Shown here: piece after piece, positions 1 to 49,813 of the stretch
How positions within the stretch are numbered: position 1 is the first letter of the stretch
Layout: each line of letters begins with the position of its first letter
Source: an uncultured Candidatus Saccharibacteria bacterium
Lineage (GTDB): Bacteria > Patescibacteriota > Saccharimonadia > Saccharimonadales > Saccharimonadaceae
Direction: 5' to 3'
Length of the DNA stretch: 49,813 nucleotides
Assembly: GCA_947302355.1 (NCBI GenBank)
Contig: CAMYUU010000005.1
Location: 1-49,813, forward strand
Position numbers and translations under genes: made by a program
The notes under the pieces: generated by a model
Told to the model about the DNA's origin: nothing
Databases searched by the model: none
The model's input: only the letters and a program-made list of their open reading frames with translations

Positions 1-265
1 ATCGTTAGGAATCTTGAGGAGATCTGTCTCTAGTACGAGAGGACCGAGATGGACGAATCTCTAGTGTACCGGTTGTGGTCACCTACTGCATCGCCGGGTA
101 GCTATGTTCGGAAGAGATAAGCGCTGAAAGCATATTAAGCGCGAAGCCCACTCCAAGATAAGGATTCCCTAGGAGACTCCTGATAGATGATCAGGTCGAT
201 AGGCGCAAGGTGGAAGTATGGCAACATATGGAGCCGAAGCGTACTAATAGGTCCATCGCCTTTTT
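1..265 (+). rRNA. 23S ribosomal RNA, 3' end (partial)
   Basis: The window opens inside a large-subunit rRNA. The universally conserved sarcin-ricin loop motif AGTACGAGAGGACC is present at about 31-44, followed by the conserved segment around GTGTACCGGTTGT and the terminal GTACTAATAGG region at 240-251. The 5' part lies outside the window. The exact 3' end is estimated from the usual distance after the GTACTAAT motif, so it is uncertain by about 10 nt. An apparent open frame across 187-471 is an artefact of the rRNA. Confidence 0.95.
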
Positions 266-374
266 ATGTCTTGGACTTAGCTAGCAACCGGTGTTTGAAC
301 ACCGTGACGTCTTTAATAATTTATCTACACCTTATGGACATCAATAGTAATAATAATGAGACGTTGTTATTACC

Positions 375-484
375 ATTTGGTGCCCATAGCGCTGGGGAAA
401 TACCTGTTCCCATTCCGAACACAGAAGTCAAGCCCAGTAGCGCCGATTATACTGCGAAAGTGGGAAACTAGGAAGGTGCCAAAT
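375..484 (+). rRNA. rrf: 5S ribosomal RNA
   Basis: Ends were set by the terminal helix: ATTTGGTGCC at 375-384 pairs with GGTGCCAAAT at 475-484, including two G-U pairs. Between them are the conserved loop elements CCGAACACAGAAGTCAAGC and GTAGCGCCGATTATACTG. It lies about 110 nt downstream of the 23S gene, the usual rRNA operon order, and is followed directly by an intrinsic terminator. Confidence 0.95.
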
Positions 485-487
485 TAT

Positions 488-519
488 AAAAAACCACTCG
501 GAGTCACGAGTGGTTTTTT
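488..519 (+). terminator. Intrinsic terminator of the rRNA operon
   Basis: An 8-bp perfect stem, ACCACTCG with CGAGTGGT, with a short loop, preceded by an A-run and followed by TTTTTT. It sits immediately after the 5S gene. Confidence 0.9.
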
Positions 520-527
520 CTTGCTAT

Positions 528-554
528 AAAATACCCCGCTGATGCGGGGTATTT
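528..554 (-). terminator. Intrinsic terminator downstream of ahcY
   Basis: A strong GC stem (TACCCCGC / GCGGGGTA) flanked by AAAA and TTTT on both sides. It lies just beyond the ahcY stop codon on the minus strand and could work in both directions, giving two back-to-back hairpins between the rRNA operon and ahcY. Confidence 0.85.
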
Positions 555-563
555 TAGGAGGGA

Positions 564-1808
564 CTAGTCGCTCATGCCAAGATATGCACGCTGATCATCG
601 GTGAGATGGTCGATGGTGACGCCCATGGTTCTGAGTTTCAAGCGTGCGACCATCTGATCGATAGAGTTTGGCACATTGTAGAGCTTAGCTTCGAGTTTGC
701 CTTGATGTTCGACAAGGTAAAGCAGGCTCAGAGCTTGCAAGGCAAAACTGGTGTCCATAATCTCGGCAGGATGACCGTTGCCGGCGGCAAGATTGACCAG
801 TCTGCCTTCAGCCAGGACATTAATGACCTTACCGGACTCTGTAAGCTTGTAGCCAACGATGTTATCGCGACGCGTATAGATGTCGGATGACATTTTGGCG
901 AGATCGTCAAGATTGATTTCTACGTCGAAGTGACCAGAGTTGCAGAGAATGGCGTTATGCTTCATCAGCGGAAAGTGTTTCTCGGTAATGACATCTTTGC
1001 AACCAGTGGCGGTAACGAAGAAATCTCCGATTCGAGCGGCGTCCGTCATCGGCATCACTTCGTATCCTTCCAGTTTAGCCTCAATTGCCTTGACTGGATC
1101 GATTTCCGTGATGATGATTCTGGCTCCCATGCCGTGCATGCGCTTTGCGATACCTCTGCCGCAATAGCCGTATCCTGCGACTACCACTGTTTTACTAGCG
1201 ATGACGTTGTTGGTGGTATTCATGATGGCATTGATGGTAGATTGCCCGGTCCCGTAGACGTTGTCGTAGAGATGTTTGCAATTAGCATCGTTGATGTTGA
1301 CCATGGGGAAGGGCAGTGAACTGAGCTTCTCGCAGGCCTTCAGGCGTGTAATGCCCGTAGTGGTTTCTTCGCAACCACCGATGATATGCCACCTTTCTTC
1401 TCTTGGCAAATTATAGATAATATTGAACAAGTCACCACCGTCGTCGATAATGAGGTCGGGCTTATAACTCAGTACGCTCAGCAAATGCTGATTATACTCT
1501 TCAGGGGAAGCACCGTGCACTGCGAATACCTCGACGCCCATGGTAGCCAGTCCGGCTGCAACATCGTCTTGCGTAGACAAAGGATTACATCCGGTGGCAT
1601 AAACTCGCGCACCCATTTCTTTCAGAAGAAGAGCAAGGCGGGCGGTTTTGGCTTCCATGTGGATAGACATACCTACGCTATACCCCTCAAGGGGCTTTGT
1701 GGGGCCAAATTGTCTCTCGATTTCTCTCAGGGCATCCATGTGGTCATTAGCCCACAGGATTTTTGTGATGCCGTGTTCGGCTAGGGAATAGTCTTTGATC
1801 GTTGACAT
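564..1808 (-). CDS. ahcY: S-adenosyl-L-homocysteine hydrolase
   Basis: A 414-residue cytosolic NAD-dependent enzyme that splits S-adenosylhomocysteine into adenosine and homocysteine, clearing the by-product of SAM-dependent methylation. Visible motifs in order are DDGGD at 122-126, EETTTG near 147-152, the substrate-pocket segment NDANCKHLYDN near 173-183, the Rossmann motif GYGYCG at 212-217, and NSGHFDVE further on. The length and the C-terminus match the shorter archaeal/thermophile-type family: the eukaryotic-type KPxxYRY tail is absent. The start is supported by an AGGAGGC ribosome site 8-14 nt upstream. It stands alone, between its own terminator and the nusA terminator. Base composition is somewhat richer in G+C than its neighbours, so transfer is possible but unproven. 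Confidence 0.95.
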   Translation of the reverse strand: MSTIKDYSLAEHGITKILWANDHMDALREIERQFGPTKPLEGYSVGMSIHMEAKTARLALLLKEMGARVYATGCNPLSTQDDVAAGLATMGVEVFAVHGASPEEYNQHLLSVLSYKPDLIIDDGGDLFNIIYNLPREERWHIIGGCEETTTGITRLKACEKLSSLPFPMVNINDANCKHLYDNVYGTGQSTINAIMNTTNNVIASKTVVVAGYGYCGRGIAKRMHGMGARIIITEIDPVKAIEAKLEGYEVMPMTDAARIGDFFVTATGCKDVITEKHFPLMKHNAILCNSGHFDVEINLDDLAKMSSDIYTRRDNIVGYKLTESGKVINVLAEGRLVNLAAGNGHPAEIMDTSFALQALSLLYLVEHQGKLEAKLYNVPNSIDQMVARLKLRTMGVTIDHLTDDQRAYLGMSD

Positions 1809-1876
1809 GAAACTTCGCCTCCTAATAAAGAGCTAAGAAATACCTTCATCCTATATTATAGTATAAAAACAGAGAT

Positions 1877-1912
1877 AAAAAAAGGTGTTGTAGAAATTAC
1901 AACACCTTTTTT
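1877..1912 (-). terminator. Intrinsic terminator of nusA
   Basis: A long near-perfect inverted repeat, GGTGTTGT / ACAACACC, extended by A-run and T-run arms. It is 8 nt past the nusA stop codon. The A/T arms make it potentially bidirectional. Confidence 0.9.
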
Positions 1913-1919
1913 GTTTTGA

Positions 1920-3029
1920 TTACTCTTCTGTGCTAGTTTCTTCGATAGCAGAGAGTAATGAGTCTTCGACGTTTTGCTTCTTTTTCTTTGGCGCTTTTTT
2001 AGTAAGAACAATGTCAATGTCATATCCGGTAAGTTTAGAGGCCAAGCGTACGTTTTGACCTTGTTTGCCGATGGCGATTGATTGCTGATCCTCGGAGACA
2101 TGCACCTTAGCTTTTTTGCCGTCGATTTCAACTTTCATGATTTCTGCTGGGCTAAGAGCTTCGCGAATGTATTCTGAGGCATTGTCGCTCCAGGTAACGA
2201 TGTCGATTTTTTCTTTTTCGCCAATTTCGTTCATGACAGCTTGCACTCTGATGCCGCGGCCACCTACGAAGGTGCCAACAGGATCAATTCCTGGTACGGT
2301 AGACATGACAGCAATCTTGGTGCGGCGGCCGGCTTCGCGAGCGATGCCGCGGATTTCTACGGTGCCGTTTTCAAGTTCTGGTACTTCTTGACGGAAAAGA
2401 TACTCAATGAATTCTGGGCAGCCTCTAGAGAGGATGAGTTGCGCTCCGCGTTCGTTGCGTTCAATATTTTTGATGTAGACTTTGATGCGGCTACTAACGC
2501 TGTAGTATTCGCCATCAATTTGTTCGGAGCGTGGCATGATGCCGCTAGCTCGGCCAAGATCAATGCGCACGAGTTTTGGTTCAACTTTAGATACAGTGCC
2601 GGTGACGATGGTGCCAACTTTGTCTTCGAAGGCGACCAGCACGGCGTCATTTTCAGCTTCACGAAGGCGTTGTACCACTACTTGCTTAGCGGTTTGAGCG
2701 GCTACGCGTCCAAAAGAGGTGACTTTGTGCTTTTCTTCGACGACATCACCTACTTTAGAGCCTTTTTTGGCTTCTTTTAGAGGTATCTCAGTGGATGGGT
2801 TATAAGCTATATCGTCTTCAATAACTTCGCGAGCAACAAAGACATCTGCTTCGCCGGTCTTAGTATTCAGGACTGCACGAACATTCATGTCACGGTCGCC
2901 ATTATCTTTACGCCAAGCGGCGGCGATGGCTTGCTCGATTACGCCTAGAACGGTTTCTTTTGGTAAACCTTTTTCTTCGGCGATAACATCAACCATAGTT
3001 GACATTTGCTTTAAATCTAAATTCTCCAT
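1920..3029 (-). CDS. nusA: Transcription termination/antitermination factor NusA
   Basis: A 369-residue RNA-polymerase-associated factor that modulates pausing, termination and antitermination. The N-terminal polymerase-binding domain occupies about residues 1-125, followed by an S1 domain (GTIVTGTVSKVEPKLVRIDL) and two KH domains. The first KH contains FVGGRGIRVQAVMNEIGEKE and the second IAIGKQGQNVRLASKL. It ends after a short Lys-rich and Glu-rich tail with no acidic repeat domains, typical of small bacterial NusA. An AAAGGAA site precedes the ATG. The usual nusA-infB linkage is absent; the gene is monocistronic here. Its leader carries a terminator-like hairpin (separate entry), suggesting autoregulation. 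Confidence 0.95.
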   Translation of the reverse strand: MENLDLKQMSTMVDVIAEEKGLPKETVLGVIEQAIAAAWRKDNGDRDMNVRAVLNTKTGEADVFVAREVIEDDIAYNPSTEIPLKEAKKGSKVGDVVEEKHKVTSFGRVAAQTAKQVVVQRLREAENDAVLVAFEDKVGTIVTGTVSKVEPKLVRIDLGRASGIMPRSEQIDGEYYSVSSRIKVYIKNIERNERGAQLILSRGCPEFIEYLFRQEVPELENGTVEIRGIAREAGRRTKIAVMSTVPGIDPVGTFVGGRGIRVQAVMNEIGEKEKIDIVTWSDNASEYIREALSPAEIMKVEIDGKKAKVHVSEDQQSIAIGKQGQNVRLASKLTGYDIDIVLTKKAPKKKKQNVEDSLLSAIEETSTEE

Positions 3030-3045
3030 TATATTCCTTTCCTTT

Positions 3046-3074
3046 AAAAAACCGCCTCTATTTCAAGAGTCGGT
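3046..3074 (-). promoter_or_regulatory. Terminator-like hairpin in the nusA leader (putative attenuator)
   Basis: Read on the minus strand, the nusA leader contains ACCGACTCT, a 6-nt loop, then AGAGGCGGT followed by a run of T, ending about 16 nt before the nusA start. The promoter -10 box (TATAAT, minus strand of 3092-3097, with an extended TG) lies upstream, so the hairpin is inside the transcribed leader and not the end of another gene. It has the shape of an intrinsic terminator between promoter and ribosome site. Confidence 0.6.
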
Positions 3075-3145
3075 CAAATCTGTATACATTTATTATAGCA
3101 CTCGCTGTGATTTTTTGCAATATTTATTTCTTACTAGCGGTTTTG

Positions 3146-3174
3146 TTGCGTTTTTTCTGAAATTTTGCTATAAT
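3146..3174 (+). promoter_or_regulatory. Promoter of rnj
   Basis: TTGCGT at 3146-3151 and TATAAT at 3169-3174 are separated by 17 nt, with an extended -10 TG dinucleotide. A leader of about 40 nt with an AAAAGGAAA ribosome site precedes the rnj start at 3222. This is an example of the leadered promoter class in this window. Confidence 0.75.
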
Positions 3175-3221
3175 AGAGGTACTGTTTAATTACTTTAAAT
3201 ACTTACAATAAAAAGGAAATT

Positions 3222-5390
3222 ATGAATTTAAAAGAAGAAGAACGTCGTGCGCGACTGTTAAAATCTAGAGCGGAGAGATTGCCGGATATAAAGAGGCAGT
3301 TTGAAGAAGCTCAGAATCGTAATTTTAACTCAAATTTTCAGCCTGGAGGCAAAGATGCTGAATTAGTGGGTAATGGTGGCTCTGCGGCAAAAAAGGGCTC
3401 CAAGGTGGCAAAAAAGGCCGCGTCAACCAAAACCGCAGCGAAAAAGGCTACCAAAACAGCTAAAGCTCAGGCCAAGGCTCAGGTTAAGACAGAGGCTGAT
3501 TCTCGTAAAGTGAATTTGTCTGTGAGCGTGAAGAAGGGTGACATGGTGCGTCATCAGAGAATGTTATCTCAAGATGTCAACGCGCAGGCGACTCAGCATA
3601 TTATCGGTTTGCCGGTAAATAAATCTAGATATAATGGCTATGATGGTGTACAGGTTACTAATGCGCAGTTAAAGAATGCGCGGCCTGATCCCGAATCGGT
3701 CAGAATTATTCCGATTGGCGGCTTAGGTGAGTTCGGTATCGGTAAAAATATGACGATTATTGAGTATAAGTCTGAAATGCTGGTAGTGGATATGGGCGTA
3801 CTATTCGCGGGTGAAGATTATCCGGGCGTTAACTATATGATTCCAGATATTAAGTATCTTGAAGATAATATAGATAAAGTCAAGGCAATTTGCTTTACGC
3901 ATGCTCATCTTGATCACATTGGGGCTTGTAGACATTTACTACCAAAGTTTTCGCCTTTGACGCCAATTTATGCGACTGATTTTACGATCGGCATGATTAA
4001 AAAGCAGATGTCAGAGCTGCAAGATGAACCGGACATGAATTATCAGGTAGTAGATCCGTTGAAGCATAATATTATTAAGATATCTGAGAATTTGTCGGTA
4101 GAATTTATCCATACTTTGCACTCAATTCCTGGTAACGCAGCGATTGTGGTGCGGACTCCTAATGGTGTGATTTATATGTCTGGCGACTGGCGTCATGAAG
4201 ACCATCCGATGGGGGTGCAGACGGACTACGAAAGAATCGATGAAATTGTGAAAAAAGAGGGCATTGATCTCATGATTAATGAGTCCACGAATATCGATTC
4301 TCCTGGTAAACACCCACATTCTGAGTATGATGTTGGTGAGAATCTGGGTAAGGTAATGGATCATTACGCTGGGGGGCGCGTGATTATTTCGTGCTTCTCG
4401 TCGCAGATTTCTAGGATTGAGTTAGTATTAAAAGAGGCAGCGGCTAGGGGGCGAAAAGTAGCGTTTAGCGGCTATTCGATGATAAATAACGTGGAAGTAG
4501 CACTTAGGGCTCGTGCGATAAAAGTACCTAAAGATACTATCGTGAAGATGGAAGACATCATTAAGCTGCCCGATGAAAAGGTATGTATTGTATGTACTGG
4601 GTCGCAGGGCGAGCTGAATGCGGTATTAAATCGCATGGTAACGGGTGCACATAAGTATATTAAGATTAAGTCTACTGATACGATTGTGTTTTCTTCTAAT
4701 CCTATCCCGGGTAATGAGCCTCATGTAGTAAATACTTTAGATGGTTTACTGAGGGAAGGCGCACAGGTGATTCAGAATGGCAAGACGCACTTAACCAATA
4801 TTGGGCCTTTGCACTTATCGGGGCATGCATATTATGAGGACCACGTGGAGTTTGTAACGAGGCTTCATCCGACTAACTACATGCCTTATCATGGCGAGTT
4901 TTATATGTTGCAACATAATGCTGAGATGGCAGAGAATGTAATTGGCATCCCGAGAGAGAGAATTTTGATTTGTGACGACGGTGATATTACTGAATTGACT
5001 AAAGATAAAAAGATTCGCAAGGCTGGAAGAGTGCAAGCCGGTAATAAACTATATGATGATGCTGATCAACCAGTGCACGAAGCGGTGGTAAAAGACCGGA
5101 TTCATATTTCGCGCGAGGGAATATTCGTGATTGTATTGACGCTTAGTAAAAAGACTGGGCGTTTAATGAAGACGCCAGATATTGTATCTAGGGCATTTAT
5201 CTACCTAGATAATAGCGAAGAATTGATTGGTAAGATCAGGCATTATTTGCGTCAAAAGACTGACAAATCTATTCCTACAGACCCTGAGATGAAGGTATTA
5301 AAAGAGGAAATCAAGGAAGATATTACGCATATTCTGTTTGACGCGACTGGACATACGCCAATTGTGATTCCGGTAATTAATAAGGTATAA
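3222..5390 (+). CDS. rnj: Ribonuclease J (metallo-beta-lactamase/beta-CASP) with a long basic N-terminal extension
   Basis: A 722-residue RNase J-type endo/5'-exonuclease for mRNA decay and rRNA maturation. The catalytic domain begins near residue 160 (RIIPIGGLGEFGIGKN) and has the metal-binding motif HAHLDH at 227-232 and later GDWRHE, followed by beta-CASP and C-terminal RNase J segments (SGHAYYEDH, PTNYMPYHGEFYML). Family members are normally about 550 residues. The extra 160 N-terminal residues are unlike the family: about 55-90 is a Lys/Ala-rich low-complexity stretch resembling histone H1-like tails, likely disordered and nucleic-acid binding. A good ribosome site (AAAAGGAAA) precedes the start. 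The downstream trxB-like promoter overlaps its stop codon. Confidence 0.95.
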   Translation: MNLKEEERRARLLKSRAERLPDIKRQFEEAQNRNFNSNFQPGGKDAELVGNGGSAAKKGSKVAKKAASTKTAAKKATKTAKAQAKAQVKTEADSRKVNLSVSVKKGDMVRHQRMLSQDVNAQATQHIIGLPVNKSRYNGYDGVQVTNAQLKNARPDPESVRIIPIGGLGEFGIGKNMTIIEYKSEMLVVDMGVLFAGEDYPGVNYMIPDIKYLEDNIDKVKAICFTHAHLDHIGACRHLLPKFSPLTPIYATDFTIGMIKKQMSELQDEPDMNYQVVDPLKHNIIKISENLSVEFIHTLHSIPGNAAIVVRTPNGVIYMSGDWRHEDHPMGVQTDYERIDEIVKKEGIDLMINESTNIDSPGKHPHSEYDVGENLGKVMDHYAGGRVIISCFSSQISRIELVLKEAAARGRKVAFSGYSMINNVEVALRARAIKVPKDTIVKMEDIIKLPDEKVCIVCTGSQGELNAVLNRMVTGAHKYIKIKSTDTIVFSSNPIPGNEPHVVNTLDGLLREGAQVIQNGKTHLTNIGPLHLSGHAYYEDHVEFVTRLHPTNYMPYHGEFYMLQHNAEMAENVIGIPRERILICDDGDITELTKDKKIRKAGRVQAGNKLYDDADQPVHEAVVKDRIHISREGIFVIVLTLSKKTGRLMKTPDIVSRAFIYLDNSEELIGKIRHYLRQKTDKSIPTDPEMKVLKEEIKEDITHILFDATGHTPIVIPVINKV

Positions 5391-5391
5391 T
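5386..5391 (+). promoter_or_regulatory. -10 box of the trxB-like gene, overlapping the rnj stop codon
   Basis: TATAAT lies across the TAA stop of rnj and ends 6 nt before the next ATG. No Shine-Dalgarno sequence is present between them, so the predicted transcript would begin at or next to the start codon. Confidence 0.65.
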
Positions 5392-5397
5392 AGTACT

Positions 5398-6210
5398 ATG
5401 TATGACGTAATAGTAATTGGCGCTGGGATGGCAGGGTTAACTGCGGCGATTTATGTATCGCGAGCTGGTAAAACTGTATTAGTATTAGAATCTGGCGTGG
5501 TTGGTGGACAAATCGTGAATGCGCCGAGCGTCGAGAATTGGCCAGGTGATTATAAAGTTTCTGGTAAGGAGTTGATGGATAAAATATCTCATCAGGCGAA
5601 GGAGCTTGGGGCGGAAATTAAATATGAAGAGGTGCTTTCAGTCCAGAAAATACAAAAGATTATAGATGGGGATATTAAGAATTCAGATGATAAGTCGGTT
5701 TTTGCGGTCAAGACTGATGAGGATGAATATTCATGTGGTGCGATAATTGTGGCAACGGGGACGGAGCCGCGAAAGTTAAGTGTATCTCAGGCAGCGGATG
5801 CTGGAGAAAGACCGATTTCTTATTGTGCTACTTGCGATGGTGCTCTATATAAAGATAAGCCGGTAGTTGTGGTTGGTAGTGGTAATACGGCAAAGCAGGA
5901 AATCGCCTACCTAGAGGGAATCTGTTCGAAGGTTTATCATATCCATCACGATGATCCGATTCCAGAGGACGCGGAAGCGATATTTGTAGCTATTGGTAGA
6001 GTGCCGAAGGCAGAATTCTTGAGTGGATTAGTGGAATTAGATTCTGATGGTTATATAGTTGCGGATGAATCGTGCACTACTTCTTGTTCAGGGATTTTTG
6101 CGGCTGGTGATTGTCGGACAAAATCAGTACGCCAGCTTGTGACGGCAGCTGGAGATGCGGCGGTGGCAGCTGAAGTAGCGTTGGATTATTTGGGTGAGAA
6201 TATTTACTAG
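5398..6210 (+). CDS. trxB: Thioredoxin reductase-like flavoprotein with a shortened NADPH domain
   Basis: A 270-residue FAD-dependent pyridine nucleotide-disulfide oxidoreductase. The FAD-binding GAGMAG motif is at 8-13, the redox-active CATC at 143-146, and the C-terminal FAD motif IFAAGDCR follows. A GSGNTA motif near 160 marks the start of the second dinucleotide-binding domain. The segment between it and VAIGRVP is only about 30 residues. Typical TrxB (about 310 residues) has about 40 more here, including the HRRxxxR motif that binds the NADPH 2'-phosphate; in its place stands HIHHDDPIPEDA. The reduced thioredoxin partner is not in the window. The electron donor may not be NADPH, but that is inference. 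Confidence 0.88.
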   Translation: MYDVIVIGAGMAGLTAAIYVSRAGKTVLVLESGVVGGQIVNAPSVENWPGDYKVSGKELMDKISHQAKELGAEIKYEEVLSVQKIQKIIDGDIKNSDDKSVFAVKTDEDEYSCGAIIVATGTEPRKLSVSQAADAGERPISYCATCDGALYKDKPVVVVGSGNTAKQEIAYLEGICSKVYHIHHDDPIPEDAEAIFVAIGRVPKAEFLSGLVELDSDGYIVADESCTTSCSGIFAAGDCRTKSVRQLVTAAGDAAVAAEVALDYLGENIY

Positions 6211-6239
6211 TACACTTCTTGGTGATATAATATTAGAGT

Positions 6240-6324
6240 GCTCGGATGGCGGAATAGGTATACGCGTTCGACTTAAAATCGAATGGAGAAATCCGTGCGG
6301 GTTCGATTCCCGCTCCGAGCACCA
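6240..6324 (+). tRNA. tRNA-Leu (anticodon UAA), CCA encoded
   Basis: Acceptor GCTCGGA at 6240-6246 pairs with TCCGAGC at 6314-6320, followed by A and an encoded CCA. The anticodon loop CTTAAAA within stem TTCGA/TCGAA gives anticodon TAA. It has a long variable arm, as expected for a class II tRNA, and the T-loop GGTTCGATTCC is intact. A TATAAT box at 6226-6231 lies 8 nt upstream. Confidence 0.97.
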
Positions 6325-6326
6325 AA

Positions 6327-6361
6327 GTATTAATATAAGTTACTTGTAACTTATATTAATA
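6327..6361 (+). terminator. Hairpin terminator after tRNA-Leu
   Basis: A perfect inverted repeat TATTAATATAAGTTAC / GTAACTTATATTAATA around a 2-nt centre, followed by AATTTT, just after the tRNA CCA. Confidence 0.65.
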
Positions 6362-6385
6362 ATTTTAGCGAGGTCAGGGAAGTAT

Positions 6386-6403
6386 TTCCCGCTCCGAGCA
6401 CCA
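6386..6403 (+). repeat. 18-nt copy of the tRNA-Leu 3' end
   Basis: TTCCCGCTCCGAGCACCA is identical to positions 6307-6324 of the tRNA-Leu gene, 79 nt downstream of it. It contains the 3' acceptor strand and CCA but no matching 5' half, so it is not a tRNA gene. It resembles an attachment-site footprint or a tRNA-derived mini-repeat. Confidence 0.85.
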
Positions 6404-6407
6404 GAGG

Positions 6408-6437
6408 ATAAAAAAGTCACTTGTGGCTTATTTTTAT
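6408..6437 (-). terminator. Intrinsic terminator downstream of the glycosidase-like gene
   Basis: An ATAAAAAAGTCAC / GTGGCTTATTTTTAT stem with a tiny loop lies just beyond the stop codon of the minus-strand gene at 6447. It has T-rich ends on both strands and may also stop read-through from tRNA-Leu. Confidence 0.7.
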
Positions 6438-6446
6438 ACTAAACTA

Positions 6447-7571
6447 TCAAAATGGTAATCCTACTCTTGGCCAGATGTTTGATTTGATGCCTTTTTTAGC
6501 ACTTCTAGCTATCGCTTCGCGTAGAGATTTTCGGGCTTTCTCAGTTGCAGATGGATCATCTCCACCTCCAAACTGTATCTCACCAACAATTAACCTTGCG
6601 CCGTGTTCATTGGCAATACGTAATAATTCATTTTCGTAATCATCATATTTCCAGCCAGGCACTTCTTCTCCTTCGCTGGTCCATGCTTCGTCAGGGTCGT
6701 TTCGATATGGATGAAAGTCAACTATATCTATTAAGCTATCGTCTCCTATTGCGTCTAAAACTCGTGATGTATATTTTGGTGCACAAAAAGATGTTCCGGC
6801 TGGACAAAACTGAAGTCCTTGATGTTTTTCTTTGAGCCTACTAACAACTTCTCTATAGAAAGAGCCATATTCTTCTGGCGATATTTTTTCGCTAATTATT
6901 ACATCGCTCAGGTTTTCTAAATTATCTGGATTGCTTCTCATCGATTGGTTGGTTTCGTTGCCGATTGAAATGATTAGTCCTTCTTGTTCGACCTGTTGCA
7001 CTAATTCGTCTATCATAGATACGTATTCTTCTATATTGGGCAAGGCCATTGTAGTTTGACCGTTTTCATCTTTATCAGCAAATGATGCAACTAAATTGAT
7101 TTCCGAGACTCCTTGCTGTTTCATGTATTTTATTTCGTCGATAAATACTGGATCTAATCTTATTTCGCCGTTTTTTGCCTTGGCGTTTATAAGGCTGAAG
7201 GGTGAGTATTCTGGAGCTGGACAGACTCGCGCATGTTTTAGTTGTCCATGGAAAGAATCGATAAATTGTTCAAATTCGGCTTTATGTTTGCTGATTTCTT
7301 GTTTTCTTTCTCCTAGAAATTCTCGTGAGTATTTACCACCATATTCTTCGAAAAGTTCTTCTACGCTTTTGTTGTTTCTGCCATCGACGACTTTTATTTC
7401 TCCAACACCATAGTTATCAGGGTCTTCCAAAACCAATGATCGCTCGAAGGCTTCTTGGTGTTCTTCGTAGGCCCTATTTGGATCAAAACCGTCGGCCATT
7501 TCGGCTAGGCATGTGGCAGGATTGTCGTTATTCAAATTGTTGGGACTATTGTTTACTATTTCTTCTGTCAT
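6447..7571 (-). CDS. Glycoside hydrolase-like TIM-barrel protein (clan GH-A type)
   Basis: A 374-residue protein. The start chosen is the ATG with an AAAGGA site 6 nt upstream, not a longer frame beginning at 7619. The C-terminal two-thirds looks like a clan GH-A barrel: a conserved Asn-Glu (IISIGNETN, Glu206) at the acid/base position, a strand with DIVDFHPYR, and IVGEIQFGG with Glu331 at the nucleophile position. The first 70 residues are acidic and low complexity. No signal peptide is visible, so it may act inside the cell or be exported by an unseen route. The substrate cannot be named. It diverges from the GT8 gene next door, a context of glycan metabolism. Confidence 0.7.
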   Translation of the reverse strand: MTEEIVNNSPNNLNNDNPATCLAEMADGFDPNRAYEEHQEAFERSLVLEDPDNYGVGEIKVVDGRNNKSVEELFEEYGGKYSREFLGERKQEISKHKAEFEQFIDSFHGQLKHARVCPAPEYSPFSLINAKAKNGEIRLDPVFIDEIKYMKQQGVSEINLVASFADKDENGQTTMALPNIEEYVSMIDELVQQVEQEGLIISIGNETNQSMRSNPDNLENLSDVIISEKISPEEYGSFYREVVSRLKEKHQGLQFCPAGTSFCAPKYTSRVLDAIGDDSLIDIVDFHPYRNDPDEAWTSEGEEVPGWKYDDYENELLRIANEHGARLIVGEIQFGGGDDPSATEKARKSLREAIARSAKKGIKSNIWPRVGLPF

Positions 7572-7687
7572 TTTGTCCTTTATGTAACATTTTTTATTGT
7601 AGCATGAAATGAGGATCATTATATGGATATAATGATAAAGACAAATAATATAAGGAGTTAAAAAGGAGGATTTGATATAATGGATTT

Positions 7688-8509
7688 ATGAATATTTTAT
7701 ACTGTGGTGATAAAGGTATAGCTCGAGGAGCGTTGGTTTCGATTTTGTCGATATTGAAGCACAATAAAATGCCAATTCATTTTTATATCATGACGATTAA
7801 ATATGAGGATGTTGAGCCTTTTACGGAGAAGACGACAAAGTTTTTGAACGAGTTGGTGAAAAAGACGAATGTGAAAAGTTTTGTGAAGTTGATTGATGCT
7901 ACAGGTGTTTTTGTTAGTAATTTGCCGGAGAAGAATATGGGTTCTTACTTTACGCCCTGCTCAATGCTTCGGCTATATATAGATAAAGTCCCAGAGCTTG
8001 CCAAGCTGGACCGTATATTGTATTTAGATTATGATATAGTTTGCCGAGGGGATTTGACTGAATTTTACGATATGAATTTGGACGGAATCGAAGCAGCAGG
8101 TGCGCTAGATATTTATGGTAAGAATTTTTATCATTATCATGGGTTACTTAATTTTGATTACATGAATTCTGGCGTGATGCTATTTAATATCCCGGAATGT
8201 TTAAAATCTAATATGTTTGAAAAAGCTGTGAAGATTTGTATGGAAAGATGGATGATGTTGGCGGATCAAGCGGCTCTAAATAAAGCAATCGTGTGTCGCA
8301 AAATATTGCCTCGCAAATACAATGAACAAGCAGAGAGGCCTAAAAAAGATACGGTTTTGCATCATTTTTCGAATAATTTTAAGTTTTGGCCGTATTTTAG
8401 AGTGCAAAAAGTGAAACCTTTTGAAGTTGACAAGGTTCATGAGGTGTTAAAAATCACAGAATATGATGATATTTTGGAAAAATATAGTGCATTGAAAGAT
8501 AAATTGTAA
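7688..8509 (+). CDS. Glycosyltransferase family 8 protein
   Basis: A 273-residue GT8-type retaining glycosyltransferase that transfers sugars from nucleotide-sugars to a glycan, lipid or protein. Features are the N-terminal MNILYCGDKG, the metal-binding DxD within YLDYDIVCRGD (Asp114 and Asp116), the acceptor-side motif DYMNSGVMLFN, ADQAALN, and a late HHFSNNFKFW (the family's H..G/N..KPW-like site). It has no membrane segment. TATAAT at 7676-7681 ends 6 nt before the ATG, so the transcript is probably leaderless; an upstream AAAAGGAGG is too far away to serve. It lies directly before the large surface protein. Confidence 0.88.
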   Translation: MNILYCGDKGIARGALVSILSILKHNKMPIHFYIMTIKYEDVEPFTEKTTKFLNELVKKTNVKSFVKLIDATGVFVSNLPEKNMGSYFTPCSMLRLYIDKVPELAKLDRILYLDYDIVCRGDLTEFYDMNLDGIEAAGALDIYGKNFYHYHGLLNFDYMNSGVMLFNIPECLKSNMFEKAVKICMERWMMLADQAALNKAIVCRKILPRKYNEQAERPKKDTVLHHFSNNFKFWPYFRVQKVKPFEVDKVHEVLKITEYDDILEKYSALKDKL

Positions 8510-8570
8510 ACTTCTTAAATTCGCTTGAGATAACTTATTATAAAAAATGTTGATTTTTTTGGTGGTATGC

Positions 8571-8614
8571 TATAATTAGCTTATGCTAAAGTCATACGAT
8601 AAAACTAACTCTTC
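8571..8614 (+). promoter_or_regulatory. Promoter and start region shared with the second FISUMP gene
   Basis: TGC-TATAAT (box 8571-8576), TTAGCTT, then ATGCTAAAGTCATAC. The block from TATAAT through the first five codons is identical to 29020-29046 upstream of the paralogue. The ATG at 8583 is 6 nt past the -10 box. Confidence 0.8.
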
Positions 8615-10636
8615 ATATATATATATATATCAGCAATCTTAATTAGCTTTGTTTTTCTTTCTGGAGCCATGCTTGGCTCTAATACTGTATCCGCAGACGA
8701 TTCTGTAGTAGACGAAGTAACTGTCAATGTGCCAGTTTCTTGCACTATGACTGGTACTGGCATGAATAGCCATACCGCCGAGATTAATAATGGTACCTAT
8801 CAAGCTAATATTGGTACCACTACACTTAAAGCCTATTGTAATGATAGTAATGGTTTTTCTATATATGCTATAGGCTTTACTGGAGATCAATATACGGGAG
8901 AAGATCATACTAAACTAATAGGAGCTAATACTAATCAAAAGATAGCTACAGGAACAGCTACATCTGCAGGAAATCCAGACATATCTAACTGGGCGATGAA
9001 ACTAACAGCAGTATCTAGTCCAACTCCTACATATCCTATTACACTAGACAATGGTTATGGTAGTTATAGTGCAGTACCAAGTACATATGCTAAAGTAGCG
9101 CATAGAGACTCTGGTACTGATGTAGGAACTAATGCAGAAGGCTCTACTCTTACTACCACATATGCAGCCTATATATCTAGAACCCAAGTAGCTGATACTT
9201 ATGAAGGTAAAGTTAAATATACACTAGTTCATCCAGTAAATGAAACACCAGTCCAGCAGCAAGTTACGCCGTCTGGTTATATCGGTTATTATCCAAATAC
9301 TTCTATGGCGGTAGGGTCCATGAGCGATGTGAATGGTGGTCCAGTGCAAGAGTTGAGCTTGGCTAGAGATTGGAGTGGATGTTATTATACCGATTATAAA
9401 ACTTACTGTAACGACGAGAATTGGAATGAGATAGATGAAAGTACATTGCCTGATTTGGGCTATTATACCGATACTACTTTGCTCGCTTCTAATTATAGTC
9501 GTGCTGGTTATGGCTTTGCGGGTTGGACCGATGCCTATGATTACGAGACAAATCCTAACGCACATTTTTATGGGCCAAACGAGGATATCTCTTTTACTGT
9601 TGGGCAGTATATTTCGCCGAATGATGGCCTAAGTTTGTATGCTGTTTGGATTCCATCTGCTGGATCGCTTCAAGATTCTGCTAAAGTTTCTGAACTTTGC
9701 GGTACTGGTCAGGGAAGTCTTGTACGAGCATCAGCATCTGGTGCCGTGACGCTGGAAAGCGTCTCTGCATTGACGGATCAACGAGATAATCAGACTTATG
9801 CTATCGCTAAGCTTGCGGATGGTAATTGTTGGATGATTGAAAACTTAAGATTAGATAGCGAATCTACGCTAGGTAATAATTATGAGTCGTTGGCTCAAGG
9901 CTATGGTAAATATTCTGGTTCTGGTACTGACTATGGTAATTTTGTAGGTTTAGCTGATTCTGAGGATGATCATTTCTTTAACTCTACTGTGGCGAATAAT
10001 TTGTACAGTACTAACGGCAGCTATGATACTATACAAATAGGAAATAGTGATTATCCATCGCGACGCATGCCGAGATATAATCATATTAACACATATTCTG
10101 ATCCAGATGATGGAACTAGGGCTACGAGTCTTGTTGCTAGTACGTCTTATCTTACTGTGGCAGGTGCCAATATTTATTCCTATGGCAATTACTATACTTG
10201 GCCTGCCGCCATCGCAAACACGAATTCGTATGGGCCTGAGATTGTTGATATAGAGGGGCGTACTCCTTCTGAGGCGGCGAATACTTCATTGTGTCCAACT
10301 GGCTGGAGGTTGCCATATGGGAGAAATGTTGGAAAGGGCATCGCTTCTGGTGGTTTTTATAATTTAGGGACAGAGCTTAATGCCGTAACTAATGATGCGG
10401 CTAGTTCTAGAATTTGGCGTAAGTTTCCGACTAACTTTCTCTATTCTGGTAACTATTATTATAATAGCGTTAATGACAGAGGTCGCGATGGGCGCTATTG
10501 GTCTTCTACTGCCGTCGATAATAGTTACAATTCTTCATATGATTTTACTATGGTGGAGGATTCTTATTTACGGCCTGGGGATGTTGGGGATTATAAATAT
10601 ATGGGGATTCCAGTTAGATGCGTAGTTGCTCCTTAG
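8583..10636 (+). CDS. Secreted FISUMP-domain surface protein 1, phase-variable start (out of frame as sequenced)
   Basis: The mature frame runs to 10636. It encodes a signal-peptide core (AILISFVFLSGAML, cleavage near VSADD), a conserved N-terminal domain of about 200 residues with paired cysteines, an InlB/Listeria-Bacteroides-type repeat (YGFAGWTDAYDYET to LYAVW), and a C-terminal Fibrobacter-type FISUMP domain (YAIAKLADGNCWMIENL, SLCPTGWRLP, YWSST, PVRCV). No in-frame ATG precedes the signal core. The ATG at 8583 reads KSYDKTNSSYIYIY and then stops at 8640. Removing one AT unit from the (AT)8 tract, or adding two, joins it to the signal peptide, giving a product of about 683 residues. An internal ATG at 8669 would lose the signal peptide. 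Codon choice is A/C-rich in the first 550 nt and changes afterwards. Confidence 0.82.
8615..8630 (+). repeat. (AT)8 simple sequence repeat in the signal-peptide region
   Basis: Sixteen nucleotides of alternating AT lie between codon 11 and the hydrophobic signal core. With 8 units the upstream ATG is out of frame with the surface protein; with 7 or 10 units it would be in frame. Confidence 0.9.
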
Positions 10637-10657
10637 ATATGCTATAATAAAACTGTT

Positions 10658-11491
10658 ATGGCGAAAGCGGAACTATTCCAAAAAGACATCCCAAAAGAAG
10701 AACGTGTATTCTATTATGAATCGGAAGAAGATGATCCGATTAAGACGGATGAGCAAGAAAAAAAGCAAGAAGTAAGATTGCCTGAGGGGTATGAGTTTGT
10801 TCCGGCGAATCCGTTTGTTAGGTTGTATTCGGCGATTTTGTTTCGGATTTTTAAGCTATTCGGGCAATACTATGAGCGTGTATATTGGCAGGCGAAATTT
10901 TATGGGCGCGAGAAATTGAAGCAGGCGAAAGGGAAGGGTTATGTGATTTATGCGAATCACACTAATCCGTTCCATGATGTGTTTGGGCCGGCTCTAGCCG
11001 CTGACCGGCGGATTTTTACGATTATTTCGCCGGTTAATTTGAAAATTCCTGGAATTGGTAAATTCTTGCCAATGATTGGTGGGTTGCCACTTGGTAAAAC
11101 TAAAGATGAAAAGGCGGCGTTTAACGAAGCCGTAGATAAGAGGTTAGCACAAAAGAAAGTATTGGTGATTTATCCGGAGGCGCACGTGTGGCCTTATGCT
11201 ACAAAAATACGTAAGTTTCCAGCAGGGGATAGATCGTTTAAATACGCAGCGCGTAATAATTTGCCGATTTATACGATGACTACTACCTATCATAAGCGTA
11301 AAGATAAAAAACGCGGAGATTTGCCGCGTATGGATGTATATGTGGATGGGCCGTTTTATCCTAATCCAGAAAAGACCGAAGATGAAAATCGTGCATATTT
11401 AGCAAAAAAGGCTTATGATTCTATGGTAAAATATAGTAAGAAGAACACCTATGAATATTTTACATACAAGAAAGTAAATAAGAAAAAATGA
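10658..11491 (+). CDS. PlsC-like 1-acyl-glycerol-phosphate acyltransferase family protein
   Basis: A 277-residue acyltransferase-fold protein of the lysophosphatidic-acid acyltransferase family, which adds acyl chains to glycerophospholipid or glycolipid precursors at the membrane. The catalytic-type motif is NHTNPFHD (His101 to Asp107), with five residues between His and Asp instead of the usual four; FPEG is replaced by YPEAHVWP. A hydrophobic stretch around 50-65 probably associates with the membrane. The N-terminal 45 residues are acidic. A TGC-TATAAT box at 10643-10648 ends 9 nt before the ATG. The downstream GT8 gene overlaps its stop by 4 nt, so the two are co-translated, perhaps acting on the same glycolipid. 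Confidence 0.8.
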   Translation: MAKAELFQKDIPKEERVFYYESEEDDPIKTDEQEKKQEVRLPEGYEFVPANPFVRLYSAILFRIFKLFGQYYERVYWQAKFYGREKLKQAKGKGYVIYANHTNPFHDVFGPALAADRRIFTIISPVNLKIPGIGKFLPMIGGLPLGKTKDEKAAFNEAVDKRLAQKKVLVIYPEAHVWPYATKIRKFPAGDRSFKYAARNNLPIYTMTTTYHKRKDKKRGDLPRMDVYVDGPFYPNPEKTEDENRAYLAKKAYDSMVKYSKKNTYEYFTYKKVNKKK

Positions 11492-12459
11492 GTATCTTTA
11501 ATACAGGAAACCCAATTAATAAATATACAAAAGTTGTACCGATTTTTTTGACTATTAATAATGCTTACTCCCCTTATGCAGCAGCGACAATTCATTCGTT
11601 GACGCAACATACAGACCCGAATCGTTATTACAAAGTGATTATTTTGCATGATGGAATAAATCTAGTTAATAGATGGAGATTGAGGAGTTTAGTAACTAGA
11701 AACGTTGCTTTGCAGTTTAAGAAAATGACTCGTAGCTTGTATCTTAAAGCTATCATTTCTTATTGTACTCGTAGGCAAAAGGGTGCTGGTGATTTCTTTT
11801 CTTCGGCAGTGTATTATTACCGAGCGTTTATACCGATGCTATTTCCAGTTTATAAAAAAGCAATATATATTGATAGTGACGTAATTTTGAGAGGGGATAT
11901 TGGTGAATTGTTCGATACTGAGCTGGGTGATAACGCAATAGCTGCAGTGATTGACCCCAAAGTGACAGATATCAAAGAATTTCGTGACTATGTAGACAAT
12001 GCTCTTGGCGTACCGCATACAGAATATGTGAATTCTGGAGTGCAGGTGATGGATTTAAAGAAAATGCGCAAGATGAAGTATTTATCCCAAATGATAGATT
12101 TGATTCGTGAGTATGATGCTGACTTAGTAGCACCCGATCAGGATTATCTAAATATAATTCTTCGTAATCAGATTTTGCCTTTGTCACCGATTTGGAATGC
12201 AGAACCGGTAAAAGAATTACCTAGAAATATAAGACTAGTACATTTTAATTTATTTAACAAGCCTTGGCATTACAAGAATGTTCCCTGCGAGCGAATTTTC
12301 TGGAATGCGGCGAAGGGGACTGGCTTTACCGGTGAATTAAAAAGGCAACAAGCAGCATTTGATGAGGTAAAGCAAAAGGAAGACCACGAAAAGGTCGCTG
12401 CTCTTATCAAAAAAGCCGAGAAACTCGGCAAGTTGAAAGAACCAATTTTTAAGAAATAA
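11488..12459 (+). CDS. Glycosyltransferase family 8 protein (second)
   Basis: A 323-residue GT8 enzyme. The nucleotide-sugar/metal motif is YIDSDVILRGD (Asp129 and Asp131), followed by YVNSGVQVMDL, APDQDYLN and a C-terminal LVHFNLFNKPWHY, the complete His-x-x-KPW signature that gene 7688 has in diverged form. The tail is Lys/Glu-rich. The start codon overlaps the stop of the acyltransferase (ATGA), indicating translational coupling. Acceptor unknown; the block suggests envelope glycolipid or glycoprotein synthesis. Confidence 0.88.
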   Translation: MSIFNTGNPINKYTKVVPIFLTINNAYSPYAAATIHSLTQHTDPNRYYKVIILHDGINLVNRWRLRSLVTRNVALQFKKMTRSLYLKAIISYCTRRQKGAGDFFSSAVYYYRAFIPMLFPVYKKAIYIDSDVILRGDIGELFDTELGDNAIAAVIDPKVTDIKEFRDYVDNALGVPHTEYVNSGVQVMDLKKMRKMKYLSQMIDLIREYDADLVAPDQDYLNIILRNQILPLSPIWNAEPVKELPRNIRLVHFNLFNKPWHYKNVPCERIFWNAAKGTGFTGELKRQQAAFDEVKQKEDHEKVAALIKKAEKLGKLKEPIFKK

Positions 12460-12463
12460 AAAA

Positions 12464-12537
12464 TGGAGGCGCCTACCGGAATTGAACCGGTGTACGCGGT
12501 TTTGCAGACCGCTGCGTAACCACTCCGCCAAAGCGCC
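12464..12537 (-). tRNA. tRNA-Cys (anticodon GCA), CCA encoded
   Basis: On the minus strand, acceptor GGCGCTT pairs with AGGCGCC, discriminator U then CCA. The anticodon loop CTGCAAA gives GCA, and the T-arm GGTTCAATTCC is standard. A TATAAT box lies on the minus strand just upstream (near 12545-12550). Confidence 0.97.
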
Positions 12538-12551
12538 GTGATTTTATTATA

Positions 12552-13475
12552 TCATATTTGTAGCAGTACAATGCCGATAACTACAAGAACTGTGGCGGCA
12601 AGGTGTGTGAGGATGGACTTTTTATCTAGTTTTTCGCGGCCGAATTTTGGCCAAACCAGAGTGAGTAGAAGTCCCATAAAGAATATAACGATTGGTTCAG
12701 TGGAGTCGGATGCGGCGGACGCTATGGCGATGGCTGGAGCGAGAACTAGAGCGCCACGATAAGCAAAATCTTTGGCCAGGGAAATAATATAATTAATAAG
12801 CATAGGACGTAGCACTTTGTATTTTGAGGTTTTTAGGACTTTATAGAAACGACGATGCCATTTTGGGCGTGACCAGACAATAAAGATGCTGCCAAGTGCT
12901 TTGCCTAAAGTTAAGAAAGCGATACTATTAATGAAGCTATCGTTCTCGGCGTTTGCGACGACAAACACCATATTACCAACTACAGCTACAAATACATATA
13001 TAAATGCATATATTATGGCTTTGATTTTGGTGTGACGCGATCGCTTGCGGGCGGTTAAAACTATAAGTAAAGGAGCAGCTAAAATAAAAATAAAAGCAAT
13101 CAGCTGAATTGGCGAAAAGGTCTCACCTAGAAATAGCCAGCCTAATACCAGATACAAGACTGGTGCTAGCTGAATAAAAATTCCTAGATTGGTAGAGTCA
13201 TCAATTTCTAAAGTCTTTAAATAGGGGAGGCCAGCTAATGCGCTTAGCAGCCCGGATAGAATTAGGAGTCCTATGACACCGAAGTTAGCGGATTGAATAT
13301 CGAAACCTGTAATTACGAGTATGGCGACCGAAGTGATGAGCCCCAAATAGCCATAAAATAGTTTCTGAGAAAAAGCTAAGCGTTTTTTAAAATAAACGTC
13401 GGAAACGTAATTATCTATAAAAATTCTCAAGGCATCCAGCAAAGTAGCAAAAATAACTAGAACAACCCAAATCAT
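12552..13475 (-). CDS. EamA/DMT-superfamily transporter
   Basis: A 307-residue polytopic membrane protein with about ten hydrophobic segments arranged as two five-helix repeats, as in drug/metabolite (EamA) exporters. The first repeat has the family-like FIQLAPVLYLVLGWLFLGET and the second ends IFFMGLLLTLVWPKFGREKL. The substrate is unknown. The start overlaps the stop of the upstream antiporter gene by 4 nt, so both are in one minus-strand operon. It ends shortly before tRNA-Cys. Confidence 0.82.
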   Translation of the reverse strand: MIWVVLVIFATLLDALRIFIDNYVSDVYFKKRLAFSQKLFYGYLGLITSVAILVITGFDIQSANFGVIGLLILSGLLSALAGLPYLKTLEIDDSTNLGIFIQLAPVLYLVLGWLFLGETFSPIQLIAFIFILAAPLLIVLTARKRSRHTKIKAIIYAFIYVFVAVVGNMVFVVANAENDSFINSIAFLTLGKALGSIFIVWSRPKWHRRFYKVLKTSKYKVLRPMLINYIISLAKDFAYRGALVLAPAIAIASAASDSTEPIVIFFMGLLLTLVWPKFGREKLDKKSILTHLAATVLVVIGIVLLQI

Positions 13476-14443
13476 ACGAAGGCTCCATAAATCAAATAGC
13501 TATAGTATATTGTAAATATCACAAGCATGAGTGCGCCTTCTAGGCGGGTGATTTTTTTGCTAGTTGTGGTGACGATCCAAAGGATAGCTGCGGATCCTAT
13601 CAGCATGATAATATCGATAATTTCAAAGTTTTGTGGCGTGATAGTGCCAAAAATTGCTACGGGTAGCCCCAGTACTATACAAATGTTGAAAATATTACTA
13701 CCTACGATATTGCCGACTAGTAAATCGTGTTCGCCACGGCGAGCAGCTGTAACGGTGGTGACGAGTTCTGGTAATGAAGTTCCGAGCGCAATGACAGTGA
13801 GTGAAATGATACGGTCAGAAACTCCAATTGCCGATGCAATAAATGATGCAGAATTGACCACCAATTGACTGCCAGCGACTACGCTGACGAGGCCAATTAG
13901 TAGAATGAAGAAGGATTTAGCGAGTCTATGTTGAGGTTTTTCAACTTCTTTGCTGGCTTTGCGGTTCTTGCGTGTGGTCTGGATGATGTAATAGATGAAA
14001 ATAGCAAAGAATAAAATGCAAACGATGGCGTCGGTGCGGGAGAAATCGTTATTTGGTGCGCCAGCTAGATTGGTATCTAGAAATAAGACAATAAGCGCCG
14101 TGGAGATTAAGAGTAGTAATGGGAGCTCTTTGCTGATAGTAGTTTTCTTAATACGTATAGGCTTAATGATAGCTGCAAGTCCGATTAGGAGTAAGATATT
14201 GATAATGTTGCTACCTACGATGTTGCCAAGCAGCATGTCGCCGTTGCCGGTGGCAAGAGCGGAAATCGATACGGCTAATTCTGGTGTACCTGTGCCTATT
14301 GCAACGATGGTGAGACCTATGAGTTGTTTGGAGACTCTAAAGTGAGAGGCTATTGAAGAAGCTCCTAGGATGAGCCAACCAGCGCCCTTGATTAGGAGTA
14401 CGAAACCTACGATTAGTATCAATATCTGCAAAAAAATTTCCAT
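13472..14443 (-). CDS. Calcium/sodium antiporter of the CaCA family (YrbG type)
   Basis: A 323-residue membrane protein with about ten helices and the two inverted alpha-repeats that bind cations: GTGTPELAVSISALATGNGD followed by NIVGSN, and ALGTSLPELVTTVTAA followed by NIVGSN. Family function is Na+ (or H+) dependent Ca2+ exchange across the plasma membrane. The minus-strand promoter TGC-TATAAT (14454-14459) ends 10 nt before the ATG, with no obvious ribosome site. It is the first gene of the operon with the EamA transporter. Confidence 0.9.
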   Translation of the reverse strand: MEIFLQILILIVGFVLLIKGAGWLILGASSIASHFRVSKQLIGLTIVAIGTGTPELAVSISALATGNGDMLLGNIVGSNIINILLLIGLAAIIKPIRIKKTTISKELPLLLLISTALIVLFLDTNLAGAPNNDFSRTDAIVCILFFAIFIYYIIQTTRKNRKASKEVEKPQHRLAKSFFILLIGLVSVVAGSQLVVNSASFIASAIGVSDRIISLTVIALGTSLPELVTTVTAARRGEHDLLVGNIVGSNIFNICIVLGLPVAIFGTITPQNFEIIDIIMLIGSAAILWIVTTTSKKITRLEGALMLVIFTIYYSYLIYGAFV

Positions 14444-14580
14444 GCTTATGGTTATTATAGCATAGGTAGTGGGGTGGCTCTTTCTTTTGATGAAAATATC
14501 CGTGGTATAATACGGAATAGATTAGCGCTAAATTGCTAAGTACTTTATTAGTTGTTTGCTTTTGAAGAGGGAGGAAAGCC

Positions 14581-14940
14581 ATGAAGGTAATTCATTTGGG
14601 TCCGCTGGAGGGCGACAGTATCTGTTTGAATGGTCGGATTACGATTAGCCGGCCATACGGTGTGGCTAGGCAAACTGAAGAAGTCTTGGATATGTCGGAG
14701 GTGAGAGCGAATCATTTCATGGAGTTTGCCGTTGATGGGCCAGCCATTTGCTTTGTAAGCGAAAACGGCGTTTTCGCGAAGTTGCGGGGCAATCAAGATG
14801 AGGAGATTTTGCTCGCGGCTGGTTTTCGCCCAGGAGAGTTTTATGTCCCGTTTGCTAACGGCGACTATCCGCCTTATGAGCTAAGGAAGTATTGCCAGAT
14901 GATGAAGAAGGCTCGGGAGTCATACGAAGGTATGACTTAG
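14581..14940 (+). CDS. Hypothetical protein, 119 residues
   Basis: Not recognised. A soluble mixed alpha/beta protein of 119 residues with a single mid-chain Cys, beginning MKVIHLGPLEGDS and ending in a Lys/Arg-containing helix. There is no membrane segment. It has a normal leader: TATAAT at 14506-14511, then about 65 nt, then a strong GAGGGAGGAAA ribosome site before the ATG. Codon use is richer in G+C than its neighbours. Its leader shares AGTACTTTA with the leader of the GC-rich gene at 20602, hinting that both belong to the same acquired class. Confidence 0.7.
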   Translation: MKVIHLGPLEGDSICLNGRITISRPYGVARQTEEVLDMSEVRANHFMEFAVDGPAICFVSENGVFAKLRGNQDEEILLAAGFRPGEFYVPFANGDYPPYELRKYCQMMKKARESYEGMT

Positions 14941-14994
14941 TAGGCACAAGGTCAGAGGTTTAATTCTGAATCAATAAGGTGATGTAGAAGCAAA

Positions 14995-15040
14995 CGCGCT
15001 AACCCTCGGCCACCCACGTGCGCGTGGGTTAGGCTGGGGG
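14995..15040. repeat. GC-rich nested palindrome beside tRNA-derived repeats
   Basis: CTAACCC and GGGTTAG enclose CCACCCACG/CGCGTGGG-type arms. On the minus strand the segment reads GTGGCCGAGGGTTAGCGCG, reminiscent of the 5' half of a tRNA-Ser/Leu, but no complete cloverleaf can be built, so I call it a structured remnant, not a tRNA. Confidence 0.45.
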
Positions 15041-15050
15041 TTTCTGATTT

Positions 15051-15238
15051 TCTGAAACACAAAAAATGGTGCAGAACGCAAGAGACTCTAACTCTCGCAC
15101 CGAAGGTCCGAGAGTTAACTGGTCTGAAGATTTTTCTGAAACACAAAAAATGGTGTAGAACGCAAGAGACTCTAACTCTCGCACCGAAGGTCCGAGAGTT
15201 AACTGGTCTGAAGATTTTTCTGAAACACAAAAAATGGT
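15051..15238 (-). repeat. 84-bp tandem repeats containing tRNA-Gly T-arm sequence
   Basis: Two full 84-bp units (15051-15134 and 15135-15218), differing by one base in the part compared, plus the first 20 nt of a third that runs into the tRNA-Gly 3' end. Each unit carries 18 nt (AAGAGACTCTAACTCTCG on the plus strand) identical to the T-arm of the adjacent tRNA-Gly, and TGGTG, the complement of a CACCA end. Between these is a hairpin with 8-bp arms, AACTCTCG/CGAGAGTT. The units lie downstream of the tRNA in the direction of transcription. Confidence 0.85.
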
Positions 15239-15311
15239 GCGAATGAAGAGACTCTAACTCTCGACCTCTTCCTTGGCAAGGAAGCGCTCTAAACAACTGA
15301 GCTACATTCGC
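15235..15311 (-). tRNA. tRNA-Gly (anticodon GCC), CCA encoded
   Basis: On the minus strand, acceptor GCGAATG pairs with CATTCGC, followed by A and CCA. The anticodon stem-loop CTTCC-TTGCCAA-GGAAG gives GCC. The T-loop is TTAGAGT, with A instead of the near-universal C56, which would disturb the usual G19-C56 contact. The rest of the cloverleaf is sound. A minus-strand TATAAT lies near 15325. Confidence 0.93.
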
Positions 15312-15395
15312 ACGGTATGTTTATTATATCATACATTTTATTTTTTTGCAGTAAATTATGCTATAATGATTATATATAAATTAAAGGAGAGTAAA

Positions 15396-15974
15396 ATGCC
15401 TATATGGGGAATTATCTTAATTATAATTGTGGCGATAATTGTTGTGGTTGTCGGTATTATTGCGGGAAGCTATAACAGTTTGGTGCAGCTGAACGAGCGG
15501 GTTGACGAAGCCTGGTCTGATATTTTGGTACAGCTTAAATACCGCGCAGATTTAATTCCGAACGTAATTGAAACGGTGAAGGGCTATGCCAAGCACGAAA
15601 AAGAAACGTTTGCTATGGTGACCGAAGCGCGCACGGCGGCAATGGGAGCTAAAACCGTAAAGCAAGCGTCTGAAGCAGAAGAAGCTATGCAAGGTGCTTT
15701 AGGCAAAATCTTTGCAATTGCCGAAGCTTATCCAGAGCTGAAAGCTAACGAGAACTTTCTGAAATTGCAGGACCAATTGCAGGATGTTGAAGATAAAATT
15801 CAAGCATCGCGTAGATTTTACAATGCTGGCGCAAAGGAGTTAAATACTAAGATTAAGACATTTCCGACCAATATTATTAATAACTTTGTTGGTCATTTTA
15901 AGAAGCGCGATTATTTTGAAGTGAGTGAAGCTGAAAAGGCCAAGATTGAGCAGGCTCCTGAAGTTAAGTTTTAG
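15396..15974 (+). CDS. lemA: LemA family protein
   Basis: A 192-residue membrane-anchored LemA protein. A single N-terminal helix (IWGIILIIIVAIIVVVVGII) is followed by the conserved YNSLVQLNERVDEAWSDI and LIPNVIETVKGYAKHEKE, then a coiled-coil helical bundle containing QASRRFYNAGAKELNTKI and FPTNIINNFVGHFKKRDYFE. The start was placed at the ATG following AAAGGAG, not at an upstream frame start inside the tRNA. A TGC-TATAAT box at about 15360-15365 precedes it. It is 2 nt from htpX, the common lemA-htpX pairing tied to envelope stress and proteolysis. Confidence 0.95.
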   Translation: MPIWGIILIIIVAIIVVVVGIIAGSYNSLVQLNERVDEAWSDILVQLKYRADLIPNVIETVKGYAKHEKETFAMVTEARTAAMGAKTVKQASEAEEAMQGALGKIFAIAEAYPELKANENFLKLQDQLQDVEDKIQASRRFYNAGAKELNTKIKTFPTNIINNFVGHFKKRDYFEVSEAEKAKIEQAPEVKF

Positions 15975-15976
15975 AA

Positions 15977-16835
15977 ATGTATAAACAAATTGCCGAAAAT
16001 AAGCGTAAAACAGTATATTTGATTCTCGCTTTTGTGACGATGATAGGTGTAATCGCTGGAATTTTTGCTTGGGTATACGGCGATTGGAAAATTGCCGCAT
16101 GGACTTTGGTGATAGCCATAGTTTATGCGGTTTTTCAATACTACTACGCTGCATCTGTGGCTGTAGCGATGACTGGCGCAAAAGAGATAACCAAGAAGGA
16201 GAATCCGAGACTGTATAATACAGTTGAGAATTTATCAATCACGACAGGTTTGCCGATGCCAAAGGTATATATAATTAACGATAGCGCGCCTAATGCTTTC
16301 GCAAGTGGCCGTGATCCTGAGCACGCAATAGTGGCGGCGACTACGGGTCTTCTAGATATTATGGATAACAAAGAGCTCACGGCTGTGATGGCGCATGAAA
16401 TGTCGCATGTTAAAAATTATGACATACGCGTATCTATGATTGTGTTTGGTTTAAACTGTGTGATAGGGTTAATTTCAGATTTGGCATTTAGGATGATGTT
16501 TTACGGTAGTCGGAGAAGGGATAATGAAGGAAGTCCAGTTGGGTACGTATTAGTATTAGTTGCAGCGTTGCTTTCACCTATTTTGGCCAGTTTGGCGCAA
16601 ATGGCAGTTAGTCGACAACGGGAGTTTTTGGCGGATGCTTCGGCAGTAAATATTACTAGATATCCTGAAGGTATGATTTCTGCACTTAAAAAACTACAAT
16701 CACATAGTCAGCCAATGCGTAGTCAGAATATAGCCACAGAAGCAATGTATATAAATAATCCTTTAAAAAAAGGTTTCTTTAGTAATCTGTTTTCGTCTCA
16801 TCCGCCGATTGAGAAACGTATAGAGAGATTAGAGC

Positions 16836-16855
<20 letters not shown>
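15977..16855 (+). CDS. htpX: Membrane zinc metalloprotease HtpX
   Basis: A 292-residue M48 protease that degrades damaged membrane proteins. Two N-terminal transmembrane helices are followed by the zinc site HEMSH (140-144), two more hydrophobic segments, and the third ligand region with SRQREFLADASAV. The C-terminal SSHPPIEKRIERL is a family hallmark. It is translated with lemA in an operon and overlaps the next gene by 20 nt. Confidence 0.95.
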
Positions 16856-19728
<2,873 letters not shown>

Positions 19729-19753
19729 ATCTAGGCATGGTACAATAAAGCTT

Positions 19754-20416
19754 ATGAATGAGCAAGGTGCCTTTGGGGAAAGAAACCACAACGCAGAAAA
19801 AGAAGAGGATTTTGACGCCTTTGCGGAAAGAGTCGGGGAAACGTATAATCAAGTAGCCGAGACAATAAAAGCTGAGTATGCAGAAAAACCCATTTTCGAA
19901 AAAAAACTAATGCTTGATTTAGTATTGCCAAAGATGGATGAGGAATTTAGTCCTGGATCGTGGCATCTTAAAGATTTATGGAATTCCAAGATGGGGGTTT
20001 CAGACGAAGATATCAAAGAATATATTCTCAAGGCCTTCAACATGGAAACGAATTGTGGAGGATATGCTTTAGAAGTAGCTTGTGCGGTTTTTTCTAATAC
20101 CAATAGCCTAGAAGATTCAAAGGATAATATCTTAAGAAAATTTTCATTTGTAAGGGAATATGATTGGGAAGAACTAGCCCCAGATGAATACTTAGTATTA
20201 TATCGGCATGAGAACGGTGGCGGTGGTCATCACTTTGTTAAATATGCCGATGGCGAGTTTACAGAGAAATGTGGATGCGAGCCAATAAAAGAGCATGAAG
20301 GATGGTCAGAATCTTACGAGGATTGGTCCGAAGAGGTTGTTTTCGCAGTAAGCAGAAATCACGATATGTTATTGCATGACGAAGACGGAAAAAGAGTTTG
20401 GAGTGTTATAGTTTAA
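19754..20416 (+). CDS. Hypothetical protein with a possible Cys-His hydrolase core
   Basis: A 220-residue acidic, soluble protein, not recognised with certainty. The first 45 residues are Glu-rich. The middle has METNCGGYALEVACAVF and later GGGGHHFVKYADGEF. A Cys at a helix start followed downstream by His in a strand is reminiscent of papain/NlpC-like hydrolases, but no third residue can be assigned. TACAAT at 19741-19746 ends 7 nt before the ATG and no ribosome site is seen. It stands alone between ligA and a structured intergenic region. Confidence 0.65.
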   Translation: MNEQGAFGERNHNAEKEEDFDAFAERVGETYNQVAETIKAEYAEKPIFEKKLMLDLVLPKMDEEFSPGSWHLKDLWNSKMGVSDEDIKEYILKAFNMETNCGGYALEVACAVFSNTNSLEDSKDNILRKFSFVREYDWEELAPDEYLVLYRHENGGGGHHFVKYADGEFTEKCGCEPIKEHEGWSESYEDWSEEVVFAVSRNHDMLLHDEDGKRVWSVIV

Positions 20417-20501
20417 AACAGGAATAAGACCCGAATGGCCTATTTTTTATTAGTGATTCTGGGGGCAAGATAGAAGAAGGGTTCCACTATTATTGCATAA
20501 A

Positions 20502-20596
20502 AGAAAAACCCCGAGGCATGGGCGCCAGATGGTGCGAACCAACCTCGAGGTAATCCCGAGGTGAGACGTATTGGCGTGTACCTCGGAAGTTTTTCT
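20502..20596 (-). terminator. Multi-stem GC-rich structured terminator region
   Basis: Downstream of the minus-strand gene at 20602. It contains four related blocks, CCCGAGG, CCTCGAGG, CCCGAGG and CCTCGG, between AAAAACCCC and GTTTTT ends. Read on the minus strand it can form a stem closed by CCGAGG/CCTCGGGG and ending in GGTTTTTC. Alternative pairings exist, so it may be more than a simple terminator. Confidence 0.55.
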
Positions 20597-20601
20597 AGTC
20601 G

Positions 20602-20955
20602 TTACCCGATCTTGAGATCCTCCTTTCCAACGAGCATGGCAAGTACATTGACATTGGTCTTGCCATCGCTGTAAAGGTCGGCGGGCGGCACCCACCCACC
20701 CTGCGTGAAGATGGGGGTGCTATGCCCCTTTCCGACAGAGATCAGGATGTCCTCCTTTCCCATGTCGAGAAGGAGCTCGACGATGATGTCCTCGGCCGAG
20801 CAGTTCGAGATGGAGGTGGACTCCTCCACCGTACCGTCAAACTTCTCGGTCGTCGTGACATACCTGCTCCACGTGCCGTTGCTGTACTTGAACAGCAACT
20901 TGCGGCCGTGGGGACGGTCGTTGATGAGGATATAGTCGATGGACTTGGTGGCCAT
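20602..20955 (-). CDS. Hypothetical protein, GC-rich and probably acquired
   Basis: A 117-residue soluble protein with no recognised domain. It begins MATKSIDYILINDRPHGRKL and has a Gly/Pro loop (GGWVPPADLYSDGK) near residue 90. Almost every codon ends in G or C (for example ATC, GAC, AAG, GTC), in sharp contrast to the A/T-ending codons of all neighbours, so recent transfer is likely. The promoter TGC-TATAAT (minus strand of 21000-21005) and a strong AAAGGAGG site match the local leadered class, so it is probably expressed. The origin and role are unknown. Confidence 0.72.
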   Translation of the reverse strand: MATKSIDYILINDRPHGRKLLFKYSNGTWSRYVTTTEKFDGTVEESTSISNCSAEDIIVELLLDMGKEDILISVGKGHSTPIFTQGGWVPPADLYSDGKTNVNVLAMLVGKEDLKIG

Positions 20956-21066
20956 GGCGGCCTCCTTTCAACTAGAGTTTAAAGTACTAAGCTAACAATA
21001 TTATAGCACGAATTGTCAAAAATGTCAATAGGCAATATGAAAATTAAGTTCAAGGGATTTTTTATA

Positions 21067-21113
21067 TTGGTGATCTCGGTGGGAGTAACTTCGTTCCTCC
21101 CTTCTCGTCACCA
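21067..21113 (-). repeat. Partial copy of the tRNA-Glu 3' end forming a CCA-ended hairpin
   Basis: TTGGTGATCTCGGTGGGAGT repeats positions 21151-21170 of the tRNA-Glu gene with one mismatch, exactly 84 nt away. On the minus strand it forms the 3' arm of a long hairpin (GGTGACGAGAAGGGAG pairing imperfectly with CTCCCACCGAGATCACC) ending in CCA. Confidence 0.8.
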
Positions 21114-21140
21114 AATAAAAAAATAAGTCCTGACGGACTT
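21111..21140 (-). terminator. Intrinsic terminator after tRNA-Glu
   Basis: On the minus strand AAGTCC-GTCA-GGACTT is followed by ATTTTTTTATTT, located 12 nt past the tRNA 3' end and before the tRNA-derived fragment. Confidence 0.8.
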
Positions 21141-21151
21141 ACTCTGCTATT

Positions 21152-21226
21152 TGGTGATCTCGGCGGGAGTCGAACCCGCGTTGTCGGGATGAAAACCCGA
21201 TGTACTAACCGTTATACTACGAGACC
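21152..21226 (-). tRNA. tRNA-Glu (anticodon UUC), CCA encoded
   Basis: On the minus strand acceptor GGTCTCG pairs with CGAGATC (one G-U), then A and CCA. The anticodon loop TTTTCAT inside TCGGG/CCCGA gives TTC. The T-arm GGGTTCGACTCCC is standard. A minus-strand TATAAT (about 21234-21239) is 8 nt upstream. Confidence 0.97.
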
Positions 21227-21250
21227 GTAGGATTATTATACCAAAAAAAG

Positions 21251-21730
21251 TTAGAAATTACAAATGTAGTTATAATCTACACGATAATCTGTGCGGGAGT
21301 ATGGTGATACTGGATAGTATTTTATGGTAGTGCGTTCAACATCGCAGTTTGCGCGTAGCGAGTCAGCAATGGACGCAGTTTTTTCTTGGTCGTGTAGGAT
21401 GAGCTGTCTTAACGTGATTGGAGTGAAACCAATTTCGGCATGCTTGCTCATTGTCGCCTCGATGTCGCCAGAATAGTTTTCTGAATTGATGAGGTTTTCA
21501 TATAAATAGTTTTCATAGTAGTCTGTGGCTAAGCTCTCAATTCTAGATTTGGTAAGGTGTTCTGGCTGAAGGAAAAAAGAGATAATGACGCCGATTATTG
21601 TGACGATTATTGCTAGAATGATGACAGCAATGATTAGTTTCTGCGTGAAAGAGAGCGGAGCTTTGGCTGTCTGACGTTTATTACCTGATAAATATTTTGT
21701 ATTATGGTTGTGTTTTTTTGTGCTTGCCAT
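21251..21730 (-). CDS. Hypothetical single-pass membrane protein
   Basis: A 159-residue protein with a basic N-terminus (HNHNTKYLSGNKRQTAK), one strongly hydrophobic helix at about 30-53, and an external or periplasm-facing C-terminal domain with two cysteines that could form a disulfide. No named family is recognised. It is divergent from pyk with only about 45 nt between the two start codons, and its own start lacks a clear ribosome site, so both may be read from back-to-back leaderless promoters. Confidence 0.72.
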   Translation of the reverse strand: MASTKKHNHNTKYLSGNKRQTAKAPLSFTQKLIIAVIILAIIVTIIGVIISFFLQPEHLTKSRIESLATDYYENYLYENLINSENYSGDIEATMSKHAEIGFTPITLRQLILHDQEKTASIADSLRANCDVERTTIKYYPVSPYSRTDYRVDYNYICNF

Positions 21731-21776
21731 AGTGATATATTACCACAAAAATCATTTTTGTGCTAAGATAGTAGGT

Positions 21777-23210
21777 ATGAATAAGTTTTTTAAGCGGACA
21801 AAAATACTAGCCACAATTGGCCCAGCTACGAATTCTGCTGAAATGATTGAGAAGGTCATTATGGCGGGTGTTAATGGGTGTCGCATGAACTGTTCTCATG
21901 GTTCGAACGCGGAACGTGACCAGCAAATTAAGTGGATTAGAGCTGCTGCCGAAAAGAAAGGTAGGAGCGTAGCAATATTGCAGGATTTGCAAGGTCCGAA
22001 GATTCGTTTGGGTGATATTAAAGGCGATCATCTTGATTTGAAGAAAGGTGACGAAGTAATACTCGAGTCAAAAGAGATTGAGCATGATGGTGGACTAATT
22101 TTGCCGGTGCAGTTTAATTTGGCCGAGAAAGTGAAAGTTGGTGAGGCGCTATATCTTTTTGATGGCAAGATTAGGACTGAGATAATTGAGATTGTTTCTG
22201 ATACTGCAATTAAAATTAGAATAGAAAATGACGGTTATGTAATGTCAAAAAAAGGCATTAACGTACCGGATACGGATTTTGGTGGCGATATTTTGACGCC
22301 GAAGGATATGGCCGATATTGAATATGGATCTAATTGTGATTACGACTACGTTTCTTTGTCTTTTGTGCAGTCGGCTGGTGATATTGAGAAACTGAAACAG
22401 ATTTTATTGTCGCGTGGATCTACGGCTAAAGTAATTGCAAAGATTGAAACTAAGAAAGCGATTGAAAGTGATGAAAAGCTGGAAGATATCGTAAAGGCGG
22501 CGGATGGCATTATGGTGGCTCGTGGAGACATGGCCGTAGAAGCTGGGGCTGAGGTCGTACCGATTGTGCAGCGCAAGATTATTGCACTGTGTCGTGCTCA
22601 TGCCAAGCTTTGTATTGTGGCAACGCAGATGTTTAGCTCAATGGTAGACAATCCTACTCCGACCAGGGCGGAAGTTTCGGATGTATCTACCGCTGTGGCA
22701 CAGGGCACGGATGCCGTGATGCTTTCTGATGAAACTGCAGTCGGTAATTATCCGGTAGAAACAGTAAAAGAAATGAGCAAAGTGATTACTTATACTCAGA
22801 ATCATTCAAAAGTCGCTACGATTTCTAGGAGTCCAGAGGGTGGAAAGTCGGAAGTTTACGATGCGATTTCTTATACTACGGCTAGGTTGGCTGAGCAGAT
22901 TGGGGCGGATATTATTGTGTGTCAGACTGCTTCGGGTGTGACGGCTACCACAATGGCAGCTAGTAGGCCCAATGTGCCGATTGTGACTGCAGCTTCGAAT
23001 CAAAGGGTTGCTAATCAGTTAGCACTTATCTACGGTAATTCTGCCTTTTGCAGACCTTATTCTGAGAATTATGGCTATGATTTGGCTAAAGAGCTAAAGC
23101 GTGAAAATCGAGTTAAAAGTATTCGTGGTGAAAAAGATCTGTTGGTGGTAATTGTTTCTGGTGACCGCGATAAAGCGGGAACTAACACTATCAAAGTGCG
23201 CTACATTTAA
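21777..23210 (+). CDS. pyk: Pyruvate kinase
   Basis: A 477-residue glycolytic enzyme making pyruvate and ATP from phosphoenolpyruvate and ADP. Signatures are [12 protein letters not shown] at the N-terminus, [18 protein letters not shown], the catalytic [27 protein letters not shown], and [20 protein letters not shown] with [12 protein letters not shown]. The length is normal. I start at 21777 ([10 protein letters not shown]), not at an upstream frame start at 21708, because TAAGAT (21764-21769) ends 7 nt before this ATG and the extra residues are not family-like. The 3' end overlaps convergent pgk by 20 nt. Confidence 0.95.
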
Positions 23211-24252
23211 GCGCCTTAAGTCCTGGCAATTCTTTGCCAAGTAGAAATTCTAGAGTTGCACCTCCTCCGGTAGAAACGAGGGAGTATGATAGATTTGGGT
23301 GGCTCAGCATGAGGTTTTCGACAAATCCAGTAGTATCACCTCCACAAATGATAGTGGTCGCATCCTTTTTTTCGCCAATCATTTCCGCAGTAATGGTGGA
23401 GGCGGTGGCATAGGCTGGATCTTCGGCGTAGCCTAAGAGACCATTCCAAATGATAGTCTTAGCATCTACTATGAACTCTGAAATCTTAGTTGTGGAAACT
23501 GGCCCAATATCTAGTTTTTCGCCAGCGGCATTTTCGTCAAAATCTGTGGCGACATATATTTTAGGGTCATCGGTAGCGTATCCATCAGCAGCGATTTTGC
23601 CGCCAACGGCGATATGGTCGAACTTTTTGGAAAGATGTTCGATAAGTGGAGCTTTGTCTGAAACCTTGGCGCCACCTACTATTAGTAATGCTGGTTGGGT
23701 TGGTTTTTCGAGAACTTTGGTTAGATTTGTGATTTCTTTTTCGACTAGTAATCCCATACATGAGGGTAGGAGTTTGGTAATTGCATCGGTGGAGGCATGC
23801 GCGCGATGAAGTACAGCAAAGCCGTCTTGTACGAAAACGTTTGCACCAGTAGCTTTCACGATTGATTTGGCGAAATCGTGTGAATTCTCTTCTTCGCCTG
23901 GGTAGAAGCGGAGGTTTTCGAGTAGCAAGATGTCACCTTTTTTCATTTTATTGCAGACCTTTTTAACTTCTGGGCCGGAGACGTCATTAGCGAATTGAGT
24001 ATTAGAAACTAATTGATTTAGTTTTTTGGCGATTGGCGCCAGGGAAAGACTTTCGTCATGACCTTCTGGGCGACCAAGATGCGAAATAAGGATTATTTTG
24101 TTGGCGCCTTTTTCTCGCAAATAGCTAATTGTAGGTATGCTTGCACGAATTCTTAAATCGTCGGTTATTTTGCCGTCCTTTAATGGAACGTTGTAGTCAA
24201 CTCTTACTAAAACTGTTTTTTCTTTTAAGTCTAAATCGCTAAGTTTTTTCAT
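23191..24252 (-). CDS. pgk: Phosphoglycerate kinase (short form)
   Basis: A 353-residue enzyme converting 1,3-bisphosphoglycerate and ADP to 3-phosphoglycerate and ATP. Motifs are [40 protein letters not shown], the nucleotide site [16 protein letters not shown], and GGDTTGFV with [11 protein letters not shown]. It is about 40 residues shorter than typical, mostly after GGAKVSDK, where the usual helix-loop is trimmed. The minus-strand TGC-TATAAT (24259-24264) ends 6 nt before the ATG with no ribosome site. It is convergent and overlapping with pyk, so the two glycolytic genes are antisense at their ends. Confidence 0.95.
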
Positions 24253-24304
24253 AAATCAATTATAGCATATTTAAATGATATTCATTTTGTGATATAATCG
24301 TCAT

Positions 24305-25855
24305 ATGAAAAAGAAAGGCAATTATCAACAACTGATTGGCGAAACAATTGAACGTTTAAGACTTAAAAAGGGATGGACGCAAGAAGATCTTGCGCAGGCT
24401 GTGGGTTCTTCTCAGTCCGCAGTTCATCGGATTGAAAAAGGCGGACAAAATGTTTCGCTCGGCATGATTAATAAGCTCTCGGAGGCTCTTGGAAACCAAA
24501 TACTCTCTGTTAATGACTCCGCTTCTCAGAGTTTTCGGATTAACGGAAATAAGGAATTGTTGGGTGAAATTACAATAAATACTTCCAAAAATGCTGCGGT
24601 AGGGTTGCTGTGTGCGGCGCTTTTGAATAATGGACGAACAGTCTTACATGATGTGGCTAGAATTGAAGAAGTATTCAGAATCATTGAAGTACTAGAGTCT
24701 ATTGGTGTAAAATGCCACTGGCTGAATCGCCGTCGTGATCTTGAAATTATATCACCGCGCGAATTAAAATTAGATGAAATGGACGTGGATGCGGCGCGTA
24801 AAACTCGTACTATTATTATGTTTTTGGGGCCTTTGTTACACCGTTTTAAGAAGTTTAGGATTCCGTATGCTGGAGGATGCTCGCTCGGTGTACGCACCGT
24901 AGAGCCACATTTGAAAGCTTTGGAAAGTTTTGGCTTGAAGGTGGATGCTGAGACTAATTGTGGATTCTATGAAGTAGAAGTTGATCAAAAGATCTTGCAC
25001 AGTAATTCTGAACGATATATTGTCCTGACGGAACGTGGCGATACGGTTACGGAAAATGTATTGATGGCGGCAGCAATGTCGCCTGGCAAAACTACCATTG
25101 TGGGTGCTTCACCGAATTATATGGTGCAGGATGTTTGCTACTTCTTGGAAAAAATGGGCGTGAAGATTTCTGGGGTAGGTACAACTAAGTTGGTGGTGCA
25201 AGGTCGGGCGCGAATTGATACAGATGTGGAGTATTATATTTCCGAGGATCCGATTGAGGCGATGAGTTTTATTGCGGTGGCACTAGTGACGAATTCTGAG
25301 ATAACTTTACGCAGAGCGCCGATTGAGTTCTTGGAACTTGAGTTAGAAATCCTCAAGAATATGCATGCGGAATTTGAAAAGACTAAAGAATATCTTTCAG
25401 CTAATGGGCGCACGAGATTGGTGGACCTTACGGTTAAAAAATCAGAATTAGTGGCGCCAATTGACAAAGTGCATCCTATGCCTTTCCCGGGGCTCAATAT
25501 TGATAATTTACCATTTTTCTCGGTAATTGCGGCGGTGGCTAAAGGTCGTACTTTGATTCACGACTGGGTGTTTGAAAACCGAGCAGTGTATATTACGGAG
25601 TTAACTAATCTGAATGTTAAAGTTGACCTCTTAGATGCTCATCGTGTATATATCGAAGGACCGACGAACTGGCGGCCGGCAGAGCTAGTTGCTCCACAAG
25701 CATTGCGACCGGCAGTGGTGATATTAATCGGTATGTTGGCGGCTCCAGGCACATCGATTCTGAGAAATATCTATCCGATTAATCGTGGTTATCAGGATTT
25801 TGCAGCTAGATTAAGGCGCCTGGGTGCTGATATCGAGCCGCTTACTGGCATATAA
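24305..25855 (+). CDS. murA: XRE-type HTH domain fused to UDP-GlcNAc 1-carboxyvinyltransferase (MurA-like)
   Basis: A 516-residue fusion. Residues 8-65 are a lambda-repressor-like DNA-binding domain (GWTQEDLAQAVGSSQSAVHR, then IEKGGQNVSLGMINKLSEAL). Residues 75-516 are an EPSP-synthase-fold MurA, which adds enolpyruvate to UDP-GlcNAc in the first peptidoglycan step. The catalytic Lys lies in NTSKNAAVG and the catalytic Cys192 is in AGGCSLGVRTVEPH, so enzyme activity is likely retained. Ordinary MurA is about 420 residues and has no HTH. TATAAT (24293-24298) ends 6 nt before the ATG, divergent from pgk across about 50 nt. The HTH may let the enzyme act on its own or nearby promoters (inference). 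Confidence 0.92.
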   Translation: MKKKGNYQQLIGETIERLRLKKGWTQEDLAQAVGSSQSAVHRIEKGGQNVSLGMINKLSEALGNQILSVNDSASQSFRINGNKELLGEITINTSKNAAVGLLCAALLNNGRTVLHDVARIEEVFRIIEVLESIGVKCHWLNRRRDLEIISPRELKLDEMDVDAARKTRTIIMFLGPLLHRFKKFRIPYAGGCSLGVRTVEPHLKALESFGLKVDAETNCGFYEVEVDQKILHSNSERYIVLTERGDTVTENVLMAAAMSPGKTTIVGASPNYMVQDVCYFLEKMGVKISGVGTTKLVVQGRARIDTDVEYYISEDPIEAMSFIAVALVTNSEITLRRAPIEFLELELEILKNMHAEFEKTKEYLSANGRTRLVDLTVKKSELVAPIDKVHPMPFPGLNIDNLPFFSVIAAVAKGRTLIHDWVFENRAVYITELTNLNVKVDLLDAHRVYIEGPTNWRPAELVAPQALRPAVVILIGMLAAPGTSILRNIYPINRGYQDFAARLRRLGADIEPLTGI

Positions 25856-25872
25856 CGTGCTATACTGGTTAG

Positions 25873-27975
25873 ATGAAATCGTTACTTGATGGCTTAAATG
25901 AGAGACAGCGGGAAGCGGTAGAGACACTTTCTGGGCCGATTTTGGTGCTGGCTGGAGCGGGAAGTGGCAAGACTAAAACTTTGACGCACCGCATCGCTAA
26001 TTTGATTGCGCACGGCGTAAAACCGTCGCATATTCTCGCTGTAACGTTTACGAATAAGGCGGCAAATGAAATGCGGGAGAGATTATGGAATCTTTTGCAA
26101 GATGTTTCGGGACACGGGTCGCCCGGGCCCGTCGTTACGGGCCTCGCGCCCTCGTTCTCGGTCGTAACCTCCGAATGGTCCCGAGAACACCTTGCAAAAG
26201 ATTCAACTCCGCCACGCAGTTTTATGCCTTATATGGGGACGTTTCACGGAATTGCGGTGCGAGTATTGCGCGAGGAATCTGAGGCGGCGGGATTAGACCG
26301 AAATTTTACGATTTATGATGCGGATGATCAGATTTCTTTGATTCGGCGTGTGATAAAAGATCTGAAACTAAATGATAATAAGAATTTGAAGCCAAAGTCC
26401 GTGCATTCGATTATATCGAGTGAAAAGAATCAAGGTAATGGACCGGAAGAATATGCTGCGAAAGCTTTTTATCCGAACCAAAAACAAATTGCGAAGATTT
26501 TTGAAAAATATGAAATTGAGAAAGCAAAAGCGCAGGCCCTAGATTTTGATGACTTACTAATTAAAGAATACGAATTGTTAAAGATCCATCCAGAAGTTCG
26601 TAAAAAATGGCAGAAGCGCTTTGAATATATTTTAATTGATGAGTATCAGGATACGAATTCTGTACAATATAACATAGTAAAGCTATTAGTTAATGAGAAT
26701 AAAAATATTTGTGTAGTGGGGGATGATTGGCAGTCTATATATTCTTGGCGTGGTGCAGATTTTACGAATATTTTGAATTTCGAAAAGGATTTTCCAGGCG
26801 CTAAGGTAATTAAACTGGAGCAAAATTATCGTTCGTCGGGTAATATTTTAGAGGCATCGCAAAAGGTAATTAATAAGAATAAAGTGAGGACAGAAAAGAC
26901 TTTATTTACAGAAGCCGAAAAGGGTGAACCGATTGATATTGAATCGTTAAGGGATGAGGATGATGAAGCGAATTTTGTAGCGAGGCAAATTATGCTTCTC
27001 AAGCGTGATTATGAGGATTTTTCGGATTTTGCGGTGCTCTATCGGACGAATGCGCAGTCTTATAGTTTTGAAAAAGCATTTATGAATTATCAGATTCCTT
27101 ATAAGATTGTGGGTGGTGTAAGATTTTATGATCGTAAGGAAGTTAAGGATGTGCTGGCGATTTTGAAATTGGTAGTGAATCAGCGTGACCAAGTGAGCTT
27201 AAGTAGGGTAGTGCAAAATGTGCTAAGTGGAGTGGGGGAAGCATCGCTTAGGAAAATTCTAAATGCGATGAATTCGATTGAAGGAAGTAGTCCGCTAGTC
27301 GGCTCAGATATTGAAGATGTCTTGCCGGCAGGTAAGGCGAGAAATGGATTCATGAGACTAATAAATTATCTAAAGAAGGTAGATTTGGCTTTGAATCCTG
27401 GCGAGATTGTACAAAAAACTGTAGAATATTTTGATTTTAAAACTTTGACTGATGATGGTACACCTAGCGCTGATGAGCGGATGCGTAACCTTGAAGTACT
27501 TGCTGGAAATGCCGAAAATTATAATAGTCTGGAAGAGTTTTTGGTGGATTCAGCATTGATGTCTTCGGCAGACGAAAGTGCTGGCAAGAATTCAGTAACT
27601 TTAATGACGATGCATGCGGCGAAGGGATTGGAATTTCCAGTAGTATTTCTAGTAGGGATGGAAGATGGATTATTTCCGAGTAGCAGGGCGGAAGATGAAC
27701 CATCACTTGAAGAGGAAAGGCGGCTAGCTTATGTAGGAATGACTCGGGCGATGCGGAGATTGTTTTTAACTTATGCGGCGTCTAGATATACGTTTGGGAA
27801 CCGAAATTATAACATGCCGTCGAGATTTTTGATTGAACTGGGCTATAATCCGTATGGCTCAAGCGGGTATCATGATAATGATGCTGATGGGTTTACGGAT
27901 TTCGATAAAGATGATTTTGATGATGATTTTGGTGACTACGATCCGTTTCCAGAAGATTTGCCAGTTTATGAATGA
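25873..27975 (+). CDS. uvrD: UvrD/PcrA-type superfamily 1 DNA helicase with palindromic insert
   Basis: A 700-residue 3'-5' DNA helicase for repair and replication restart. Helicase motifs are present in order: LAGAGSGKTKTLTHR (Walker A), VTFTNKAANEMRERL, GTFHGIAVRVLR, ILIDEYQDTN, VVGDDWQSIYSWRGAD, LEQNYRSSGNIL, MTMHAAKGLEFPVVF and AYVGMTRAMRRL. Residues 72-111, between RLW and the GTFHG motif, are an extra GC-rich insert absent from typical PcrA. The tail is highly acidic (Asp-rich), in place of the usual C-terminal Tudor-like domain. TATACT (25861-25866) ends 6 nt before the ATG. Confidence 0.94.
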   Translation: MKSLLDGLNERQREAVETLSGPILVLAGAGSGKTKTLTHRIANLIAHGVKPSHILAVTFTNKAANEMRERLWNLLQDVSGHGSPGPVVTGLAPSFSVVTSEWSREHLAKDSTPPRSFMPYMGTFHGIAVRVLREESEAAGLDRNFTIYDADDQISLIRRVIKDLKLNDNKNLKPKSVHSIISSEKNQGNGPEEYAAKAFYPNQKQIAKIFEKYEIEKAKAQALDFDDLLIKEYELLKIHPEVRKKWQKRFEYILIDEYQDTNSVQYNIVKLLVNENKNICVVGDDWQSIYSWRGADFTNILNFEKDFPGAKVIKLEQNYRSSGNILEASQKVINKNKVRTEKTLFTEAEKGEPIDIESLRDEDDEANFVARQIMLLKRDYEDFSDFAVLYRTNAQSYSFEKAFMNYQIPYKIVGGVRFYDRKEVKDVLAILKLVVNQRDQVSLSRVVQNVLSGVGEASLRKILNAMNSIEGSSPLVGSDIEDVLPAGKARNGFMRLINYLKKVDLALNPGEIVQKTVEYFDFKTLTDDGTPSADERMRNLEVLAGNAENYNSLEEFLVDSALMSSADESAGKNSVTLMTMHAAKGLEFPVVFLVGMEDGLFPSSRAEDEPSLEEERRLAYVGMTRAMRRLFLTYAASRYTFGNRNYNMPSRFLIELGYNPYGSSGYHDNDADGFTDFDKDDFDDDFGDYDPFPEDLPVYE
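26088..26204 (+). repeat. In-frame GC-rich palindromic insert in uvrD
   Basis: The left arm (26088-26113, GAATCTTTTGCAAG...) and right arm (26178-26204) are an imperfect 26-nt inverted repeat. The core at 26118-26160 matches the methyltransferase insert core at 34152-34194 at 34 of 43 positions without gaps, and in the same codon phase (PVVTGLAPSFS versus PVATGLARSSS). The core is far richer in G+C than the gene. Confidence 0.85.
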
Positions 27976-28002
27976 ACTAGAAATCCATGCTAGAATAGTA
28001 AT

Positions 28003-28431
28003 ATGAAAATTTTATGGACTGATGGCAGCGCAAGCCCAAACCCGGGGCCAGGAGGGTTTTCGGTAATTGAAGTTTCTGATGGTGAAGCGAGGCCGGTGGC
28101 GCTAGGGCGCGATAAGGATACTACTAATATTCGCATGGAAGGGAGTGCATTAATTGCAGCGATAAAATATGCAGACGAAGAAGGCTGTGAGATTCATAGT
28201 GATTCGGAGTTTTGGATTAATGTACTGACTAAATGGGCGGCAGGCTGGCAGGCGAATGGCTGGAAGAAAAAAACTGGCCCGATCAAGAATTTAGATCTTG
28301 TCCAAGAATTATATGAATTATATACTGTACATGATGTGAAATTGGTGTGGGAAAAGGGCCATGACGGAATAGAGTTTAATGAGATGGCAGACGAGTGGGC
28401 GAATAAAGCTAGGTTGGGTGCGGAAATTTGA
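28003..28431 (+). CDS. rnhA: Ribonuclease HI
   Basis: A 142-residue RNase H1 that removes RNA from RNA-DNA hybrids. The four catalytic acids are visible: Asp in LWTDGSASPNPGPGG, Glu in IRMEGSALIAA, Asp in IHSDSEFWIN, and Asp in FNEMADEWANKAR. A family-typical GWKKKTGPIKNLDL lies between. The length is normal. TAGAAT (27991-27996) ends 6 nt before the ATG, again a leaderless arrangement. It follows uvrD, giving a small repair neighbourhood. Confidence 0.93.
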   Translation: MKILWTDGSASPNPGPGGFSVIEVSDGEARPVALGRDKDTTNIRMEGSALIAAIKYADEEGCEIHSDSEFWINVLTKWAAGWQANGWKKKTGPIKNLDLVQELYELYTVHDVKLVWEKGHDGIEFNEMADEWANKARLGAEI

Positions 28432-28449
28432 TTTTTTAATGTTATCAAA

Positions 28450-29028
28450 ATGGAGTATTTGGGTAAAAATAGAATTTTAATCATTATAACCGGTGAATTG
28501 GCGGCGGGTAAGACTACTTATGGCACAAAAATAGCAAAGGCGCTTGGAATGCCATTTTTAAGTAAAGACAGAATTAAGGAAATTTTATATGATTCTTTGG
28601 GTGAAGTACTGGATTATGAGGCTAAGCGAAAAATGGGCGCTAGTAGTTACGCTGTGTTTTATTATGTTATCGAGGAGCAGATGAGAGCTGGTTTACCTAT
28701 GGTGGTAGAGAGCAATTTTGTGAAGGAATCTGTGCCGATTTTGAAGAATTTGCTTGATAAATATGGTTATAAGCGCGTCACGGTTAGATTTGAAAGCGAC
28801 TTAAAGGTATTACATGAAAGATTTTTGAAGCGGGAATATTCTAGCGAGAGGCATGAAGGTTTAGTCTCGAATGGGACTTTTGATGATTTTGAATATTTTA
28901 AAAAGGTGGCGATAGAATCAAGAGAGTTTAAAATAAATGATGATGAAATTTTGGTAGATACGACGGATTTTGCTAAGGTTGATTTTGCTGGAATTATTAA
29001 AAAAATACAAAGCTTGTGTTATAATTAG
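28450..29028 (+). CDS. P-loop kinase-like ATPase
   Basis: A 192-residue protein with a Walker A motif at 16-23 (GELAAGKTT), a LSKDRIKEILYDSLG segment typical of zeta-toxin/CPT-like and small-molecule kinases, VVESNFVKE as the second strand, and a lid-like LHERFLKREYSSERHEG. It probably phosphorylates a small molecule; the substrate cannot be named. A zeta-toxin identity is unlikely because no antitoxin gene is adjacent. It begins 18 nt after rnhA without a clear ribosome site. Its end carries the promoter of the second surface protein. Confidence 0.72.
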   Translation: MEYLGKNRILIIITGELAAGKTTYGTKIAKALGMPFLSKDRIKEILYDSLGEVLDYEAKRKMGASSYAVFYYVIEEQMRAGLPMVVESNFVKESVPILKNLLDKYGYKRVTVRFESDLKVLHERFLKREYSSERHEGLVSNGTFDDFEYFKKVAIESREFKINDDEILVDTTDFAKVDFAGIIKKIQSLCYN

Positions 29029-29063
29029 CTTATGCTAAAGTCATACAGTAAAACTAACTTTTC
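29020..29063 (+). promoter_or_regulatory. Promoter and start region shared with the first FISUMP gene
   Basis: TATAAT (29020-29025), TTAGCTT, ATGCTAAAGTCATAC, identical to the block at 8571-8597. The -10 box lies inside the last codons of the upstream kinase gene and ends 6 nt before the ATG at 29032. Confidence 0.8.
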
Positions 29064-30977
29064 ATATATATATATATATATATATTAATCAGCCTTGTTT
29101 GTCTTTCTGGAGTTATACTTAGCTCTAGTATTGCTTCTGCTGACGACTCCATAGTAGACCAAGTGACCATCAATGTGCCAGAATCTTGTACCATGACCGG
29201 CACTGGCATGAATTCTCATACTGCAGAAATTACTAATGGTACATATACTGCAAATATAGGTACTACTACACTAAAAGCTTATTGTAATGATAGTAATGGC
29301 TTTTCTATATATACTATAGGATACACTAATGATACATATGGTACTACTACACTAATAGGACAAAGTACTAGTAATACTATAGTTACAGGAACAGCTACAT
29401 CTGCAGGTAATCCTGACACATCTAACTGGGCTATGAAACTAACAGCAGTATCATCTCCAACACCTACATATCCTATTACACTAGACAATGGTTATGGAAG
29501 CTATAGTATAGTACCATCTACTTATACTAAAGTAGCACATAGAGATTCTGGTACTGATATAGGAACCAATGCAGAAGGCTCAACTCTTACTACTACATAT
29601 GCAGCTTATATATCCAGAACCCAACCTGCTGATACATATGAAGGTAAAGTTAAATACACACTTGTACATCCAGCAGACGCTGATGCGCCAGACCCTGCAA
29701 AACAGGCACGGGTTACCGAGTCTGGTAAAATCTGTTATTATGCGAATGCCTCCAATGCATTGGGTACTATGGGCTGTCAGACTATACCCAGCTCTGGTAC
29801 TAATGACGGCGTAACAGCAACTTCTGCCACACTACTCGCATCTAACTTTAGCAGAGAAGGCTATGGCTTTGCTGGTTGGAGTGACGTTTTTGATTATGAA
29901 ACTAACCAAAATGCTCACTTCTATGGTCCACAGGAAGATATTACTTATACTGCTGGACAATACTCCAGCCCCAATAACGGCCTAAGTCTATATGCCGTAT
30001 GGATCAAATCACAAGGTAGTCTACAAGATTCTACTAAAGTAGCACAGCTTTGTGGTACTGGTACAGGAAGCCTAACTACTGCTCCTACTGATGGTACTGC
30101 AAATCTATCTAGCGTATCCGCTCTTACTGATAGCAGAGACAACAATACATATGCTATTGCTAAACTAGCTGATGGTAAATGTTGGATGATAGAAAACTTA
30201 AGATTAGAAGCAGAAGATACTACTAGTGAAGAAGACATCGCTCTAGCTCAAGGATATAACTCTAGTTTTATTGGTCTAGCTACGGCAGAATCTAGCAACT
30301 TCTCAGATACTACTGCGGCTAATAGCTTATATAGTACAAATGGCTCTACTGTTAAAACTATTGACAGTACAGGGGGTAATCGAAGCTATAGATTTCCGCG
30401 TTATAATAATCTAAATACTCCAGCTAATGCTAGTAATAGACCGCAAAATCCTACCAGTAATTCATTCGCAGAAGACAATACTACGGCAGGTATGTATAGC
30501 TATGGTAACTACTATACTTGGGCAGCAGCTATCGCGGATACTACTCATTATCCTAGCGGAGATCATGACACTACATCCATTTGTCCAACTGGCTGGCAAC
30601 TGCCACTAGGTAATACTAGCACAGGAGATATAGCACAGGCTGAAGCAGATGCAGCAAACAAAGTTGGTGGGTTCTCTTATCTAGATCGTAAAATGGGTGG
30701 TACGGGAACTGGATCTGATACCGCTGCTGGTTCACTACGTTGGCGTAAATATCCAGTCAATTTCGTCTATGCTGGCGATGTTGACGGCAGTTCGGTGGCT
30801 CTTCGCGGTTCGACCGGCATTTATTGGTCTTCTGCGGCCGGCTCATATAGCAGTATCTACCCGTACGGTGGCGTTTACGTCTTGCATTTGACTAATAGGT
30901 TCGTTTACCCAGGTTCACATATCTTAAACTTCAAGTATGCCGGAAGGACTATTCGTTGTGTCGCTTCCGGCTTATAA
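29032..30977 (+). CDS. Secreted FISUMP-domain surface protein 2, phase-variable start (out of frame as sequenced)
   Basis: Paralogue of the protein at 8583. The mature frame encodes a signal core ILISLVCLSGVILSSS with cleavage near IASADD, an N-terminal domain nearly identical to that of paralogue 1 over about 170 residues, an InlB-type repeat (YGFAGWSDVFDYET to LYAVW), and a FISUMP domain (YAIAKLADGKCWMIENL, SICPTGWQLP, IYWSS, TIRCV). The ATG at 29032 reads KSYSKTNFSYIYIYIY and stops at 29086. Losing one AT unit from (AT)11, or gaining two, would open a frame of about 647 codons. There is no other ATG in frame before the signal core; a GTG at 29163 would remove it. The final 230 nt switch from A/C-rich to C/G-ending codons. 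Confidence 0.82.
29064..29085 (+). repeat. (AT)11 simple sequence repeat in the signal-peptide region
   Basis: Twenty-two nucleotides of alternating AT, at the same position as the (AT)8 tract of the first paralogue. The difference of three units is 6 nt, so both loci are in the same, out-of-frame, phase. Confidence 0.9.
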
Positions 30978-31024
30978 GCATTGAAGTCTGCCTGGTTCCA
31001 GAGCTCATGTGATATAATAGATTC

Positions 31025-32263
31025 ATGAAATTATCAGAAGAACTAATTTATCGTGGCTTCAGAGCCGAGACTACAATTGAAAATCCGGAAGATTTAGATA
31101 GCAGGGAATCTAAGAAGTTTTATTGGGGAGCGGATCCATCGGCGGATTCACTGACTATTGGAAATCTCGCGGCGCTAATGATGTGCGCTTGCTTTGTACG
31201 TCATGGTTATGAGCCATATTTATTAGTTGGTGGTGCTACTGGACAGATTGGTGATCCGAAAGAAAACAGTGAGCGCGAATTAAAGCCGCTGGATGAAGTT
31301 GAGCATAACAAAAAATGCATCAAAGAGCAGATTGAACGAGTGGTGAATTCTGATAAAGTTACGATGCTTGATAATTTTGACTGGTTTCGAGAGATGAAAT
31401 ATCTTGATTTCCTGCGTGAAGTCGGGAAAGCTTTTTCGATGACTCAGCTCCTCGACCGTCAATTTGTGCAGAATCGGATTGGTGAAGGCGGCTCGGGGAT
31501 AAGCTACGCGGAGTTTTCATACACTTTAATTCAAGGTTATGATTTCTTACATCTATATCGTGAGCATGGGATTGATTTGCAGCTTTGCGGGGCGGACCAA
31601 TACGGTAACTGCACAAGCGGCATTCATTTGATTAAGAGATTGGAGAATGGAGTTGCGGACGTATGGTCTACGCCACTCGTGATTGATCCGGTAACTGGGC
31701 GAAAGTTCGGTAAGTCTGAAGGTAATGCAATTTGGCTAGCAAGCTCTGACAATGGAAGTGGGAATTATACGTCAATCTTTGATTTTTACCAGTTTTGGTT
31801 AAATCAATCTGACGAGGCGGTGGAATATCTGATTAAGATTTATACTTTGTACGATAGAGAAACTATTGAAGATATCTTAAAGCAACATAAAGCAGCGCCA
31901 GAAAAACGTATTGCGCAACGAGCGTTGGCACGTGGGGTAACAGAAGTGGTGCATGGTCGTGAAAGTGCTGAGGCGATTGAGAATTTGACTACGTTACTGT
32001 TTAGTCGCGATACGAATTTTGCAGAATTTAGCGAAGATGAGATTTTGGAGTTTTCTAAATACTTGCCGACGATTGGTAAGGGCGCAATGCTAATTGATGC
32101 GTTGGCAGAGAATGGTCTTGCTGATTCTAAGAAGAAAGCACGTGAATTTTTGGCACAAGGTGCAATTACGATAAATGGTACTAAGGTTAATGATGATATC
32201 GAATTGAAACAGACAGCCATCATTAAAAAGGGTAAGAATAAGTTTTTGATTATTAAGGCTTAA
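31025..32263 (+). CDS. tyrS: Tyrosyl-tRNA synthetase
   Basis: A 412-residue class I synthetase charging tRNA-Tyr. The N-terminal YWGADPSADSLTIGNL holds the HIGH-equivalent site, here TIGN, so both histidines are replaced. LVGGATGQIGDP, YDFLHLYREHGIDLQLCGAD and the KMSKS-type KFGKSEGN follow. A C-terminal S4 RNA-binding domain begins near residue 350 (SKKKAREFLAQGAITINGTKV). The length is normal. TATAAT (31013-31018) ends 6 nt before the ATG. Confidence 0.95.
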   Translation: MKLSEELIYRGFRAETTIENPEDLDSRESKKFYWGADPSADSLTIGNLAALMMCACFVRHGYEPYLLVGGATGQIGDPKENSERELKPLDEVEHNKKCIKEQIERVVNSDKVTMLDNFDWFREMKYLDFLREVGKAFSMTQLLDRQFVQNRIGEGGSGISYAEFSYTLIQGYDFLHLYREHGIDLQLCGADQYGNCTSGIHLIKRLENGVADVWSTPLVIDPVTGRKFGKSEGNAIWLASSDNGSGNYTSIFDFYQFWLNQSDEAVEYLIKIYTLYDRETIEDILKQHKAAPEKRIAQRALARGVTEVVHGRESAEAIENLTTLLFSRDTNFAEFSEDEILEFSKYLPTIGKGAMLIDALAENGLADSKKKAREFLAQGAITINGTKVNDDIELKQTAIIKKGKNKFLIIKA

Positions 32264-32346
32264 ACGATATTGAAGCTATTTGGGATTTGGTTTGGTGATG
32301 TGTTGATTTTGTGTTAAAATAAACATAAGTAATAAGGAGTTATAAA

Positions 32347-33399
32347 ATGGAACCTAATGAACAAGACAAAGCTAATGCGGGAAATACGCCGGCTGCGGGG
32401 CCTGTAGTTGCGCCTACTGAGGGGTCTGCTTCGGTTAGAGCGCCTGAGCCTACTCCGACGTCTACATCGGTTCCTGCGCCTGAGTCGGTTGGTGCGCCAG
32501 TTTCGGAATCTAATTCGACCATTAACCCTGAATCTACGACGAACGCCGCCGCTTCTCCAGTAGCGGAGACTTCCACGAATTCGATGAAATCGGGCAATAA
32601 AATTGGTCTCTGGGTAGGTCTTGGCGTGGGAACTTTAGTATTAGTAGGCGGCATTGTGGCGGCAATCTTAATTCCGCAAATGATGAAGCCGGACTACAAC
32701 AAAATGTATGATTTGGCTAATTCTTTAGGTGATGAAGTTTATAATTATTTTTATTCTAGCGCTTGTCATGACGTTAGATTGTATGTGGATAGCTATTATT
32801 CTGCGGAGGCTAACGAATATGCCGAGTATGTGAATAATTGTAGAAATGATGCCGCAAAGATTTATGCAGAGATTGGAAAGTTCGAAGCGGAGAGTAATGT
32901 GTCTAACGATTCGGAAATTAATGAGCTATACCTAAAGTTTAAGAAGACATTTGACGAGAAGGCTCCAGGAAAAGATCGGATAGAGCAGACACTTAAGGTT
33001 TATGAGGCGATTCATAATTTTGTTTCAGAGGTTAAAGGGTTGGGCAGCGATCTTGAATCAATGCCAACGCCAAGTGAGTTTAAAGAGATTTCCGAAAGTT
33101 TGGCTAACTCTGGTGATGAAAGACTGAGAGGATTTGCCGAAGGGTTGAATCAGCGCTATGAAACATTATATGAAAAGTATCGTTTGCTTTCTGAAATGGA
33201 CTATTCCGATTCGAATTATATGACGGTCTATGAAGAGTATTTGGAAGCTGGCAATGAATTGTCGGATTACTTTAATGAGCAGTCTGACGTGATTGATGAT
33301 TCGGATTATCCATTAGCTGATACGTCCGGTAGAGGCGATGATAGTGTTGTTGATACTTTTAGCGATTTAGAATCGGCAATTGTTGAGAAGGCAAAGTAG
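32347..33399 (+). CDS. Hypothetical membrane-anchored protein with Pro/Ser/Thr-rich N-terminus
   Basis: A 350-residue protein of unknown function. Residues 1-80 are Pro/Ala/Thr/Ser-rich and probably disordered; one transmembrane helix (IGLWVGLGVGTLVLVGGIVA) follows near 86-110. The remaining 240 residues form an acidic, mostly helical extracellular region with two cysteines. The layout, cytosolic disordered tail, single helix, external domain, recurs at 37425, 43572 and 44770. A leadered gene: TAAAAT about 30 nt upstream and an AAGGAG site before the ATG. Confidence 0.75.
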   Translation: MEPNEQDKANAGNTPAAGPVVAPTEGSASVRAPEPTPTSTSVPAPESVGAPVSESNSTINPESTTNAAASPVAETSTNSMKSGNKIGLWVGLGVGTLVLVGGIVAAILIPQMMKPDYNKMYDLANSLGDEVYNYFYSSACHDVRLYVDSYYSAEANEYAEYVNNCRNDAAKIYAEIGKFEAESNVSNDSEINELYLKFKKTFDEKAPGKDRIEQTLKVYEAIHNFVSEVKGLGSDLESMPTPSEFKEISESLANSGDERLRGFAEGLNQRYETLYEKYRLLSEMDYSDSNYMTVYEEYLEAGNELSDYFNEQSDVIDDSDYPLADTSGRGDDSVVDTFSDLESAIVEKAK

Positions 33400-33420
33400 C
33401 TATCGTGGTATAATAACAGA

Positions 33421-34605
33421 GTGAAATATCTTGCAATTCTAGGAAGACAACCAGAAATATCTATAGCTGAGCTTGAGGCGCTTTATGTTGATGTATTACG
33501 TCAGGCGCCTGGCTTGGCTAGTTTTGTGGCGGATTCTGTAGATATTGATAAACTTGGTGGAAGTCTCAAAATTGCTAAAGCATTGGATAGAAAGCCGTTA
33601 GAATACTTACAGAGTTTGCCAGAGGGGAAAATCACGATTGGTGTAAGTGATTATTCCGAAAAGGCATCGCGAAAAACTACACTTGATGAAGCGTTGAAAC
33701 TTAAAAAGATTTTGGTACGACATGGGCGTAGCGTAAGAGTAGTAGAAAGTAAAGATGCGGTATTATCTACTGCGACATCTTTACATAATGGGCTAAGCGG
33801 GAAAAACGATCGGAAGGTTGAATTAATTAAAGTCGGAAATAGCTGGTATAAGGTAATTGGTATTCAGGATATTGATGCGTATGCTAGAAGGGATCAGGCG
33901 CGACCTGCTCGAGATGCAAAGGTAGGGATGTTGCCGCCGAAGTTGGCACAGATCCTGATTAATCTTTGCGGGCCCTTGAAGGTTGGCGCAACGATTTTGG
34001 ATCCGTTCTGTGGTACGGGAGTATTATTGCAGGAAGCATTATTGATGAGATATCGAGCATATGGCACTGATATTAGTGAGCGAATGGTGGAATATAGTGA
34101 AAAGAACTTGAAATGGCTTATGAAATCCAAAAGTATTCATTCTCGGGCCGCGTCGCTCGCTCCCGTCGCCACGGGGCTCGCGCGCTCGTCTTCGCCTTGC
34201 CAGGCTCCGGATTCCCTTGAATCGAATACTTTCTGGATTTCACGAGGCGATGCAACTTCTTTTCAGTGGGTTCAGCCGATTGACGCAGTGGCTTGTGAGG
34301 GGTATCTCGGTAAGCCTTTTAGCCAGATTCCAAGCGATATGGAGTTAAAAAAGCAAAAACAGGAGTGTGGAGCGATAATTCTTGGATTTTTGAAGAATTT
34401 GGCTTCACAGATTAAAGAAGGTATACCTGTAGTAATTGCCGCCCCGGCGTGGCTGAGGCAGGATGGGGCTTATGAAAGATTAGAAATTCTTGACGAAATA
34501 GATAAACTGGGGTATAATGTTAATAATAAATCGCGTAAGGGGCTTTTTTATCATCGTGAAAAGCAGGTTGTCGCGAGAGATATATTAATTTTAAGGAAGA
34601 AGTAA
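33421..34605 (+). CDS. TRM11-like SAM-dependent RNA methyltransferase with palindromic insert
   Basis: A 394-residue protein. The N-terminal 160 residues (MKYLAILGRQPEISIAELEA) resemble a THUMP-associated domain. The catalytic part starts at PPKLAQILINL, with the SAM motif ILDPFCGTGVLLQEAL and YGTDIS for the ribose-binding acid. The motif IV position reads ACEGYLGKPFS, without the common DPPY, so the catalytic call is uncertain. Residues 234-274 are an extra GC-rich insert. The start is GTG at 33421, with TATAAT (33409-33414) 6 nt upstream. rpmA starts immediately after its stop, so both are likely co-transcribed. Probable role: guanosine methylation in tRNA (family knowledge). Confidence 0.75.
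   Translation: MKYLAILGRQPEISIAELEALYVDVLRQAPGLASFVADSVDIDKLGGSLKIAKALDRKPLEYLQSLPEGKITIGVSDYSEKASRKTTLDEALKLKKILVRHGRSVRVVESKDAVLSTATSLHNGLSGKNDRKVELIKVGNSWYKVIGIQDIDAYARRDQARPARDAKVGMLPPKLAQILINLCGPLKVGATILDPFCGTGVLLQEALLMRYRAYGTDISERMVEYSEKNLKWLMKSKSIHSRAASLAPVATGLARSSSPCQAPDSLESNTFWISRGDATSFQWVQPIDAVACEGYLGKPFSQIPSDMELKKQKQECGAIILGFLKNLASQIKEGIPVVIAAPAWLRQDGAYERLEILDEIDKLGYNVNNKSRKGLFYHREKQVVARDILILRKK
34121..34242 (+). repeat. In-frame GC-rich palindromic insert in the methyltransferase gene
   Basis: The left arm (34121-34143, TGAAATCCAAAAGTATTC...) and right arm (34219-34242) are an imperfect inverted repeat whose sequence differs from the uvrD arms. The core at 34152-34194 is the one shared with uvrD. 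It separates ENLKWLMKS from FWISRGDATSFQW, which would be adjacent in a normal Rossmann methyltransferase. Confidence 0.85.
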
Positions 34606-34878
34606 ATGTCACACGTAAAAGCTGGCGGTACCGCCAAGAATGTACACAACAATGCTGGACAACGCCTTGGCGTTAAGCGTTTTGGTGGTCAAAAGGTTAA
34701 AAATGGTGAAGTATTGGTGCGTCAGACTGGCGCTACTAAGATTGCTGGTCATGGTACTTATATGTCACGCAATTTCACGATTCATGCCGCTCGGGATGGT
34801 GTGGTCACCTTTGTAAAGACCAAAAAGACTCATTTTTCAGGTAAGTCTTTACCAAGAATAAGAGTTGAAGTAAGATAA
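34606..34878 (+). CDS. rpmA: Large ribosomal subunit protein bL27
   Basis: A 90-residue ribosomal protein. It has the family features GGTAKNVHNNAGQRLGVKRF, VLVRQTGATKIAGHGTYM and TIHAARDGVVTF. The N-terminus begins MSHVKAGG, close to the classical form that does not need cleavage of a leader. It starts directly after the methyltransferase stop codon and is followed by its own terminator. The usual partner rplU is not adjacent. Confidence 0.95.
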   Translation: MSHVKAGGTAKNVHNNAGQRLGVKRFGGQKVKNGEVLVRQTGATKIAGHGTYMSRNFTIHAARDGVVTFVKTKKTHFSGKSLPRIRVEVR

Positions 34879-34881
34879 AGA

Positions 34882-34911
34882 ATAGCTCCTTCGGGAGTTA
34901 TTTTTTTATGG
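34882..34911 (+). terminator. Intrinsic terminator of rpmA
   Basis: TAGCTCC-TTCG-GGAGTTA followed by TTTTTTT. A UUCG tetraloop closes the stem. The -10 box of the next gene begins within a few nucleotides after the T-run. Confidence 0.9.
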
Positions 34912-34923
34912 TATAATTCTGTT

Positions 34924-35973
34924 ATGGCTAAGAAGAAACATGTTGGCTTTTCTTTTCGGACAGTTTTGATTATTTTGACAATTATTTTGGTGGGTTACGT
35001 CGTTTATCAAAATTGGCCAGATATTCTTGATACGCTTAATCATCTAAGCGAGGCGAATGTGTTTGTGCTACTTCTTTTAATTCCGGAACAATTATTTATG
35101 TATTATGCATGTGGGCAAATTTTCTTCTCTTATTTGCAAAACAGGCAAAATGTACGTAAGTTTACCAAAGGTGAAATCTTACGTATTTCTACAGAGTTGA
35201 ATTTCGTTAATCATGCAGTCCCTGCTGGTGGGATTGGCGGACTCGCCTTTTTGACGTATCGTCTTGCGCCATATAATGTGTCTGCCGGTCAGGCAAGTTT
35301 CTTATATTTGTTTCGTTATGCCGTAACTACAGTGATTAATTATTTACAAGCTTTAGTTGCTATTGTAATTTTATTGATTTGTAATTTGATACCAGAGGAA
35401 GCTAAGTGGATAATTCCGGTATCGCTACTCATGAATTTTGGTGTTTTCGTGGCATTATGGTTTGTGGTGTTTGTGGCGAGCAGTAAAAAACGAATTAATT
35501 TCTTTGCTGAGACGATTTGTAAAATTCTGGATGGCATTATGAAAATAATCACCTTTGGCCACAAGAAACAAATGATAAAAGATAAAAAAATCATAGATTA
35601 TTTCTTGGATATTCATGAGAGCGTAAAAATAGCAAAAGAAAACAAACGTTATTTAAAAAAGCCTGCGCTGTGGGGCCTGATTTATAGCATTTGCGAGATT
35701 GGGACGTATTGGATTGTGGCAATTTCGCTTGGTAGGCCAGAGCTACTGGCTTATATAATGGTGGGCGAAGCAATCGGTTCGGTGTTTGATGGAATTGTGC
35801 CTTACGGGCTTTACGAGCTTGGCATGGCTGGCGTAATGATTGCGTTAGGGGTTGATTTTGCTACGGCTACAATCGTGACAGTGATGACACGCGTGATCAC
35901 TCTTGCCTTTACGATTATTTCTGGCTCGTACCCGTATTATGAAGCAATTAAGAATCATAAAGATAAAGAATAA
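34924..35973 (+). CDS. Flippase-like integral membrane protein (LPG synthase TM-domain family)
   Basis: A 349-residue polytopic protein matching the lysylphosphatidylglycerol-synthetase membrane-domain family: about eight hydrophobic segments with LNFVNHAVPAGGIGGLAFLTYRL and a late VPYGLYELGMAGVMIALG. There is no soluble aminoacyl-transferase domain, so a lipid or lipid-linked flippase role is more likely than lysinylation (inference). TATAAT (34912-34917) ends 6 nt before the ATG. The stop overlaps the xseA start (TAATG). Confidence 0.82.
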   Translation: MAKKKHVGFSFRTVLIILTIILVGYVVYQNWPDILDTLNHLSEANVFVLLLLIPEQLFMYYACGQIFFSYLQNRQNVRKFTKGEILRISTELNFVNHAVPAGGIGGLAFLTYRLAPYNVSAGQASFLYLFRYAVTTVINYLQALVAIVILLICNLIPEEAKWIIPVSLLMNFGVFVALWFVVFVASSKKRINFFAETICKILDGIMKIITFGHKKQMIKDKKIIDYFLDIHESVKIAKENKRYLKKPALWGLIYSICEIGTYWIVAISLGRPELLAYIMVGEAIGSVFDGIVPYGLYELGMAGVMIALGVDFATATIVTVMTRVITLAFTIISGSYPYYEAIKNHKDKE

Positions 35974-37205
35974 TGAACGATAGTTTTACGCCAACTGAGT
36001 TTATTAGTGTTGTCAATCAGACCTTAGAATACGCTTATTCAAGCGCATTGGTGATTGGGGAGGTGGCTAGCTTTAAAGTCAATCAGGGGAAGTGGGTGTT
36101 TTTTGATTTGAAGGACGAGGAATCGAGCATTTCTTGTTTTATGCCTTTGTGGGATCTTAGGATACCGCTTGAGGATGGCATGAAGGTAATGGTGCGTGGT
36201 TTGCCAAAGATTACTAAATGGGGTAAGTTTTCGTTTACCGTTTCGGCGGTGAAGCCGGTGGGCGAGGGGAGCCTGAAAAAAGCTTACGAGATGCTAAAGA
36301 AGAAATTGACTCAGGAAGGTCTGTTTGACCCAGCGAAGAAGCGTCCGATTCCAGATGATTTGATGAGACTTGGCGTGATTTCTTCAACTGGGGCGGCTGG
36401 TTATGCTGATTTTATTAAAATAATCAATGCAAGATGGGGGGGTATGAAGGTGCAGGTTGCACATACGCAAGTGCAGGGGCTTGATGCGCCGGATCAAATA
36501 ATAAAGGCTTTGCAATATTTTAATGAACGGGGTGAAGTGCAGATGATTGCAATTTTGAGGGGCGGAGGGAGTGCCGATGACTTGTCATGCTTTAATGATG
36601 AGGCTTTGGTGCGAGCGATTGCTGCCAGTAAAATCCCTGTGATTACAGGTATTGGACATGAGGTGGATGAGTCGTTGTCTGATTTGGCGGCTGACGTGCG
36701 CGCTTCTACGCCGTCAAATGCGGCCGAGATGCTAACTCGGGATCGAGCTGAAGTCAGAGAGAAGATTCGCCGGAGCATAAATCGTGTAAGTCAGATGACT
36801 TTGCAAGAAATTGAACGAGCGAGAGACAACAATCGGTCTAGAATAAATGAGACGATGCGCAAGTCACTTGAGCAGATTGGGCTAGCGCGGCAGCAAAATT
36901 CTTCGCAGCTAAAACGCATAATTAGTTTGATTCGGGTGAAATATTTGGACCCAATGATTGAAGCGAATCGGGAGAAAATTAGGCGCTGCCTTGAGAAGAT
37001 TAAGGTGGAGTTTGAGAGAGTGGAAAGCGACATAAGTCAGAAGATGAAGACTTTGGAAGTACTAAATCCAGAAAAGGTTCTGAGCCAGGGTTATGCGATT
37101 CTGGCGGGGAAAATTTCTCCTGGTAATATTGTGAAAATTACAACATTTAAGCAGGAAATTGAAGCAGAAATTAAAAAAATACAAGAAAGGAATAGGGATG
37201 AGTGA
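35973..37205 (+). CDS. xseA: Exodeoxyribonuclease VII large subunit
   Basis: A 410-residue catalytic subunit of the single-strand DNA exonuclease. An N-terminal OB-fold (GEVASFKVNQGKWVFFDLKD) is followed by the nuclease core: RLGVISSTGAAGYADFIK, VAHTQVQG, LRGGGSADDLSCFND, TGIGHEVDESLSDLAADVRA and STPSNAAEM. A long coiled-coil region at about 255-365 binds XseB. The TAATG overlap with the upstream flippase-like gene implies translational coupling. The small subunit follows directly. Confidence 0.95.
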   Translation: MNDSFTPTEFISVVNQTLEYAYSSALVIGEVASFKVNQGKWVFFDLKDEESSISCFMPLWDLRIPLEDGMKVMVRGLPKITKWGKFSFTVSAVKPVGEGSLKKAYEMLKKKLTQEGLFDPAKKRPIPDDLMRLGVISSTGAAGYADFIKIINARWGGMKVQVAHTQVQGLDAPDQIIKALQYFNERGEVQMIAILRGGGSADDLSCFNDEALVRAIAASKIPVITGIGHEVDESLSDLAADVRASTPSNAAEMLTRDRAEVREKIRRSINRVSQMTLQEIERARDNNRSRINETMRKSLEQIGLARQQNSSQLKRIISLIRVKYLDPMIEANREKIRRCLEKIKVEFERVESDISQKMKTLEVLNPEKVLSQGYAILAGKISPGNIVKITTFKQEIEAEIKKIQERNRDE

Positions 37206-37395
37206 AAAAATAACGCTGAATCAGAAGATAGCAAAGCTTGATAACGAGGTGGAGTGGTTTTATTCTGATGATTTTAAATTAGAAGATGCCGCTAAAAAAT
37301 ACCAAGAAGCAGTAGCTTTGGCAAAAGATATAGAAAAAGATTTAAAAGAACTGAAGAATGAAATAGAAGTGCTGTCGGAAGATTTTAGCAAATAA
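37198..37395 (+). CDS. xseB: Exodeoxyribonuclease VII small subunit
   Basis: A 65-residue helical partner of XseA, with EWFYSDDFKLEDAAKKYQEAVALAKDIEKDLKE as the typical two-helix core, which assembles around the XseA coiled coil. The start was placed at 37198, preceded by GAAAGGAA and overlapping the xseA stop by 8 nt. A longer frame from 37159 would run further into xseA without support. Confidence 0.88.
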   Translation: MSEKITLNQKIAKLDNEVEWFYSDDFKLEDAAKKYQEAVALAKDIEKDLKELKNEIEVLSEDFSK

Positions 37396-37424
37396 TAACG
37401 ATGGGATTGTGTTATAATTAGGTT

Positions 37425-38162
37425 ATGGATAATTTTCAAACAGTACAAGGCGGAACTTCTTCTGCGGCTATGAATAGACCAATGGTGCAGCAGCCCCAGA
37501 ATTTACCGCCGGTATATAAAGACAACTCTGGCCTAATTAAGACGATTGCTATCGTGGTGATTTCGTTAATTGCTGCGACATTTATAGGATTATTTATTTG
37601 GATTTTCTTGCAATACAGCGAAGTAAGCAATGATGTTGACGGACAGATTGCGGTGGCTGTAGCTAAGGCGAAGGATGAGCAGGCGTCTCAGCTAGAGGCG
37701 GAGTTTGCAGAAAGAGAAAAATTGCCGTATAAGACGTTTTCTGGTCCAGTTGATTATGGTCAGCTAACTTTTAACTATCCAAAGACTTGGAGTGTATACG
37801 TGGCGGCTGATGCTTCTAATGGTGGGGATTACGAGGCTTTCTTTAATCCGACTCAAGTTAATACCGTAGCTAAGGATACGATTAATGCACTCAGATTAAC
37901 TATTCGGGATGATAGCTTCGATGATGTGGCCGAAGAATATCAAAAGTTCATGGATCGAAAAGATTCAAATTTAACCATGCAGGCTGCAACGATTAATGAT
38001 ATACCAGTAAACCGTTATACTGGGACCATTCCGGGTACAGACCTTAATGGTGTTATTGTGATTTTTAAGATTCGCGATAAGACCGCAGTGTTTCAGACTG
38101 ATTCGATGCTCTTTGAGGGTGATTTTGATGCTGTACTCGAGACCGTTACATTCAATGCATAG
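37425..38162 (+). CDS. Hypothetical membrane-anchored protein, PsbP-like external domain
   Basis: A 245-residue protein. A disordered N-terminal 35 residues (Gln/Pro/Asn-rich) precede one transmembrane helix (IAIVVISLIAATFIGLFIWI), a short coiled coil (AKAKDEQASQLEAEFAERE), and a C-terminal beta-rich domain with LTFNYPKTWSVYVAAD that recalls PsbP-like or lipoprotein folds. It matches the layout of the proteins at 32347, 43572 and 44770. TATAAT (37413-37418) ends 6 nt before the ATG. Confidence 0.75.
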   Translation: MDNFQTVQGGTSSAAMNRPMVQQPQNLPPVYKDNSGLIKTIAIVVISLIAATFIGLFIWIFLQYSEVSNDVDGQIAVAVAKAKDEQASQLEAEFAEREKLPYKTFSGPVDYGQLTFNYPKTWSVYVAADASNGGDYEAFFNPTQVNTVAKDTINALRLTIRDDSFDDVAEEYQKFMDRKDSNLTMQAATINDIPVNRYTGTIPGTDLNGVIVIFKIRDKTAVFQTDSMLFEGDFDAVLETVTFNA

Positions 38163-38190
38163 TCATTTGATTTAGTGTTATAATTAGAGT

Positions 38191-38874
38191 ATGGAGAGTG
38201 AGGTAGACGGTGTTTTGGTGGCGGCGCATGAGCTTAAGGCGCCACTAGCAGTGATTCGGCAGTTGGCTTTTTCGCTTGATGAATTAGCACCTCAAAATGA
38301 ACAAATACGTAGTGAAATGATTCAAGTGTCTGAGCGGGCAATTAAGCAAGTGAATGATCTTGCAAAAGTTAGAAGGCTCGAAGATGGGCTATTTGTGATG
38401 GAGCCAGTATCGGTGCGAGCAGTGTGCGATGACGTGTCTAGGGAGCTGATTCATTTATATGGCAATGAAAAAAAAGAACTATCAGTGAAGTATTCTAATC
38501 GGGCGAGGCTGGTTACGGCTAACCATGATTTGTTATATAGCGTGGTTTATAACTTTTTGCTAAATGCTATGCATTATTCTAATGATGAAACAAAAGCGGA
38601 GCTATTGGTTCATGATGCGAGGGAAAAGGTTAGAATCGTGGTGCGCGATTATGGGCCGGCACTACCTGTTGCAATTTGGCGGAGAATAAGAGAGGGGGGA
38701 CTGAGTGAGCCTACTTCGATTGCGATGCGTTCGGGTTCATCTGGCTTGGGACTTTATATTGCCTCAGAATTCTCTAGGTATATGCATGGAAAGTTGGGGG
38801 CGGTACGACATCGTGATGGTACTAGTTTTTTTGTGGAGTTGCCAGTTTCTAAGCAAGCGAGTTTGTTTGTATGA
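38191..38874 (+). CDS. Soluble sensor-less histidine kinase
   Basis: A 227-residue two-component kinase consisting only of a dimerisation/phosphoacceptor helix pair (AAHELKAPLAV, His13) and an HATPase_c domain (N box NFLLNAMHYSND, G1 VRDYGPALP, G2 GSSGLGLYIASEFSRYMHG, then GTSFFVELPV). There is no transmembrane or sensory domain upstream of the H box. The start is fixed by TATAAT (38179-38184), 6 nt before the ATG. It overlaps the response regulator by 4 nt. The input is therefore cytosolic or supplied by a partner protein. Confidence 0.88.
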   Translation: MESEVDGVLVAAHELKAPLAVIRQLAFSLDELAPQNEQIRSEMIQVSERAIKQVNDLAKVRRLEDGLFVMEPVSVRAVCDDVSRELIHLYGNEKKELSVKYSNRARLVTANHDLLYSVVYNFLLNAMHYSNDETKAELLVHDAREKVRIVVRDYGPALPVAIWRRIREGGLSEPTSIAMRSGSSGLGLYIASEFSRYMHGKLGAVRHRDGTSFFVELPVSKQASLFV

Positions 38875-39215
38875 TTTTTGTGATTGATGATGATGAACTG
38901 ATGTCTCGATGTATTGTAAGGGCATGTCGCGATCACGAAGTGAAAGAATTTAGTAATGCCATCGATGCAATGAAGGCGCTTGATGAAAAAATGCCAAATT
39001 TAGTTTTTCTAGATATATTACTTGATGGACCTGATGGATTTGCATTGATAAATGAGATGGCTTCTTATACCGACACCGTTAAGATTCCGATTGTGATTGT
39101 GTCGTCACTTGATTTGGAAGGCAAAGATTTGTCGCCATATGGCGTGATTGGTATACTGAGTAAAGATTCTATGGTGCCAGAGGAGCTTTTGGCTTATGCG
39201 AACAAATACGACTAA
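38871..39215 (+). CDS. Single-domain response regulator (CheY-like receiver)
   Basis: A 114-residue receiver domain with no output domain. The acidic pocket is IDDDE at 5-9, the phosphoacceptor Asp48 is in LVFLDILLDGPDG, the switch Ser is in VIVSS, and the conserved Lys is in GILSKDS. It overlaps the kinase by 4 nt (ATGA) and recO by 20 nt, so the three genes are co-expressed. Signal output must go through protein contacts, as for CheY or Spo0F; the partner is not evident here. Confidence 0.88.
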   Translation: MIFVIDDDELMSRCIVRACRDHEVKEFSNAIDAMKALDEKMPNLVFLDILLDGPDGFALINEMASYTDTVKIPIVIVSSLDLEGKDLSPYGVIGILSKDSMVPEELLAYANKYD

Positions 39216-39885
39216 AAGAGACTATAAAACATTAGCTTATGTACTAAAGCGGACAAATTACGGTGAGGCTGATCGGATTCTAAATTTGATTACTCCTGAA
39301 GGAAAGGTCACTGCGATTGCAAAGGGGGTAAGAAAAGAGAAATCGAAATTAGCTGGCGGTGTAGAAATATTTTCGTTGGTTGAGCTTAATTTGCATGCGG
39401 GAAGGTCGGAGTTTGCTGTAGTCACGGGGTCTAGAATGAAAAAGTATTACGGTAATTTACTAAAAGATTATAATCGTATGGAGCTAGCTGGTGCAATTCT
39501 CAAGAAAACTAATCGTTTGGCTGAGCACTCTGATAGTCCGGACTATTTTAGAATAGTCGACCAATGTTTAAAGGAGTTAAATGATGGCGCAAACGAGAGT
39601 TTGGTTAAATGTTGGTTTATATTAAATACATTAAAGGCGAGTGGCGAAGAAGTGAATTTATATCGTGATATTAATGGCGATAAACTTAGTGCGGATGTGC
39701 GTTATGACTGGGATATTGGACAAGAAGCTTTTGCAATGAATCAAAATGGGCTTTATGGTGCGGATGAAATTAAAATGTTAAGATTAATGTCTACAGCTGG
39801 CTTAAAGACGGTACAGAAGGTTAAGTCGTTAGAAGATTTACTGGTTAAGATTACGGATTTTGCTAGCATAGTGAGCGATAATTAA
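39196..39885 (+). CDS. recO: DNA repair protein RecO
   Basis: A 229-residue recombination mediator that helps load RecA. An N-terminal OB-fold contains LAYVLKRTNYGEADRILNLITPEGKVTAIAKGVRKEKSK, split here as the family hallmark GEADRI and KVTAIAKGVRK, followed by SKLAGGVEIFSLVELNLH and a helical C-terminal domain. The zinc-binding cysteines found in many RecO proteins are absent. It overlaps the response regulator gene and has no own ribosome site, so it is translated from the shared transcript. Confidence 0.88.
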   Translation: MRTNTTKRDYKTLAYVLKRTNYGEADRILNLITPEGKVTAIAKGVRKEKSKLAGGVEIFSLVELNLHAGRSEFAVVTGSRMKKYYGNLLKDYNRMELAGAILKKTNRLAEHSDSPDYFRIVDQCLKELNDGANESLVKCWFILNTLKASGEEVNLYRDINGDKLSADVRYDWDIGQEAFAMNQNGLYGADEIKMLRLMSTAGLKTVQKVKSLEDLLVKITDFASIVSDN

Positions 39886-39920
39886 ATATGTTATAATATA
39901 CAAAGTAAAAAGGAGAAAAT

Positions 39921-40523
39921 ATGGCAGATTTTAATAAAGTATTGACGCCAGGAGATTATCAAAAAGGCGAATTAAATGTAGTAATAGAAATTCCTACTGG
40001 CTCTAATCATAAGATAGAATGGGATCGCGAGCATGCCTGCTTTATGCTAGATCGAGTTGAGCCAATGGCTTTTGCTAAGCCATGCAACTATGGCTTTATT
40101 CCACAGACACTTGATGAGGATGGCGATGAGCTAGATGTACTGATGATTACGGATCAACCATTGACGACTGGAATTTGGATGAAGGCGAAGATATTGGGTG
40201 TAATGAAATTTGTGGATGGCGGAGAAGTTGATGATAAGATTATCTGCGTTCCCGCCGATGATCGTAATAATGGGGATGCTTATCAATCTCTAAAGGATTT
40301 GCCTGCTCAGACTTTGAAGCAGATTGAATTTCATTTCAATCATTATAAGGATCTAAAAGAGGCTGGAACTACGGAGGTTAAAGCTTTTGAAGATGTTGAA
40401 TCGGCAAAGAAAGTAATTGCCGCTTCAATTGAGCGATATCTTGATATCCATCCAGAACTAACAGCTAAAAATGCAGTGAAGGATACTGCGGATAAAATTA
40501 AAGAAGCAATTAAAGAATTATAA
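39921..40523 (+). CDS. ppa: Inorganic pyrophosphatase
   Basis: A 200-residue family I pyrophosphatase that hydrolyses pyrophosphate. Motifs are IPTGSNHKIEWDRE, NYGFIPQTL, and the metal-binding DEDGDELDVLM; KDLPAQTLKQIEFHFNHYKDLK follows. The C-terminal 20 residues extend past the usual end as a Lys/Ala-rich helix. TATAAT (39893-39898), a 22-nt leader and AAAAAGGAGAA before the ATG make this a leadered gene. Its last 6 nt overlap convergent glyS. Confidence 0.95.
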   Translation: MADFNKVLTPGDYQKGELNVVIEIPTGSNHKIEWDREHACFMLDRVEPMAFAKPCNYGFIPQTLDEDGDELDVLMITDQPLTTGIWMKAKILGVMKFVDGGEVDDKIICVPADDRNNGDAYQSLKDLPAQTLKQIEFHFNHYKDLKEAGTTEVKAFEDVESAKKVIAASIERYLDIHPELTAKNAVKDTADKIKEAIKEL

Positions 40524-41861
40524 TTCTTTAATACTGACACGGATTTGGTCAGTGGTGTCACGGTCACGAATAGTGACCGTGTCATTTTCTAGCGTATCAA
40601 AATCAATAACCACGCACTTAGGTGTACCGATTTCGTCTTGCTTGCGATAGCGTTTGCCGATATTGCCAGAATCATCCCAGGTTACGTTGCCATATTTAGC
40701 GCGAAGAAGTTGGTAGACTTCCTTGGCTTTCGCTACGAGCTCGGGCTTATTCTTGAGTAATGGGGAAACGCAGAATTTATATGGCGCTAAGTTCTCTGAA
40801 AGTTTCAAGACGGTGCGTTTTTCGCCATTAATTTCATCTTCGATATAGGCAGTTGAAATGACGGCCAAGAATAGACGCTCTACGCCAATAGATGGTTCGA
40901 TAATGTGTGGAATAAAGACTTCGCCGGTGTTTTTATCGCGATATTCCATGGATTTACCGGATTCTCTTTGGATATTTACTAGATCGAAATCGGTACGATA
41001 GGCTAACCCCATGAGTTCTTCTTCGCCGTTTGGGTAGTCAAACATGAAGTCTACGGTGCGGCGGCTGTAATGAGCACGGTCTTTTTCGGGCACTTCGTAC
41101 TCGTGGAGATTGTCCGAATTCAATCCCATGTGATTTTCTAGGAAATCACGTTGTAGTTTTCGCATCTCTTCGAAATTTTCTTCCCACGTATCTGGCTTAA
41201 CGAAGTATTCAATTTCCATTTGTGAACATTCGCGGTCACGCAAAATAAAGTCGCGAGGGCTGATTTCGTTACGGAACGCTTTGCCTTGTTGGGCGAGGCC
41301 AAAAGGTAGATTGGGGTAAAAGGTATCCAAGACGTTTTTATAATTCACGAAAATACCTTGGGCGGTTTCGGGGCGAAGGTAAGCGATGTTTTTATTGGCT
41401 ATTTCGGCTTCATCATCTGGCAAAACGGCACCTACATGTGTGGTGAACATCATATTGAATTTGCGAATTGGTCCCCAGTTTTCCTTACCGCAGACTGGGC
41501 ATTTAGTATGGGTAGCTAAGAACTCTTCAGTGGTGACAGCTTCGCTTATTCCGTCGGCAATTTTATCGGCGCGAAAGCGAGACTTACATTCTTTGCATTC
41601 AACTAGAGGATCGGCAAAAGTGGCAGTGTGACCACTGGCTTCCCAGGTGCGTGGGTTCATTAGGATTGCGGCGTCAATTCCATAGACTTCATCTCTATTT
41701 TCTACGAAATAGTTCCACCATTCGTTCATGATGTTTCTCTTCAAGGAAACACCAAGTGGGCCATAGTCCCAGGTGCCGGCCATGCCGCCATAAATATCAG
41801 AGCCTGGAAAGATAAAACCGCGGCGTTTACATAAGCTTACGATGTCTTCGAGTTTATTCAT
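40518..41861 (-). CDS. glyS: Glycyl-tRNA synthetase (class II, single-chain dimer type)
   Basis: A 447-residue enzyme charging tRNA-Gly. Motif 1-like AGTWDYGPLGVSLKRN near the N-terminus, two CxxC-like pairs (CKECKSRF and CPVCGKENW) for zinc, RPETAQGIFVNYK, FRNEISPRDFILRDRE (motif 2), and a motif 3 segment with PSIGVERLF, then an anticodon-binding domain. It belongs to the eukaryote/archaea-like alpha2 type found in many bacteria. The minus-strand TATAAT (41868-41873) ends 6 nt before the ATG. It lies 17 nt downstream of hisS but has its own promoter. Confidence 0.95.
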   Translation of the reverse strand: MNKLEDIVSLCKRRGFIFPGSDIYGGMAGTWDYGPLGVSLKRNIMNEWWNYFVENRDEVYGIDAAILMNPRTWEASGHTATFADPLVECKECKSRFRADKIADGISEAVTTEEFLATHTKCPVCGKENWGPIRKFNMMFTTHVGAVLPDDEAEIANKNIAYLRPETAQGIFVNYKNVLDTFYPNLPFGLAQQGKAFRNEISPRDFILRDRECSQMEIEYFVKPDTWEENFEEMRKLQRDFLENHMGLNSDNLHEYEVPEKDRAHYSRRTVDFMFDYPNGEEELMGLAYRTDFDLVNIQRESGKSMEYRDKNTGEVFIPHIIEPSIGVERLFLAVISTAYIEDEINGEKRTVLKLSENLAPYKFCVSPLLKNKPELVAKAKEVYQLLRAKYGNVTWDDSGNIGKRYRKQDEIGTPKCVVIDFDTLENDTVTIRDRDTTDQIRVSIKEL

Positions 41862-41878
41862 ATGATAATTATATCATA

Positions 41879-43210
41879 TTAGTCGGCCCAGAAATCTTCG
41901 GGGTTGGATTCGACATTGATATTGATTTCGCTGGTTTCGCCAGTTTCGAAATTCTTGGACTCAAGAGTTTGCGATGCGACTTCTGCTTCGCCAATCACGA
42001 TGCCATTCTTAGCAACTTTGGTGGCATAGGTAAGTTTGTCGCTAAGATTTTTGCCCGCAAAAACGATTGTGACACTATGCTTTTTATTGCGAAGCTTTTT
42101 TGCAACATTCATGGCTTCATCAAATTCGTGTTCCGACACTGGAATAATTGCATAATCTAGAAAGTTGGCTTTATCAGCGATAAGCCCACGTTCGTTTAGA
42201 ACGTAGAATAGGCGAGTTAGGCCAATGGAACCACCAACGCCAGGGAATGACTTGTCGGAAAAGTATTTTGTGAGGTTTTCATAACGGCCGCCACCACAAA
42301 CGGAACCTATATTCTTGTGTTCCGGTAAGATGAATTCGAAAACTGTACCAGTGTAATAGTCTAGGCCTCGCACGATTTGCATATCGGCCATGATTTGGTC
42401 GTGCAAGTCTGCAGATTCTAGTAAATACAACACTTGGTCTAATTCGTTGACGCCATCTGTGAAGGTGTCGTTTGTAATTTCTAAATTACCAAGTTCTTTG
42501 ATGACGGCGGATCTTTCGCCGTGCAATCCAATGAAACTCAGGAGTTTTCTAACGACGTCTTTAGATAGGCCTAGTTCTTCTAAGGATTCTTTGGTCTGTT
42601 CTGGAGTGACCTTTTCGGCGTGATCGATGATACCGAAAATTTCTTTAGAGATTTTTTCCAAGTCGAGAGCCTCTAGCAGGCCGGAGAGAATTTTACGATT
42701 ACTAATGCGGGCAAGGACTGGGGTGTTGAGTTTAAAGGAATTAAATGTCGAAAGCAGGGTAGCAATAACATCTGCGTCGTAAGCAATAGGGAGGGTATTT
42801 CGACCGACAACGTCAATATCGCATTGATAGAACTCGCGAAAGCGACCTTTTTGAGCACGTTCCCCTCTGAAATTCAGGCCGGTTTGGGAAACTTTTAGAG
42901 GGAAGGACAAGTCATTTTCATGTTCGACGACATAGCGAGCTAGTGGAACCGTATGATCAAAGCGTAGTGCTTCTTTAATACTCTCTTCGGAACCAGAGGT
43001 TTTTATAACTTTGTAAATCTGTTTTTCGGTTTCGCCTCCAGCTTTGGCAAGTAAGATTTCTGTACGTTCAATAGTAGGTGTTTCAATATTTAAGAAACCA
43101 TGTTGATGATACTTTCTAATGATAGAGTCCTTTAATTGATCGAATTTTGTTTGGTCCTTTGGCGTAAGTTCTTGTGTGCCAGAGATTGAAGAGGTATTAA
43201 TCTTTTTCAT
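41879..43210 (-). CDS. hisS: Histidyl-tRNA synthetase
   Basis: A 443-residue class II synthetase charging tRNA-His. An N-terminal GTQELTPKDQTKFDQL is followed by ETPTIERTEILLAKAGGET, LRFDHTVPLARYV, NFRGERAQKGRFREFYQCD (motif 2), the histidine-specific VRGLDYYTGTVFE and SVCGGGRYENL, and a motif 3 segment GGSIGLTRL. A C-terminal anticodon-binding domain completes it. The minus-strand TATAAT (43218-43223) ends 7 nt before the ATG; it is divergent from tRNA-Phe. Confidence 0.95.
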   Translation of the reverse strand: MKKINTSSISGTQELTPKDQTKFDQLKDSIIRKYHQHGFLNIETPTIERTEILLAKAGGETEKQIYKVIKTSGSEESIKEALRFDHTVPLARYVVEHENDLSFPLKVSQTGLNFRGERAQKGRFREFYQCDIDVVGRNTLPIAYDADVIATLLSTFNSFKLNTPVLARISNRKILSGLLEALDLEKISKEIFGIIDHAEKVTPEQTKESLEELGLSKDVVRKLLSFIGLHGERSAVIKELGNLEITNDTFTDGVNELDQVLYLLESADLHDQIMADMQIVRGLDYYTGTVFEFILPEHKNIGSVCGGGRYENLTKYFSDKSFPGVGGSIGLTRLFYVLNERGLIADKANFLDYAIIPVSEHEFDEAMNVAKKLRNKKHSVTIVFAGKNLSDKLTYATKVAKNGIVIGEAEVASQTLESKNFETGETSEININVESNPEDFWAD

Positions 43211-43252
43211 GGTTTTAATTATAACATAGATGTGATATAATGTAGAAGTCGT

Positions 43253-43328
43253 GGCGCTGTAGCTCAGTTGGTAGAGCAGAGGCCTGAAGAGCCTTGTGTC
43301 ACTGGTTCAAGTCCAGTCGGCGCCACCA
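43253..43328 (+). tRNA. tRNA-Phe (anticodon GAA), CCA encoded
   Basis: Acceptor GGCGCTG pairs with CGGCGCC, then A and CCA. The D-arm AGCTCAGTTGGTAGAGCA is standard, the anticodon loop CTGAAGA gives GAA, and the T-arm is GGTTCAAGTCC. TATAAT sits at about 43236-43241, divergent from hisS. Confidence 0.97.
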
Positions 43329-43340
43329 GAACGTATTTAA

Positions 43341-43363
43341 ATCGGCAAAATAGCCGATTTTTT
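43341..43363 (+). terminator. Intrinsic terminator of tRNA-Phe
   Basis: ATCGGC-AAAATA-GCCGAT followed by TTTTTAG, 13 nt past the tRNA. The right arm is the beginning of the 137-bp direct repeat. Confidence 0.85.
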
Positions 43364-43489
43364 AGTAGTAATTTTCTGTTAAGTACCTTGTAACAATAGT
43401 ATGCATTTTTGGACCATTTTTTGCATCAAAAAACTGCCAAAAATGCGATTTTTACCCCTGTTAAAATGTCTGTTAATACCCTAAACAAT
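43353..43489. repeat. 137-bp direct repeat, copy 1
   Basis: Nearly identical to 44585-44720 (one T/C difference and one single-base length difference in a T-run). It begins in the right arm of a terminator and runs to CCCTAAACAAT. It contains the internal inverted pair ATGCATTTTTGGAC / GCCAAAAATGC. Each copy lies downstream of one of two paralogous minus-strand genes. Confidence 0.93.
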
Positions 43490-43571
43490 CAGGTCTTAAT
43501 TTTTATAGTCGTTCGTATACCTTTTGACTACCTAGCCATCAAAATTGTTTTCTATCAGACTATATTTGTTT

Positions 43572-44456
43572 TTAATTCATTTTTTCAACACTTGTAAGTA
43601 CATAGCTACCATTGTACGGCGACAGCGTAAACTCATAAATTGACATACTGTCCACCATTTCGTTTAAAGTGCCCTCCGTCACTCCTAGTCCACCACTTAG
43701 TGATGTGGGTCCACAAATCCCCGCAGCAACCTCTACATCGGTATTTAGCTCTGCAAAAATTAAAGATACAACTATTTTTTCACCAGCTTTCTTTACCGAT
43801 GCAACCTTATGAGTCGCAACAACTGGGGAATATCCACCACCGGGCAATATGAATTCTCTGTATGCATTAATGCTGTCATCATAGACTAGATAGAAGAAAT
43901 TCTGAAAAGCATAGTTTTTCTTCTCAATGGAGCTGTAATCACCAAATAGCGACTGATATTTTTCGCTCATCAAATCGTAACTTATACTCTTACCGGTACA
44001 ATCGCCTTTCTCATACCTTTCTTCTACGCAACTGACGGTTTCTTTTTCGTTGTCACTTATTGAACTATAAGTTAGAAAAGTTTCCTGTTGACTATTGAAA
44101 TCTGAAGTAAAGGTATTGTAAGAAGCATTTAAACCGTAAGCCATTGTGCTGTTACCTTCACCTATATATTTTGCTAGTATTTTCTCTACCTCAGTAACCG
44201 ATATAGCATTTCCGTCAACATTTGTATCAGTGTTATCATCTTGATCAACAATATTTTGCGTTGGATTCCCTTCTTTTAATCTAGCAATTTCGGTATCTTT
44301 TTGCGAACTCTGCATCATACCATAAACGCCAAACCCAATTCCGCAAACCGCCACAATGCATGCAATGGCAGTAGCAATCTTCAGACCATTTCCATTTTTT
44401 TTCTTATCATCTACTACTGGCGTCATTTGCACTCCAGTTTCAGCGTTTTGTTCCAT
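43572..44456 (-). CDS. Modular membrane-anchored protein, paralogue A
   Basis: A 294-residue protein of unknown function. The cytosolic start MEQNAETGVQMTPVVDDKKK precedes a single helix (IATAIACIVAVCGIGFGVYGM), a short linker (QSSQKDTEIARLKEGN), and an external domain of about 220 residues with an internal Cys pair (SCVEERYEKGDC). The first 60 residues closely match paralogue B at 44770; the external domains do not. A leader of about 40 nt with AAAGGAA precedes the ATG, and its minus-strand -10 is TACAAT near 44494. It is a good candidate for a variable surface domain on a fixed anchor. Confidence 0.78.
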   Translation of the reverse strand: MEQNAETGVQMTPVVDDKKKNGNGLKIATAIACIVAVCGIGFGVYGMMQSSQKDTEIARLKEGNPTQNIVDQDDNTDTNVDGNAISVTEVEKILAKYIGEGNSTMAYGLNASYNTFTSDFNSQQETFLTYSSISDNEKETVSCVEERYEKGDCTGKSISYDLMSEKYQSLFGDYSSIEKKNYAFQNFFYLVYDDSINAYREFILPGGGYSPVVATHKVASVKKAGEKIVVSLIFAELNTDVEVAAGICGPTSLSGGLGVTEGTLNEMVDSMSIYEFTLSPYNGSYVLTSVEKMN

Positions 44457-44500
44457 TAAATTCCTTTCTATAATACTTATGCTTCTATTGTAGCATGATT
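44457..44500 (-). promoter_or_regulatory. Promoter/leader of paralogue A, shared with paralogue B
   Basis: Minus strand: TGC-TACAAT, then AGAAGCATAAGTATTATAGAAAGGAATTTA and ATG (given in parts: AGAAGCATAAG, TATTATAGAAAGG). The leader of paralogue B (45565-45605) shares ATAAGTATTATAGAAAGG. Confidence 0.75.
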
Positions 44501-44584
44501 CAGTTTTTCTAGGATATCATCTTTGTAGATTGTTAATGCCTGCCCAATTCGCCCCCACCAAACTTTATATAACTCGGCATTTTG

Positions 44585-44720
44585 GCCGATTTTTTAGTAG
44601 TAATTCTCTGTTAAGTACCTTGTAACAATAGTATGCATTTTTGGACCATTTTTGCATCAAAAAACTGCCAAAAATGCGATTTTTACCCCTGTTAAAATGT
44701 CTGTTAATACCCTAAACAAT
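44585..44720. repeat. 137-bp direct repeat, copy 2
   Basis: Second copy of the repeat at 43353-43489. Its left edge also forms a hairpin, TCGGC-ATTTTG-GCCGA followed by TTTTTTAG, although no plus-strand gene lies just upstream. It fills most of the gap between the two paralogues (44457-44769); the rest of that gap, about 44501-44575, holds no gene I can support. Confidence 0.93.
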
Positions 44721-44769
44721 TTGGTCACACAAAAAGCATTCGTAACTACCCCATGGGTGCTTTAGGAAA

Positions 44770-45564
44770 CTAATTCAACATTGAAGTATCATATTTTACA
44801 TAACTTCCGTCAGCTAGTACAAAAATTGTTGAGCCGTAACCGCCGGCAGGTGCACCTTCTTGACCTACGCCAATAGTGAATGCATCTACGACAAAACCAT
44901 CTATCTTTAGTTTGCCCTTTATATTAAAATCAGATTTTTCCAGAGCGTCGTTCAATGATAGATACTCCACGCTACCATCTTCCATAATGAAAGCTACGCT
45001 GTCGTATAGGGCATCGTGTCCTTCGCCAACTTCAACCACTTTATAAATCTTGCCAGTTATGCCATTTATGCTACAGTTTTTCAAAAAACGAGTATTGCTG
45101 ACGATCCCGCCATCATTCCCGCCAACCCATTTTGAATCAACAGAGTTTACGTTGCATTCGCTTATTTCTCCATTATGAATATTTAAACTAAGTGAAAATT
45201 CACCATTCTCTCCATAGCCTATGGTCCCTGATTTAAAATATATATTATAAATCATCGGCGCAGTAGCAGATATAACCGGATTTTGCTTCTTGACAGTAGA
45301 ATCAGTCTGTGAATCATCAGAAATTTTAATTTCATCAGTTTCCAGAGTAGTAACTTTACCATTAGAATCCTCAATCTGAACTTTTAGGTCAGAAATTTGA
45401 TCGTCTTTTTGTGAACTCTGAATCATACCATAAATACCAAACCCAATACCGCAAACCGCCGCAATACAGGCAATTGCAGTAGCGATTTTTAAACCATTTC
45501 CACTTTTTTGCTTATTCTCTACTACTGGCACCGTTGGCGCTTCAGTATTGATATTTTGTTCCAT
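44770..45564 (-). CDS. Modular membrane-anchored protein, paralogue B
   Basis: A 264-residue relative of the protein at 43572. Shared parts: the MEQN start, PVVENKQKSGNGLKIATAIA, the hydrophobic helix ending CGIGFGIYGMIQSSQKDDQI, and the leader. Different parts: a coiled-coil linker (ISDLKVQIEDSNGKVTTLET) and a beta-rich external domain with two cysteines and Gly-rich turns (GVGQEGAPAGGYGS). The start is placed at the ATG at 45564, not a TTG one codon earlier. AAAGGG lies before it and a minus-strand TATAAT is near 45598. Function unknown. Confidence 0.78.
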   Translation of the reverse strand: MEQNINTEAPTVPVVENKQKSGNGLKIATAIACIAAVCGIGFGIYGMIQSSQKDDQISDLKVQIEDSNGKVTTLETDEIKISDDSQTDSTVKKQNPVISATAPMIYNIYFKSGTIGYGENGEFSLSLNIHNGEISECNVNSVDSKWVGGNDGGIVSNTRFLKNCSINGITGKIYKVVEVGEGHDALYDSVAFIMEDGSVEYLSLNDALEKSDFNIKGKLKIDGFVVDAFTIGVGQEGAPAGGYGSTIFVLADGSYVKYDTSMLN

Positions 45565-45605
45565 CAAAAACCCTTTCTATAATACTTATGTTTCTATTAT
45601 AATAT

Positions 45606-45795
45606 AGTTAATAACACTTTGCAAGAAGAAGACATCTGATTTACGACATCATTATGACAATTGTTGTATTGCGGGGTCTTCTACGTCGCGGCTACGGTTG
45701 TTTTGCGAAGGACGAATATTAATCATGGAGTCGAACTCTACTTTTTATATTTCGTTTTCGAATATACATTCGTTTTTCGTAATGCCACCCAGGGG
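45606..45795. other. Intergenic stretch without a recognisable gene
   Basis: About 190 nt between the leader of paralogue B and the 3' end of the AlkD-like pseudogene. I see no tRNA, convincing ORF, repeat or strong hairpin in it. Confidence 0.5.
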
Positions 45796-46493
45796 TCAAT
45801 GCTTTCTCATCTTCTTTAGAAAGTCTTTTGTCTTTGTATCTATGCGGTATGAGTCGCAAATTTTAGAGACAGTTTTATTGAACGTCCATATTGGCATTTT
45901 GCTTCTTGATAAATAGTCTATTGTGGTCGAAGGATACTTAATGAAACACTCTGAGATTAACCACGCTATGGCCATTCTTATGTAATATTCTTCGCGATTA
46001 GATAATCTATCTGTTGTGGTGAAAATATAATTTAGATAATCTGACTCCACGTAACTACATTTAAGAACAACTAGACCAACTCGTGCCGTGAATTCATATT
46101 CATTATCCAACAGTTCTACGATTTTCTTTTCAAGAAAATCTTCTTTATTTTTCTGTACGACTTTGCTTATTGCTGAACAAAAAAGATTGCAGGAACTCCA
46201 ATTATCAATGTATTCTAATTGGGAATCGAACCATTTTAACATGTCGTTATAAGGAAGCCTTGCGATTAGAAAGCCGCGCAGAAGTATTTCTTCATAAGTT
46301 GTGGGATGAATTGCAATAAACTCTTCGATTTTTTCTGTGAAATTTGCTTGGCGTACTTCCGTATTTGCGGTACTCTGACGCCCAACATCTGATACTTACT
46401 GTTACATATTATCATTGAAAAATCGCGATAATTTTTATCGGCGCTTTGCCTTAGGTCGTTTCTCAGTTCTTTATAATTTTCAATTTGATTCAT
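45796..46493 (-). pseudogene. DNA alkylation repair protein (AlkD-like), single-base frameshift
   Basis: Two adjoining minus-strand frames make up one AlkD-like HEAT-repeat DNA glycosylase. The first (46493-46266) gives YKELRNDLRQSADKNYRDF, then LGVRVPQIRKYAKQIS; the second continues EEFIAIHPTTYEEILLRG, FLIARLPYNDMLKWFDSQ, DNWSSCNLFCSAI. The break is at a run of six T on the plus strand (46329-46334, AAAAAA in the gene). One extra A would restore a full-length frame of about 233 codons. As sequenced, the first frame ends in an unrelated tail (KKYFCAAF). It may be a true pseudogene, a homopolymer switch, or a sequencing error. The family excises alkylated bases such as 3-methyladenine. Confidence 0.82.
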
Positions 46494-46581
46494 ATGTCTT
46501 ATATTGTATCATGGACTCTATTTAGACTCGCAAAGTACTATGATTGATTTTTAAGGATAAGTTTTGTGCTATAATCGAATT

Positions 46582-48216
46582 ATGAACGAGAGATATCCGA
46601 GCCGTCGGGAAGCAATGGCTGACACAATTGAACAAGGCGAAAAGTACAAGGCTATGCAAACATTGCTTGAACTTGGCGTGTGCAAGAAGGTTAGTGATTT
46701 GGAATTATATCATGGTCGTGCTGGTCGTGGTGAAGCGTGGCGAGTTGACCCGAGCTATGATAATGCCGGGAATAATACGGGGAATCGAAATGTAAATAAA
46801 ATACCAGCTTTGAATACCGGTGAATACAATATAGCAAGGGAGTTTTCGGAAGCAAGGGTTTCGGTTGAAGGTGGTACTCCGGAGGTTCATCGGATAATAT
46901 CGAATGACCCTGATGCAATGGTTATAGCCTCCGATATATTCGAACTGAGTAAACGAGATAGGGAAAAAGCATTGGGGGCGATTTCTGTGCTTTGCCCGAA
47001 TGTGATGGATGGGGCACCGATAACCATAAGTGGGGGGCGTAAAGAATTTCGGGAAAGGACAGGGCTCATCGGGAGGCTTTCGCCTAGAAGCTTTAAAAAC
47101 AAATACGGTTTAATGTTTGAAGATGAGGTTTCTAGTATAGAAAGAGAGACTGGGCTAGAAAGGGATCTTGTTGTCCATATTGGCTCAGCTATAAATACGC
47201 AAAAGCTTCTTAGGAATGGTGGGCTTGTTGCGCTGTGTGGAACTTTTGTGAATAGTAGCGATACGATGGTGTCCGTAGAAACAGAGCATGACGGCATTAA
47301 AGACCTACCGTTTAGCCGCGAATACTTATCGAGTTGGCTTAGGTCTAGCCATATTGTGGGTATTATATCGCATGGCGATCAGTCTGCAACTTTAGGGAGG
47401 AATATTGATGTTTGTCGCTTTTTTGATTTGACTAAGGTTAATACTCCGGAAGCAATAAAAGATAAAGAAAGGAGCAGAAACCAGGTTTTTGGTAAGATTG
47501 CCACAGCGATGGGTGAGAGAAGTCAGAGGACGGAGAGCGAGTTATTACAAGCCCTGAAATCGAATTTATACATTAAACCACAAGAGATTGTTAGAATTGC
47601 TAGAAGGACTCCAGGGTTTGATGAAGTTTTTGAAGCCGATGCTGGTAACTGGGAGGGATTTAAACTTGCTGAGCATACTGAGACTGTATTGAGGGTGTTT
47701 GACGATAACTATGCTGATTATATACCGGCCTCAACTTTGCCAGTTATACGTTTGGCGCTTCTAGTGCATGATATAGGTAAGCCGGAGGCTGTAAGGCGGG
47801 GAGATAAAAAGAATCAAAAACAATATAATGTGGCTTATGCTAAGAAGTTTATGCAGTTGAATAATATAGATGGTGCGACGTCGGAATTAGTGCTTTCTAT
47901 GATTGGTGAAGGAATGAGCTTTACTTCGGAGATGATTGCGAACCGGGGTAGTATTGTCTCGAAATGGCGATTAATGAATTATTGTGAGAGGATTGCTAAG
48001 AAATATTTGGATACAGATCAAGTGGACAGGGAAACCATAGTTGGCTTTAGGAATATCCTAGAAATTTTGCAGACTTGTGATAGTGCCGCATATACCACTA
48101 TGGCAATAACGAGGGCTCAGAATAATGTTAGATATCGGAATTATGGTTCATTTGATTCTTCGTTTGAAGGATATACTGGTTTTACTGGGAGACGTGCTAG
48201 ACTTAAAAAACATTAA
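46582..48216 (+). CDS. HD-domain protein with an unusual N-terminal region
   Basis: A 544-residue protein. The C-terminal half has an HD phosphohydrolase-type core: LAEHTETVLRVFDDNYADY, then LALLVHDIGKPEAVRRGDKK (His396-Asp397). The N-terminal 120 residues contain DLELYHGRAGRGEAW and a later ALNTGEYNIAREFSEAR, which resembles the first two conserved strands of ADP-ribosyltransferase folds; the acidic third motif cannot be assigned with confidence. The start was moved to 46582 because TGC-TATAAT (46570-46575) ends 6 nt before it. The substrate is unknown; an HD phosphohydrolase acting on nucleotides or ADP-ribose is one possibility. Confidence 0.7.
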   Translation: MNERYPSRREAMADTIEQGEKYKAMQTLLELGVCKKVSDLELYHGRAGRGEAWRVDPSYDNAGNNTGNRNVNKIPALNTGEYNIAREFSEARVSVEGGTPEVHRIISNDPDAMVIASDIFELSKRDREKALGAISVLCPNVMDGAPITISGGRKEFRERTGLIGRLSPRSFKNKYGLMFEDEVSSIERETGLERDLVVHIGSAINTQKLLRNGGLVALCGTFVNSSDTMVSVETEHDGIKDLPFSREYLSSWLRSSHIVGIISHGDQSATLGRNIDVCRFFDLTKVNTPEAIKDKERSRNQVFGKIATAMGERSQRTESELLQALKSNLYIKPQEIVRIARRTPGFDEVFEADAGNWEGFKLAEHTETVLRVFDDNYADYIPASTLPVIRLALLVHDIGKPEAVRRGDKKNQKQYNVAYAKKFMQLNNIDGATSELVLSMIGEGMSFTSEMIANRGSIVSKWRLMNYCERIAKKYLDTDQVDRETIVGFRNILEILQTCDSAAYTTMAITRAQNNVRYRNYGSFDSSFEGYTGFTGRRARLKKH

Positions 48217-48233
48217 TTGTTGTCGTACTCCTG

Positions 48234-48767
48234 TTATTGCGGTTGCGTCACAATGCTTTTGTAGAGTTTTTCTAAGACTTGTTTTTCGCGTTCTACCGTT
48301 TGGTTTTTAAACGGATCATCACTTTTGAAGTTGGCATTGGTGTTTATGGCTTCTTTTATTGGAATAAGTTTTAGAATGAAGCCCAGTTCTTTTTCTTTAT
48401 CGTCTAAGGATTGTTTGCCGATTTTGTCTTTTGTTTTGCATGTATAATAGAAGTTTTGTTGGATAAAAATAACATCTTTCTTGGTATCGTCTAATCTTTG
48501 GATTCTTAAAACTTCACCGAATTCTTTTACTGAGTCCGGGATGATAGTCATACCGGTTTCTTCTTTTATTTCGCGAGATAACGCTTCAAGATGAGTTTCG
48601 TCATTTTCTATTCCTCCACCAGGGAATTTGTAATAGTGCTCTTTTTGGCTATAGACCATTGCGATATTATTGTCGCCATCAAGAATTATTCCACGGACTG
48701 ACGGGCGGCGAAATTGTTTTCCGTTTGGATTGTAATTTTTTAGGTCAATAGTGAAGAGTCGCTTCAT
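48234..48767 (-). CDS. NUDIX hydrolase
   Basis: A 177-residue NUDIX pyrophosphohydrolase. The box is complete: GGIENDETHLEALSREIKEE followed by TGM, preceded by KEHYYKFPGG. The N-terminus (LKNYNPNGKQFRRPSVRGII) and a C-terminal helix are family-consistent. It hydrolyses a nucleoside diphosphate linked to another moiety; the substrate is not predictable. The minus-strand TATAAT (48775-48780) ends 7 nt before the ATG. It is convergent with the HD-domain gene, whose stop lies 17 nt away. Confidence 0.9.
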   Translation of the reverse strand: MKRLFTIDLKNYNPNGKQFRRPSVRGIILDGDNNIAMVYSQKEHYYKFPGGGIENDETHLEALSREIKEETGMTIIPDSVKEFGEVLRIQRLDDTKKDVIFIQQNFYYTCKTKDKIGKQSLDDKEKELGFILKLIPIKEAINTNANFKSDDPFKNQTVEREKQVLEKLYKSIVTQPQ

Positions 48768-48810
48768 GTTTTTTATTATAACATTAATATAGGGTAGTGA
48801 GATGAAATGC

Positions 48811-48830
48811 CCCCTCGGCGGAGGGGGCTA
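48811..48830 (-). terminator. GC hairpin after the transglutaminase-like gene
   Basis: GCCCCCTC-CGCC-GAGGGGGC-type perfect stem directly after the stop codon of the minus-strand gene at 48833. The following tract (ATTTCATCTC) is only weakly T-rich, so it may be a pause or RNA-stabilising hairpin instead of an efficient terminator. Confidence 0.6.
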
Positions 48831-48832
48831 GA

Positions 48833-49600
48833 TCATGCGGTGATTTGCTGCGATTTCCAGATTTCGAATTTATGCTGTACCTTTTTGGTCAGTCGTAGGA
48901 TTACCATTTTGGTTCGCCGTAGCGATTTTGCTTTTGGGCTCCTACGCTTTGGATTTTTGACAAAATCTCTTATGATTATACCGGAGATTGGTTTATTCTT
49001 GTGGAATTTGTAGCATGGAATCATGTAGCTTCCGTCTGAGAACCGAAGCTCCTTCGCTTCGTAGATCCATTTTTGGAATCCGTAACCGTCTTTTGGGTCA
49101 CAGAAACCGGAAAGTTCGAGTAGGACGCTAGAGGTTTTGCTATTTTTCATGGCTTCGTAGAGGATATTGGGAAATTGAATTTTCCAGAAGTCATCATACG
49201 TGCAAACCCATTTGCACGTTAGGGCTCCGTAGCTGTGGCAACGCCGATAATAGTCTCCTCTTTTGCAAATCCATTGGGGCATCCATGCGAAATCAATGAC
49301 AAACCAATCGCCAGATGGAATCATAACTTCTACCCAGGAGTGTTTGGTCTTCAAATTGCCATTTTTGTCACGGAAATCGCCATGACAAAGTCTGGCCGTT
49401 TGGTAGTTTTTTAGTAGCATCATTGATATTGCGGAAAGTTCGTAGCAGAAGCCAGCCTCGAGCCATTCTTCTAGCCGCATGATTGCGCCTGTTTCGATGT
49501 AATGGAAGAACTTGAAACCGTGGAGGTAGATTCGCTTCGATTCCTCGATTACTGATAAAATGAGTTCCTTGAGCTCTGCTTGTTTCGATTCCTCGATCAC
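48833..49600 (-). CDS. Transglutaminase-like/papain-fold protein, 5' end frameshifted
   Basis: A 255-codon frame from a GTG. A likely Cys-His-Asp triad is visible: GFCYELSAISMMLL (Cys), KHSWVEVMIPSGDW (His) and FVIDFAWMPQW (Asp), in the order and spacing of transglutaminase-like cysteine enzymes. The C-terminal 50 residues are strongly basic (RRSPKAKSLRRTKMVILRLT), suggesting nucleic-acid or membrane-surface binding. The GTG lies inside the second copy of a 48-bp tandem repeat; the natural start is probably the ATG at 49661, which is out of frame because of a 7-A run. No signal peptide or membrane segment. Confidence 0.68.
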   Translation of the reverse strand: MIEESKQAELKELILSVIEESKRIYLHGFKFFHYIETGAIMRLEEWLEAGFCYELSAISMMLLKNYQTARLCHGDFRDKNGNLKTKHSWVEVMIPSGDWFVIDFAWMPQWICKRGDYYRRCHSYGALTCKWVCTYDDFWKIQFPNILYEAMKNSKTSSVLLELSGFCDPKDGYGFQKWIYEAKELRFSDGSYMIPCYKFHKNKPISGIIIRDFVKNPKRRSPKAKSLRRTKMVILRLTKKVQHKFEIWKSQQITA

Positions 49601-49636
49601 TGATAAAATGAGTTCCTTGAGCTCTGCTTGCTGAAC
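49541..49636 (-). repeat. 48-bp tandem duplication (16 codons) at the 5' end of the transglutaminase-like gene
   Basis: Two nearly identical 48-bp units with period 48 (TTCCTCGAT... at 49541 and 49589), differing by one T/C where the second has GATCAC. Because 48 is a multiple of three, the duplication repeats 16 residues (AELKELILSVIEESK plus one) in frame. Confidence 0.9.
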
Positions 49637-49680
49637 GATTTTGTCATTCGCTTTTTTTCATTTGTAACACCACCTTATAA
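49601..49680 (-). other. Disrupted start region of the transglutaminase-like gene
   Basis: Minus strand: a GGTGGTGTTACAA ribosome site, ATG (49661-49659), then seven A (49658-49652) and GCGAATGAC. With seven A the frame is MKKSE followed by TGA. With six A it reads MKKANDKIVQQAELKEL and joins the main frame with the first repeat copy intact. Confidence 0.75.
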
Positions 49681-49813
49681 TGTCCTCTGAAGCGATTTGA
49701 GCTTAGCTTTGTTATTATAACATAATTGCGTGTATATTACAAAGAGAGAGCTTATCGAGATTGTTTAGATGAAGAGATATTTCTATTAAAGTTTTAAAAT
49801 ATGTGGTATAATA

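Follow-up and report, generated by a model that had tools for sequence, protein, structure and literature searches.

How is a surface protein made from a gene whose only promoter-linked start codon lies in another reading frame? The question is raised by a locus in a stretch of 49,813 nucleotides (hereafter the window) from an uncultured member of the Saccharibacteria, bacteria with reduced genomes for which a life on other bacteria is generally assumed. The original prediction, made from the letters of this stretch, held that an (AT)8 tract between the start codon and the signal peptide is a candidate phase-variable switch.

Two reading frames separated by an AT tract

The first locus in the window (L008) comprises the following features:

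8571-8576, plus strand: -10 box TATAAT, 6 nt ahead of the ATG, with a predicted leaderless start
8583-8642, plus strand: short ATG-initiated frame, 19 codons followed by TAA at 8640-8642, the predicted OFF product
8615-8630, plus strand: (AT)8, the putative slippage tract, out of frame as sequenced and in frame with 7 or 10 units
8630-8695, plus strand: signal-peptide core and cleavage region (SAILISFVFLSGAMLGSNTVSA), in a frame other than that of the ATG and aligned with in-frame paralogues
8696-10636, plus strand: mature surface protein with an N-terminal beta-sandwich-like domain and a C-terminal FISUMP domain (TIGR02145)

Between ATG 8583 and the tract lie 11 codons (MLKSYDKTNSS), and because only 6 nt separate this ATG from the -10 box, the mRNA is probably leaderless, starting at or next to the ATG. 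The signal core SAILISFVFLSGAML, the VSA cleavage site and the FISUMP protein share one frame, which ends at 10636. Upstream, this frame is interrupted by a stop at 8606-8608 and lacks any ATG, GTG or TTG ahead of ATG 8669, itself situated within the signal core. The two frames are joined when the number of AT units is 1 modulo 3 (7 or 10), and the eight units present leave them out of register. Hence, the original description of the locus stands in full, namely the ATG, its 11 codons, the tract and the stop at 8640, the 2-kb FISUMP frame lacking an ATG before its signal core, and the joining of the frames on loss of one AT unit or gain of two. Pattern searches of the 726,768-bp assembly recovered only two tracts of seven or more AT units, both at the same site in paralogues of the FISUMP family; in shuffles of the window (AT)6 has a chance expectation of 0.01 matches.

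The C-terminal domain passes the NCBIfam cut-off for FISUMP (TIGR02145; 57.7 and 50.4 bits against 41.65), and scores 22.5 bits with Pfam PF09603 (Fib_succ_major), below the gathering threshold of 33.9. An AlphaFold model (pLDDT 76.6, pTM 0.80) displays an N-terminal beta sandwich. Structure comparison, which was effectively one of the N-terminal domain, gave at best a weak likeness to TasA-type and fimbrial domains (best Z 8.7 with 9ikj, rmsd 5.2, 152 aligned), with many other rows at Z near 7; no chain had Z >= 10 against the model, and Foldseek returned no match for it at E<=0.001. Given the presence of a signal peptide, we infer that the protein is exposed at the surface. The label of adhesin that it was given derives from fold and domains, and adhesion itself is a guess; if it does adhere, the host bacterium or gut surfaces would be the presumable targets.

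Copies of the cassette in the same genome

Two further copies with tracts, both absent from the original prediction, were found, one in the window (L010) and one with a CT repeat elsewhere in the genome (L017):

29020-29046, plus strand: -10 box, spacer, ATG 29032 and first codons of the second copy, identical to the first locus
29064-29085, plus strand: (AT)11, out of frame in the same phase as the first locus; the ATG frame ends after 18 codons
29082-30977, plus strand: frame of the signal core and FISUMP surface protein of the second copy
Contig C1 of this genome (G000), 1456-1470 of the reverse complement, minus strand: (CT)7.5 between ATG and signal core of the third tract paralogue, out of frame in the phase opposite to the window copies

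The 27-bp start block TATAATTAGCTTATGCTAAAGTCATAC of the first locus recurs without change at 29020-29046, and a search of viral contigs for this block gave no match. Two independent tracts thus share one site in two paralogues, with no other in the genome, and no single observation speaks more strongly for the tract being part of the gene. As is typical of contingency loci, both (AT)8 and (AT)11 are pure repeats in the 5' coding region with a unit not divisible by three, and the number of units sets whether the product is full-length or truncated, with 8 or 11 units leading to a stop after 18-19 codons.

The FISUMP surface-protein family has about 13 members in this genome. In nine of the ten without a tract, a start of this type is in frame with the surface protein, as against none of the three tract copies, which marks the start as genuine. 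The TATAAT-6 nt-ATG layout is common to eight no-tract paralogues, and the position of the tract is occupied in the no-tract copies by short or interrupted AT-rich codons, e.g. CATATATATGTA or ATGTATATATGTATATATTT. The in-frame copies, in which an identical or similar start leads directly into signal peptide and mature domain, are L009 (668 codons), L011 (637), L012, L013, L014 and L016, along with L018-L020, which are in frame up to the contig end; the lone exception, L021, starts in frame and breaks after 67 codons. The region of this exception (L021/L015, contig C3, ~56.7-57.4 kb) has no tract and continues in another frame after the break, being either a pseudogene or an assembly error. 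The tract copies, i.e. those with (AT)8, (AT)11 and a 15-nt CT run, reach a stop after 18-25 codons, and all three, both window copies included, are OFF as sequenced. The family is large in this genome, and any single copy is possibly dispensable.

The first locus is flanked by a glycosyltransferase-8 gene upstream (7688-8509) and an acyltransferase gene downstream (10658-11491). In 19 of 19 relatives examined, the acyltransferase gene comes immediately after the glycosyltransferase gene, often with an overlap in TAATG, and in this genome a unit of promoter, leader, tract and gene (window 8507-10636) stands between them. Judged by this gene order, the first locus is a recent cassette insertion. 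Homology between L142 and L014 begins near the -10 box; these were considered as orthologues and rejected as such, as their flanks differ and homology sets in only from near the -10 box, which points to paralogous insertions. With the whole unit inserted between its neighbors, and with copies that can be homologous from near the -10 box onward, the switch seems to travel together with the surface gene.

Tract length, reading frame and selection across the genus

Of 174 genomes of the genus, 93 contain the family according to a profile built on the N-terminal domain of the mature protein, with 1 to 35 or more copies each. Those relatives that carry a name are Saccharibacteria MAGs, many from the rumen, duodenum, jejunum or ileum of sheep, goat and yak. 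Among 132 strong members without a tract, 96 have an ATG linked to a -10 box or a Shine-Dalgarno (SD) sequence, and this ATG is in frame in 88 of the 96. The 174 genomes were searched for (AT)8, (CT)7 and G10, and an AT or CT tract was counted if it had an ATG linked to a -10 box or SD sequence ahead of it and a long frame after it. A sample of 24 tract starts, picked by hand among the matches listed (with the sole plausible upstream ATG being used for L276), comprises eight in frame (L252, L076, L083, L258, L305, L355, L276, L277), ten in phase 2 (L142, L008, L010, L308, L245, L029, L366, L367, L030, L284) and six in phase 1 (L263, L254, L267, L316, L317, L017). For these 24 starts among the matches listed, the comparison with equal thirds gives a chi-square p of 0.61, and such near-equal thirds fit a change in length that is blind to the frame, rather than selection for one frame or programmed frameshifting from one phase. 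Accordingly, ON (8) and OFF (16) alleles occur among related genes; as the survey holds one genome per species, these differences in length are between paralogues and species. The contrast between this genome, where the tract is out of frame, and those relatives in which it is in frame strongly suggests a random on/off switch in a tiny, episymbiont-type gut bacterium.

Near-identical sister genes within single genomes differ by a single repeat unit and by frame. In G028, L308 (OFF) and L355 (ON) have a common leader, MRVKTNSQS, and are exactly one AT unit apart before a shared GTTCTTGCTCTT, while L366 (OFF), ~90% identical to L355 in the tract region, has one unit more. G098 has a pair, L277 (ON) and L317 (OFF), with 86% identity and tract regions that differ by 2 nt. 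Tracts of three kinds (AT, CT and G) are found at comparable 5' positions. The -10/ATG/(AT)7 signature, searched as TATAAT-N4-8-ATG-N12-42-(AT)7, occurs in four of 393 genomes of the order, all four within the genus, and its reversed control in none. Contig ends at tracts (G048, G105, G152, G028, G098) were considered as a sign of mixed lengths and dropped, as paralogue repeats and low-complexity sequence also break contigs. G tracts of ten or more are present in 72 of the 174 genomes, though not in that of the window; in L026 and L331 the signal peptide ends in an out-of-frame G10. MutS (MutS_V, PF00488) was detected in 0 of 40 congeners, with 11 of 14 control genomes positive.

The tract copies might instead be pseudogenes, with one loss among ~13 copies being tolerated and the AT run a neutral accident. 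The high copy number and the existence of fragmentary or broken copies (L022, L015/L021) favor such an explanation, which we nevertheless regard as improbable, given that the OFF genes keep their 2-kb ORFs open throughout and one third of the tract genes are in frame. Moreover, the tracts are restricted to the 5' end: the 5' regions (130 nt per member, 18.2 kb) contain eight, as against none in the mature coding sequence of 80 family ORFs (139 kb). Family ORFs, those out of frame among them, have dN/dS of ~0.2-0.3; between own-genome copies it is ~0.16-0.33 (NG86) at dS mostly of 0.7-1.5, and the OFF copies L008 and L010 are no different from the others. By these ratios the coding sequence is under purifying selection, OFF genes included, and low dN/dS at such dS argues against permanently off genes, which should have decayed.

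Another explanation is that the length of the tract is fixed, with the gene being expressed by programmed or tolerated frameshifting, whether through slippage of the polymerase or through a ribosome that hops +2 or shifts -1 on UAU/AUA. Both window copies indeed share a phase (2 mod 3), as do L142 and L029, and re-pairing two nucleotides downstream is geometrically possible. However, a programmed site should hold one phase, whereas eight of the tract genes are in frame and six in the opposite phase; all three kinds of tract (AT, CT, G) are used in the same way, and the no-tract paralogues are read in frame with no shift needed. This makes frameshifting very unlikely, and the mixed phases likewise speak against P-site re-pairing, which the original prediction had allowed for at a low level, as the main mechanism.

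An error of assembly or sequencing, with the true length in frame, is just as unlikely. Short-read assembly could miscount dinucleotide units, the genomes are metagenome-type drafts, and several paralogues break contigs (C7, C8, C14), but errors would be needed in both window copies, and neither a split with about one-third in frame over many independent assemblies nor one-unit differences between sister genes is expected of tracts fixed in frame. Finally, translation from elsewhere, e.g. from ATG 8669, the first in-frame ATG, to give a protein without a signal peptide is scarcely credible, as this codon lies within the signal core, has a GGAG at a distance of only 2 nt and is ATA in the paralogues L009 and L010.

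The starts of the paralogues, the mixed phases of the tracts, the one-unit differences between sisters, the purifying selection and the lack of detectable MutS all favor the originally predicted phase-variable switch. We consider it very likely, on these genomic comparisons, that the locus is a slipped-strand ON/OFF translational phase-variation (contingency) switch in a duplicating, leaderless surface-gene cassette. According to this proposal, the mRNA would begin at or beside ATG 8583, and slipped-strand mispairing during replication would lengthen or shorten the tract, located after codon 11 and before the signal-peptide core, by AT units. The secreted FISUMP surface protein would be made at 7 or 10 units, which bring the ATG into frame, and at 8, 9 or 11 translation would stop after ~20 codons, both window copies being predicted OFF as sequenced. 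The duplicated cassette of -10 box, start, leader, tract and surface gene, with ~13 copies here, would switch copy by copy, so that each cell would have a different surface repertoire. Slippage within a population, and expression, are implied by this proposal.

Wider repertoire and comparison with known systems

Tracts also occur in other contexts among the relatives in the genus. Type I restriction subunits (Methylase_S; L287, L279, L321) have GA/CT tracts of 14-29 nt within or between their two specificity halves, and adenine methylase genes of the EcoRI type (PF13651; L278, L282, L289) have GA/CT tracts close to the 3' end, where the frame alters the C-terminus. In L273 and L286 a CT tract is located in a short upstream ORF ending just before the SD and ATG of the family gene; the 3' part of this leader is identical in the two genomes, and the tract is possibly a leader-controlled switch. 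We deem it moderately likely that the genus has a genome-wide, slippage-switched repertoire, made up of surface cassettes with AT, CT or G tracts, EcoRI-type methylases and type I specificity subunits with GA tracts, and AT tracts in promoter spacers. In that case, surface and restriction-modification genes would undergo combinatorial phase variation in ultra-small episymbionts that lack MutS, presumably in response to pressure from host cells or phages. Tract length in metagenome reads would offer a ready assay for surface proteins relevant to host attachment or phage escape, and the genus-wide set of tracts makes the question of the surface proteins directly testable with public read data.

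The closest parallel is sabA of Helicobacter pylori, an outer-membrane adhesin whose 5' coding region holds a CT repeat; 7 or 10 units put the gene in frame, and slipped-strand mispairing turns it ON and OFF (PMC2715451). Both the dinucleotide repeat in the 5' coding region and the in-frame lengths of 7 or 10 units recur at the present locus, but the repeat is AT rather than CT, the protein and phylum are unrelated, and a predicted leaderless start and a multi-copy cassette set it apart; sabA, for its part, also has a poly-T tract in its promoter. The likeness is in working principle, the differences in length here lying between genes and species. In Haemophilus influenzae a (TA)9-11 tract controls the fimbrial surface adhesin hifA/hifB through promoter spacing (PMC2651432); the dinucleotide, the length range and the association with a surface protein are shared, whereas transcription is affected there and the reading frame here. 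Among genus relatives, AT tracts right after TTGAC-like -35 boxes are found upstream of small membrane or surface genes (L248, L268, L261, L262), and these are possible promoter-spacing switches like that of hifA/hifB. Families with the FISUMP domain (TIGR02145) have a C-terminal domain in common, and this membership says nothing on regulation. The nearest report from the CPR is on a Gracilibacterium, another CPR lineage, in which length variation of a hypervariable repeat gene has been ascribed to slippage or recombination (PMC6851277), but its in-frame 9-mer repeats change the length of the protein and do not switch its frame. In line with the original statement that none was known in Saccharibacteria, we found no report of slippage phase variation or contingency loci in Saccharibacteria or Patescibacteria among the open-licence papers searched. 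Slippage contingency loci are known mainly from animal pathogens and commensals, and a 2025 review asks whether this restriction reflects a database bias (PMC11868660); contingency loci in Saccharibacteria would place the same bet-hedging strategy in the CPR.

Follow-up and report, generated by a model that had tools for sequence, protein, structure and literature searches.

A palindromic insert in uvrD

What is the GC-rich palindrome that lies within the uvrD-like helicase gene of this Saccharibacteria genome, and how did it come to be there? The gene and its insert occupy the following positions in the window, by which we mean the whole stretch of 49,813 nucleotides that was analysed:

25873..27975, + strand: uvrD/pcrA-like helicase gene, 700 amino acids, open through the insert (Pfam UvrD-helicase, 2.3e-89)
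26088..26204, + strand: palindromic element, uvrD copy (97.1 bits against the family covariance model)
26088..26113, + strand: left arm of the uvrD copy, copy-specific, overlapping the native codons WNLLQ
26114..26178, + strand: conserved GC-rich core, common to copies elsewhere in the genome, delimited by fold and conserved columns
about 26116-26151 and 26153-26175, + strand: two inner hairpins of the core, from the fold
26179..26204, + strand: right arm, inverted repeat of the left arm

The insert, 117 nt long, lies in frame between RLW and the PPRSFMPYMGTFHG motif. An earlier reading, made from the sequence only, had described it as an in-frame palindrome far richer in G+C than its gene, with a 26-nt imperfect inverted repeat at its ends and forty extra residues. 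The insert is real, its sequence is as described and the 700-residue frame stays open. Its G+C content is 59% (71% in the core), compared with 41% both in uvrD and in the window. The arms are 95% complementary over 19 nt (26088-26106 with 26186-26204) and 93% complementary over the full 26 nt that include the imperfect part. Folded as RNA, the insert reaches -65.5 kcal/mol (z = -6.5), a value that none of 200 shuffled sequences attained. Extra residues there are, but not forty: since one arm covers part of the native RLWxLL(Q) stretch, the protein is about 28-33 residues longer, net, than in relatives without the insert.

A family of dispersed copies

Does the element occur elsewhere? The sequence-only reading held that the core is shared with an insert in an unrelated gene, and that copy exists:

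33421..34605, + strand: SAM-dependent RNA methyltransferase-like gene that carries the second copy (PF01170, 9.8e-10)
34122..34241, + strand: second family copy, in frame (78 bits, E about 1e-25; fold z = -5.1)

This second copy has a core of another subtype and private arms, GAAATCC.AAAGTATTC and GAATACTTTCTGGATTTC. It escaped both an exact-pattern search and the repeat scan of the window, and was caught by the covariance model of the family (A1/R1), which was trained on 50 copies from separate sites and whose calibration makes its E-values rough. The genome-wide search that had been proposed as a check, carried out with this model, found 27 copies in the 727 kb source genome (G000) and up to 34 in its relatives; 59 of the 60 genomes of the genus have one or more. 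Across the class, matches were confined to the genus and two sister genera, with one borderline match elsewhere. BLAST with the core gave about a dozen further matches in the source genome, all of them confined to the core, with arms that differ from place to place. An exact 20-nt core motif occurs in at least 117 stretches of the species-genome collection; among the matches listed, all are titled Candidatus Saccharibacteria, and they come from ruminant guts, termite guts and a reactor. The few IMG/VR matches were to an 18-nt core motif, and an 18-mer can match by chance. A search of Rfam with the element returned nothing credible. We collected 229 distinct copies, 177 of them with clear arms; the span of the element is mostly 111-126 nt.

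Nearly all the named genomes were assembled from metagenomes, which leaves room for an artefact of assembly or binning. But the family turns up, in frame and its arms matched, in tens of independent assemblies whose sources are goats, sheep, buffalo, termites and a reactor, and we regard an artefact as a negligible possibility. Taking the explanation jointly with all its parts, we consider it probable, though by no means certain, that the uvrD insert is one copy of a genus-level, dispersed, non-autonomous family of fold-back DNA elements, each about 110-120 bp long, that inhabits the genomes of gut Saccharibacteria.

The window holds other repeats as well. At 15048-15240 an 84-nt unit is repeated in tandem, with two complete copies and the beginning of another, each containing the inverted repeat TAACTCTCGCACCGAAGGTCCGAGAGTTA. 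Two genes 20 kb apart (8568-9207 and 29017-29644) are 79-94% identical in their upstream region and 5' part; the pair is probably a duplicated surface protein gene. A paralogous gene pair at 43317-44726 and 44273-45601 has a near-identical intergenic region (88-92%).

Arms that are private but matched

Which parts of the element do the copies have in common? Every copy consists of a conserved core between mutually complementary, copy-specific arms of about 25 bp. Over the 50 non-orthologous copies, both partners have changed in 19 of the 23 model pairs, and one-sided changes are very few. Among the seven type-A copies in uvrD, 90.5% of the arm cells pair, as high as in none of 500 shuffles, and no slid register comes near the true register; 14 of the 18 arm pairs are doubly changed, with 28 double-change cells against 2 single.

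No terminal inverted repeat is common to the copies, even where the cores are identical. The isolate RGIG2371 (JAFRCN) carries four copies with one common 75-nt core and four different arm pairs. Copies of one genome whose cores reach 97% identity or more have arms that are 37% identical, compared with a baseline of about 28% for unrelated pairs; the former figure comes from 12 pairs, one of which stands at 82%. A weak consensus can be made out in the arms (purines at -20 to -23, A at -13 to -15, pyrimidines beside the core). Arm similarity climbs as core identity does, also for pairs of sites in which orthology was not recognised, so that some inheritance of the arms is not excluded.

Are the arms taken from somewhere else? 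In the parts of the genome examined, we found no source for them; matches were no better than those of shuffled arms, and the idea that arms are captured from elsewhere in the genome was rejected. A second idea, that they are plain copies of the host flank, was hinted at by the native WxLLQ of uvrD and by E168 in queA. It was not upheld. In protein-level alignments only the outer 1-3 residues of an arm are native on average, and the queA arms are ambiguous in this respect.

Position in genes and reading frame

How does a 117-nt palindrome persist within a gene? Most copies are located within genes. The frame is open across the whole element in 146 of the 177 clear-armed copies. Random insertions would keep the frame by length alone in about one third of cases; the surviving copies are therefore selected. 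Stop codons are not depleted in the core, and we reject on that ground the idea that the core evolved to be stop-free. Nor is the encoded peptide conserved. Relative to the genes both orientations of the core occur (66 versus 131), and it is read in several frames (..PVVTG.., ..EPRNDGRE.., ..SRPSSRGS..).

Insert-free homologues were found for 97 copies, with inserts mostly of about 15-46 amino acids. The insert-bearing genes include uvrD, queA, polA, and gatA-, ileS-, leuS-, alaS-, obg- and tlyA-like genes, among others; beyond uvrD these are presumed identities, assigned in this set from recognisable motifs without domain searches. Among UvrD matches in the genus, 55 of 57 are free of internal stops. 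One uvrD (L053, genome G079) has a TAG stop just past the insert (RSFMP*MGTFHG) and may be a pseudogene or an assembly error.

A second hot spot is queA: of the alleles read, 21 were occupied, a count that is biased by ascertainment because the query itself carried the insert. One queA (L233:5437-6657) seems to hold a second insert further downstream and the neighbouring tgt (L233:6651-7841) another, so this queA-tgt operon may hold three.

The same loops of housekeeping proteins are thus repeatedly occupied or emptied. We infer from these patterns that the insertions would be mostly neutral passengers, the survivors being in-frame insertions into loops that tolerate them.

Recurrence at the uvrD site

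Is the insert an old feature of UvrD? An insert lies between RLWxLL and PPRSFMPYMGTFHG in 19 of 48 UvrD genes: seven are of type A, five of type B forward, three of type B reversed, three have the unrelated core C and one is of another kind. Across these genes the site holds at least three unrelated cores, and cores in opposite orientations. On a maximum-likelihood tree of the 48 proteins, presence and absence require 14 changes, and at least 11 of these changes are forced by well-supported branches. The source genome (type A), for example, groups with G010 and G063, which have no insert, and with G072 (type B reversed), with support of 100/99. Since recurrent loss or recombinational exchange could explain part of this pattern, we speak of inserts gained, lost or exchanged, not of 14 insertions.

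The uvrD insert is not an ancestral feature of UvrD. The alignment of relatives, suggested beforehand as a check, has clean insert/no-insert differences scattered over the tree; the two outcomes that would have refuted the original reading, the segment in all related UvrD sequences with selection on the protein, or no other copies, were not encountered.

Similar arms flank the core in forward orientation in G132 and inverted in G142, G085 and G072; independent insertion is not excluded. At the same site, the uvrD genes of G078, G100 and G146 (L054, L260, L266) carry an insert of another core family (..GGAATATACG..), which likewise has matched arms of its own.

Occupied and empty sites in close relatives

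What do close relatives reveal of the insertion itself? The uvrD loci of G080, G176 and G181 are 97% identical. The tlyA-like gene is empty in G080, while in G176 120 nt replace 15 nt in frame; obg is likewise empty in G080 and occupied in G176, and the 5' leader of a glmM-like gene is occupied in G176 alone. Some sites hold different elements in different genomes. The contrast of empty and occupied gene is cleanest for tlyA and obg; there the native loop is unlike either arm, and since the arms were also not found elsewhere, their source is not shown. The flanks of the tlyA site are more diverged than the genome average, so that import by recombination is possible instead of fresh insertion. 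We identified no consistent target-site duplication in empty/filled pairs, which are heavily diverged around the junction.

Truly orthologous arms in these relatives change no faster than their flanks; frequent template switching is therefore not directly seen. Hypermutability of the arms after insertion was rejected on the same comparison of G080, G176 and G181.

Could the element be an ordinary MITE, whose terminal inverted repeats are inherited and whose transposase is encoded elsewhere, the arms differing only through age and divergence? Bacterial MITEs are defined by common terminal inverted repeats, usually with a target-site duplication. The Saccharibacteria element resembles them (Correia/NEMIS, ERIC, RUP, YPAL) in being small, multi-copy, dispersed and palindromic, with some in-frame fusions; its restriction to the genus, the weak arm consensus and the climb of arm similarity with core identity also fit. 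However, it lacks common terminal repeats, identical-core copies of one genome have nearly unrelated arms, and the arms of true orthologues change no faster than their flanks. No clear target-site duplication was found, and the source genome lacks both a Y1 transposase and a reverse transcriptase, in a screen that did not cover DDE transposases. We consider an ordinary MITE unlikely.

Other palindromes are seen as well. A smaller element of about 70-80 nt, built of AACAACGAAG...GAGAGAACC hairpins and bordered by a GACGG-like repeat, sits inside the loop that the core hairpin of the first element forms (L329:17311-17382 in G176, L339:279-500 in G181, L299-L301). Close relatives also differ in several unrelated families of palindromes whose stems are variable but matched, of the CTCTAGAAGG..., AGGCGGGTCCTG... 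and CATAATTCAT... types (L340 of G181 near reversed 4341; L319:11301-11472; L332 and L318:2349-2511; L312/L356).

Relation to known palindromic elements

To what known system does the element belong? The sequence-only reading had likened it to the protein-coding palindromes of Rickettsia and Wolbachia. The Rickettsia palindromic elements (Ogata et al. 2000, 2002) are long stem-loops of 105-146 bp, both genic and intergenic, in frame in conserved protein genes and presumed selfish (PMC2229807, PMC10969869). The 117-nt stem-loop falls within their range of about 105-150 bp and is likewise inserted in frame in unrelated conserved protein genes. In contrast to the Rickettsia elements, which have common terminal inverted repeats and encode a conserved peptide, its arms are copy-specific, its core is translated in both orientations and several frames, and its host belongs to a CPR phylum. 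The Wolbachia repeats (Ogata et al. 2005, known to us as cited in PMC2229807) are also protein-coding palindromes of a reduced, host-dependent bacterium but of another phylum; sequences were not compared. The resemblance therefore stands for behaviour and fails for membership, in the absence of conserved terminal arms and of a conserved peptide. With nothing credible in Rfam and no description in the open-access literature searched, we take the element to be a new family of the protein-coding palindromic kind. The sequence-only reading knew of no such report from CPR bacteria, and we found none from Saccharibacteria or other CPR bacteria in that literature, outside which most subscription papers lie.

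REP and REPIN sequences are mostly extragenic, are built of 20-40 bp units and need a Y1 enzyme (RAYT). They are palindromic, dispersed and non-autonomous, as is the present element; but the source genome has no Y1 transposase, and the element differs in its length and its genic position.

Quasipalindrome template switching offers a different kind of likeness, being a mutational process and not a mobile element. Its two known products, in coding inverted repeats, are homogenisation of the arms and inversion of the spacer, and it can also lengthen arms (PMC8604942). The concerted double changes in both arms of the uvrD copies fit the first kind. The spacers described are of 2-5 bp (PMC8604942), whereas that of the Saccharibacteria element is of about 65 nt.

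How are the arms made?

What keeps the two arms complementary? One answer is a functional structured RNA in mRNAs, inserted once long ago at each site, with arms held by stepwise compensatory mutation. The strong covariation, the strong folding, and the conservation of loops and junctions beside variable stems speak for it. Against it stand the presence of both core orientations within genes and the scatter of insert classes on the UvrD tree. Transitions at arm mismatches, moreover, have a strand bias (105 to 60) relative to the core and none relative to the gene, although the copies are not all independent; selection on RNA in the mRNA was rejected on this point, the wobble bias following the core strand and not the gene sense. 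Finally, arm changes are almost all double and one-sided G.U intermediates nearly absent, so that template switching in DNA fits better than RNA selection. We judge a structured RNA improbable, more so than a MITE.

Might a reverse transcriptase of the DGR or group II type mobilise the element through RNA, the second arm being formed by snap-back of the cDNA? Such a fold-back copy step would yield complementary arms, and an RVT_1 gene is present in 39 of the 60 genomes of the genus. But none was found in the source genome or in the copy-rich G018, G025 and G026, and some genomes that have one, such as G027 and G035, hold few copies. This route is very improbable. The Y1 transposase was absent from 58 of the 60 genomes, so that neither of the two enzyme types screened yielded a mobilising enzyme.

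We therefore return to the fold-back DNA element. Template switching between the arms, that is, quasipalindrome correction, could keep them complementary and sometimes flip the core; this is inferred from the double changes and from the opposite core orientations. The arms probably turn copy-specific at or soon after insertion. In the proposal, fold-back synthesis would copy one arm from the other, at some sites taking in flanking host sequence, and the arms would be private to each copy for this reason. Fold-back copying at or soon after insertion is, we infer, the most economical origin of private arms. It is supported by uvrD, whose carriers, dispersed over the tree, have the native WxLL(Q) encoded within the left arm. 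The empty sites of tlyA and obg do not support arms copied from the target; uvrD suggests such copying. Only tentatively, as a possibility we would not put at even chances, do we go further and propose that the core alone moves, that the ends are not inherited, and that the long terminal inverted repeats are built for each target by fold-back DNA synthesis. If this is true, each copy gains arms of its own, and the copies escape homologous recombination with one another.

Implications

To our knowledge, protein-coding palindromes have been a curiosity of the Rickettsiales for 25 years, and their way of moving is not known. The Saccharibacteria family provides a second and far richer case in another phylum, with hundreds of copies, recurrent gain or loss at the same protein loops, and occupied and empty sites in close relatives. 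Its private but matched arms are a direct handle on the mechanism. The inserts account for odd insertions of 25-45 residues in essential enzymes of these bacteria, insertions that would lead annotation, phylogeny and structure prediction astray.
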